The notes beneath the pieces are model-generated. The model did not search any database, was not told the origin of the DNA, and was given only the letters and a program-made list of their open reading frames with translations. Positions 1-38,217 of a DNA stretch of 38,217 bases are shown in pieces (within the stretch, counting starts at the first letter, position 1; the number at the start of each line of letters is the position of its first letter). This DNA comes from a virus. The DNA lies in IMG/VR virus record IMGVR_UViG_3300032194_000115, positions 1 through 38,217 of that record; one strand, given 5' to 3'. The translations under genes and the position numbers were made by a program.

Positions 1-217
1 GGTCACCTAGTCCCATCTTATTCATAAAATCATCCATGCTGCCCTCCTGGATGTCTTGTGCCGCCTGACGACGTGCTTTCCTCAACCACTCACGGGCAGT
101 AGTGTTTGCTTTAGACAGTTTCTCTGCCCAAATCATGTCTTCTAGTTTGACTTCTTCTTTGTTAGCGATCTTCTTACAGATAAACTCTAGTCTGAGTCTG
201 TATTGGGTAGATAGCAT
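1..217 (-). CDS. Hypothetical protein, incomplete at left edge
   Basis: The reading frame starts at ATG 215-217 and runs off the left edge with no stop; 72 residues are visible. They are mostly charged and helix-prone, beginning MLSTQYRLRLEFICKK and ending MGLGD at the edge, with basic patches such as WLRKARRQAAQ. There is no signal peptide or membrane segment. A GGAAG stretch lies about 7 nt upstream of the ATG. The stop of the upstream gene (219-416) lies 1 nt before this start, so the two are probably co-transcribed and translationally coupled. I do not recognise a function. The gene follows gp46 and may belong to the replication/recombination region. Confidence 0.75.
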   Translation of the reverse strand, partial: MLSTQYRLRLEFICKKIANKEEVKLEDMIWAEKLSKANTTAREWLRKARRQAAQDIQEGSMDDFMNKMGLGD

Positions 218-218
218 A

Positions 219-416
219 TTATTCTTCCGAGAGATAGTGCTCTAATTGATTGATCCTGTTGAACTCCTGATACGCTGTCTCAGAACGTACATGAAGAACG
301 TCACGAATATCATCTATAATGATACCAGGGTCTACATAATCGTCAAGATACTTGTCGATAGCCTCTTTGAGATATCTGTACCTATGCCATTCCTGTGAAT
401 AAGGTTTGTAGTTCAT
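219..416 (-). CDS. Hypothetical protein (65 aa)
   Basis: This is a complete 65-residue frame with many aromatic and acidic residues (MNYKPYSQEWHRYRYL at the start, then an acidic helix-like stretch). It has no membrane span and no cysteine. It lies 27 nt after the gp46 stop, and the gap contains a T4-type late promoter octamer (438-445), so it could begin its own late transcript as well as receive readthrough from gp46. A CAGGATA stretch upstream may serve as a weak ribosome binding site. I do not recognise a domain. The size and position are typical of the small conserved genes that fill cyanophage genomes. Confidence 0.75.
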   Translation of the reverse strand: MNYKPYSQEWHRYRYLKEAIDKYLDDYVDPGIIIDDIRDVLHVRSETAYQEFNRINQLEHYLSEE

Positions 417-437
417 GATGTAGAGTATCCTGGTAGT

Positions 438-445
438 TATTTATT
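438..445 (-). promoter_or_regulatory. Putative T4-type late promoter
   Basis: The minus strand reads AATAAATA, one base from the T4 late consensus TATAAATA. It is 22 nt upstream of the 219-416 start, in the short gap after gp46. The spacing gives a leader of about 15 nt if transcription begins 6 nt downstream of the octamer. Confidence 0.5.
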
Positions 446-2174
446 AGTCAGTCTCGGACTGTGATTCTTCGCTCACACTAAAGTTCTTGACTTTCTCAAA
501 TTTGATCGTACGATCAAACTTCCCTTCAAGACTTTCCTTATGACTGATGACGAAAACGTTTGTGTTCTCATCAAAGTTACGGAGGATCCAACCAAGTTCA
601 CTAGTACCATTCTGGTCAAGAGATCCATCGAAGATCTCATCTAGAATAAGGAGGTTAGTATCCACGCTATTCTTAAGTTTAGCAATGCTCCGCCAAGTAA
701 GCAACAGAGCAAGATCAATACGAGCTTTCTCTCCCTCACTGAAAGATTCGTAAGAGAAAATGTCTCGGAATCTAGACTTAATAGTTTCCTCAAAGTTTTC
801 ATCGAGAGTAAAGTTAACATAGAAATCCATCTTCCTGAGATAGTCACCGATGACTCGGTTCATGACAGGCAGATAACGTCTAATGATTCTACTCTTAATA
901 CCGTTATCTTTGAGCAATTGTGAAGCAACTGTTAAGGTATCTTTGTCTTTCTTAGCTGAAAGGAAAGTTTCCTTGGTTGACTTCTTCTCATCAACCATAG
1001 CAGTCAACTTCTCCAGCTCTGCTTTTTTGCTGCTGGTTGGAGACTGAAGTTCTTCGATCTCTGTCTCTATAATATCAATCTGCTGTCCTAGGGATGTAAT
1101 CTCATAGTTCAGTTGATTGATAATAGAATTGACTTCAACAATTTGCTCAGACAATTCCATAAACTTCGATTCACGCTTCTCCTCTTGCTCGATAGACTTC
1201 TCAAGATCACCGAAGCCTTTCTCTAAGGTCAGTAATTCTTTGTCACCCTCATTGATCTTCTGATCTCGGAAGTCCTGTCCAATCTCTTGTGTACATGTAG
1301 GACACACATGATTGTTAATGAAGAACTCAGTCTCTTTCTTACATGTGTTGATCTTTTGTTGGATCTTTACACGGAAGGTATTGAGTTGCTTGAGTTTCTT
1401 TTTGTTATCGGCAAGAGTATCAAGTTGATCGTTTAAACCACCAACTTCAACAGTCAGTTCAGCAGCTTGTTTCATCGCTCCCGATCGACTTACCTTTAGT
1501 GATGAAATTTTATCTTCTTTCTTCTCGATATCACTCTTTGCTTTCTTCTCCATCTCCAGCATATAATTTTTCTGGAGATCAATCTTATCAGTGACAATCT
1601 TGAGTTGGTACTCAAGGTCTTTGATCATATCATTGTTTTCACGAACTCTATCTTTGAGTCTAGTGTTCATGACAGAGAAGATCTGGATATCAAGAATGTC
1701 TTCGATGATCTCCCGACGTGCTGCCACGGGGAGTCTCATGAATGGTACGAACGTAGAGGATCCCAGAACGACAATCTGTGTGAAAGATTTGTAGTTCATC
1801 TTCAGAACATTTTGTTCCAACAACTTCTGTTGGTCCACGACCGAAGCCTCTTGATTCCATACCTGACCGTTACACTCAATTTCAAACTTATTGGGTTTGA
1901 TGCCACGGGTAATCTTGTACTCAGTCTTACCAACAACAAACTCAACTTCTACTAGACAATCTTTCTCATTGACACTGTTGACAAGCATAGGCTTGTTGAT
2001 CTTCCTGAATGGTTTACCAAACAGAGAGAACGTCAACGCATCAAGAACGGTGCTCTTTCCAGCACCGTTTCCACCGATAATTAGATTTGTTTTATGTGAA
2101 AGGAAATCCAGTTCAGTAAATACATTACCCGTCGAGAGAAAATTCTTCCAACGGATTTTTTGAAATGTAATCAT
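444..2174 (-). CDS. 46: gp46, SbcC/Rad50-like recombination exonuclease subunit
   Basis: This is the ATPase subunit of the gp46/gp47 complex, which resects DNA ends for recombination-dependent replication and helps degrade host DNA. The 576-residue protein has the SMC/Rad50 layout: an N-terminal Walker A (GGNGAGKST, residues 34-42), long coiled coils, a zinc-hook CPTC near residue 290, a second coiled coil, the ABC signature SFSEGEKAR near 478, and Walker B LLILDE (508-513) followed by the SHKE switch region. The length is close to T4 gp46 (560). The start overlaps the stop of the 2171-2437 gene by 4 nt (ATGA), and gp47 lies just upstream, so all three are coupled. The acidic C-terminus (SEESQSETD) looks like a tail. 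Identification is secure. Confidence 0.97.
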   Translation of the reverse strand: MITFQKIRWKNFLSTGNVFTELDFLSHKTNLIIGGNGAGKSTVLDALTFSLFGKPFRKINKPMLVNSVNEKDCLVEVEFVVGKTEYKITRGIKPNKFEIECNGQVWNQEASVVDQQKLLEQNVLKMNYKSFTQIVVLGSSTFVPFMRLPVAARREIIEDILDIQIFSVMNTRLKDRVRENNDMIKDLEYQLKIVTDKIDLQKNYMLEMEKKAKSDIEKKEDKISSLKVSRSGAMKQAAELTVEVGGLNDQLDTLADNKKKLKQLNTFRVKIQQKINTCKKETEFFINNHVCPTCTQEIGQDFRDQKINEGDKELLTLEKGFGDLEKSIEQEEKRESKFMELSEQIVEVNSIINQLNYEITSLGQQIDIIETEIEELQSPTSSKKAELEKLTAMVDEKKSTKETFLSAKKDKDTLTVASQLLKDNGIKSRIIRRYLPVMNRVIGDYLRKMDFYVNFTLDENFEETIKSRFRDIFSYESFSEGEKARIDLALLLTWRSIAKLKNSVDTNLLILDEIFDGSLDQNGTSELGWILRNFDENTNVFVISHKESLEGKFDRTIKFEKVKNFSVSEESQSETD

Positions 2175-2437
2175 TCTAAGTCTTTCGGTGGGATGAGAAA
2201 GTCGTCTTTGGTAATTATAGCATACTTGTGATATCTTTCCTCACATGCTGTGACAATTATTTCTTTGTCTATTTCTACAATTTGTAGTGGTGATATATCT
2301 GGTTCTTCAACCACCATCATATCGTTATAGCGAATGGCATCATCAGCACTCTCAAAGATAGGAATGATGCGTTCTCCCTCATCATCTACGACAGAGAACA
2401 CACCATCTGGTTTATTTTGGAGAGTGAGTATGTACAT
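2171..2437 (-). CDS. DUF3110-like small protein between gp47 and gp46
   Basis: This 88-residue protein lies between the two nuclease subunits, overlapping the gp47 stop by 1 nt and the gp46 start by 4 nt. It starts with a hydrophobic strand-like segment (MYILTLQN), contains the motif FESADDAIRYNDMM near residue 28, then VEIDKEII, and ends in IPPKDLE. From memory, this pattern (short strand, 'edDA.ry', 'eiD.eei', C-terminal 'PP') resembles DUF3110, a family of small cyanobacterial proteins of unknown function. It may have been acquired from a cyanobacterial host. Coupling to gp46/gp47 suggests a role in or regulation of the exonuclease, but this is inference. The gene is secure; the family call is tentative. 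Confidence 0.8.
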   Translation of the reverse strand: MYILTLQNKPDGVFSVVDDEGERIIPIFESADDAIRYNDMMVVEEPDISPLQIVEIDKEIIVTACEERYHKYAIITKDDFLIPPKDLE

Positions 2438-3483
2438 TATGCCGCTTCACAACTTTCAATATATAGAGCTCTCATCAGGTTTTTTAGGTCTGTCTTGTCT
2501 ACAGCAATATCCGTCTCATCGACATATTCATTGAGAAGCGTCAGTGTATCTTTGATTTCAAGATCAACTTCTTCGATGTCATTATCTTCCACCAAAGTCT
2601 CAATGATCTTTACGTCATGTGCTCCAACATCATAGAGTGATTCAATGACACGTTCGAACTCAGCATAGTTTTGCTTCTGCTCAACAACCAGTTTGACATA
2701 TGTGTCTTTGTAAATCTCTGGATCTACAATGTGTTTCCTGATAGCAACATCATTGTAGTAGAGTTTCTGGAAGATGTGAAAAGGATTCTTAACCCTTTTC
2801 AGTTTGTTTTTAGGTGGATCATAAAGATGAAATCCACGCTCGTCTTTATAATCATTCCAGAACATCTGGTAAGGATTGCCAAGGTATGTAATATTACCTT
2901 TGCTAGACTTGTGATGGTAATGACCAGAGAAGACCTGCTTGAATCGTTTGAAGATTTTTGGATCCATACCATGTTCCATCTTCATTCCAGGAGTTACTTC
3001 AAACCCGTCGAGTTCGAGGTGCCCCATGACGATCTCGGCATTTGTGCTTTCAAGATGCGAAAACGTTTCTTCTTTGTTCTCTTTATTAATCCAGGGGACG
3101 AAACAAATTGGAGTATCTTCAACATAAGTAGTACACACTCCATCGTATACCTGAATATTCTCATAGTCTTTCAGCAGCAGTTCGGGTGAGTTAATAGCAT
3201 TGGTATTCTTATAGTATACACAATGATTTCCAAGGATCATATGGACAGTGACACCCATGCTAGCCAGGCGATCAAAATAAGACCGACGAATCCGACTCCA
3301 GACATTAAAATCAATGCCTTTCCTGTTGTCAAATGTATCCCCAAGATCAATGATCTCCGTGATTCCTTGTCGCTCAAGAGTTGGAAAAAAGATTTCTTCA
3401 TAGAACTTCTCAAAATAATTCCAGAACGCCAGAGAACCTTTACGCCCATCTAGATGCTGGTCTGTGATTAATGCTACGGTCAA
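2437..3483 (-). CDS. 47: gp47, SbcD/Mre11-like recombination nuclease subunit
   Basis: This is the metallophosphoesterase nuclease partner of gp46. All motifs of the Mre11/SbcD phosphoesterase family are visible in order: ITDQHLD near residue 7 (D and H metal ligands, with Q replacing the usual D/S), DLGDTFDNR near 46, LGNHC near 84, GHLELDGFE near 155, and SGHYHHKS with YLGNPY near 187-203. The length of 348 residues matches T4 gp47 (339). The start codon is TTG, not ATG: the minus strand reads GGAGG, a 6-nt gap, then TTG ACC. This strong Shine-Dalgarno sequence decides the start, which overlaps the preceding gene's TGA by 4 nt. Confidence 0.96.
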   Translation of the reverse strand: MTVALITDQHLDGRKGSLAFWNYFEKFYEEIFFPTLERQGITEIIDLGDTFDNRKGIDFNVWSRIRRSYFDRLASMGVTVHMILGNHCVYYKNTNAINSPELLLKDYENIQVYDGVCTTYVEDTPICFVPWINKENKEETFSHLESTNAEIVMGHLELDGFEVTPGMKMEHGMDPKIFKRFKQVFSGHYHHKSSKGNITYLGNPYQMFWNDYKDERGFHLYDPPKNKLKRVKNPFHIFQKLYYNDVAIRKHIVDPEIYKDTYVKLVVEQKQNYAEFERVIESLYDVGAHDVKIIETLVEDNDIEEVDLEIKDTLTLLNEYVDETDIAVDKTDLKNLMRALYIESCEAA

Positions 3484-3779
3484 AGTTTACCTCCAACAAC
3501 TCCACTATTAACAACACGAGTGTTTTCATCAAGACTACCATCCTGAAGACATTTAAGATGCCAACGTGACATAGTTAAAACTCCTTCATAGGTAGCACCA
3601 GTAATGAAGTGCTGTCCTAGTGGTTCTTGTAGGATAGAAGTGTATAGACCAAAGCGAGTCTTCTTGATATAGAAAGCATCGTCAATCCATTCCACATCGG
3701 GAGGAATAACCTTCTCTACTGTTCCACCGAATGAATCACTCAGTTTCGCTTTCCGTTGTTCCGTCTGACTCTTGTCCAT
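3480..3779 (-). CDS. Hypothetical protein upstream of gp47
   Basis: This reading frame encodes 99 residues from the ATG at 3779 (MDKSQTEQRKAKL). A TTG at 3794 would add five residues and is preceded by AGGA, so either start is possible. The protein is soluble, with a conserved-looking core (VEWIDDAFYIKKTRFGLYTS, then GATYEGVLTMSRWHLKCLQDG). It overlaps the previous gene by 44 nt from the ATG start, and its stop overlaps the gp47 TTG start. The phrase 'tRFGlYtsi...eplg.hFitGaTYegVl' reads like a compact domain of the kind conserved among cyanophages, but I do not recognise a function. Tight coupling to gp47 places it in the recombination operon. Confidence 0.78.
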   Translation of the reverse strand: MDKSQTEQRKAKLSDSFGGTVEKVIPPDVEWIDDAFYIKKTRFGLYTSILQEPLGQHFITGATYEGVLTMSRWHLKCLQDGSLDENTRVVNSGVVGGKL

Positions 3780-3975
3780 TCTTGTTAAATCCAAAAGGTC
3801 CTACTTTGTTTTTGACTCGATCTTTCATGACAGCACCAGTGAGTGCTTCCATAACTTTTAGAACGTCTTCTGCTTTAGCAGTTACATTCATTCTTTCCAC
3901 CACGAAGTTGTACTTCTGGAAAAATTCATCCGAGACTAACTTGTAGTCTTCGACTGTAATTGGTTCATCCTTCAT
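3736..3975 (-). CDS. Hypothetical protein between gp55 and gp47
   Basis: This 79-residue frame starts at ATG 3975, overlapping the gp55 stop as ATGA. The sequence GGATG lies about 6 nt upstream. It is acidic at both ends and helical in the middle (VEDYKLVSDEFFQKYN, then DVLKVMEALTGAVMKDRV). There is no membrane span or metal-binding motif. The last 44-59 nt overlap the following gene in another frame, an unusually long overlap for this window, so the downstream start may depend on translation through this gene. The function is unknown. Its position directly behind gp55 makes an accessory role in late transcription conceivable, with no sequence evidence for it. Confidence 0.75.
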   Translation of the reverse strand: MKDEPITVEDYKLVSDEFFQKYNFVVERMNVTAKAEDVLKVMEALTGAVMKDRVKNKVGPFGFNKNGQESDGTTESETE

Positions 3976-4463
3976 CGGTTCATCCTAATTTCAACATTTT
4001 CTTTGATACTACCCATATCGGAATAACTAGAATTCATACCAGACATGTCTCCATCATATGTATCAGTGTGCATCACATGGTCAAACCCAGTCTTTTCCAA
4101 GATCTTTTGTTTGATGTCGTTCTGACGCTTCTCTTTCTGAATACGACGAAGGAAGGCATAGTAGATAATTTGGGTAAAATAAGCAAACGGGTTTTTAGAT
4201 TTTTCTGGATCGAAGTTGTTGATATACTGGACACAGTTTTCAACACCATCGGAGATCATGTCTTCTCGAAAAGTGTAGTTAACAAAATTCGGTTTGTAAG
4301 AAAGGTGTGTAGCAATCTTAAGAAAGCAGTCACCGATGTAATGAGGAATACGAGGCGGAGTTTCTCCCTCCTCATTTGCTTTACGAACTTTAGATTTAAA
4401 AACTGTAATAGCTTCTAGAAAATCTTTATTATTTACGTAATACTCGGTGTTCTTCTTTGACAT
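3972..4463 (-). CDS. 55: gp55, late-transcription sigma factor
   Basis: gp55 is the minimal sigma factor that directs host RNA polymerase to the short TATAAATA-type late promoters, working with the sliding clamp in T4. The 163-residue protein contains the gp55-type core: PRIPHYIGDCFLKIATHLS, FREDMISDGVENCVQYINNFDP, and NPFAYFTQIIYYAFLRRIQKEKR, which corresponds to sigma region 2 (aromatic and basic residues that bind and melt the -10 region). T4 gp55 is slightly longer (185). A near-consensus sigma-70 promoter (4496-4524) lies just upstream, as expected for a factor needed before late transcription begins. Many late-type octamers precede genes elsewhere in the window, consistent with this role. 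Confidence 0.95.
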   Translation of the reverse strand: MSKKNTEYYVNNKDFLEAITVFKSKVRKANEEGETPPRIPHYIGDCFLKIATHLSYKPNFVNYTFREDMISDGVENCVQYINNFDPEKSKNPFAYFTQIIYYAFLRRIQKEKRQNDIKQKILEKTGFDHVMHTDTYDGDMSGMNSSYSDMGSIKENVEIRMNR

Positions 4464-4495
4464 AAGACATGTTCGTGTTTGCTTATTATGACATT

Positions 4496-4524
4496 AGTAT
4501 ACATGGTAGAGGTAATGCTGTCAA
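4496..4524 (-). promoter_or_regulatory. Sigma-70 type promoter of gp55
   Basis: The minus strand reads TTGACA (4519-4524), a 17-nt spacer, then TATACT (4496-4501). This is a perfect -35 and a one-mismatch -10 with optimal spacing. It would start transcription about 7 nt downstream of the -10, leaving a leader of about 26 nt before the gp55 ATG at 4463. It would be used by unmodified host polymerase, giving early or middle expression. Confidence 0.75.
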
Positions 4525-4534
4525 GCTCTTGACA
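4519..4534. promoter_or_regulatory. Palindrome over the gp55 -35 box (possible operator)
   Basis: The 16-bp sequence TGTCAAGCTCTTGACA is an inverted repeat with 7-bp arms (TGTCAAG / CTTGACA) and a 2-bp centre. One arm contains the -35 hexamer of the gp55 promoter. The 2-nt centre is too short for a stable RNA hairpin, so a DNA-binding dimer site is more likely. No regulator is identified. Confidence 0.45.
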
Positions 4535-4583
4535 AATCCTCAGAACCTCAGTACAATAACTCTGTCAGGGTTCAAGAGACATA

Positions 4584-4991
4584 TTAGCTTCTTTTAAATA
4601 TATTCTCTAGAGCTTTTTTGGTTTCATTGATTGAACCTAGGTAACCCATCCTTGTAGTAAGTTGATCGGATGGTACACGTCCTGGTTCTTCATCAGTCTC
4701 TTCTTCCTCACCTTCAATAATATTGATATAGTATCTTTCAATTCTTTTATCTAGTTCACTAATGGTGATGATTTTTTCCATTGGAATAATAAACGAATCA
4801 TCGTATGTAGCATGTAACCATTCTACTAGATGAAACCCTTCTACTGTTTGACCATGCTTTCTTTGTTTAACCATTTCAACTAGCATAGGTTGAAACAGAA
4901 AAATACTTTTTTCTTCAGTGATGTAACTAACTTTGGCAACAATTTCTTCACCACTAATTAGTTTTATAGTTGCGTAAAATTCATCTTCCAT
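4584..4991 (-). CDS. Hypothetical protein, possibly Sm-like N-terminal domain
   Basis: This 135-residue protein starts 1 nt after the UvsW stop. Its first 60 residues look like a small beta barrel: EFYATIKLISGEEIVAKVSY, then SIFLFQPMLVEMV. A strand followed by a 'loisGeeivakV' turn and an 'i.l..P..v' strand is typical of Sm/LSm-type folds, so an RNA- or protein-binding barrel is possible. The middle is acidic (EGEEEETDEEP) and probably disordered, and the C-terminus is basic (ALENIFKRS). It lies between UvsW and gp55, separated from gp55 by a 120-nt gap with a promoter. The fold suggestion comes from pattern reading only, and function is unknown. Confidence 0.82.
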   Translation of the reverse strand: MEDEFYATIKLISGEEIVAKVSYITEEKSIFLFQPMLVEMVKQRKHGQTVEGFHLVEWLHATYDDSFIIPMEKIITISELDKRIERYYINIIEGEEEETDEEPGRVPSDQLTTRMGYLGSINETKKALENIFKRS

Positions 4992-4992
4992 A

Positions 4993-6456
4993 TTATTTTA
5001 ATTTAATGGGTATTACTTCATACTTAAAGTTTTCTTCCTGGTAAATCTTAAGTCGTTCTACCAAATGATTGAGTGTGTAATTCTGTCTGGTTTTCGTAGA
5101 AATGTCGTCAGCAATATCATACAAAGTAGCGACATCCTTTCCTCCGCCTTTACGTAAGACCCTACCAATAGACTGTAAGTTTCTTACTCTTGATTTAGAT
5201 GGTGAAGCAAAAATAATGTTGTCTAATTTTTTAATGTTGATTCCTGTAGAGAATGTGCCGTAGGAAGCGATAATCACAGCATTGGATTCCTGCTCTACGA
5301 TCTCTCTTACTAGCTCACGATCTTCAACATCTGTGGCACCGTGTACAAAAAATACTTTTCGGTTACCTCCAATATCATTATTTATCATTTCATATAATGG
5401 TTCGCCATGCTTCTCCACGAAATTGAATAGCACTAGCGTATTACCTTCAATATCTTTTACTAAATTTTTGATGAGGTTATTTCTTTTAGGGTGTGTAACA
5501 ATGTATTCCATCTCTTCATGATAGTCAGCAAAAGATCTTGACTCATGTTTACACACAAGAACTTTTACCCTGAAGTTAGAAAGGAATCCTTGCTTAATTA
5601 AGTCATCAGTCTTAGTAACCTTCTCACAGTGCCCGAAGAGACCCTCTAGAACCCACTTGTGAGTCTTGCTACCATCTAACGTACCAGTAAATCCAAAACG
5701 ATACTTAGCGTTGTGGAGTTTGGTCATAATGCCAGTCAGACTCTTCGACTTAAAAAGGTGTGCCTCATCTCCGATAACACAGTCAATGTCATCAAAGTAT
5801 CTTTTGGGGAACTTGTAGATCGATTGCCATGTGGAGATAACGACTGGTTTCTCAGTATTCTTATCTTTGCCTGAATATATGGTATGACAGTATTCGTCAG
5901 CATTCCATCCATAGTCCTTAAAGTCTTTGATCATCTGCTCTACAAGAGATGTGGTAGGAACCACTAGCAGAATCTTTTTCCCAGTTGCAACATAATATCT
6001 GACGATGCTATATATCATCATCGACTTACCAGAACCTGTTGGAGACAGGAACAGTCCTCGGTTATTCTTTAGAGCCTTGTATACGGTGGCGTACTGATAG
6101 TCTCTGGGTTTGTACTTACAAATCTTATCCATGTAGACCTTGACGCCAGCAGGAGAGACTAAATCGTTACTCTCCTCTGGTAGACCGTACCAATCATTCT
6201 CTTCATACGAAAGTCTATACTTCCTTTCTGTACACCATTGCTTTAGGTGGGGAAGTAAACCACCATATAATTCACCCGTAGCAGGAGAGTACAGGTGAAT
6301 CATTCCATCCCAGTATCTGAATCTAGGTTGTCGCTTTAAAAACTTTGCCTCTGGTAATTCAAAAGAAAAGTAATCCGCTAGTTCATGGTGTACGTGTTGC
6401 TCAGAATTGACAGTGAGGTAAACCTCGTTCTTCTTCTTGACAGTGATCAGGGACAT
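4993..6456 (-). CDS. uvsW: UvsW, ATP-dependent DNA/RNA helicase
   Basis: UvsW is the superfamily 2 helicase that unwinds R-loops and branched DNA, moving T4-like phages from origin-dependent to recombination-dependent replication. In the 487-residue protein the motifs appear in order: Q-like PRDYQ (118-121), Walker A SPTGSGKS (138-145), ISTWQS (motif Ia/b region, near 207), DEAH (230-233), GFTGTLDG (motif III, near 255), FVHGATDVEDRE and SYGTFSTGINIKKL (motifs IV-V), and QSIGRVLRKG (motif VI, arginine finger). T4 UvsW is 503 residues. The N-terminal 100 residues, with FRYWDGMIHLY, match the small UvsW N-domain. Its start overlaps the UvsY stop by 1 nt (TAATG). Confidence 0.97.
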   Translation of the reverse strand: MSLITVKKKNEVYLTVNSEQHVHHELADYFSFELPEAKFLKRQPRFRYWDGMIHLYSPATGELYGGLLPHLKQWCTERKYRLSYEENDWYGLPEESNDLVSPAGVKVYMDKICKYKPRDYQYATVYKALKNNRGLFLSPTGSGKSMMIYSIVRYYVATGKKILLVVPTTSLVEQMIKDFKDYGWNADEYCHTIYSGKDKNTEKPVVISTWQSIYKFPKRYFDDIDCVIGDEAHLFKSKSLTGIMTKLHNAKYRFGFTGTLDGSKTHKWVLEGLFGHCEKVTKTDDLIKQGFLSNFRVKVLVCKHESRSFADYHEEMEYIVTHPKRNNLIKNLVKDIEGNTLVLFNFVEKHGEPLYEMINNDIGGNRKVFFVHGATDVEDRELVREIVEQESNAVIIASYGTFSTGINIKKLDNIIFASPSKSRVRNLQSIGRVLRKGGGKDVATLYDIADDISTKTRQNYTLNHLVERLKIYQEENFKYEVIPIKLK

Positions 6457-6929
6457 TAGTTTCCATTAATAAACCTCTCCCATTCAATCGCGTTCTTCAC
6501 ATGATAATTTCTTTGAGAAATCATTTTCAAAACATTGTCTAGAAAATAAAGCATTTGATCAATGTATTTGATCTTCGCCTCTTGGTTAATGATGTCGTCG
6601 TCCGACTCAAGATAGACTTTCATCTTGTCGGCAGTTTTAATACTGGATCCGAAAGGTTTTTCAGCGTATACTTTTGCTTCAGCCTCCCCGCTGTAATACT
6701 CTCGTTTTTCTCGGACCAATTTACGGACTTCAAATTCCAGACTAGTTTTAATCTGTGAAAGATCGGTGTAATGGTTTAAGTATTTATTATGCTGGAAAGG
6801 GATCTCCATTGAGATCTTTCCTAGGTCTGCTGTGTAATTTTTGTTTTTGAATTCAAAGTCAACGTGACTATCTTCTGCCCACTCTGCTTTAATTTTTTCA
6901 AATTTATTATGTAGTTTGTCAAAATTCAT
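6456..6929 (-). CDS. uvsY: UvsY, recombination mediator
   Basis: UvsY loads the UvsX recombinase onto single-stranded DNA covered by gp32. The 157-residue frame is close to T4 UvsY (137) and shows family features: a lysine-rich N-terminal region, LGKISMEIPFQHNKYLNHY, an alpha-helical centre with KLVREKREYYSGEAEAKVYAEKPFG, and a C-terminal helical part with YLESDDDIINQEAKIKYID and YHVKNAIEWERFINGN. The 'reYYsG.a' phrase is characteristic of the family. The start overlaps the stop of the 6926-7444 gene (ATGA), and the stop overlaps the uvsW start, so it is translated as part of one operon. Confidence 0.93.
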   Translation of the reverse strand: MNFDKLHNKFEKIKAEWAEDSHVDFEFKNKNYTADLGKISMEIPFQHNKYLNHYTDLSQIKTSLEFEVRKLVREKREYYSGEAEAKVYAEKPFGSSIKTADKMKVYLESDDDIINQEAKIKYIDQMLYFLDNVLKMISQRNYHVKNAIEWERFINGN

Positions 6930-7444
6930 GTTTGAATGGCAAATGCCTCATCTCGTATTGTGTACCCAGTATACTTGAAAGTTACTTGCGCTGTAAAGTA
7001 TTCGATGTCATTTGATGTGGCATCGAAATTCATTTCTGATATACTGATTGGAAAAAGATTTTCGAAATCAATTACATGATTGATGTTATAGTTTGATGTG
7101 TATATGAAAAGTTGTCCTCCACTTAACTGTGGAATCTCTTGTTCCATGTGCTCTTCAGATACACCATTGGACCTAATCCAGTCATAGATAGATTTCCAAT
7201 TGATCAATTCTTCATCAACAATAAATGAAACCGTCAGGTCCCCATATGTTACCCCGCCACCAGCTACGATAGGAAATTGACGGAACCTTGTGGGGACTTC
7301 AGTGAATGGCATAGTTACATCAGGGAGATTAACTCGCTGACAGAAAAAGTCTACACCTTTGAAACTCTCCAATACGAGTTTAAACCCGATAGGAGAGAGG
7401 TGATTCCTGTTTTCAATTTGTCTTTTATACCATTCAGCAGGCAT
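6926..7444 (-). CDS. Tail-tube-fold structural protein (gp19-like)
   Basis: This 172-residue protein resembles the T4 tail tube family rather than a recombination protein. It has FKLVLESFKGVDFFCQRVNLP near residue 20 (a gp19-type strand with 'f.v..vnLP'), VPTRFRQFPIVAGG, LTVSFIVDEELINWKSIYDWI near 90, and a final FTAQVTFKYTGYTI strand. These are typical of tube or tube-initiator proteins such as gp19 and gp54. gp19 itself is at 13468-14091 and is clearly distinct, so this may be a second tube-like protein used at the baseplate or tail end. In T4, uvsY also adjoins baseplate genes (25, 26), which fits. The exact homologue is not certain. Confidence 0.8.
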   Translation of the reverse strand: MPAEWYKRQIENRNHLSPIGFKLVLESFKGVDFFCQRVNLPDVTMPFTEVPTRFRQFPIVAGGGVTYGDLTVSFIVDEELINWKSIYDWIRSNGVSEEHMEQEIPQLSGGQLFIYTSNYNINHVIDFENLFPISISEMNFDATSNDIEYFTAQVTFKYTGYTIRDEAFAIQT

Positions 7445-7465
7445 ATGTCAACTTCCCAAGCACAA

Positions 7466-7603
7466 CTATTTATCTTCGTTGTACCAGAAGTCTTCCCAGT
7501 CTTCGTCAGTTGCTTCGTAGATAGGACAAGGTTCTTCCATCAAAATATCATTTTTCATTTTACGAACTGCTTCTGATAATTTCCTAATGTCTTCCTGATT
7601 CAT
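7466..7603 (-). CDS. Small acidic hypothetical protein (45 aa)
   Basis: A 45-residue frame starts at ATG 7601-7603 and stops at 7466-7468. It begins MNQEDIRKLSEAVRKMKND and has a very acidic, tryptophan-containing tail (TDEDWEDFWYNEDK). Its ATG overlaps the stop of the preceding small gene as ATGA, the pattern used throughout the window, which is the main reason to call it real. An acidic tail of this kind could bind a basic partner such as UvsX or RNA polymerase, but that is conjecture. No family is recognised. Confidence 0.62.
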   Translation of the reverse strand: MNQEDIRKLSEAVRKMKNDILMEEPCPIYEATDEDWEDFWYNEDK

Positions 7604-7755
7604 TCCCTATACTCTTGTAAAACATCTAACACTCTATTGATAGCTTCGTGTGCCCCATACTTGCTCTCTTCGGAGAGGTGAGAGAACGTGGGTCCACCTT
7701 CATAGAGGTCGGTTTTTAACTTATACATTCTAGCGAGAATATCAACCTTTAGCAT
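7600..7755 (-). CDS. Small hypothetical protein (51 aa)
   Basis: The frame from ATG 7755 encodes 51 residues (MLKVDILARMYKLKTDLYEGG...). Upstream in-frame ATGs at 7770 and 7776 would add 5 or 7 residues, but only the 7755 ATG has a good Shine-Dalgarno sequence (AGAGG, 4 nt spacing). It is a soluble, helical protein with an 'LYEGGPTFSHLSEESK' centre. It ends in an ATGA overlap with the next gene. Its look and position near uvsY resemble a small protein I believe is widespread in cyanophages. No function is known to me. Confidence 0.68.
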   Translation of the reverse strand: MLKVDILARMYKLKTDLYEGGPTFSHLSEESKYGAHEAINRVLDVLQEYRE

Positions 7756-7805
7756 AATGCCTCTGGGCATAACCATAATTCATAGTATATGTATTTAACA
7801 CACTG

Positions 7806-8144
7806 TCAACGTTTGTTAGCATATTCTAATAATTTTTCAAACTCAATATGATATGCCACTAAAGAAGTTTCACCATCAGATACTAATCTGACAGTTCTAT
7901 TGTTCCCATCTAGCACACAATACTTCTTTTTTGAATTGTGTTGACCTTGCCTAGTTGTTATAATTATCGGTTCAGATAAATCGGTATCAGTTTGACCACT
8001 CCTTTGCTTTGAATACCAGAGATTATCTACGTCAACATTTATTTTTTCTACTAGTAAATGTTGAATGTCATCAAGAAAAATTTTTAATCCGATATGCTCT
8101 TCGTTTGAAGTGACAAAACTATGAAGTCTAAAACTCTTTCTCAT
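7806..8144 (-). CDS. ParB/sulfiredoxin-like single-domain protein (tentative)
   Basis: The 112-residue protein starts at ATG 8142-8144, directly behind a perfect Shine-Dalgarno (AGGAGG, 4 nt spacing). The frame continues open upstream through the gp23 coding region, but that extension is a shadow of gp23. The C-terminal half reads like a ParB-type N-terminal domain: a strand EPIIITT, then KKKYCVLDGNNR (residues 72-83) in place of the usual 'y.l.DG..R', then LVAYHIE. The N-terminal half (HIGLKIFLDDIQHLLVEKINVD) has no parallel I know. It lies behind the capsid gene's terminator and is visibly more AT-rich than gp23, which suggests an inserted accessory gene. The domain call is a motif-level guess. 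Confidence 0.75.
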   Translation of the reverse strand: MRKSFRLHSFVTSNEEHIGLKIFLDDIQHLLVEKINVDVDNLWYSKQRSGQTDTDLSEPIIITTRQGQHNSKKKYCVLDGNNRTVRLVSDGETSLVAYHIEFEKLLEYANKR

Positions 8145-8154
8145 AATTCCTCCT

Positions 8155-8181
8155 AATAAAAAAGGGGGACCGAAGTCCCCC
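8155..8181 (-). terminator. Intrinsic terminator of gp23
   Basis: On the minus strand, GGGGGAC (8181-8175), a TTCG loop (8174-8171) and GTCCCCC (8170-8164) form a perfect 7-bp GC-rich stem with a UUCG-type tetraloop, followed by a run of Ts (TTTTTTATT). This is a textbook rho-independent terminator 24 nt after the gp23 stop. It would insulate the capsid transcript from the genes to the left. Confidence 0.93.
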
Positions 8182-8205
8182 CTTGTACTCTGTGAGTCCG
8201 ATGGA

Positions 8206-9612
8206 TCACATGAGGTTGGTAACTTGTACTCTTCTGTAGTACATGTTGGCGTTGGCAGTGAGGGACTCACCGTCAGGAGTGCCGTTGTAGGATCCGTCAG
8301 TGGTGACGAATGGGTTGCTGACCATGCCGTAACGAGTCTTGAAGCCAATCTTGGGCTGGAAGTTGTTAGGATCGATCGAGCGAACCATCTGGAGGGGTAC
8401 ATATGGGCAGTAGAAGAGACCAGCGTCATAAGGCGAGGTTCCCTTGTAACCGACAACATAGTAGTGCTTGTCGCTTAGGTTAGCGGAATAAGGATCGACA
8501 TAGACCTTGATTCTGCCGTTGATAGTACCAACAGCGAGGTTGCCAGTGTCATCAACAGTACCGATGGCAGGACCACCAGCGCCAGTGAGACCAGAGGAGT
8601 AATCAAGGACGCCAGCCATAGCGAGGGCGGAAGCAACATCAGCAGAGCAGATGAGGAAGTTGCCCTTTCCACGACGAGTCTCTTGAGCGATGGCGTTACA
8701 GTCACGCTCGATCTGGAAGAGAAGACCCTTGAATTTCTCAACCGACCAACGTCCGTTGGAGTCAACGTCGAGGTCGAAGATGCCAGGGTTAGCGACGTTG
8801 TTAGCAGCGCCTTTCTTAGCAACGCTGTAAACACGACGGACGACTTCACGGTTGATCTCAGCAAGGACTTCGCTAGACAGGATGTTAGCGAGCTCTTGCT
8901 CAGCATCTAGACCGTGGATCGCCTTGAGGTCCTGGGCGAGTTCCAAGGTGTACTCAGCTTTGAGTGCTCTGGACTTAGCGGTCACAGAGGTCTTCTCGAT
9001 GCTGAAGGACATCTCACGGAAGAGCTTACCAGCATCGCCAGCTTGCTCAAGATCTTCTCTGCTGAAACCACGGGGAACCTCGTAGGTGCCAGGAGCAGCG
9101 TCGTTGAGGAGAGCAGGGTTGTTACCTTCTGCGTCGCCACCAACACCAGCGCCAGTACGTGGGGTGTAGTCACCAGCGGCAGCGTCGAGACCAGCGGTGA
9201 ATCCAGCATCAGGCTCGTTGAACAGTGCTTCTTCGCCGCCTTGGTTCTCGTAGCGGGATCTCATGGCGAAGATAAGACCAGAGGGACCAGACATAGGCTG
9301 GACACCACATACGTCATATGCCATAAGGTTAGGCATAGCACGACGAACGAGGCTGATTAGAACGGGATCAAAACCAGCAAGACCAGCGGTGTTGTTGGAA
9401 TTAAGTGCCGAACCAGCAGGGGTTACGGTGCTAGCGCCGAGGCTGTTAACAGCAACTTCGTTGAGCATACCACGCTCTTCACGAATTGCTCTTTCTTGGT
9501 TTTCCAGGAGTACAGAGGTCACTGCTCTCTTGTAGCGATCCTGGATTTCAGGAGCTTCGCCATGGTTAAGAACAGGGGACCACTTTTCCTGGAGATGTTC
9601 TGCGTTAAACAT
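8206..9612 (-). CDS. 23: gp23, major capsid protein precursor
   Basis: This is the major head protein. The 468-residue sequence carries gp23 landmarks: EKWSPVLNHGEAPEI at the N-terminus, VRRAMPNLMAYDVCGVQPMSGP near residue 90, SRALKAEYTLELAQDLKAIHGLDAE near 215, LLFQIERDCNAIAQETRRGKGNF near 292, and NFQPKIGFKTRYGMVSNPF near 415. T4 gp23 (521) is longer; cyanophage forms are shorter. In T4, gp21 protease removes about 65 N-terminal residues at an LxE site. The candidate here is LNE at 50-52, although the next residue is V rather than A or G. A CCTAAATA late promoter precedes it and a strong terminator follows. Codon use is biased to C-ending codons, as expected for very high expression. Confidence 0.98.
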   Translation of the reverse strand: MFNAEHLQEKWSPVLNHGEAPEIQDRYKRAVTSVLLENQERAIREERGMLNEVAVNSLGASTVTPAGSALNSNNTAGLAGFDPVLISLVRRAMPNLMAYDVCGVQPMSGPSGLIFAMRSRYENQGGEEALFNEPDAGFTAGLDAAAGDYTPRTGAGVGGDAEGNNPALLNDAAPGTYEVPRGFSREDLEQAGDAGKLFREMSFSIEKTSVTAKSRALKAEYTLELAQDLKAIHGLDAEQELANILSSEVLAEINREVVRRVYSVAKKGAANNVANPGIFDLDVDSNGRWSVEKFKGLLFQIERDCNAIAQETRRGKGNFLICSADVASALAMAGVLDYSSGLTGAGGPAIGTVDDTGNLAVGTINGRIKVYVDPYSANLSDKHYYVVGYKGTSPYDAGLFYCPYVPLQMVRSIDPNNFQPKIGFKTRYGMVSNPFVTTDGSYNGTPDGESLTANANMYYRRVQVTNLM

Positions 9613-9652
9613 TTTTGTCTCCGAGTTTTTTGTTAGGAATTGTGGATAGAAT

Positions 9653-9660
9653 TATTTAGG
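9653..9660 (-). promoter_or_regulatory. Putative late promoter of gp23
   Basis: The minus strand reads CCTAAATA, matching the TAAATA core of the T4 late promoter. It lies 40 nt upstream of the gp23 ATG, in the 51-nt gap after the gp22 stop. The same CCTAAATA variant occurs before gp13. Confidence 0.5.
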
Positions 9661-9663
9661 GAA

Positions 9664-10839
9664 TCACTTATTCCAGCGGTTCATTGCCTGGAGGTATGCT
9701 GCCATTGCTGGAGCAATCTCTTCGGATTCCACTGGAGTTTCGTCAGCAACTACCGTAGGAGCACCTTCCTTAGGGAAGTAGGACTCTTTGATAGTGGTGA
9801 GTTTCTTAGAGAATTCCTCCTCAGAAGTAAACTCAACTCCCTCAGCAAGGGATGCTAGTTTGTCCTTTTGTGTGTCTACTAGATCCTCGGCAATTTGCTT
9901 GACGATGATCTGCTTAGCAGACTCATTGAGACGATTTTGTAGTTCAATGTTGGCCTTAACCTGTTCGTTGAGGCGCTCTTCCATCTTACAAAGATCTTCG
10001 CTCATACCCTCTACAACATCGACTTTCTCGTCGGGAATAGAGATGTAGTGCTCTTCAAAGAGACTCTTCAGACCTGTAATAAAGTCTTCGGTAATCTCAT
10101 TTCTGATACCACGGTCAACAGCAACTTGGTTTTCCTCAAGCCACTTGGTGACAGCGTAGTTGATTGTGCCGCTTACTTCCTCAGCAAGTTCTTTCTTGGA
10201 TGCTTCGACTTGCTCAGTAAGTTGTGCCTGGAACTGCTCTTCGAGTTTGCTCCACTCTTCAGACAGTTTAGACTTAACAGCAGCTTCAAAGATTGTTTTT
10301 GCTTTTTCAGCAAATTCTTCGGATAGTTCGGTGCCCTCGGTTAGAGCAGCGATGTCACTAGATACGTCAAGTTCTTCGAACTTGGGTTTGATAGGATATG
10401 TTACACTACCACCTTCTTTTGTTCCATAGGCAATCTCGCTACCAAACTTGGGAGCAGTACCATTAGGAAGATCGGTGTTAGAAGCACCACGATTAGGTTC
10501 TCCAGAAATGCCACCAGAAATAGGAGCAGCAGCCTTAGCGCCAGGGTTCTCGTCGCCATCCTCATCATGCTCATGAGGTGTGGTTGTTACGCTATTGACT
10601 TCGGCAGGTGCCTTTTGTCCAATAGCAATACCAGGCTGAAGTGGAGCGGCGTGACCTGTAGCGCCTTCGCCAGCAGCGGCTTTAGCGTTAACAGCGGTGT
10701 TGGATTGACCTGAAGCAGCGGCGTCACCAGGGAGAACAGCAGCCGTCACCGTTGGCATTGGATCTTGTCCTGCCTCAGCGAGGACAGCGGCGTGCTCACT
10801 GGTAAACTCCTCAAATTTTTCGTTTAACATATCTGACAT
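9664..10839 (-). CDS. 22: gp22, prohead core scaffold protein
   Basis: gp22 forms the inner scaffold of the prohead and is degraded by gp21 before DNA packaging. This 391-residue protein is acidic, largely helical, and begins MSDMLNEKFEEF. It contains several likely gp21 cleavage sites of the (L/I)xE|(A/G) type, such as LAE|A near residue 22, LTE|G near 168 and LAE|G near 335. Residues 30-150 are low-complexity (Ala, Gly, Pro) and probably disordered, making it longer than T4 gp22 (269). Residues 155-340 are coiled-coil-like. Its place between gp21 and gp23 is the T4 order. It starts 50 nt after gp21, with a late promoter in the gap. Confidence 0.92.
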   Translation of the reverse strand: MSDMLNEKFEEFTSEHAAVLAEAGQDPMPTVTAAVLPGDAAASGQSNTAVNAKAAAGEGATGHAAPLQPGIAIGQKAPAEVNSVTTTPHEHDEDGDENPGAKAAAPISGGISGEPNRGASNTDLPNGTAPKFGSEIAYGTKEGGSVTYPIKPKFEELDVSSDIAALTEGTELSEEFAEKAKTIFEAAVKSKLSEEWSKLEEQFQAQLTEQVEASKKELAEEVSGTINYAVTKWLEENQVAVDRGIRNEITEDFITGLKSLFEEHYISIPDEKVDVVEGMSEDLCKMEERLNEQVKANIELQNRLNESAKQIIVKQIAEDLVDTQKDKLASLAEGVEFTSEEEFSKKLTTIKESYFPKEGAPTVVADETPVESEEIAPAMAAYLQAMNRWNK

Positions 10840-10877
10840 TTGAGTTTTCCTCGATTGTATCTAGTATATTCTAAGAT

Positions 10878-10885
10878 TATTTATG
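10878..10885 (-). promoter_or_regulatory. Putative late promoter of gp22
   Basis: The minus strand reads CATAAATA, one base from TATAAATA, located 38 nt upstream of the gp22 ATG and just after the gp21 stop. The leader contains a GAGG ribosome binding site. Confidence 0.5.
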
Positions 10886-10888
10886 ATA

Positions 10889-11533
10889 TCAAAGATTTGA
10901 AAGGAACTTATCGAACGCGGAGAGCATTTTCTCCTCTAATTCCATTTTGGAAGCGTTGTCAATTTCTTTTTTAAGTTCTTGGATTTGTCTCTCACGAAGG
11001 AGTCCTCCTTCCCAAACCCATTCTTTGCCTTCCATGATGCCATTAACAAAAGCATCAGGCGCGGAAGGATCCGCTACGATATCAGCAGCGGTGGCGAGCA
11101 TGAAGTCTTCCCCAACATACTTCACACCATTTTCTTCTTTTAGAGAACCCATGCCTCTAGAAGATACGCCTAGTTTTACACCCTCACCTAGAAGATTCTT
11201 GGCAATAGTTCCCATTGGGGTATCGAGAATTCTTGCCTTCCCAATAAAATTATTACCCTCCGCTTTAAGCGAAGTAATTTTATGAGAAACACGATCGAGA
11301 TTTACGGTAGGACCATCAGGGTGACCAAGTTCTCCTAATGCTCTTCCTGCCTTTACATACTCCTCAGAATATCTTTCGACTTCTTTGTTGAGTACATCGA
11401 AGGGATAGATTCTTCCATTACGGTTTTTAATTTCCGATTGGAGGAATACACCCTCAATGTAGAGGTTCTTTTTACCATCCTTTTCTTCAGTAAGAATTTG
11501 GATGTCTTCGATGTTCTCGGTAATTAGTCTCAT
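10889..11533 (-). CDS. 21: gp21, prohead core protease
   Basis: gp21 is the serine protease that processes prohead proteins (gp22, gp23 and core proteins) during head maturation. The 214-residue protein matches T4 gp21 (212). Visible catalytic elements are LGELGHPD (His71) and GVSSRGMGS (Ser124/125), with the family phrase NRNGRIYP near 38. The C-terminal helical tail (MELEEKMLSAFDKFLSNL) resembles the self-cleaved part of T4 gp21. The start overlaps the stop of the gp67-like gene (ATGA). Its neighbours are the portal and the scaffold, the conserved T4 head-assembly order. Confidence 0.96.
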   Translation of the reverse strand: MRLITENIEDIQILTEEKDGKKNLYIEGVFLQSEIKNRNGRIYPFDVLNKEVERYSEEYVKAGRALGELGHPDGPTVNLDRVSHKITSLKAEGNNFIGKARILDTPMGTIAKNLLGEGVKLGVSSRGMGSLKEENGVKYVGEDFMLATAADIVADPSAPDAFVNGIMEGKEWVWEGGLLRERQIQELKKEIDNASKMELEEKMLSAFDKFLSNL

Positions 11534-11724
11534 TGTTCTTCTGGAGTATCTCCTGTTGGTTCATCAAAGAATGTATTAGCTACAGTTCTTTTGTATGTAT
11601 CAATTGTTTCCGAAGCTTTGGCAAATAGAATGTCCTCGATTTTATCGAGAGCATCGGCACGTTTTTTGTCAGCAATTAAATTGACAACGCTCAGAACTTC
11701 AGAATCTAACGGTTGGTCACTCAT
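11530..11724 (-). CDS. gp67-like prohead core protein (tentative)
   Basis: This 64-residue acidic protein lies between portal gp20 and protease gp21, where T4 encodes the core proteins gp67 and gp68. The centre (LDKIEDILFAKASETIDTYK, then TVANTFFDE) resembles the helical N-terminal half of T4 gp67 ('...lfaeam..rtidlik...aiarnfl'), and the C-terminus is acidic (PTGDTPEEQ), like a much shortened gp67 tail. It is preceded by a GATAAATA late promoter and coupled to gp21 by ATGA. The position and acidic helix support a prohead-core role; the gene number is inferred. Confidence 0.72.
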   Translation of the reverse strand: MSDQPLDSEVLSVVNLIADKKRADALDKIEDILFAKASETIDTYKRTVANTFFDEPTGDTPEEQ

Positions 11725-11746
11725 GATTAAAATTTTGGGTTATAAA

Positions 11747-13429
11747 CTATTTATCAGTTTTTTTATTTGCTGGCGCTGGAGAGGGTTTAGGCATTGCTTT
11801 CATCTTCTCAATCTCTCTTTCTTGAGCATCGTCCGCTGCTTGTGCTTCTAGTTCGGGAGCGAAAGCATCGTTCTGACGATCCATCATATCAAACGTATTG
11901 AGGTCGGCGGGATCCAGTGCCATACCAGAATCGATATCACCTCTCATCTGCTTATCCATTTCCTTCATTTCTTTCTCAGTCTGCTGAAGAACTTGACGAC
12001 GGATGTAGTCAACAGAGAAATACTTGCCGAGGAATGGATCCATCTGGGTGACAAGGTTCATACGCTGTAGCATCATTTCCTGTTCCTTCAATTCGTTGAA
12101 GTGGTTATCGAACAGGAAGTCATACTGGATATGTTCCTCCATGTCATCCCAATCTTCAGGAGCAATTACTCCTTTGAGGATAAGTTGGGTCTTGAGAATA
12201 TCGTGGAAAAGTTCGCTAAATCTTTTACGTAGTCTTCCGATAAACTTGGCGAACTTGAGTTCGTCACGTAAGACTTCAGTGGTCTTACCGAGGTTAAATC
12301 CTTTGTTATCGTCGGTAAGTCTAGAAGGAGGAAGATTGAGAGAGTTATAGAGTTTCTTTTTAAAGTACTCCACATCCTTGAGTTCGCCAAGGTTCTGTCC
12401 GCCAGGTAGTGTGGTAATTTCAGTTCCACGTCCACCCTCTCTACGAGGCAACCAAAAATCTTCTAGCATACTCATATGCTTTTTGTCATCACGGATCTCA
12501 CCAGTGCTGGCATCGTAAACAAGTTTGTTACGATAACGTGCCATCACATCACGGAGATATTGTTCCGCTTTGACTTTAGGTAGATTGCCGACATCGATGT
12601 AGAAAATTCTACGCTCAGGAGCACGGGACAATCTATAGATAACAAGAGAGTCTTCAATCATACGGAGTTGATTGAGAGACTTGATTGCTTTATGTAAAAA
12701 ACTCAATGGAGTTTTTTTATTGAGATCCATCAAACCAGATGTACAGGCAGCAACAGAATCGGAAGCGATCTTGATTCCATTTGAAGATGCCATATCATAC
12801 GTTGAGTTTACACTCAAAGCATTGGTAAAACCCTTGGGGTTGTAGATGTAATAATCAACATAGTCGCCCCAATCAAATTCCATAGCAGTTCCTTTTGCTC
12901 CTTGGGAACTTGCTTCTGGATTTTTGATCTTTTGCCTTACCTTACGTACCTTGAGTGGATCCATATAACGGAGCTCAAGAATACCTTTTCTAGGATTGTC
13001 TAGATCAATTACCTTGTGGTAATATGTACGACCATCGATGTACCAGCTTCTGATAATCTGGTGAGCATTCTTGTCGAAATTTAAAAGTCTTTTGATATGA
13101 TTAAACTCATTTCTAATTTTCTTCTTGACGCCAGCACTGACATCTAAATTAGAAAGTTCAATCTCAACAGGACTGTCGTCAGCATCGCTAACAACAAATT
13201 CGTTTACAATCTCGTCAACAGCACTGTCACACTCTGGATGAAGTGCCATGTCACGATATCGTTTGAGTAACTCATACTCATTACGGCCCTGAGAACCATC
13301 AACATCTACATACGTACCAAAATAGCCACCTGCTACGGTGGCTACCGAGTCGTTTTGATTAGGGGGGATTGGGGATTGACCTTTATCTCCCCCCTTGTTA
13401 TTAATTAAAAATCCAAAGAGTTGACTCAT
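11747..13429 (-). CDS. 20: gp20, portal vertex protein
   Basis: gp20 forms the dodecameric portal at the head vertex, on which the prohead assembles and through which DNA is packed. The 560-residue sequence is a clear gp20: YELLKRYRDMALHPECDSAVDEIVNE near residue 51, YYHKVIDLDNPRKGILELRYMDP near 118, RMIEDSLVIYRLSRAPERRIFYIDVG near 255, and FWLPRREGGRGTEITTLPGGQNLG near 320, which is the most conserved stretch and is used in cyanophage surveys. T4 gp20 has 524 residues; the C-terminal extra residues (after about 490) are charged and low-complexity. A late promoter (13457-13464) lies just upstream. Confidence 0.98.
   Translation of the reverse strand: MSQLFGFLINNKGGDKGQSPIPPNQNDSVATVAGGYFGTYVDVDGSQGRNEYELLKRYRDMALHPECDSAVDEIVNEFVVSDADDSPVEIELSNLDVSAGVKKKIRNEFNHIKRLLNFDKNAHQIIRSWYIDGRTYYHKVIDLDNPRKGILELRYMDPLKVRKVRQKIKNPEASSQGAKGTAMEFDWGDYVDYYIYNPKGFTNALSVNSTYDMASSNGIKIASDSVAACTSGLMDLNKKTPLSFLHKAIKSLNQLRMIEDSLVIYRLSRAPERRIFYIDVGNLPKVKAEQYLRDVMARYRNKLVYDASTGEIRDDKKHMSMLEDFWLPRREGGRGTEITTLPGGQNLGELKDVEYFKKKLYNSLNLPPSRLTDDNKGFNLGKTTEVLRDELKFAKFIGRLRKRFSELFHDILKTQLILKGVIAPEDWDDMEEHIQYDFLFDNHFNELKEQEMMLQRMNLVTQMDPFLGKYFSVDYIRRQVLQQTEKEMKEMDKQMRGDIDSGMALDPADLNTFDMMDRQNDAFAPELEAQAADDAQEREIEKMKAMPKPSPAPANKKTDK
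11748..11755 (-). promoter_or_regulatory. Putative late promoter of gp67-like/gp21
   Basis: The minus strand reads GATAAATA, one base from TATAAATA, 23 nt upstream of the gp67-like ATG and overlapping the gp20 stop region. Confidence 0.5.
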
Positions 13430-13456
13430 CGTAATAGATCTATTATCCTATAGATC

Positions 13457-13464
13457 TATTTATT
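13457..13464 (-). promoter_or_regulatory. Putative late promoter of gp20
   Basis: The minus strand reads AATAAATA, 27 nt upstream of the gp20 ATG, in the 38-nt gap after gp19. The gap also contains an AGATCTAT / ATAGATCT inverted repeat, which may be incidental. Confidence 0.5.
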
Positions 13465-13467
13465 AGA

Positions 13468-14091
13468 TCAAAGATTGATTGGTTTTCCAGCACCAAAGAC
13501 GTTAGAAATACCACCATCAATATTACTCTGCTCCAGTTGCTCAGGAACAACCCAGTAAGAATACTGGAATTCAACCGAGAACTCTTCGACCTGATCATTG
13601 CTGTCATAAGCAAGGTCAATTTGAGACACGTTCGTTGGGAAAGCGTGCATCAGGTTGTACTGGCGAAGAATCTGACCACCCTCAGTACCATGCTTCTCAA
13701 GTTGCTTAACCTTAACGGTGGACATGTATCCATCCTGGTTAGGCGTGAAGTTTGGAGAGTAGTTTCCTTCGTGAGTATTCATAGATTCCAACCACTGCTC
13801 GAAGTAGGTACGGATCTTCATTTCCTTATCATTGAAGAAGGTAGCAGTCCAAGTATCGAAGGTACGATCACCAGCGATCTTGACTGTTCTTCCTCTAAAA
13901 GGAACTTCGATGACACCCAGGTTCGAAGCGGGTAGAGCAGCAGACTTACAGAGAACATTGATTAGATCTTTGTCGTCTGTAGGAGAGGCGTTATCACCTA
14001 GATCAGTAGGCCAGGTGATATCAATCGAAAACATATTGGGCTTAACGCCTTGCCCAATATTCGAGATAAAATCGTTAATACGTGTTGCCAT
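13468..14091 (-). CDS. 19: gp19, tail tube protein
   Basis: gp19 polymerises into the inner tube of the contractile tail, through which DNA is delivered. This 207-residue protein starts MATRINDFISNIGQGVKPNMF, has PASNLGVIEVPFRGRTVKIAGDRTFDTWT near residue 55 (the signature strand-turn-strand of T4-type tube proteins), FFNDKEMKIRTYFEQWLE near 85, and QVEEFSVEFQYSYWV near 168. T4 gp19 is 163 residues; cyanophage forms are longer. The start has an AGAGG Shine-Dalgarno. It lies between sheath gp18 and portal gp20, the T4 order. Confidence 0.96.
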   Translation of the reverse strand: MATRINDFISNIGQGVKPNMFSIDITWPTDLGDNASPTDDKDLINVLCKSAALPASNLGVIEVPFRGRTVKIAGDRTFDTWTATFFNDKEMKIRTYFEQWLESMNTHEGNYSPNFTPNQDGYMSTVKVKQLEKHGTEGGQILRQYNLMHAFPTNVSQIDLAYDSNDQVEEFSVEFQYSYWVVPEQLEQSNIDGGISNVFGAGKPINL

Positions 14092-14109
14092 TTGTTTTTT
14101 CCTCTAAGA

Positions 14110-14117
14110 TGTTTATG
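14110..14117 (-). promoter_or_regulatory. Weak late-promoter-like octamer before gp19
   Basis: The minus strand reads CATAAACA, two mismatches from TATAAATA, located 19 nt upstream of the gp19 ATG in the gp18-gp19 gap. It is included because its position matches the other late promoters; gp19 may instead rely on readthrough from gp18. Confidence 0.25.
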
Positions 14118-14127
14118 AGATTAATTA

Positions 14128-16338
14128 TCAATTACCGATAACTTCACTGAAAGAAACACCTGTCTTGGTTGCCGTTAAGGTAACCGTGATGTAGTTGATG
14201 GAGCGTGTTGGCTTCATGAAGATTTCAGCAACAAACTCGTTACGATCAACCACCGATGGGGTGTTATTAGAATCATCACAAACGACGAGGAAGTCGGTGA
14301 CTCCTCTACGTGCCTGAACCTCGGAGAGGTAGGAATTTAGAGCGGAAGCGAAACCAATTCTAGTTGTGGCATCGTTCTGCTCAAACAGAACTCCTTTAGC
14401 AAGAGATTCTGCTCTCTTCTGAACATTGAGGAAGAGACGACGAACGTTGATACGATCGAAAGCAGATGGTGAAGACAGGGCAGTCTTGTCACCGAATAGA
14501 ATAATGCCAGATCCAGCAAACGAGCAGATTGGGTTGATTCTTGCTTGATATAGTTCGTCTCTATCAGCCTGGGTTGGGTTGTAGGCAAGCTTAACAGCGT
14601 TTCTTAAACCACCACGGTTGGTTCCAGCAGGGGAATACCAATCATCAAGTGTAGCGGAAGTAGAAACACATAGACCAGCAACGTCTCCGTTACATGGAAT
14701 CCAACGATAGATATCGTTGAAGCGATCATACATGTACTTATAACCACTATCAAACACGGCGTAAGAAGTGGAAGGTAAAGTAGAGAAGAAGTTTAGAGTG
14801 TTGGTCTTCTGTTGAGTTCTGGTTAGAGCACCACCAGAACCTACTTGATCAGTCTTAGCACAGGAGATGAAAGCAACACAATCCTTTCTGGTTTGAGCAA
14901 CGCCCATTACAGAACCAGCCTTAAGTTTGGTGTCAGCTGAATCTCCCATAGAACCACCCATGAGAACGAAGTCGATTTCAACTTCTTCGGTTTCTGTGAA
15001 AAGACCGTAAGCAGTTCCGATTTCTCCCGTGTTGTAATCGTAGTCGTCAGCTCCATTCGAAAGAGCAGCTTCGTACTTACCTAGAACCTTGAAAGAATCG
15101 CCACTGTCTAAAGCAGTAGACTCTTGTCCCCATGCCTCACCAGCACCAGTAGGAGCTAGAGTAGCACCAGCAAAGATGTAAGCAGAACCAGCATTGACAG
15201 CATCTTTGTAGTATGCTACAGCGCCTTCAGCACTCTTACCATCAGTTAGTTTGGAGAGATAAGTTAAACGCTCAAGGATAGTTCCAGCAGTACCAGTAAT
15301 AGCACCATCCGAATCAACAACAGCAATGTGAAGTTCGTCGTCTGCTAAACCTCTGTCGGAAGCGTACTGAGAAGTACCAGGACGAGGACCAATTTCAGAT
15401 AGAGCAACACCGTTGATGGTTGTAGTTGTCCACCAGTTTCTTACCGAAGCAACACCGATGTCAGGATCTAGACCAGTTACGGTGACGTTGATGTCGGAAC
15501 CATTGCCTGTTTGAGCACCAGCAAGAGCGATAATTGTTCCAGTGTTATATCCGTCGCCACCATTGATTAGGGTAACAGTAACAGAACCACCAACTCCAGT
15601 AGCAGCACCGCCAGCTTCTTCGCCAGCATCAGCAACTACAACTCGGAATTGAGCACCACCAGTTAGGTCAGCAGATGGAGTATAATCACCAGGAGATCTT
15701 CCTGATTCGGTAACGGCGTCGTGACTGAAACCAAGGATCTCATCACCATCTTCTAACTCAGCAGCATCAGTGATTAAGGTGCTGGTTTTGATGGATAGCT
15801 CATAAGTAGCAGGATTATATGCTTCGACTGTAGCAGAAATAGTGCTACCACCTTCGTTGAAAGTAACGGTAGAACCTACAACGGGCGTAGTGTCAGGAGC
15901 ACCACCTAGGGTTACAACCTGATCAGGTCCTCTGTCTACGACTAGAACCTTGAGTCCGTCACCCCATTTGCCAGGAGTTCTAGCAACGAAGTCTTCTCCA
16001 GCGCCAACACCAGCAGCCCAGTCGGCAGCGTTTCTGACAGTTAAGTCGCCAGTTCCAGTGTGGGAGGATTTCGCTCCAGTTTCGGCACGTACTACAGCGA
16101 GACGACCGCCATAGTTGAGGAATTCGGAAGCGACGAACCAATCTTCAGCATTAGTAGCGTTGGGCTTACCGAAAGTATCTAATAATTCTTTTTGGGTACT
16201 GATAGTTACAATCTCACCAACGGGACCTCTAGCAAATGTTGAAGCAAAAGCGCCAGTGATGGCTTGAGAATTTACAACAACAGCGTTAGTTAGGTCACGC
16301 TCTTTGATTACAATACCAGGCGAGATAAGACTTGCCAT
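14128..16338 (-). CDS. 18: gp18, contractile tail sheath protein
   Basis: gp18 forms the contractile sheath around the gp19 tube. The 736-residue protein starts MASLISPGIVIKERDLTN, as sheath proteins do, then GAFASTFARGPVGEIVTI near 28. Its C-terminal half has the conserved sheath core: LYQARINPICSFAGSGIILFGDKTA near 590, SAFDRINVRRLFLNVQKRAE near 620, and FVAEIFMKPTRSINYITVTLTAT near 700. T4 gp18 has 659 residues. The extra length lies in residues 130-320, a Gly/Thr/Val-rich part with a GGDGYNTG motif, probably surface-exposed insertions like those in cyanophage fibre proteins. The start has an AGGAG Shine-Dalgarno and a late promoter in its leader. Confidence 0.97.
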   Translation of the reverse strand: MASLISPGIVIKERDLTNAVVVNSQAITGAFASTFARGPVGEIVTISTQKELLDTFGKPNATNAEDWFVASEFLNYGGRLAVVRAETGAKSSHTGTGDLTVRNAADWAAGVGAGEDFVARTPGKWGDGLKVLVVDRGPDQVVTLGGAPDTTPVVGSTVTFNEGGSTISATVEAYNPATYELSIKTSTLITDAAELEDGDEILGFSHDAVTESGRSPGDYTPSADLTGGAQFRVVVADAGEEAGGAATGVGGSVTVTLINGGDGYNTGTIIALAGAQTGNGSDINVTVTGLDPDIGVASVRNWWTTTTINGVALSEIGPRPGTSQYASDRGLADDELHIAVVDSDGAITGTAGTILERLTYLSKLTDGKSAEGAVAYYKDAVNAGSAYIFAGATLAPTGAGEAWGQESTALDSGDSFKVLGKYEAALSNGADDYDYNTGEIGTAYGLFTETEEVEIDFVLMGGSMGDSADTKLKAGSVMGVAQTRKDCVAFISCAKTDQVGSGGALTRTQQKTNTLNFFSTLPSTSYAVFDSGYKYMYDRFNDIYRWIPCNGDVAGLCVSTSATLDDWYSPAGTNRGGLRNAVKLAYNPTQADRDELYQARINPICSFAGSGIILFGDKTALSSPSAFDRINVRRLFLNVQKRAESLAKGVLFEQNDATTRIGFASALNSYLSEVQARRGVTDFLVVCDDSNNTPSVVDRNEFVAEIFMKPTRSINYITVTLTATKTGVSFSEVIGN

Positions 16339-16357
16339 GTTTTTCTCCTATGGGTGA

Positions 16358-16392
16358 TCCAGATTTAATCTAAAAATATTTATTATTCTGGA
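16358..16392. repeat. Inverted repeat around the gp18 late promoter
   Basis: TCCAGA (16358-16363) and TCTGGA (16387-16392) are 6-bp inverted arms that flank the AATAAATA octamer of gp18, with 23 nt between them. This could be chance, a weak hairpin at the end of the preceding transcript, or a protein site around the promoter. Confidence 0.3.
16377..16384 (-). promoter_or_regulatory. Putative late promoter of gp18
   Basis: The minus strand reads AATAAATA, 38 nt upstream of the gp18 ATG, in the 86-nt gap between the small zinc-ribbon gene and gp18. It is among the best placed late octamers in the window. Confidence 0.55.
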
Positions 16393-16424
16393 CTTTTCCA
16401 CGGGGGAAACAATACGTGAACAAC

Positions 16425-16652
16425 CTACCAATCTGGATATACCTCGGGTGATCCTGGTTTGTATTTTCTAGAATCTATAACCCTTTTGATAGTACAATCT
16501 TTACACTCGTATGAATATGCTGATGGTAGTGGTCTCTTATTTTTTCTCGTCAAATAAAAATCGGTAAGTAAATCTTTTTTCTCACCACATGTTCTACATA
16601 CTCTCTCCTTGAAAAGTAAATGATCAAGTGAAAACTGATCTTCTATATCCAT
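16425..16652 (-). CDS. Small zinc-ribbon protein between gp17 and gp18
   Basis: This 75-residue protein starts at an ATG overlapping the gp17 stop by 1 nt (TAATG); a GTG 15 nt upstream would give 80 residues. It contains a CRTCG knuckle near residue 20 and a CKDC knuckle near 52, separated by a stretch with FYLTRKNKRP, and a tail with YKPGSPEVYPDW. The spacing and the 'CrtCge.K.l..Fy' phrase resemble the zinc-binding half of phage endonuclease VII-type and related HNH proteins, but no nuclease domain follows. It may bind DNA or the terminase. In T4 nothing comparable lies between 17 and 18. Confidence 0.75.
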   Translation of the reverse strand: MDIEDQFSLDHLLFKERVCRTCGEKKDLLTDFYLTRKNKRPLPSAYSYECKDCTIKRVIDSRKYKPGSPEVYPDW

Positions 16653-18307
16653 TAGTAGGTATTCCACATATAAGAAACATCTTCTTGTGTGTCACCATAT
16701 TCCCACAATGTTCCATCCTCAACAAATCCTTCATCACCTTCTAGACCAGTGGTGATAAATCCAAATGGTGCCATATCTTGTTCGATCTGATTTTTTTGTT
16801 CGTCATAAATTCTCTTACGAACATCATTATCAGTCATCTCTTTAAAGTAATCCTGTTGGACTAACCAAGCAAAGATTACCATACACATTACTAGGTCATC
16901 ATGGAATCCTTCATCAGCTTCAAAGGATTGCTTTTTCTGAATGAACGTAGTAAGTTCGTTGATTAAATCGTAGTCATTGAATACTAACTTATCATCTTCT
17001 ACGATACTCTTTAGGTTGGCACAACCAACCTTCTTGACAGTAACACTCATCTTGACACCTAGCTGTGTCTTTGTGCCAGAGAATCCGTGTCCCACAATCT
17101 GTCCAGCACGTCCTCTCATAGCACACATGAGAACATTAGGATACTCTAGATCGTAGTTTAAGATAGATGCTACCTGATCTCCAATATCATTTACTTCTGC
17201 TAGAACCCAAGCGTTATTATATGCTCTCGCTACATCATTGATAACGTTGGGGAACAGCATTGGTTTAACTTCGTTGTTCCTATATTTTGCTACTACCCTG
17301 TAGGGAACAGTTGTAATATCAAAAACAATAAAAGCAGAATAGTCTCCCCCAATACCCCTACTAACATCAACCGTAAGAAGGTATTCGGATTTGTCTTTTG
17401 GTTTTTCATAAACATCCAACCCTTTATTGGAACTTATGGGTTCTTCAAATGTTAGCGCACGTAGTTTAGCAGCTGAGATTAGGGTGTCAACAGATCCTAA
17501 GAATTCACATTCAAATTCCTGGGTAAACTGTCTTTCTGATGTGTTCTTGATGGTCTCTTCTTTCCACTTGGCGTCTCTACCAGGGACTTGTGACCAGTGT
17601 ACTTCGTGATACGTATATCCATTTCTCTCGTTAACAGCATCAGTCCACATCTTATAGAAGTGGTTCATACCCTGTGGGGTAGAAATGATAATTACTTTCG
17701 TACTTTTACCAGAAGTAATAGTAGGATAAACAGAGGCAAAGAACGACTCAGCAATGTGATTCGGGACGAACGCGAACTCGTCGAGAAAGATGATGTTAAA
17801 CGACATACCTCGGACAGCACTTGCAGACGTAGAAGCTGCCAATATCTTACTGCCATTTTCTAATTCGATGTTTCCTTTGTTCCATACTACCACACCTTGC
17901 TGGATCCACTTGGGTAAGTTTTCATATGCTGTTGCAAGTCTTGCCAAAAGGTCCCTAGCAGTGGATGCTTTGTTCGCTAGGATACCGATGTTAACGTTAT
18001 CGTTGAACAAAATATAATGCAGCAAATAAGATACCACGGTGGTAGACTTACCAGTCTGTCGTGGTAACTTAGCAATGTTAAATCTATTATTGTGAAACTT
18101 CTTGATTAGTTCTTCTTGGAAGTCCCACATCTTGAATGGCACCAGACCTTCGTCAAGTGAAACGATCTGTACATAGTTCTTGGTAAAATATACAGGATCT
18201 TTAGCACACTTGATGTATTCTTCTAGTTGCTCCTTGGTAAAATCAATTTGTACATTCGCTTTCTTTAGAAGCGGATTACCAAGATAAATGTCGTCTCCAG
18301 CACCCAT
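16652..18307 (-). CDS. 17: gp17, terminase large subunit
   Basis: gp17 is the packaging motor ATPase and headful nuclease. The 551-residue protein has Walker A LPRQTGKST (81-89), Walker B IIFLDEFAF (172-180), the coupling motif STPQG (209-213), and an RNase H-like nuclease with the acidic residues D314 (in LTVDVSRG), E371 (in LAEVND) and D470/D471 (in GFHDDLVM). T4 gp17 is 610 residues. The start chosen is ATG 18305-18307, behind a late promoter octamer. The small subunit gp16 is encoded far away (24964-25377), not next to it as in T4, which is the usual cyanophage arrangement. Confidence 0.98.
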   Translation of the reverse strand: MGAGDDIYLGNPLLKKANVQIDFTKEQLEEYIKCAKDPVYFTKNYVQIVSLDEGLVPFKMWDFQEELIKKFHNNRFNIAKLPRQTGKSTTVVSYLLHYILFNDNVNIGILANKASTARDLLARLATAYENLPKWIQQGVVVWNKGNIELENGSKILAASTSASAVRGMSFNIIFLDEFAFVPNHIAESFFASVYPTITSGKSTKVIIISTPQGMNHFYKMWTDAVNERNGYTYHEVHWSQVPGRDAKWKEETIKNTSERQFTQEFECEFLGSVDTLISAAKLRALTFEEPISSNKGLDVYEKPKDKSEYLLTVDVSRGIGGDYSAFIVFDITTVPYRVVAKYRNNEVKPMLFPNVINDVARAYNNAWVLAEVNDIGDQVASILNYDLEYPNVLMCAMRGRAGQIVGHGFSGTKTQLGVKMSVTVKKVGCANLKSIVEDDKLVFNDYDLINELTTFIQKKQSFEADEGFHDDLVMCMVIFAWLVQQDYFKEMTDNDVRKRIYDEQKNQIEQDMAPFGFITTGLEGDEGFVEDGTLWEYGDTQEDVSYMWNTY

Positions 18308-18327
18308 TACATACTATTCATATGTAA

Positions 18328-18609
18328 CTATTTATTCCACCACTGGGATTCTCCCTCTTCGTATTTCTCTCCAAACTTGTCAAGGTCTTCCATTCTCTTC
18401 TCCCAGGTATCTCCACCATCCTTTCCTTTCGCTGGATTGATACACTGGAAATCACCCAGTTTATTACATACCAAACCAGCAAGATCTAAATCGCTGCCTT
18501 TTACACCCGTACCAGACCATCTATGTTCTCCGTTGATCCAAGTTGCTCCACACTTAGGACACTCAGCACGTGACATAGATAAGTCCGAAAATTGACGGTC
18601 ATCTTCCAT
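18328..18609 (-). CDS. Zinc-binding hypothetical protein upstream of gp17
   Basis: This 93-residue protein has a CPKCGATWINGEHRWSGTG motif near residue 17 followed by two more cysteines (LVCNKLGDFQCINPAKG), so a four-cysteine zinc site is likely. The C-terminal 25 residues are acidic and tryptophan-rich (EEGESQWWNK). It has no membrane span. It is preceded by a TATAAT -10-like element (18637-18642) and followed by gp17 after 20 nt. A protein of this kind recurs, as far as I recall, beside gp17 in cyanophages. Its role is unknown; the position would suit a packaging accessory protein, but this is inference. Confidence 0.8.
   Translation of the reverse strand: MEDDRQFSDLSMSRAECPKCGATWINGEHRWSGTGVKGSDLDLAGLVCNKLGDFQCINPAKGKDGGDTWEKRMEDLDKFGEKYEEGESQWWNK
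18329..18336 (-). promoter_or_regulatory. Putative late promoter of gp17
   Basis: The minus strand reads AATAAATA, 22 nt upstream of the gp17 ATG, overlapping the end of the preceding gene. The short leader contains a 4-codon mini frame (ATG AAT AGT ATG) whose TAA overlaps the gp17 ATG. Confidence 0.5.
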
Positions 18610-18636
18610 TTTGGTTCGTTCCGTAGGGTTATTAGT

Positions 18637-18642
18637 ATTATA
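18637..18642 (-). promoter_or_regulatory. TATAAT -10 element upstream of the zinc protein and gp17
   Basis: The minus strand reads TATAAT, followed by AC, 28 nt before the ATG at 18609. A TTTACA hexamer lies upstream but with a 20-nt spacer, which is too long for a good sigma-70 promoter. The region 18610-18693 also contains a weak TGATA/TATCA hairpin and no gene. Confidence 0.35.
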
Positions 18643-18693
18643 GACTATCTAGTAAAAAATAGTGTAAAGAATGGCTACGATTTGATAAGCATA

Positions 18694-18891
18694 TCACATG
18701 TTTTCAAATTTATATTCTAATATCATTCGATACATAGAATCCCTTAAGTACCAGAGGTGCTCTTGCTCAGTGGGATGTCGAGAGGGAGAACCTTCCCAAG
18801 TTTCAATTCTTTTCAGCACACATTGATGTAGAAGATGGATATCTTCTATGGTTAACTTTACTTCGTAATCGTAGTCTTGTTCTTCATTCAT
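18694..18891 (-). CDS. Hypothetical protein (65 aa)
   Basis: This 65-residue protein has an acidic N-terminus (MNEEQDYDYEVKL), a helical centre with histidines (IEDIHLLHQCVLKRIETWEG), and an aromatic C-terminus (LWYLRDSMYRMILEYKFENM). It has no membrane span. Its start overlaps the stop of the preceding gene as ATGA. It is the last gene of the metabolic island transcript, before the 84-nt gap at 18610-18693. I do not recognise a family. Confidence 0.75.
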   Translation of the reverse strand: MNEEQDYDYEVKLTIEDIHLLHQCVLKRIETWEGSPSRHPTEQEHLWYLRDSMYRMILEYKFENM

Positions 18892-19112
18892 GGGTTATTG
18901 GGATCCATTCCTAATGACTCTAAGTATTCACGCCACCAGGAATGTTTCTCCTTTTTCCAGCGAGGAACTGGAAGACCTTTTTCTGAATAATATTCTTCTA
19001 GTGCTTTATCGATAGTCTGTCCGATCTCCATATTCCTCTTCCTCTTCATCAACGTCAGCATATGGATTCTCCACAAAGGGTCCTCGTTTTCGTAAAGGTT
19101 CTTGTCTGACAT
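18888..19112 (-). CDS. Hypothetical protein (74 aa)
   Basis: The frame from ATG 19112 encodes 74 residues (MSDKNLYENEDPLWRIHML...). An ATG at 19127 would add five residues, but the 19112 start has AGGA 3-4 nt upstream. The protein is charged and helical, with KRKRNMEIGQTIDKALEEYY in the middle and a tryptophan-rich end (KHSWWREYLESLGM). It overlaps the membrane protein gene at 19006-19215 by about 107 nt in another frame, the longest overlap between two likely real genes in the window. The overlapped frame is supported by its own ATGA coupling to the downstream gene. Function unknown. Confidence 0.65.
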   Translation of the reverse strand: MSDKNLYENEDPLWRIHMLTLMKRKRNMEIGQTIDKALEEYYSEKGLPVPRWKKEKHSWWREYLESLGMDPNNP

Positions 19113-19215
19113 AATCCTGTTCAGCATTTACGGCATCAATCCAAACAGCAAGTTTCATCACGATAAAAATGATGATGAGGGGTGTAAAGCACCCAACTAA
19201 AATTATGGGGTTCAT
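19006..19215 (-). CDS. Small single-span membrane protein (69 aa)
   Basis: The protein starts MNPIILVGCFTPLIIIFIVMKL, an N-terminal transmembrane helix of about 22 residues, and ends in an acidic cytoplasmic or lumenal tail (ADVDEEEEEYGDRTDYR). There is no signal peptidase site, so it probably stays anchored in the inner or thylakoid membrane. Its ATG overlaps the stop of the 41-residue gene upstream (ATGA). A CATAAATA octamer lies 40 nt upstream. It is one of six tiny membrane proteins in the metabolic island. I do not recognise a family; an accessory subunit of a host photosynthetic complex is a possibility only. Confidence 0.75.
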   Translation of the reverse strand: MNPIILVGCFTPLIIIFIVMKLAVWIDAVNAEQDYVRQEPLRKRGPFVENPYADVDEEEEEYGDRTDYR

Positions 19216-19337
19216 TTGTGACTCCTAGAGAAAGGTTCCCAGTGTTCCCAACCATATTTATGTACAAGGTGCATACCTATGATGGGAACAAATACAAGAC
19301 AAAACCCCATGACACCTAAGCACCATGGGGTATTCAT
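19212..19337 (-). CDS. Membrane microprotein (41 aa)
   Basis: A 41-residue frame runs from ATG 19335-19337 to TGA 19212-19214, beginning MNTPWCLGVMGFCLVFVPII. Residues 5-24 form one hydrophobic span, followed by HKYGWEHWEPFSRSHK. It is supported by its place: it begins 7 nt after the stop of the upstream gene and ends in an ATGA overlap with the next one. The chain of overlaps accounts for every base of the stretch, which would otherwise be an unexplained 129-nt gap. Small hydrophobic proteins of this size include photosystem, cytochrome b6f and NDH subunits, but I cannot match one. Confidence 0.6.
   Translation of the reverse strand: MNTPWCLGVMGFCLVFVPIIGMHLVHKYGWEHWEPFSRSHK
19255..19262 (-). 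promoter_or_regulatory. Late-promoter-like octamer inside the 41-aa gene
   Basis: The minus strand reads CATAAATA, 40 nt upstream of the ATG at 19215. It lies within the coding sequence of the 41-residue microprotein, so it may be chance, or it may add a late transcript for the last genes of the island. Confidence 0.35.
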
Positions 19338-19344
19338 AACAGAT

Positions 19345-19587
19345 CTAACCAGGAGCTGAACGTGATTCATTTTGGAAATACTCGGGTAGTGGACATCCTT
19401 TGAAATCGTTTATCTCATCTACTGCTAAGACAAACATGGTGCAAAATCCGACACAGAAAGCAAAAAGCATTTGAGGGAAGTTATAGTTTCCCATGTGGGC
19501 AGTAGGATCAGGTTCATCATTATGTGGATGAAGATGTTTACTGATCTCTTCTATTCTTTTTTTCTTTTCTTCATCTTCTTTTTTCAT
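19345..19587 (-). CDS. Small single-span membrane protein (80 aa)
   Basis: The frame from ATG 19587 encodes 80 residues. Further upstream the frame stays open inside zwf, but that part is a shadow, and the ATG at 19587 overlaps the zwf stop as ATGA. The N-terminus is a charged coil (MKKEDEEKKKRIEEISKHL), then HPHNDEPDPTAHMGNYNFPQ, then one transmembrane helix (MLFAFCVGFCTMFVLAV), and a short tail with CPLPEYFQNESRSAPG. The topology is probably N-terminus in the cytoplasm. Coupling to zwf suggests that it is made together with glucose-6-phosphate dehydrogenase. No family is recognised. Confidence 0.72.
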   Translation of the reverse strand: MKKEDEEKKKRIEEISKHLHPHNDEPDPTAHMGNYNFPQMLFAFCVGFCTMFVLAVDEINDFKGCPLPEYFQNESRSAPG

Positions 19588-20948
19588 GCTGGATAATCCC
19601 AGTTGGTTATGAATTCTGTTTTGTGTGACGGTCCCCATCCACCAAGATAGAGATAAGGAGCAGTACGAATGGGACAACTGTCACCAGTACAGAGAAGATC
19701 ATCAACGATCCTCCATGACTCCATGACTTCATCAGCGTGTACAAAGTGGGACTGGTCCCCATTGATAGCGTCATAAAGAAGTTTTTCATATCCATCTATT
19801 GCTCTGTCCTGTGGATAGGCGTGGGTGAGTGTTGCCAACTCCAAGTCGTCATTGAGCCCAGGTGACTTAATATCCATACGGATATCGAGATGAGGGTTAG
19901 GCTGTAGACGCATGACGATACGGTCGTTAACTTCTCCTTCATATAATTTTAGCGGTGGTGCTTTGAGTTTAATGACTACCTCTACACATTGATATGGTAG
20001 TTTCTTGCCTGTCATGACGTTAAAAGGAACCCCCTCCCAACGCCAGTTATCGACGAATAGAGTCCCAGCAAAATAGGTAGGAGTACCACTGTTAGGATCA
20101 ACGCCCTCTTCGCTACGGTAACCATCGTACTGTCCCAAAATAATGTTCCCGCTCATTCTAGTAGCGGCGAGAACTTTTGTCTTTTCACGTCTGATTTCCC
20201 TTGCATTCATTTTGCTTGGGGGTTCCATAGCAATCAACGCTAGAACTTGAAGAATGTGGTTTTGTAGCATGTCACGTACAGCACCAGCAGTCTCGTAGTA
20301 TTGTGAGCGACCTTCACAACCAATAGTTTCGGAAGCAAAGATTTGAATCTCGTCTATGTACTGGCGATTCCAAAGTGGTTCCAGCAGAATATTGCTAAAC
20401 CTAGTAGCAAGTATGTTATTAACAGTATCTTTGCCAAGATAATGGTCAATGCGATATACTTGTTTCTCCCGTAGATGTCGCTCCACCACAGACTGTAGAT
20501 TATCAGCAGATTTATAATCGTACCCAAAGGGTTTCTCAATAACCACACGGGATGCTTCGGGGTCATTGAGTTTACCTGCCTCTTTGAGATTGACAATAGC
20601 GTTAGCATATCTTTCGGGAGGAACCGAAAGAAAATAAGTATTATCGTGGAGGTAATCAGGAAGGTGACTGAGAGTGTCAACATTGTCCAAGTCCGCTGAA
20701 ACGTAGTCTAGTTGATGGAAAAATTCTTCTGGATAATCACCAAGAGATTCTTTCCATTGTGCTGCTGTTGGTTGTCTTCTGGCACAACCAGTGATTAAAA
20801 AATTGTGTGGAAGAAGATCTTTCTTCCACAGTTTATAAAGAGCAGGAATTAGTTTCTTCTTACAAAGGTCTCCCGTTGCTCCGAAGATAACAATTCCTTT
20901 AGTGAGCGGTTCCGTTTCCATCGTAGTCGTCCGAGTCGTAATAGTCAT
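19584..20948 (-). CDS. zwf: Glucose-6-phosphate dehydrogenase
   Basis: This enzyme oxidises glucose-6-phosphate with NADP, the first step of the oxidative pentose phosphate pathway, giving NADPH and, with gnd, ribose phosphate for phage DNA synthesis. In the 454-residue protein, GATGDL (23-28) is the dinucleotide loop, IEKPFG (137-142) and RIDHYLGKD (166-174, active-site His) are the family signatures, and DNWRWEGVPF lies near 330. Usual length is about 490-510. The start chosen is ATG 20948 because AAAGGTGAAA precedes it; the longer frame to 21017 is a shadow over a microprotein. The frame overlaps that microprotein by 50 nt. Identification is secure. Confidence 0.96.
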   Translation of the reverse strand: MTITTRTTTMETEPLTKGIVIFGATGDLCKKKLIPALYKLWKKDLLPHNFLITGCARRQPTAAQWKESLGDYPEEFFHQLDYVSADLDNVDTLSHLPDYLHDNTYFLSVPPERYANAIVNLKEAGKLNDPEASRVVIEKPFGYDYKSADNLQSVVERHLREKQVYRIDHYLGKDTVNNILATRFSNILLEPLWNRQYIDEIQIFASETIGCEGRSQYYETAGAVRDMLQNHILQVLALIAMEPPSKMNAREIRREKTKVLAATRMSGNIILGQYDGYRSEEGVDPNSGTPTYFAGTLFVDNWRWEGVPFNVMTGKKLPYQCVEVVIKLKAPPLKLYEGEVNDRIVMRLQPNPHLDIRMDIKSPGLNDDLELATLTHAYPQDRAIDGYEKLLYDAINGDQSHFVHADEVMESWRIVDDLLCTGDSCPIRTAPYLYLGGWGPSHKTEFITNWDYPA

Positions 20949-21030
20949 TTTCACCTTTAAGTCGTCCAAATGTGAGGGTGGCACAAACAAAGGGTATTGC
21001 TGCCCAAAGTAAGACATCAGCGAACGTCAT
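20899..21030 (-). CDS. Nested membrane microprotein (43 aa) over the gnd/zwf junction
   Basis: A 43-residue frame begins at ATG 21028-21030, inside the end of gnd, and ends at TAA 20899-20901, inside the start of zwf. It begins MTFADVLLWAAIPFVCATLT (a membrane span), continues with FGRLKGENDYY, and ends in a strongly acidic tail with DSDDYDGNGTAH. GGTGGT precedes the ATG at a good distance. The ordered hydrophobic-then-acidic design and the fact that the gnd-zwf gap would otherwise be non-coding argue that it is real. It is similar in design to the 69-residue membrane protein at 19006-19215. Function is unknown; a thylakoid anchor for the dehydrogenases is a guess. Confidence 0.65.
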   Translation of the reverse strand: MTFADVLLWAAIPFVCATLTFGRLKGENDYYDSDDYDGNGTAH

Positions 21031-22063
21031 GACCACCAAACATAGCTCTCATTCCATTCAAAACCTTGGCTGTGAAAGCACCAAGACGGCGCGACTCAAA
21101 ACGTGCCCACAACGCACTGCTGATGACAGGAGCGGGTACGCCAAGATCCACAGCAGCGTGAACAGTCCAACGCCCCTCACCAGAGTCTGATACTCCCCCA
21201 TCGAACTTGCTAAGCTCTCTATCGCGGCGTAGTACAACAGCGGTAAGGTCAAGTAACCAACTACCAACCACGCTACCACGACGCCAAAGCTCAGCCACCT
21301 CATCAACTTTAATGTCGTAGCAATAATCGGCGGGGCAGTCCATTGGGGCAACCTCGGCGTCTCCTTCTTTGACATACTTAGATCCAGCATTTGCTTCATG
21401 TAGAATATTAAAACCTTCGGCATATGCTTGCATAATACCGTATTCAATACCATTGTGGACCATCTTAACGAAGTGTCCAGCACCTGGACCACCACAATGT
21501 AACCAACCCATTTCTGCTTGTGTTACGAAATCATTAGGTTGTGTACGTTCGGCGGCAGAGATACCTGGGGAGAGGGCGTTAAAAATTGGCGCACAAGTGG
21601 CGACTGCAGTATCTCTGCCCCCAACCATAAGACAGTATCCACGGTCCAAACCATAAACACCACCACTAGTACCACAGTCAATATATTGGATGCCAAGTTT
21701 AGACAACCTTTCTGCCCTGCGTCTAGAGTCTTTAAAATTGGAATTGCCATGATCAATAATAATGTCGCCTTCACGACAATATCGTAGTAAGTCATTAAGT
21801 GTGTCCTCTACAGTTTCTGCTGGTACAACCATCATAAAGACGCCAGGTTTGAATGACTCATCTCCAAACACTCCACGTCCGTTGTGAACTACTTGAACAA
21901 GGCTTTCCACAGAAGTGGTATATCCACTGATATAACCCTTCTCATATTGTTCTTCAGCTTTTTTAACATTGTTTCGATAACCATGTACTTCGTGTCCTGC
22001 TGAGATCATACGGCGGGACATACCCTCACCCATACGACCCAATCCGATAATTCCTACTTTCAT
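21017..22063 (-). CDS. gnd: 6-phosphogluconate dehydrogenase (decarboxylating)
   Basis: This enzyme converts 6-phosphogluconate to ribulose-5-phosphate, CO2 and NADPH, the step following zwf (which leads to it via lactonase). In the 348-residue protein, GLGRMG (7-12) is the Rossmann loop, followed by YRNN (29-32) at the cofactor-selecting loop, DHGNSNF (104-110), DCGTSGGVYGLDRGYCLMVGG (129-149), and the active-site segment GPGAGHFVKMVHNGIEYG with Lys200 and Asn204. It is shorter than the usual 470-residue enzyme and resembles the short form of the family. It overlaps the preceding membrane protein stop as ATGA and contains the start of the nested microprotein at its end. Identification is secure. 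Confidence 0.95.
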   Translation of the reverse strand: MKVGIIGLGRMGEGMSRRMISAGHEVHGYRNNVKKAEEQYEKGYISGYTTSVESLVQVVHNGRGVFGDESFKPGVFMMVVPAETVEDTLNDLLRYCREGDIIIDHGNSNFKDSRRRAERLSKLGIQYIDCGTSGGVYGLDRGYCLMVGGRDTAVATCAPIFNALSPGISAAERTQPNDFVTQAEMGWLHCGGPGAGHFVKMVHNGIEYGIMQAYAEGFNILHEANAGSKYVKEGDAEVAPMDCPADYCYDIKVDEVAELWRRGSVVGSWLLDLTAVVLRRDRELSKFDGGVSDSGEGRWTVHAAVDLGVPAPVISSALWARFESRRLGAFTAKVLNGMRAMFGGHDVR

Positions 22064-22242
22064 TTTTTAAATAAATCCTCTACTTGTTTACGAGCGTCAG
22101 ACATTTTTTTCTTCTCACGCTCTGTGTGTTTGTACCCGTATTTACCATGGAAGATAGCATGTCCTTGGCAGAACATAGTTACTCCAAACACAAGTGCTAG
22201 GATTATACCTATCCATTCAATTATAAGTGTATGTTGAGCCAT
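22060..22242 (-). CDS. Small single-span membrane protein (60 aa)
   Basis: This protein starts MAQHTLIIEWIGIILALVFG, with a transmembrane helix at residues 5-26, continues with CQGHAIFHGKYGYKHTE, and ends in a basic, helical tail (REKKKMSDARKQVEDLFKK). The stop overlaps the gnd ATG (ATGA), and its start overlaps the end of the 72-residue membrane protein by 22 nt. It is thus bracketed between PTOX and gnd. I do not recognise a family. A positive tail with one span is common in small subunits of membrane complexes. Confidence 0.72.
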   Translation of the reverse strand: MAQHTLIIEWIGIILALVFGVTMFCQGHAIFHGKYGYKHTEREKKKMSDARKQVEDLFKK

Positions 22243-22439
22243 GGGAATACGGGATCGATTACTCCAATGAGTCTAAGCAGACCCTCAGCAAAAAGTGCAA
22301 GAACAACCCAACCAACACACATACTGATAATTGAAGCATTACGATTATGCTTTCGTATGGCATCGTCGATCATCTCCTGTACTTCTTCTTTAGTTGTGAA
22401 TTCGGGTGGTTCTATACCTTTGCCCCAGTTTTTGAACAT
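22221..22439 (-). CDS. Small single-span membrane protein (72 aa)
   Basis: The 72-residue protein starts one base before the PTOX stop ends (TAATG-type overlap). The first 35 residues are soluble and charged (EFTTKEEVQEMIDDAIRKHNRN), followed by one membrane helix (ISMCVGWVVLALFAEGLLRLIGVI) and a short C-terminal DPVFPWLNIHL. Direct coupling to PTOX, a membrane-associated quinol oxidase, makes a membrane partner plausible, but no known partner family is recognised. Confidence 0.72.
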   Translation of the reverse strand: MFKNWGKGIEPPEFTTKEEVQEMIDDAIRKHNRNASIISMCVGWVVLALFAEGLLRLIGVIDPVFPWLNIHL

Positions 22440-22942
22440 CAGATTTTCTCCATAGCCAAGACTAACTCTTGGTAGTGGTGTAATTCATCATTCATTATAT
22501 CGATGATTTTCTGATCGTCAGGATTTGTAACAAGATACTTTGCGTATGTCACAGAAGCGTGAAGTTCTACTTCCGAGTTCAGATGATAAGCATACCTAGG
22601 CAACACAGCAAAATAAGCGACCATAATCCAATAGTAGACCAGCACCAAATGATAAGCGAAGAACCTATCAATCCAAGCAGTATGTCCACCACGGCGTTCC
22701 ATCTCCTCTAAGTGTACGGTTTCATTAACTGTTTGCTCGAAGTGTTCTACCATCAGGTCAAAGTGTTCTGGGGTCCTGAGACCTAGAGACTCCTTGAAAT
22801 GTAAGACACTCAAGAAAGCAAAATAGGGTGCCCGAGCAATAGTCTCAAGCACCCAAAAACGTTGTATGTCACGACCTTGATACAAAAAATCAAGTATCGC
22901 TACTGTGACATTTAAAACAACCTCATTAAATTTTTTCATCAT
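22439..22942 (-). CDS. PTOX, plastoquinol terminal oxidase
   Basis: PTOX (alternative-oxidase family) oxidises plastoquinol and reduces oxygen to water at the thylakoid membrane, relieving the electron chain when carbon fixation is shut off during infection. The 167-residue protein has all the di-iron ligands in order: Glu33 (VLET), Glu74 and His77 (NETVH), Glu124 or Glu126 (SEVELH), and Glu153 with His156 (DELHH). RFWVLETIARAPYFAFLSVLH is the characteristic start. It is shorter than the cyanobacterial form (about 230), which is usual for the phage version. It overlaps the petE stop by 4 nt, so the two are made together. petE and PTOX are found in many cyanophages. Confidence 0.95.
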   Translation of the reverse strand: MMKKFNEVVLNVTVAILDFLYQGRDIQRFWVLETIARAPYFAFLSVLHFKESLGLRTPEHFDLMVEHFEQTVNETVHLEEMERRGGHTAWIDRFFAYHLVLVYYWIMVAYFAVLPRYAYHLNSEVELHASVTYAKYLVTNPDDQKIIDIMNDELHHYQELVLAMEKI

Positions 22943-23262
22943 TCTACGTGTACTGTACCGATCATACCAGCCCCCTTATGGGGACCACACCAGTAAGTAT
23001 AGTCACCTGCTTCGGTAAATTCAACATCGAACTCTTCACCAGGCATCATAGCGAGACCTTCGTGTGAAATCTCTGGATGATCTTCCACTACTACATTATG
23101 AGGAGGAAGCATATTATTAACAAAATGAACTGACTCACCAGCGGAAATGGTAACTTCGGCTGGTTCGAAAACGAGGTTTCCGTCGTATCCCATTTGGACA
23201 TCGACTGCCCACGCTGGGAGGGCAAGAAACATTGTGGCTAGAAGTCCTAGAATAAACTTCAT
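22939..23262 (-). CDS. petE: Plastocyanin
   Basis: Plastocyanin carries electrons from cytochrome b6f to photosystem I in the thylakoid lumen, using one copper. The 107-residue precursor has a Sec-type signal peptide (residues 1-19, ending ALPAWA), then a cupredoxin domain with the four copper ligands His55 (PPHN), Cys92, His95 and Met100 (CGPHKGAGM). The mature length is about 88 residues, slightly short of the usual 97-99. No strong Shine-Dalgarno is visible before the ATG at 23262. Its start lies 20 nt after the stop of the split gene. Identification is secure. Confidence 0.96.
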   Translation of the reverse strand: MKFILGLLATMFLALPAWAVDVQMGYDGNLVFEPAEVTISAGESVHFVNNMLPPHNVVVEDHPEISHEGLAMMPGEEFDVEFTEAGDYTYWCGPHKGAGMIGTVHVE

Positions 23263-23282
23263 ATAACTTTATAGCAACTACC

Positions 23283-23506
23283 TTATCTATCAGGTTCAGG
23301 CGTATTCAAGTTGCTCCGAAGCTTATTGTAACGTGGGTTTGTCTTGACTTCCTGACTTAACATCTCACTGAGTTCATCACAGCACTGGCACCATTGCTGT
23401 CTAACGTCTGGTGCCCCTAATGCTTTTTTAGAAACAAGCTATACCATTCATGCCACAGTTTGGCACATTCAGCATTCTTCTCATTTAAGTGAGGTTCTCG
23501 ATACAC
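23283..23506 (-). CDS. Small gene in two frames joined by a possible -1 frameshift
   Basis: The first frame starts at GTG 23504-23506 (GAGG 5 nt upstream) and encodes 29 residues to a TAG at 23417 (start YREPHLNEKNAECAKLW, end SLFLKKH). The second frame runs from within the first to TAA 23283, encoding 46 residues (ALGAPDVRQQWCQCCDELSE, end TPEPDR) with no upstream start of its own. They are joined exactly at A AAA AAG (23423-23429), the dnaX-type -1 slippery heptamer. Slippage gives a 74-residue fusion. A 7-bp stem starts 7 nt after the heptamer. The alternative is one missing A in a homopolymer, or decay. Function unknown. Confidence 0.55.
23379..23429 (-). promoter_or_regulatory. Possible -1 frameshift signal: slippery heptamer plus stem/pseudoknot
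   Basis: A AAA AAG lies at 23429-23423, followed by a 7-nt spacer (23422-23416), then GGCACCA (23415-23409), a 15-nt loop, and TGGTGCC (23393-23387), a perfect 7-bp stem. The loop contains ACAGCA (23400-23395), complementary to TGCTGT (23384-23379) just past the stem, which could form a pseudoknot, although the 2-nt connector is short for crossing a 7-bp stem. No internal Shine-Dalgarno-like stimulator is seen upstream. Confidence 0.45.
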
Positions 23507-23662
23507 CTAGTCCTCAGGGCAATTTTCTTCTTCGTAATACATCAATTTTTTTTCAAGACGATCATATTCATCCCACATATATTCTGATCCAGTGTAGTCC
23601 TTGTACATTTCACAGGCACGAATCAACCGTGCAATGTCGTCGGAGTTTAGTCTCATTTCCAT
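23507..23662 (-). CDS. Small acidic hypothetical protein (49-51 aa)
   Basis: The frame starts at ATG 23662, with a second in-frame ATG at 23656, and stops at TAG 23507-23509. The TAG is directly followed by the GTG of the next gene. It begins MEMRLNSDDIARLIRACEMY, continues with tyrosine- and glutamate-rich helix (SEYMWDEYDRLEKKLMYYE), and ends EENCPED. It is soluble, probably coiled-coil. It lies at the head of the petE-PTOX-gnd-zwf island, after a TATAAT element (near 23684). No function is recognised. Confidence 0.6.
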   Translation of the reverse strand: MEMRLNSDDIARLIRACEMYKDYTGSEYMWDEYDRLEKKLMYYEEENCPED

Positions 23663-23680
23663 ATGCCATTCTAATAATGT

Positions 23681-23686
23681 AATTAT
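23681..23686 (-). promoter_or_regulatory. TATAAT-like element at the head of the metabolic island
   Basis: The minus strand reads GATATAATTA just after the 23698-23979 stop and about 20 nt before the ATG at 23662. No good -35 box is seen at 16-18 nt, so this could be a middle-type or activator-dependent promoter, or chance. It is the only promoter-like sequence I see in front of the petE/PTOX/gnd/zwf genes. Confidence 0.3.
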
Positions 23687-23697
23687 ATCTATTCAGG

Positions 23698-23979
23698 TCA
23701 ACAATTCCAGGCACGTAAGGATTTGTTAATACGGGAGTCTGGATCACGTGCTGTCTTCTTGGAAGTCAACTTCGCTTTCATACCTTTCATTCGAGCACAG
23801 AAGGATTTCCTACGGGGATTTCCAACCTTCTTTGATGGTGCCTTAAGGTCTGATCCAGGATTTTCTCTCTCGTAAGACTTCCGTCCTTTTTCGTTGAGTC
23901 CGCCTGACTTGGACTTTCCTTCTTTCCTTGTCCAGGCTGCTTCTTGGAGGTCATGCCTCAGATCTTTAAACGACTTCAT
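23698..23979 (-). CDS. Basic hypothetical protein (DUF6321-like)
   Basis: This 93-residue protein is very basic (Lys and Arg rich), with the phrase AAWTRKEGKSKSGGLNEKGR near residue 14, SYERENPGSDLKAPSKKVGN, then PRRKSFCARMKGMKAKLTSK and DSRINKSLRAWNC at the end. The order 'W.r.eGk...GGLn.kGr.sY....g..LkaP......n.rR.sfcaRm.gmk' is a pattern I associate with phage proteins of the DUF6321 type. Such basic proteins could bind DNA. Its ATG (23979) lies 5 nt after the preceding stop; the sequence between them reads TAATAAATATG, which resembles a late promoter but is too close to the start to be one. Confidence 0.82.
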   Translation of the reverse strand: MKSFKDLRHDLQEAAWTRKEGKSKSGGLNEKGRKSYERENPGSDLKAPSKKVGNPRRKSFCARMKGMKAKLTSKKTARDPDSRINKSLRAWNC

Positions 23980-23984
23980 ATTTA

Positions 23985-24254
23985 TTACCCCATGTGAGCG
24001 ATAGATGTGGCATAGATGTCAGTAACTGCCGCTTCAGTTTCCAACGTATCAGTAGGTTGCTTATCAATAACAACTGGTCTGTGTGGAGCAAGGTAGAAAC
24101 TACCAAGCACATCGCCACCAGCATTCTTGTGGATAATTAGATGAGCGTTACCACCAGCATGGTTATGCTGACAGAGAATTCTTTCGCCAGAGTCAACGGT
24201 ATCTGGTGTTGTGGTGAGTTGAGTTGCTTGACCCAAGAGTTTGATTACGTTCAT
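23985..24254 (-). CDS. Small hypothetical, likely virion-associated (89 aa)
   Basis: This 89-residue protein starts at an ATGA overlap with the preceding gene. It is beta-rich and glycine-containing: MNVIKLLGQATQLTTTPDTV, then NHAGGNAHLIIHKNAGGDVLGSF and YLAPHRPVVIDKQPTDTLE, ending VTDIYATSIAHMG. The pattern 'vtn..ga....l....G...gsf.l.p...v.i.K..tD.i.......vyAt.ia' is shared with the 81-residue protein at 24726-24971 (FAPHRAVVQVEKVF), so these may be distantly related small structural proteins. They lie between gp16 and the metabolic island. Confidence 0.78.
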   Translation of the reverse strand: MNVIKLLGQATQLTTTPDTVDSGERILCQHNHAGGNAHLIIHKNAGGDVLGSFYLAPHRPVVIDKQPTDTLETEAAVTDIYATSIAHMG

Positions 24255-24697
24255 CCTAGGATTGCTACAGGGGAGACATAGACATTACCAGAAGTGGGAG
24301 CACCATCAACTTGGAACAACGAATAGACTTGTCCGTTCTGATCTATTTGAACAATTTCGTATGTTGGACCTTGGGGATCCTCAATAGGAGTCTGACCAGG
24401 ATTCTTTTCGAGATATACAGTTTCTCCAGATTCAATAACCATTGATGGATAGTTATCTGTTTCTACGTTTTGGATAACTTCAAAATGAGTTGGTTCTCCA
24501 GTGGCAGGATCAATAGCTTGAATCTTGGTTCTTCTTGCTACGATACGAGCATCGGTGGCATTTGTTACTTTGATCCAGCGAGCACGATACAGTTCTTTTG
24601 TTTTCAAATGAACTGCTGTTGCAAGCGCAACAGAATGATCACCAGTAATTGTGGTTCCATCAACTACCGTTACTTTACCTTGTGGTCTGATGATCAT
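24251..24697 (-). CDS. Hypothetical protein, likely virion structural (148 aa)
   Basis: The 148-residue protein begins MIIRPQGKVTVVDGTTITGD and is mostly beta: KELYRARWIKVTNATDARI, RRTKIQAIDPATGEPTHFEV, NYPSMVIESGETVYLEKNPGQTP, and a Gly/Val-rich end (GNVYVSPVAILG). It has no signal peptide or membrane span. It overlaps the 23985-24254 gene as ATGA, and a late promoter octamer (24720-24727) precedes it. The pattern 'i.sgetvyl.K.p.dti' again resembles the neighbouring 89-residue protein. A role in the head, neck or tail is inferred from context and late expression. Confidence 0.78.
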   Translation of the reverse strand: MIIRPQGKVTVVDGTTITGDHSVALATAVHLKTKELYRARWIKVTNATDARIVARRTKIQAIDPATGEPTHFEVIQNVETDNYPSMVIESGETVYLEKNPGQTPIEDPQGPTYEIVQIDQNGQVYSLFQVDGAPTSGNVYVSPVAILG

Positions 24698-24719
24698 GAC
24701 TCTCCCTTATCCTTTTTCT

Positions 24720-24727
24720 TATTTATT
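24720..24727 (-). promoter_or_regulatory. Putative late promoter of the 148-aa gene
   Basis: The minus strand reads AATAAATA, 22 nt upstream of the ATG at 24697, overlapping the preceding gene's stop. The leader contains GGGAGAG as a strong Shine-Dalgarno. Confidence 0.5.
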
Positions 24728-24962
24728 AGAAGACTTTCTCTACTTGTACGACAGCTCTATGGGGAGCAAAAATATAATCGGATGCTCCTTTATTGAAAAA
24801 AACTTCTTCTTTTGGAGGTAATTGGAACCTGGAAGATACAATTCCATTCTCACCTTTAACTATAATCTCCATAACCTGATCTGCTATGAGAGTTGCTTTC
24901 ACTCTTCTGGCATATTCAACGTTGAAAAAAACGTCTTCTGTATTTGGTACGTGGGTTGCCAT
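24726..24962 (-). CDS. Small hypothetical, likely virion-associated (78-81 aa)
   Basis: This protein has 78 residues from ATG 24962 (MATHVPNTEDVFFNVEYARRVK) or 81 from ATG 24971. The shorter start is preferred because the upstream late octamer (24984-24991) would put the transcription start only about 7 nt from the longer one. It is beta-rich: ATLIADQVMEIIVKGENGIV, PPKEEVFFNKGASDYIFAPH, and RAVVQVEKVF at the end. The last part resembles the APHRPVVIDK segment of the 89-residue protein nearby. No function is recognised. Confidence 0.75.
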   Translation of the reverse strand: MATHVPNTEDVFFNVEYARRVKATLIADQVMEIIVKGENGIVSSRFQLPPKEEVFFNKGASDYIFAPHRAVVQVEKVF

Positions 24963-24963
24963 G

Positions 24964-25377
24964 TTACTCATCTGATTTATCTTTATTTATTTGCTTGAGC
25001 ATTTTTTGAAGATCTGCTGTACTACCTACAAATAAATTGTTGGTAGTATTACCTGCTTTTTGTTTTGTTGGTGCTTCGAGGTCTTTCATTCTCTTCTGTA
25101 ATTCCATGAGCTTGTCAGTGGTGTCTGCTACCTGCTTCATGGCGTTTACAGCGACTTCATATGCCCTAGGGTGTCCAGACTCCTGAGCAACCTCTAGAGC
25201 GCCGTCTAGCGCCTCCTGACCTTTCATTATTAAGTTGTACAACTGACCACGGGTATACTCGTAGTCAGCATCCTGATCATCTTTTTGTTTTGGAATAGGT
25301 GGTTTCTTAGGTTCAACATCTGACGACTCGACTTCGATGTCGAACATGTCTTCCATATTATCTTCAAACTTGCTCAT
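24964..25377 (-). CDS. 16: gp16, terminase small subunit
   Basis: gp16 recognises DNA and stimulates gp17 during packaging. The 137-residue protein (T4 gp16: 164) has an acidic, proline-rich N-terminus, then YEYTRGQLYNLIMKGQEALD near residue 39, a long helix (ALEVAQESGHPRAYEVAVNAMK), TDKLMELQKRMKDLE near 87, and NNLFVGSTADLQKML near 114. This order of DY..tR..l..li..g..al..al..A..s..pRa.Ev......q...t...ll.l...mkdl matches T4 gp16, including the late 'n.tvFvGs..eLm...' stretch. It overlaps the gp15 ATG (25374-25377) as ATGA. Confidence 0.9.
   Translation of the reverse strand: MSKFEDNMEDMFDIEVESSDVEPKKPPIPKQKDDQDADYEYTRGQLYNLIMKGQEALDGALEVAQESGHPRAYEVAVNAMKQVADTTDKLMELQKRMKDLEAPTKQKAGNTTNNLFVGSTADLQKMLKQINKDKSDE
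24984..24991 (-). promoter_or_regulatory. Putative late promoter within the end of gp16
   Basis: The minus strand reads AATAAATA, inside the last codons of gp16 (QINKDK region). It would give a leader of about 16 nt for the ATG at 24962. Confidence 0.4.
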
Positions 25378-26177
25378 AAGATTTCAATCCCCTCATTAAA
25401 TCCAAAGTCATCGGTAGAGATGACTAGTTCATCATCAGCAGCAGTGATAACTCCATCTCCATCTTTATCTTCTAGTGCCTTAGGTGAGTAACTATAGGCA
25501 GCAGTTCTTCTACTCTGCTCAAGGTCTCCAAGTGATTCGTAAATAGTTGCCTTACGAATAATACCACTATTACTATAAGGACCGTAGATGTAAGACTTAG
25601 CAGTAAAATTCAATGACCACACAATACTTCTACGATCTAAGAAATTATCATCCCAATCATCTTCATAGTTGATATTGTTTAACACAATAGCAATATCTCT
25701 TTTCTCATCCATATCACTAATCATGTTGAGAGTGATATTAAAGTTGGGTTGGAAGAATGGTAAGATTTGCTCAATAATCTGAAGACCATCGTCTTGATTT
25801 TTAGCAATGATTCCTAGTTCAAATTCCATATCGTATGGAACTGGAACATACTGTGACTTAACTTCTGTGCCGTCATCATTGATAACTGTTCTGTACTTCT
25901 GTACAGGACTTGTTTTTCTGGCAGCATCATAATTGATGCTTGTCATCTCAAAGTATAGACGTGGTAAAGTAATAGCAACTTTTCTTCCCACATCAGGATT
26001 TTGTTCTAGACGTGTCAAGAACTTCTGCTTGGGACCATAAGCAAGAGGAACCTTTTCAACCTCCAACACGTCACCTGTGTTGGGATCTACTTTCTTGAGT
26101 TCGATGTTGTTGAATAATGTACCGAAACCAATAACCGTCTTACGTATTGCTTCGTTATAGAAGTGTTGGCCTAGCAT
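25374..26177 (-). CDS. 15: gp15, tail completion and sheath stabiliser
   Basis: gp15 caps the tail and stabilises the sheath, joining it to the neck. The 267-residue protein (T4: 272) begins MLGQHFYNEAIRKTVIGFGTLFN and has VPLAYGPKQKFLTRLEQNP near residue 42, ITLPRLYFEMTSINYDAARKT near 69, EFELGIIAKNQDDGLQIIEQ near 119, ILPFFQPNFNITLNM near 139 and RRSIVWSLNFTAKSYIYGP near 183, all recognisable from T4 gp15. The C-terminus (EDKDGDGVITAADDELV) contains an EF-hand-like DKDGDGVITAAD loop, possibly calcium-binding. It starts with a 1-nt TAATG overlap with gp14. Confidence 0.94.
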   Translation of the reverse strand: MLGQHFYNEAIRKTVIGFGTLFNNIELKKVDPNTGDVLEVEKVPLAYGPKQKFLTRLEQNPDVGRKVAITLPRLYFEMTSINYDAARKTSPVQKYRTVINDDGTEVKSQYVPVPYDMEFELGIIAKNQDDGLQIIEQILPFFQPNFNITLNMISDMDEKRDIAIVLNNINYEDDWDDNFLDRRSIVWSLNFTAKSYIYGPYSNSGIIRKATIYESLGDLEQSRRTAAYSYSPKALEDKDGDGVITAADDELVISTDDFGFNEGIEIL

Positions 26178-27055
26178 TAGAATGAATCCATAAAGTTACC
26201 GTACTCACCAAAGGGATTAACTTCTCCCCAGTCGATGAGGTTGTCAGCTGCTTGTTCGATCTCGTAATTTTGATCGTACTCGCTGTTCGTATTATTTAGA
26301 GTGTCAAATGTACCTACTACGTGAACAGCACCACTATCATCTCCAGTCATAGCCTCACCTTGAGCAAAGGTTCCTGTTCTATTGATCACTTGTAAAACTC
26401 TAGTAGCGGCATCCCAGGACTTCACCTCTGCTGTAATTCCAGTTGTGCTTCCTGTAACGGTCTCTCCAACGGTGAAGTCATCAGTACCACCAACTGCCAT
26501 AGTAAGAGCGATAGCAGAACTAAACAGAGTTTCAATTTCATCAATCTCAGCAACACCTGTGGAAATATTATCACTACCGATTTCGTAGATTTCAGCAGTC
26601 ATCGTGTAGAATTGAATTTTTCCAAACTGGTAAAAAGGATTCTCTCTTTCTACAAATTTGATTTCATACAAGTCTTGTGTCAGTGGGAAATATAAAAGGT
26701 CTCCCTCGTTTGGTCTTCCATTAACAGTTAAGTTGTATCCACTAGAAGCTTCTGTCCAGCGCCTCGTAGACACACGGAACTTTACTTCGTCTGTAATACG
26801 TAGACCAAACTTACTGATAAATTCAGATGTATCTCCAAATCCTGTTACATTTTCTAGGAGCATTTCAATCTGAAATTGTGACTCATACTTGGAATAGATG
26901 ATGTCATCTAGAGTATTGTCTTTCAGGATTGTCCTGGGCATGTAATAGATATCCGATCCGAACAGTTTAATCTGCTCGTCAACTAGATCCTGATAGAGGT
27001 TTTGCTCTCCAGAATCTCCTTGATAATATGTTGGAAAATAGGGACTAGTAGGCAT
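26177..27055 (-). CDS. 14: gp14, neck protein
   Basis: gp14 forms part of the neck that joins filled heads to tails. The 292-residue protein (T4: 256) begins MPTSPYFPTYYQGDSGEQNLYQD and has FGSDIYYMPRT near residue 34, IIYSKYESQFQIEMLLENVTGFGDTSE near 52, and FQIEM..., then SYNLTV and GDLLYFPLTQDLYEIKFVERENPFYQ near 120, which is the gp14 signature. The C-terminus returns to the family pattern (EQAADNLIDWGEVNPFG). Residues 185-255 are an insertion with DFTVGETVTGSTTGITAEV and GTFAQGEAMTGDDSGAV, a repeat type found in cyanophage fibre-like proteins. It starts 1 nt after the gp13 stop. Confidence 0.95.
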   Translation of the reverse strand: MPTSPYFPTYYQGDSGEQNLYQDLVDEQIKLFGSDIYYMPRTILKDNTLDDIIYSKYESQFQIEMLLENVTGFGDTSEFISKFGLRITDEVKFRVSTRRWTEASSGYNLTVNGRPNEGDLLYFPLTQDLYEIKFVERENPFYQFGKIQFYTMTAEIYEIGSDNISTGVAEIDEIETLFSSAIALTMAVGGTDDFTVGETVTGSTTGITAEVKSWDAATRVLQVINRTGTFAQGEAMTGDDSGAVHVVGTFDTLNNTNSEYDQNYEIEQAADNLIDWGEVNPFGEYGNFMDSF

Positions 27056-27056
27056 C

Positions 27057-27887
27057 TTATCCGATCATATCCATTGGTGGGAGGGAGTACTTGGAAAGCA
27101 TTTCTGCTTCAAGTGCTTGAACTTCATTGTTGCCATCTTCCCAGATCTGACGACCATTGAGAGTGATGCCACCAGGAAGTTGAACGTTATTATATTTGAT
27201 TAGGTTTGCTCCCCACTGTCTCTTCATTAGAGATGTGGCATATCGTTTGACAAACGTATCGTTATATACTTGGGTGTAAGTATCTGGATCTACAGCACCC
27301 CAGCAGTCAATTAAAATCCAGTTTCCTTCTTTTAATCTATTGACATCAATGTCAAGATATAATCTGTCTTGTCTCTTGGTGAATCTATATTCAACAAATC
27401 CCCCAGTATTGATAACCATATCTAGGGTTTCGAAGTATTGCTTAACCATGAAATAGTTGGTTAAGTCAAAGTTCCCCATCTTGAATCCATTAGAAAAAGA
27501 GAACATGTCCATCAGAAAATACTGATTGGTCATACCAAACAAACTGTTACGAACAAAGTTTGATGAAACACCAAATACTTTACTGATACCCATTACATGA
27601 TCAGGAATTTCTAGAAAATTCTTTCTATGCTCCCATCCAGTGGCATCTGGGTCTACAGTTTGAGTGACTTCATTTTGGGTGGTAAATCTAGCAACATCTA
27701 AATCTGTAATATTGTGTTTGAGATACATTCTTTCAAGACCATCAAAATGATGTTCGTGATAGAATTGGATAGCATCGTCAATTACATCACTGACTTGTTC
27801 GTCAGCAATGTTGACCTGAAGAACAGGCTCGCCTAATTGTCTCTTACAATAAGATATAAGTTCTGCTCTACTGCTTGGCGTTGCCAT
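27057..27887 (-). CDS. 13: gp13, neck protein
   Basis: gp13 acts with gp14 at the neck. The 276-residue protein (T4: 309) starts MATPSSRAELISYCKRQLGEP, followed by VQVNIADEQVSDVIDDAIQFYHEHHF (residues 22-50), the defining stretch, then FLEIPDHVMGISKVFGVSS near 90, TKRQDRLYLDIDVNRLKEGN near 168 and GGITLNGRQIWEDGNNEVQALE near 240, all of which match gp13 proteins. The ATG is preceded by GTGGAATAA with no strong Shine-Dalgarno. A CCTAAATA late promoter lies 28 nt upstream, with an inverted repeat (27905-27924) around it. Confidence 0.95.
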   Translation of the reverse strand: MATPSSRAELISYCKRQLGEPVLQVNIADEQVSDVIDDAIQFYHEHHFDGLERMYLKHNITDLDVARFTTQNEVTQTVDPDATGWEHRKNFLEIPDHVMGISKVFGVSSNFVRNSLFGMTNQYFLMDMFSFSNGFKMGNFDLTNYFMVKQYFETLDMVINTGGFVEYRFTKRQDRLYLDIDVNRLKEGNWILIDCWGAVDPDTYTQVYNDTFVKRYATSLMKRQWGANLIKYNNVQLPGGITLNGRQIWEDGNNEVQALEAEMLSKYSLPPMDMIG

Positions 27888-27913
27888 TTATTCCACGCAA
27901 AAGTTCCCTACTT

Positions 27914-28501
27914 CTATTTAGGGACCGAACGTTTCAGAACATTGAAGGCTATAGAAATCCTCTCCCCATCACAGGAACTAGGCAATACTTCATGCTCTAA
28001 CCATGATGGGAAAAGAAGTAGCTCGTTAGTTTTTGGAGTGTAATCTACGAAAGGGCGTGTTGCCCAGGGTTCGTATCTCATTTCAGATGGGAGTCTTCCT
28101 CTAGGATCCCAGAATCTTATAGGTCCCGAATTCTCTGGACACTGTACATAATAAACACCACAAACTACAAAATTTGTATTGATATGTGTATGTCGTTTAT
28201 TATAAGATCCTTTGGAATTTATATTAATCCACGACCAAAAAGAGACGCCCGTTTCTTGAGTATATACAAATCCTAGTGATGGTAAAATATTTGCTATTTC
28301 TTGAAATAACTCTGGGTCATTAAATCCATCGCTGCTAGTACTCTCTATCTGTTGTCCCCCAACATTAGAAGACCCGTCCTTATTGGAATCTAAGGGCGGG
28401 TTACTTGCTCGAAACTCTTCGACTGCATTTAGTAGTCTATTAGTATCCAGTTTTAAATCAAATGTATGTAGTGGGGTTGAAAAGAGATCAACCTTCGCCA
28501 T
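27914..28501 (-). CDS. 2OG-Fe(II) oxygenase-like protein
   Basis: This 195-residue protein has the pattern of the phage/cyanobacterial 2-oxoglutarate and Fe(II)-dependent oxygenase family: SWININSKGSYNKRHTHINTN with His104 and His106, GVYYVQCPENSGPIRFWDPRGR near residue 115, and LLLFPSWLEHEVLPS with His170, followed by RISIAFNV with Arg181 (2-oxoglutarate salt bridge). Fe ligands are probably His104 or His106, with His170. Members of this group are frequent in cyanophage virion gene clusters and may hydroxylate protein or nucleic acid; the substrate is unknown. It sits between a coiled-coil gene and gp13, overlapping the former by 14 nt. Confidence 0.9.
   Translation of the reverse strand: MAKVDLFSTPLHTFDLKLDTNRLLNAVEEFRASNPPLDSNKDGSSNVGGQQIESTSSDGFNDPELFQEIANILPSLGFVYTQETGVSFWSWININSKGSYNKRHTHINTNFVVCGVYYVQCPENSGPIRFWDPRGRLPSEMRYEPWATRPFVDYTPKTNELLLFPSWLEHEVLPSSCDGERISIAFNVLKRSVPK
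27915..27922 (-). promoter_or_regulatory. Putative late promoter of gp13
   Basis: The minus strand reads CCTAAATA, the same variant as before gp23, 28 nt upstream of the gp13 ATG. It overlaps a hairpin TCCCTA / TAGGGA (27905-27924, 8-nt loop) followed by CTTTTG, which could act as a weak terminator for the preceding gene or be coincidental. Confidence 0.45.
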
Positions 28502-28679
28502 TTTCTTCTACTGCTTCTTCAGTAGTGGGTGGGTTTAGCAGGTCTAAGGTCTCCAAACCACCTAGTAGTTTTAGTTTATATTCTTTTGCTTTAACTAAAT
28601 TTGCTTCTAACTCAGCAATCTGCTTATCAGCATTAGCGAGCTGATCGTTAAAGTTTTGTCTTAGTTGTTCAGTGTCCAT
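28488..28679 (-). CDS. Coiled-coil hypothetical protein (63 aa)
   Basis: This 63-residue protein is almost entirely helical with coiled-coil periodicity: MDTEQLRQNFNDQLANADKQ, then IAELEANLVKAKEYKLKLLG. It ends in an acidic, glycine-containing tail (TTEEAVEENGEG). A CATAAATA late promoter lies 28 nt upstream. It overlaps the oxygenase start by 14 nt. Short coiled coils of this kind could serve as trimerisation or chaperone proteins for fibre assembly, since the gene follows the fibre genes, but this is inference. Confidence 0.76.
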   Translation of the reverse strand: MDTEQLRQNFNDQLANADKQIAELEANLVKAKEYKLKLLGGLETLDLLNPPTTEEAVEENGEG

Positions 28680-28706
28680 GTTTTAATAAAAAATGATCTA
28701 TGATTA

Positions 28707-28714
28707 TATTTATG
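28707..28714 (-). promoter_or_regulatory. Putative late promoter of the coiled-coil/oxygenase genes
   Basis: The minus strand reads CATAAATA, 28 nt upstream of the ATG at 28679, at the stop of the 272-residue structural protein. Confidence 0.5.
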
Positions 28715-29528
28715 GAGGTCCTGGTTCATCACCGACGACTCCATCAAATGCTTTGATACTAACGTCCCAGAAATATGAATTGTTGGATGTGCTATCTTGG
28801 TCAGCATCAAAAGCGACTTCATATGTATCAGCACTTCCTTGTAGATTAGCAAACTGACAATTAGTATTAGTACCCTCAGCAAGAGGAGTTCCAGAATAAG
28901 TATTTGCTCCTGCCCAAATTTTTACATTCATTGTTCCAGTTGATGGAACGTAAACAACTTGGTTGGAATAATTTTGTTGGGTAGGGAGATAAGCAATAAA
29001 TGTGCTACCACCAGATGCTGGATAGATATATGGGTAATAACAGTTCCACTGGAAAGCATGTCTAGAACTATTGTTACCCCAAGTCCAACTTGGAGTAGCA
29101 TCAGATTTATAAAAAGCAATTCCATGATCAGCACAAACATGGTTTTTGTCAATGCTAAATCTAACCACTACACTAATGTCACCAGGAATTTCGAGACCAT
29201 CAGTTCTAGTTGGGTAAGATGAAGTACCAAAAGCATTTCCAGTAATAAAGTGTCCTGTACTATTAATTCCGTAGTACGAGGAAGGTTTAGTTCCCTGACC
29301 AGACAAGACCCAAGATGGGTAACTATTTTTAAAATCATCAAACAAATCTGGTAAAACTGATGTCTCTACCCAAGTAGATCCATTCCAAAATTCTACCTTG
29401 CCAAGATCTGTGTTGAGAATAATCTCTCCAACTTGTTTGCTAGAAAGATTAGTTCTTTGTGATGATGTATAATATGGAATATTAAAATTTTTAAAAATAT
29501 TAATATTCGTTGCTGATAGAGTTGACAT
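28710..29528 (-). CDS. Fibre-like structural protein (272 aa)
   Basis: This 272-residue protein begins MSTLSATNINIFKNFNIPYY and residues 1-58 form a module (VGEIILNTDLGKVEFWNGST, ending TWV) that also occurs, alone, in the two 59-residue genes upstream. The remainder is beta-rich with aromatic and Ser/Thr/Asn-rich stretches (ISVVVRFSIDKNHVCADHGI, AFQWNCYYPYIYPASGG, TNCQFANLQGSADTYEVAFD, SYFWDVSIKAFDG) and could be a lectin- or jelly-roll-like receptor domain. It is followed by a late promoter and preceded by the small paralogues. It is probably part of the tail fibre or adsorption apparatus. No specific family is recognised. Confidence 0.82.
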   Translation of the reverse strand: MSTLSATNINIFKNFNIPYYTSSQRTNLSSKQVGEIILNTDLGKVEFWNGSTWVETSVLPDLFDDFKNSYPSWVLSGQGTKPSSYYGINSTGHFITGNAFGTSSYPTRTDGLEIPGDISVVVRFSIDKNHVCADHGIAFYKSDATPSWTWGNNSSRHAFQWNCYYPYIYPASGGSTFIAYLPTQQNYSNQVVYVPSTGTMNVKIWAGANTYSGTPLAEGTNTNCQFANLQGSADTYEVAFDADQDSTSNNSYFWDVSIKAFDGVVGDEPGPP

Positions 29529-29540
29529 AGTATTCTAATC

Positions 29541-29720
29541 TTAGAGTCTAGCTGCTTTCCACTGTGTACCTGTGTAATAATTTATATTACTATCTGAGGT
29601 ATTATAAATCACATCACCAGCTATTGGTGTTAAAGCATTTCTTTGTGCTGTAGTGTAGTTCGGTAATCTCAACCTAGCGTTTTGAGGTAGAGAAATCTGA
29701 TTCGCGTTAACAGTTGACAT
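29541..29720 (-). CDS. 59-residue structural microprotein, fibre-module paralogue 1
   Basis: A 59-residue frame runs from ATG 29718-29720 to TAA 29541-29543. It begins MSTVNANQISLPQNARLRLP, continues with NYTTAQRNALTPIAGDVIYN, and ends YYTGTQWKAARL. 'LPnYTTAQRnaL.p.aGDviYNT......y.G..W' is a module frequent in cyanophage fibre and structural proteins. Its order matches the first 58 residues of the 272-residue protein (YYTSSQRTNL, EIILNTD, FWNGSTWV). It sits 12 nt before that gene and 2 nt after the next paralogue's stop. It may cap or connect fibre subunits. Confidence 0.75.
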   Translation of the reverse strand: MSTVNANQISLPQNARLRLPNYTTAQRNALTPIAGDVIYNTSDSNINYYTGTQWKAARL

Positions 29721-29722
29721 AG

Positions 29723-29902
29723 TTAAATTCCTGTATATTTACTGCCAGTCCAGGTTTTCCAAGCACCGTTGAGAAGAATAGTAGTTCCTACAACAGGAGT
29801 GGCATATTCTGAGAACTTGGCTTCGCTTTCCCATGCGGGAAGTTTTAATCTATTAAAGTCGGATAGATTAGTGACGTTAATTTTTGATGTTTCTGCTGAC
29901 AT
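29723..29902 (-). CDS. 59-residue structural microprotein, fibre-module paralogue 2
   Basis: A 59-residue frame runs from ATG 29900-29902 to TAA 29723-29725. It begins MSAETSKINVTNLSDFNRLK, continues with LPAWESEAKFSEYATPVVGTT, and ends LNGAWKTWTGSKYTGI. Its start follows the giant fibre gene's stop by 6 nt. It shares size, an N-terminal MS... start, and the 'rLkLP' and 'G..W' landmarks with paralogue 1 and the 272-residue protein, although identity is low. This stretch (29529-29908) would otherwise look like a 380-nt gap; it is filled by these two microproteins. Confidence 0.72.
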   Translation of the reverse strand: MSAETSKINVTNLSDFNRLKLPAWESEAKFSEYATPVVGTTILLNGAWKTWTGSKYTGI

Positions 29903-29908
29903 TTTAAA

Positions 29909-32900
29909 TCAATAGATAGTCCAGTTAGATCCCGAACCTACGGTGACTGTTACACCACTATTTATAGTGACAGGACCATAGGCAAAAGCGTTAACATTAT
30001 CTGGGATAGTTGTGTTAGTAGTGATAGTTGCTGCCGCTAATCGGATAACTCCATCAGCACCAACCCATTGTGCTACATCATTGACGTACAGAACACCAGT
30101 CAAGTTGATGTCTCCACCAACTTCTAGTTCTTTGTCGTTATCTGCTAGTGAAGTAACTCCAATACCAACCTTGGAATTTCTGTAGATGTCATTGCCATCA
30201 ATATTCCAGTTAGATCCACTGAAAGCAGTGCCATCTTGATAAAGAGTTCCAGTGAAGTTGACGTTACCACCAATGTTAAGTTGATAATCTTCGGATGGAA
30301 TAGCAGCGTTGATTGAAACTTTATTATTAGTTCCGTTAGCAACTATAACTGGAGTGGCGTGCCAGCCACCTGTTCTTTCATCATTGGAATCAAAAGCAGA
30401 TCTTTCGAGAGAGAATAGATTATCTCCAGGACCAGCAGTGAATCTGAAGTTAGCTTTAGTTACGGTAGTAGCACCTAAAAATTCAGTAACAGCACCAGGG
30501 TTATCTCCATCATCTTGGATGATTAGTTTATCAACCTTAGCATTACCAGCGACATCGAGAACTTCAGTAGCGTCACGACCAATACCAATCTTTTGAGCAA
30601 CCTTTAGATTACCACCTGCTTCAATTCTTAAATATTCAGCGAGGTCAGTAATCGTAGCCTCAGGTCCTGCCGTTGGGTTTCCAGTAATAACAAGGTCTGC
30701 TGTGTTAGAACCAGCATTCTCTCTAAAGATATTCCAAGTATAAGCAGCGCCACTGTTCTGGAAAGCAATACCTTGACTGTTAGCGTTATCCGTTGTTCTA
30801 AGTACAAAGTCGTCAACTGATCCTAATACATGGACAGATAACTTACCATCACTATCTCCAGGTTCGGCACCAATACCAACCTTACCCTGTGCTACATCAA
30901 CAAAGAATAGGTTGTTGTCAGCATCAACCTTGAAGTCTGAACTAACTGTAATACTTCCAGTAACACCTATATTGCCACCAAGAAGATTTAAACCATAACC
31001 ATCGGCAATTTCAAGGTTACCATTAATCGTACCACCGCTGCTGCTTAAGTTTCCAGAAGCAGTACCAGTTAGATCGGCAGTAATGACATTAGCGGCGAAG
31101 TCACCGTTCTTGTCCCTCATAACAACATTTCTGACAATCAGATTTTGTTCTGGGTTAGCAGCATCAAAATCACCACCATCGACACCAGTATAAGTCGAAG
31201 CACTATTTGAGGAAGTAATAGTTACATTGTCAGCGTTCCAAATAACGTTACCATTGATTTTTACATCATTGGTAGTCTTAACCTTGAACTCTAAGTTACC
31301 AGATTGCTCGTCAACTTCGTTGTTGCCACTAGCAACGATAGCAGATTGCCAAGCATCAGCACCTTCTGTGAAGAAACGAAGTGCTGGAGTAGTAGAGTTC
31401 GAACCTTCAACTCTACCCATATTAAGAATAGCAGTTCCACCATCATTGACCAATTCTGCTACTGTATGTGATCCATCCACAACACCATCATTATCAGCAT
31501 CATAGTGAGAAATACCAACGTCTTGATATTCTACTTTAATGTCTACATTAGAAGAATTAGTTCCACCAATACTTCTACCAAGAGTGCTCCAGAATTGTGT
31601 ACTAGAACCAGTAGATGCTGTTGCCGTCACAATAGCATAATTATTTTCAGCATCATTGCTGTCTAAGTATACAAAGACATTTTTGACGATGGCACTACCA
31701 AGATTATCTCCACCAGCGTTGAATACAGTGAAAGGATCACCAACACCGAATGGTTGTGCTGTGAGAGTTGCTTGTAATGATCCAGTAACGTTATCGTTAA
31801 TATAGAATTGATATACAGCAGCTCCCCATCCAAAGATAGAAATGCCATCTAAGAAATTCTTACGTGTTTGCCATGTTGGCAACTTCTCATTTCTGAGAAT
31901 TCCTGTCATCATGTTAGAAGCATTCTGATACCAAGAACCTTCTCTGCCTTCAACTTTGTCAGCATCTAGTCCAGAACCAGCACCATCAGAACCTGATGTC
32001 CAAACTTTATACCAACTCTTGAAGGAATTATCAGAAGTTAGTGAGTTAGATCCTCTAAACCAGAAACCACCACCAGAGTCGTCACCAGGACCATCAGTAA
32101 ATGCTAGTTGCCTAGAACCACCGTCAGATTCACTTGCTCTAATGTTTACAAGTAGATATGGTTTTGGATCATTCTCTGGATCTGGGCAATCGCTAAGACC
32201 CATGACACCATCATTCTTTGGTGTAATTGTAATACCTTCAGCAATCTCCGAAGGTTGAACCACGTCATTAACAGCAGTTTCTTGCCAATATAGTCTTCTT
32301 GTACTACCAGACTGACCACTAATTTCAATAGTATACAATCCAGAAAGTCTGTTAACACCTAGAGTACCTTCTCCTAAGTTAGAAGCATTTAGATAGTAAG
32401 CACCCTCAAATCCATCAAGGCGGTCAGCATCTAGGTTACTAGAATCGCCAGTCTTCAGTCTTACAGATCCATCACCAGCTGTTCCAATCTCGAACTGTGA
32501 CTTATCAAATCTAGCAAGACCCAAGGTTCCATAGTCATCAGTTGTTCCATCAGTAACCCTAGCAATATCGATGGTTGTGTTAGCAAACATCTTGTTGGTG
32601 GTAGACTTCTTAGCTTGAAGTTCTAGGAAGCTACCACTACCCAATTCTGGTGGGAATTCATCAACAATGAAATCAGTGTTGTATCCAGAACCACCATCAA
32701 CAACCACAACTGTAGTTACTACACCAGAAACAACGGTGATATTTGCCGTTAATCCAGTTCCATTTCCACCAGATAGAGAAACGTTACGAGCAATACCATT
32801 TGGTTGGTTGTCTACAGTACATCCACTACCACCATTAGCAATAACAACACTATCAATAAAGTTACCTTGACTGTAGTTCGAAGCAAGTAGGATTGGAGAT

Positions 32901-35900
32901 GGATTTCTGGTAAAGTTAATTATACTTCCAGCAGCAATCGAATCGCTGGTTGGTTTATCTAAGTTGATGGTAATTACTGTTCCGTCCAGAGAAACGGTAA
33001 AGCTAGCGATAATTGTATCCGCTTGAATACCAGTACCAGCAACTTGGTGACCAACAATAACATTTGTGGAATATGGAACTTGAAGTTGAGAACTTGAATC
33101 TCCAACTCCTGCCAGTAGCTTCAAGAAATATCTCTCTTCAGGTCCCTTGAGAGATTGTACTGCTGGTCTATATGATTGGTCTCCTCTCAAGAATGAGAAA
33201 GAGTTAGCAGCATCTGAATTATTTGCTAGACGTGCTGTAGAAATAACACCTGATGTAATGTCAGAAGCAGCGATCTGGTTGGAGGATAGAGATACCCAGT
33301 TGTCGGCATCTGAACCAGAGGTATTAACAACCCTAGTTATAGTTACAGTTGTTGGAGAAGCACTGCTATCTTGAATGGTATCGTTATCAGTAATTTTAAT
33401 ATTGTTAACGATATCACCATACAGTCTGCTTTCAGTTAATGCTTCTGCTGTAGCAGTAGATCCGTCTGGATTGGTTGGAGCATCAATATTTACGCCTGGT
33501 TGTGTAGTATATCCCTTACCACCTGTATATCCATTATCAAAATAAAGATCGATAGTTACAACTTGACCACCACTAATTGTAGCGTTTGCTTTTGCTATAA
33601 CACCACCAGACTGGAGATCACCACCAACGATTTCAACTGGTGGGGCAGTTGTGTATCCAGATCCACCATCAGTAATATTGATTCTGTGAACAACACCTTG
33701 TCTATACTCAGTTGCCTGAATCTTACCACCAGTTACAGATCCTGTGTAAATGTTATTTACAGAGAACGTTAAACCAGTGTCAATTGGGAAAGCAGCGAAC
33801 AAACTGTCGTTGTCGTTGTTTAGAATGAACGATTCTGTTGTGCCAGTACCACCACCTTCTACTGAGTTTTCTTGGATAGCAATATCACCAGCAAGAGCTC
33901 CTTCAATTCTTAATCTCTCTTGCTCTGTATCAACTGTGTATACGTTGAAAGGTCTGATAGGAGGTAACTGGTCGATGTTAATTTGACCAGAGTCAGTCAA
34001 TTCAACCAGTGCTCTAGGAACTGGATTGGTAGAATATGGTTTGTTGATGTAAGGACCAAGGTTATTAACAATAAAGTCTCTAACTGCTTTCTGAGTAGAG
34101 ATCAAGCTGTTAGAAGACTGGGATCCACCAAGAGTATTGTCGGAGGAGAATCCAGTAACAACAACGTCACCGCCCTTCAGTTTCAAGAATTCAACTTCCG
34201 AGATCGAAACCGTACCTGTAAAGGTAATAGCACCAGTTCTGTTTTCGATCTTAGCGAATGTACCAACCTTGAAGTCACCAAGTTCGTCTGTGCCAGAAAC
34301 ATAAACACGACCATAGTTTTGAGGAACTTGCTCGTATGCTTCAATCTTAACTCCACCGTTTTCTGGTAGAGCATTGTAGTCAACACCAGAACCAGCAAAT
34401 TCCCAAGTGTGAGAAGAAGAGTTAACAATAGAAGGTCTGTGTAGTCTAATGGTCTTACCCAACATCGTGCTGTTAGATACAGCAAATCCTGTATCAATGT
34501 CGGTAAAGTCTGTTGGCAATCCATTACCAGATTCTAATGTGATAACGGCAGGAGCACCAGCAGCACCACCAGTAACAGCATCAATGAAATATTCCAGAGA
34601 TGTGTTGGTATTTCTATAACCATCAATCTTGACGATATAGTGCTCAAGTGGTTTTCTTCCAAGACCACTGACTTCGAAGGTTGTTTTACCAGTAACAGTC
34701 TGACCAACTTCTGTAATTAGACCAATGTCAAAGTCATATGCTGTATCTCTAAAACCAACACCACGGAGAGCGTACTTACCAAAGTTAGTAGCGGAGTTGG
34801 TGATAGAACAATATCCACCAGATTCAGCGAGGACGCCATCTTCACAGAAAATAACAAAGACCGAAACTAACTGGGTATAACCATCATTGACGATCTTATA
34901 TCCAGTACCACCAAAGGAGACAATGGTGAATGCCGAAGCAACCATTGATTTACCCTGATTAGGGAATGTAGCAGAACCATCTGGTTGTAGTCCAGGGAAT
35001 GGGCAGTTGGGTTGCTTGACCTTAGAACCATCAACCTCAGCACCGCCACCACCTTTGAAGGAGATAACAGAAGAGTTCTGAGTGTATGGCGATGCTTCGA
35101 TGATTGGGTAATCATCATAAGTAGCTCTTACAGTAACTCTAGTTCCGTTAGTGTCATAAATGTAAGAACTTGGGTACGAGATAATCTGACTGTAATCGTA
35201 CAGTGTGCCATATGTTCTTTCGGTGTCTCCAGGAAGAATAGTACCACTTAAAATATCATCAAGGAGAGTGAATTCTGTTTCAATAGCAGTGTTAACACCA
35301 TCACAAATTGGGTTAGAACCATCTAGAAGAATGTTCCAATCTTCAAACTGTGGAATTTCATTAACGGTATCAACGGGATCATAGATTAAAATAGTTCCAT
35401 TTGCTAAAGCACTAACATACGTATGAGATACTCCAGCAGCAGATCCAGCGTTACCAACATTAGTAGTAATAGTTGTAAATCCACCAGATGATGTGACGTT
35501 ACTAATTGTTTGACTTCTTCCATAATTAGCATCGCCTGGTTGTGGACTTGGGTGATCACCACCTGAACCAGAAGAACAATTGAAAGTAAGTGCTCCCTCT
35601 ACGAAAGCAACTTTATCATTTGTTGTTGGAGAAGTTAATGGTGTTGGGAAAGTTACAGTTAGAATACCAGTATCAGCAGCGTACGTTGCGCTGGTAGGAG
35701 ATACTGAAACAACATTACCAGCATTAGACCAGTTTCTAGATGCTCTTTGAGCATGTAATTTTACTCTTGAGAAAGCATATAAAGTCTCATCTTTTTGTGC
35801 TTCTGGAATGCCAGTTAATGTTGCTCCACTAAAGTAGAATTCGGCAGCATTGACAATACCAGCATTTCCTCCCAAAGCGAGGTCACGAATAACACCAGAT

Positions 35901-38217
35901 AAAATGTGGTTAATATCTCGACGACACTTTCTTTCATTAATATCACTGAGAGCAAGAGAAGGATACTGAACTTTAGTCTCTTGATATGCTTCTTCAGCAA
36001 TGACATGCCTATTTCTAGCAATTAAATAAGCAGCATCTAGATAAGTGCCATTTGTATTGTTTGCTAAAACATCCACAAATAGATATGCTAACGTATTGAT
36101 AGCATTTGCTACGTTAGTACATGTTGCCCCACCAGAAGTGTCATCAAGAATAGTGTTATCGATGTACTTAGGAAGTGTTGTATAAGTTGGGGTAAATTCA
36201 GGATCATTAACAGTGCCCTCTCCAATACGCCACTTTCTCATGGCAAATATTGCTAGTTCTCTAGAATATTCAAGAGCACGAACAGTTTGAATAATCTCAT
36301 TATCGACATAAGCAACTCTCTGGGTTGCTCCTTCAACATATTTTTCTGCTGCTTTAATCACAGCAGCATTTGATCCAAATTCCAAATCTTGAATTATAGC
36401 ATTCAAGAAGTGACCAATATCTCTACGACACTTATTATCGCTTGTTGGGATATTGAAACTTGGGTATACCTTTTGAGTTACTACACCATCAATAGAGCAG
36501 GATACTTCTATGTCAGCAATTCTAATTAAATCATCTTCATTGAGAGCAGCAAAGTTGCCCGATGTTGTAATAGTAGCTTCACCAGTAGTAATATTATCAT
36601 ACTGGAAATCTGTGATAGGATAAGAAACTCCCGAATGAACTACAGAACCACCGCCAACATAATTATGAACGAATCTGGAAGTTCCTAGATAAATTTTTAA
36701 AGTCGATCCAGTGATATCATATGCCGAGAAGTATTCCTTCTTGAATTCGTCGTTAATACGTCCGACAACTTCATCAGCAATAAAATCAATATTGTTTCTA
36801 ATTTGCAAACAAGCATCTTGGAATCTTCTTGCCAGTGGTTGTGCCTGACCAAATTTGTTTGGTGAGTTTAACAGAGATAAAGTTACACTCTTCGAAGCAT
36901 TTGTAATCTTAGCGTTTGCCCCAGGTTCATATGGTGCCTCCTCAGTGTAAGAAGTCATCCAAGGCATTTTCTTCGGAATTACAATTCTTCTAGAGCGACC
37001 ATCAGCATCTTCAAGAACCTTGTAAATTCTTTGCTTGCCATTTAGAGCAGAGAGATCTGGATTTGCTGTTGGCAATCCCTCGACCAAAATTTCTTGACCT
37101 TCTTTGAAGTCGTGAATATTTCCAGAACCAATTAGGTTATTTGTATAGAGTACAATACCACCTAAGTCTTCTCCATCTCCATACTCATCACTCTGGAATC
37201 CCCCAGTAAATGTTCCTTGAAGAGATCCTACAATTTTAGCGATGGGTAAGAAAGAAGTATTGTCAGTATCTTCAAATACTACCTCACCCTCAGCTCTAAT
37301 TGATTTGATATCTTGGGAGATGAACGTCTTGGCAATACGTAACCACTCAAAATCAACTGAACCGTGTGTTTCGGTTCCTGTATCATGTACAGGGAAAGTA
37401 TCATCAGATTCTCCGTCACCAGTTACTCCAGTTACTGTGTAGACGTTTTGGTTATACCAAACTTTTTGACCAACAGTATATGTTTGATAATTCTCGTAAG
37501 GAACTGTATCACTACCACCAAATCTGAATAGTTCACCTGAAGAGAATGAACCATTGATAACGTCATACTCTAGATTACCAGTCAAGTAAACGTCTGGTTC
37601 ATTGGTATCAGTAATATCAAAAGTTAATCTAGTAATTAAACCGTTAGCAGTACTGTTGACACCACGAATCTTTTGTCCTACTGATAATAACTCTGGAGCA
37701 ACGGTAGCTGTGTTATCTGAAAATGTCAGTGAGAATTTTTCTTCTCCAAAAACTTGATGTCCTACTGGGAAGTTAAGTCCAAAATCTCCATTGATACTAG
37801 CATCATATGTAATTCTTTGCTTGTCATCAAAGACCATAGCAAAGTCCCAGGTAGACTCTGGTTGACCATTAACGTCTAACTTATCTCTGTAAGTAACACC
37901 AATAACATAGTTCTTATCACCAAACTTAAAGATGTGCTTACCAGGATTTTTTGGTCTAATAATTACGAGTCGTAAGTTATCACCAACAACGGAAGCGTCT
38001 GGTGGTAGAGAAATGGGGTTGTCTTCTTTATAGTCACCACCAGAAACAATGATAGTTTCTTTAACACCAGGAGTTTCCCAAGCAAGTTGTGCTGCTCTCT
38101 TAATTGTACGTACTGGTTGAGCAGCAGAACGACCATTGTTTAGGTCATCACCAATCTGTTCTGAAACATAGATACGACCACCAACGTCATTCGTTGCTAG
38201 GTTGAGGACGTATTCTG
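29909..38217 (-). CDS. Giant tail-fibre-like virion protein, incomplete at right edge
   Basis: The frame is open from the right edge to TAA 29909-29911, with at least 2768 residues; the true start is outside. The visible N-terminus (VGGRIYVSEQIGDDLNNGRS, then TIKRAAQLAW and TIIVSGGDYKEDNP) looks like a pectate-lyase-type beta-helix. The middle has two copies of a KCRRDI helical unit (near 36413-36430 and 35909-35926), GGSGYTTAP-type units, and LDADKVEGREGSWYQNASN repeats. The C-terminus has fibre repeats (GKVGIGAEPG, QKIGIGRDAT, SKVGIGVTSL) and ends with NTTIPDNVNAFAYGPVTINS and SGSNWTIY. There is no C-terminal S74-type chaperone in view. It is probably a baseplate-attached fibre or adhesion protein. 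Confidence 0.93.
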   Translation of the reverse strand, partial: EYVLNLATNDVGGRIYVSEQIGDDLNNGRSAAQPVRTIKRAAQLAWETPGVKETIIVSGGDYKEDNPISLPPDASVVGDNLRLVIIRPKNPGKHIFKFGDKNYVIGVTYRDKLDVNGQPESTWDFAMVFDDKQRITYDASINGDFGLNFPVGHQVFGEEKFSLTFSDNTATVAPELLSVGQKIRGVNSTANGLITRLTFDITDTNEPDVYLTGNLEYDVINGSFSSGELFRFGGSDTVPYENYQTYTVGQKVWYNQNVYTVTGVTGDGESDDTFPVHDTGTETHGSVDFEWLRIAKTFISQDIKSIRAEGEVVFEDTDNTSFLPIAKIVGSLQGTFTGGFQSDEYGDGEDLGGIVLYTNNLIGSGNIHDFKEGQEILVEGLPTANPDLSALNGKQRIYKVLEDADGRSRRIVIPKKMPWMTSYTEEAPYEPGANAKITNASKSVTLSLLNSPNKFGQAQPLARRFQDACLQIRNNIDFIADEVVGRINDEFKKEYFSAYDITGSTLKIYLGTSRFVHNYVGGGSVVHSGVSYPITDFQYDNITTGEATITTSGNFAALNEDDLIRIADIEVSCSIDGVVTQKVYPSFNIPTSDNKCRRDIGHFLNAIIQDLEFGSNAAVIKAAEKYVEGATQRVAYVDNEIIQTVRALEYSRELAIFAMRKWRIGEGTVNDPEFTPTYTTLPKYIDNTILDDTSGGATCTNVANAINTLAYLFVDVLANNTNGTYLDAAYLIARNRHVIAEEAYQETKVQYPSLALSDINERKCRRDINHILSGVIRDLALGGNAGIVNAAEFYFSGATLTGIPEAQKDETLYAFSRVKLHAQRASRNWSNAGNVVSVSPTSATYAADTGILTVTFPTPLTSPTTNDKVAFVEGALTFNCSSGSGGDHPSPQPGDANYGRSQTISNVTSSGGFTTITTNVGNAGSAAGVSHTYVSALANGTILIYDPVDTVNEIPQFEDWNILLDGSNPICDGVNTAIETEFTLLDDILSGTILPGDTERTYGTLYDYSQIISYPSSYIYDTNGTRVTVRATYDDYPIIEASPYTQNSSVISFKGGGGAEVDGSKVKQPNCPFPGLQPDGSATFPNQGKSMVASAFTIVSFGGTGYKIVNDGYTQLVSVFVIFCEDGVLAESGGYCSITNSATNFGKYALRGVGFRDTAYDFDIGLITEVGQTVTGKTTFEVSGLGRKPLEHYIVKIDGYRNTNTSLEYFIDAVTGGAAGAPAVITLESGNGLPTDFTDIDTGFAVSNSTMLGKTIRLHRPSIVNSSSHTWEFAGSGVDYNALPENGGVKIEAYEQVPQNYGRVYVSGTDELGDFKVGTFAKIENRTGAITFTGTVSISEVEFLKLKGGDVVVTGFSSDNTLGGSQSSNSLISTQKAVRDFIVNNLGPYINKPYSTNPVPRALVELTDSGQINIDQLPPIRPFNVYTVDTEQERLRIEGALAGDIAIQENSVEGGGTGTTESFILNNDNDSLFAAFPIDTGLTFSVNNIYTGSVTGGKIQATEYRQGVVHRINITDGGSGYTTAPPVEIVGGDLQSGGVIAKANATISGGQVVTIDLYFDNGYTGGKGYTTQPGVNIDAPTNPDGSTATAEALTESRLYGDIVNNIKITDNDTIQDSSASPTTVTITRVVNTSGSDADNWVSLSSNQIAASDITSGVISTARLANNSDAANSFSFLRGDQSYRPAVQSLKGPEERYFLKLLAGVGDSSSQLQVPYSTNVIVGHQVAGTGIQADTIIASFTVSLDGTVITINLDKPTSDSIAAGSIINFTRNPSPILLASNYSQGNFIDSVVIANGGSGCTVDNQPNGIARNVSLSGGNGTGLTANITVVSGVVTTVVVVDGGSGYNTDFIVDEFPPELGSGSFLELQAKKSTTNKMFANTTIDIARVTDGTTDDYGTLGLARFDKSQFEIGTAGDGSVRLKTGDSSNLDADRLDGFEGAYYLNASNLGEGTLGVNRLSGLYTIEISGQSGSTRRLYWQETAVNDVVQPSEIAEGITITPKNDGVMGLSDCPDPENDPKPYLLVNIRASESDGGSRQLAFTDGPGDDSGGGFWFRGSNSLTSDNSFKSWYKVWTSGSDGAGSGLDADKVEGREGSWYQNASNMMTGILRNEKLPTWQTRKNFLDGISIFGWGAAVYQFYINDNVTGSLQATLTAQPFGVGDPFTVFNAGGDNLGSAIVKNVFVYLDSNDAENNYAIVTATASTGSSTQFWSTLGRSIGGTNSSNVDIKVEYQDVGISHYDADNDGVVDGSHTVAELVNDGGTAILNMGRVEGSNSTTPALRFFTEGADAWQSAIVASGNNEVDEQSGNLEFKVKTTNDVKINGNVIWNADNVTITSSNSASTYTGVDGGDFDAANPEQNLIVRNVVMRDKNGDFAANVITADLTGTASGNLSSSGGTINGNLEIADGYGLNLLGGNIGVTGSITVSSDFKVDADNNLFFVDVAQGKVGIGAEPGDSDGKLSVHVLGSVDDFVLRTTDNANSQGIAFQNSGAAYTWNIFRENAGSNTADLVITGNPTAGPEATITDLAEYLRIEAGGNLKVAQKIGIGRDATEVLDVAGNAKVDKLIIQDDGDNPGAVTEFLGATTVTKANFRFTAGPGDNLFSLERSAFDSNDERTGGWHATPVIVANGTNNKVSINAAIPSEDYQLNIGGNVNFTGTLYQDGTAFSGSNWNIDGNDIYRNSKVGIGVTSLADNDKELEVGGDINLTGVLYVNDVAQWVGADGVIRLAAATITTNTTIPDNVNAFAYGPVTINSGVTVTVGSGSNWTIY

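Follow-up and report, generated by a model that had tools for sequence, protein, structure and literature searches.

A conserved slippery heptamer points to programmed -1 ribosomal frameshifting in a small gene of T4-like Synechococcus phages

The window analysed here, the whole 38,217-base stretch of an IMG/VR virus record (IMGVR_UViG_3300032194_000115), carries on its minus strand a small gene split between two reading frames. A GTG at 23506 opens a zero-frame ORF of 29 residues (VYREPHLNEKNAECAKLWHEWYSLFLKKH; 23506-23417), which closes with a TAG at 23419-23417, is a homologue of the N-terminal half of relatives encoded in a single frame and would correspond to their first helix. The gene that precedes it (23662-23507; 51 aa, matching PHROG 5190) ends in a TAG, at 23507, that abuts this GTG, and within the end of that gene, 4 nt before the GTG, lies a Shine-Dalgarno-like GAGGA (23515-23511), a putative initiation signal. 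The following gene is read as petE (plastocyanin; 23262-22939). One codon ahead of its stop, the zero frame passes through the heptamer A AAA AAG (23429-23423; zero-frame codons NNA AAA AAG), where a -1 step opens a further 46 residues (ALGAPDVRQQ...EPDR; 23423-23283), holding the predicted second helix and running to a TAA at 23285-23283. In the window, this -1 frame has no ATG, GTG or TTG between its last upstream stop and the site. Seven nucleotides past the heptamer, the arm GGCACCA (23415-23409) pairs exactly with TGGTGCC (23393-23387). A sequence-only reading of this DNA had described frames that meet in the correct phase at the heptamer, 28 codons joined to a 46-residue second frame lacking its own start, and a perfect 7-bp stem, and each of these elements was found in place, on the minus strand, with the stem folding as described. 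Counting both strands, the window holds 12 A AAA AAG heptamers, of which only this one lies at the end of an ORF of 25 codons or more, has a stop close by and opens onto 40 or more -1 codons free of stops. Farther upstream, a 93-aa gene (23979-23698, minus strand) aligns with the C-terminal end of several PHROGs of far greater length (up to 928 aa; e.g. 727 and 3477), as if a domain that terminates larger phage proteins occurred here as a gene in its own right.

Querying with the fused protein by tblastn returned 56 phage records, Synechococcus phages without exception, many of them matching as two pieces in two frames and others as one piece. Further loci were added by IMG/VR scans, and the gene was located by two small profiles, one per half, at 295 loci in all. 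The C-terminal half lies at exactly 86 nt, equivalent to a -1 shift, in 224 of these (122 distinct), and the halves share one frame, 87 to 102 nt apart, in 70; the one remaining locus has a 12-nt deletion within its first half, and a +1 offset was seen at none of the 295. Frameshift loci belong to T4-like cyanophages (Kyanoviridae) of at least nine genera and include the named phages S-CAM3, S-RSM4, S-H9-1, S-H9-2, S-SM2, S-IOM18, S-M1, S-H25, S-CAM1, Syn19, S-CAM22, S-BM3 and Sf-CH11, while single-frame forms occur in S-SCSM1, S-H68, S-SCSM2R, S-8S56 and SynMITS9220M01. The proposed tblastn check thus came out in favour of a frameshift, the shift site and stem being conserved across many cyanophage genomes. 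Uninterrupted relatives had been named as the finding that would speak against one; they do exist, but they form a separate group with a longer, different junction and no heptamer, and so confirm the fusion as the functional protein. Both halves of the split gene align with these single-frame homologues and, judged by homology, the 28-codon start and the 46-residue -1 continuation are one protein family.

The gene is present in a single copy in the four genomes that were searched whole. Its neighbours include petE in some phages and, in others, zwf and an endonuclease/terminase gene on either side, so that the photosynthesis neighbourhood of the window is incidental. Constraining the frameshift forms to one clade gave a tree that fitted no worse than the unconstrained one (p-AU 0.98), the root not being fixed; the simplest reading would be that the shift was gained once or lost once. 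One scan of a collection of bacterial and archaeal genomes yielded a single relative, L304 (NHGE01000043.1, from a MAG labelled Euryarchaeota archaeon TMED129), which is possibly cyanophage DNA that was binned with a marine MAG; with this single and possibly phage-derived relative, a host origin of the gene was rejected.

For the conservation count of the heptamer, loci L093-L212 were left out, as the scan pattern that found them contained the heptamer. All 70 distinct frameshift loci retrieved by searches whose patterns did not include the whole site motif carry A AAA AAG (in a later recount of these 70 rows, one was unreadable because its contig broke off there), as do all 27 of the strictest set, which combines phage records and the window with a scan that used SQEVKTN and YREPHL as its only keys. 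Over the 77 nt upstream of the site, mean pairwise identity is 70%, with a minimum of 48%. The lysine codons of the site are AAA AAG in each of the 119 distinct loci of full length, preceded in every case by a codon with A in third position (arginine being written CGA in 61); this set takes in loci from the motif-keyed scan, and the unbiased subset gives the same codon result. At the control lysine codons 9-10 of the same gene, AAG AAG (44), AAA AAG (21), AAA AAA (19) and AAG AAA (11) all occur. Seen in one genome only, the loss of one A from the run, either as a real gene-killing mutation or as a sequencing undercall, would look no different locally, and relatives with an intact single frame do exist. 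This explanation, which the sequence-only reading had itself raised, would nevertheless have to place the split at the identical base in 122 distinct sequences that are 48-100% identical upstream of the site and come from many cultured phages, sequenced by different groups, as well as environmental contigs, with both halves conserved throughout and no variation in the spelling of the site. The conservation of split, heptamer, stop and stem in many genomes excludes it for all practical purposes.

The same A run, 6 long in 84 loci and 7 long in 35, could also serve as a substrate for RNA polymerase, which would add or drop an A so that a share of the mRNAs carried the fused frame; polymerase is known to slip on longer runs, such as the 9 A of Thermus dnaX (PMC3711429). 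The runs considered here never exceed 7, always end in G and keep the exact X XXY YYZ phase, and few ribosomal sites in E. coli shift more readily than A_AAA_AAG (PMC5009743). Slippage during transcription would, moreover, have no need of a downstream stem, and we consider it very improbable.

That stem was examined directly, since RNAalifold gave no stable consensus structure on the pooled alignment; Rfam gave no match. Across the 119 sequences, none of the other 2060 candidate six-pair stems does as well as the one spanning positions +8 to +34 from the heptamer, which has 92% of its cells paired and is perfect in 63%; this 6-bp stem starts 8 nt past the heptamer in relatives and 7 nt past it in the window. 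Conserved residues dictate most of its base pairs, and the sole pair that truly changes on both sides is the third (positions 10 and 32), which joins the wobble base of an alanine codon to the first base of a cysteine or glycine codon. Five pair types are found at this position, and the pair forms in 111 of 119 sequences as against 72 in shuffles (maximum 87). A tree-aware covariation test counted few independent changes, mostly on weakly supported branches. Compared with synonymous recodings, the downstream region is predicted to fold more strongly, with a mean z of -0.76 (window, -2.2), the control stretches giving -0.15 and 0.01. Other candidate RNA signals fared less well. The pairing of the loop with a downstream segment (ACAGCA/TGCTGT), part of the initial description, is indeed present in the window but can form in only 2 of 119 relatives, and the best alternative pairing between loop and downstream sequence is complete in at most 20% of them. 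A small alternative hairpin, GCGCC/GGCG, has 60% of its cells paired versus 89% for the main stem. An upstream Shine-Dalgarno stimulator, sought about 10-14 nt before the site, is not conserved; AGGGAG occurs 17 nt upstream of the site in many relatives, unshifted ones included, and the window has CATGAA there.

Just past the heptamer, a zero-frame stop follows one codon on in 113 of 122 distinct loci, the TAG at 23419-23417 of the window being one such case, and is retained in 62 of 70 unbiased loci; the pattern of the heptamer-keyed scan demanded TAGG as well. In the 119-locus set, the -1 codon after GCA is TTA in 80 loci, ATA in 22, CTA in 8, TTG in 8 and GTA in 1, so that an xTA codon, creating the zero-frame stop, is used as the first variable -1 codon in 111 of 119, versus a 26% share of TTA and CTA among leucine codons elsewhere in the gene. 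This biased choice of leucine and isoleucine codons argues for selection on zero-frame termination too, albeit not absolute selection: the stop is missing in about 8% of distinct loci, and the exact short product is thus not essential everywhere. The stop-less minority (among others L083, L254, L263, L289, L291, L294 and L295) reads CATTGG after the site, a change of TTA to TTG that is synonymous in the -1 frame and lengthens the unshifted product by 6 to 20 codons. Several of these loci cluster in Tefnutvirus (S-IOM18, S-M1 and S-H25).

Database annotation treats the gene differently. The -1-frame half corresponds to PHROG 8483, also catalogued as T4-like GC 972 (hypothetical protein), a family that lacks the N-terminal half because annotators called the second frame only, with a probably false start. 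In S-H9-1, S-RSM4, S-H9-2, S-SM2 and Syn19 only this half is annotated as a CDS, and in S-BM3, S-M1, WH25-B and others most of the gene lies under no CDS. These entries embody another explanation, in which the second half is a separate protein begun at its own GTG or ATG in the -1 frame through translational coupling or re-initiation, and most relatives do have such a codon, 15, 11, 8 or 4 codons before the site. Yet in the window, as in 8 further distinct loci, the -1 frame offers no start codon ahead of the site, which rules out ordinary initiation there, and the commonest start, like the GTG and ATG starts that were annotated, is an automatic by-product of a Glu-Trp pair (GAG/GAA TGG) in the zero frame. 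Two proteins would further leave the invariant A AAA AAG and the fixed phase unexplained, and in the sister genes the two halves form one continuous chain. We accordingly give independent initiation only a very slight chance of being correct.

Among 44 aligned single-frame relatives, Y2, E4, H6, L7, K10, C14, W21, R36, W39, C42 and N57 are invariant. The predicted fold of the first single-frame relative (pLDDT 86) consists of a helix at residues 5-26, a turn at 27-31 and a second helix at 32-56. Carried over from this model, the shift site would fall in the turn of the hairpin, so that the unshifted product would be a 29-residue helix 1 and the shifted one a 74-residue helical hairpin. Pfam and NCBIfam gave no match above cut-off, and a Foldseek search of the PDB returned generic helical hairpins only, none with an E-value below 1.

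Taken across independent genomes, the conserved split, the heptamer, the zero-frame stop and the stem strongly support the programmed -1 frameshifting first suggested from the window, and we regard it as very probable that the gene encodes a small two-helix phage protein of about 74 residues by this dnaX-type ribosomal route. Ribosomes would begin at the GTG and translate 28 codons until two tRNA-Lys occupied A AAA AAG, with the stem 7-8 nt downstream slowing them; marine Synechococcus is expected to have a single tRNA-Lys that reads both AAA and AAG. A fraction of the ribosomes would then re-pair one base back, continue in the -1 frame and complete the hairpin, and those that did not slip would halt one codon on, releasing the 29-residue peptide with the first helix only. 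We infer that slippage occurs, at some rate, that both products are made and that the short product or a fixed ratio may have a use. More tentatively, and with less than even confidence, the shift may act as a ratio device for a helical-hairpin effector, the helix-1 peptide having an activity of its own, such as competing with the full hairpin or acting as its dominant-negative partner. On this reading, the selection on the zero-frame TAG would reflect a second product, and the sister phages with a single frame would either have shed such control or never acquired it.

In the full-text literature, subscription journals and preprints being outside its scope, neither this gene nor cyanophage frameshifting turned up in earlier work, and the locus would appear to be a fresh case of an established mechanism. 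It would add an apparently unnoticed, deeply conserved recoding site to some of the ocean's most abundant viruses, and it corrects a database family, PHROG 8483, that holds half a gene. Annotation pipelines missed or halved the gene in most genomes examined. Sister phages that encode the same protein with and without a frameshift also offer a natural comparison of what the shift is worth.

Three features expected of a dnaX-type site are seen here: an in-phase X XXY YYZ heptamer, a conserved split between constrained halves and a stem 5-9 nt downstream. A Shine-Dalgarno stimulator is an accessory of E. coli dnaX that is not obligatory for every -1 site. As with the E. coli gene, which yields tau and gamma, the cyanophage gene combines the heptamer A AAA AAG with a stop shortly after it in one frame and a downstream stem (PMC3711429, PMC5009743). 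The proteins are unrelated, the shift gives the short product in dnaX and the long one in the cyanophage gene, and in the latter no Shine-Dalgarno stimulator is conserved where one would usually be found; the claim is accordingly limited to a site that works like dnaX, as distinct from one that is a dnaX signal. Transposases of the IS1 and IS3 families likewise use A-rich slippery heptamers and fuse a short N-terminal half by -1 into a longer product (PMC5009743), but the cyanophage fusion is a predicted 74-residue helical hairpin, with neither a transposase nor a mobile element. In lambda and its relatives, the G/GT-type tail-assembly chaperone is tail-related and has much larger products, whereas the cyanophage gene is not tail-related and lies beside petE, or zwf and the endonuclease/terminase gene; what the two share is a frameshift, conserved in tailed phages, from which one short and one long protein result (PMC10885494, PMC3711429).
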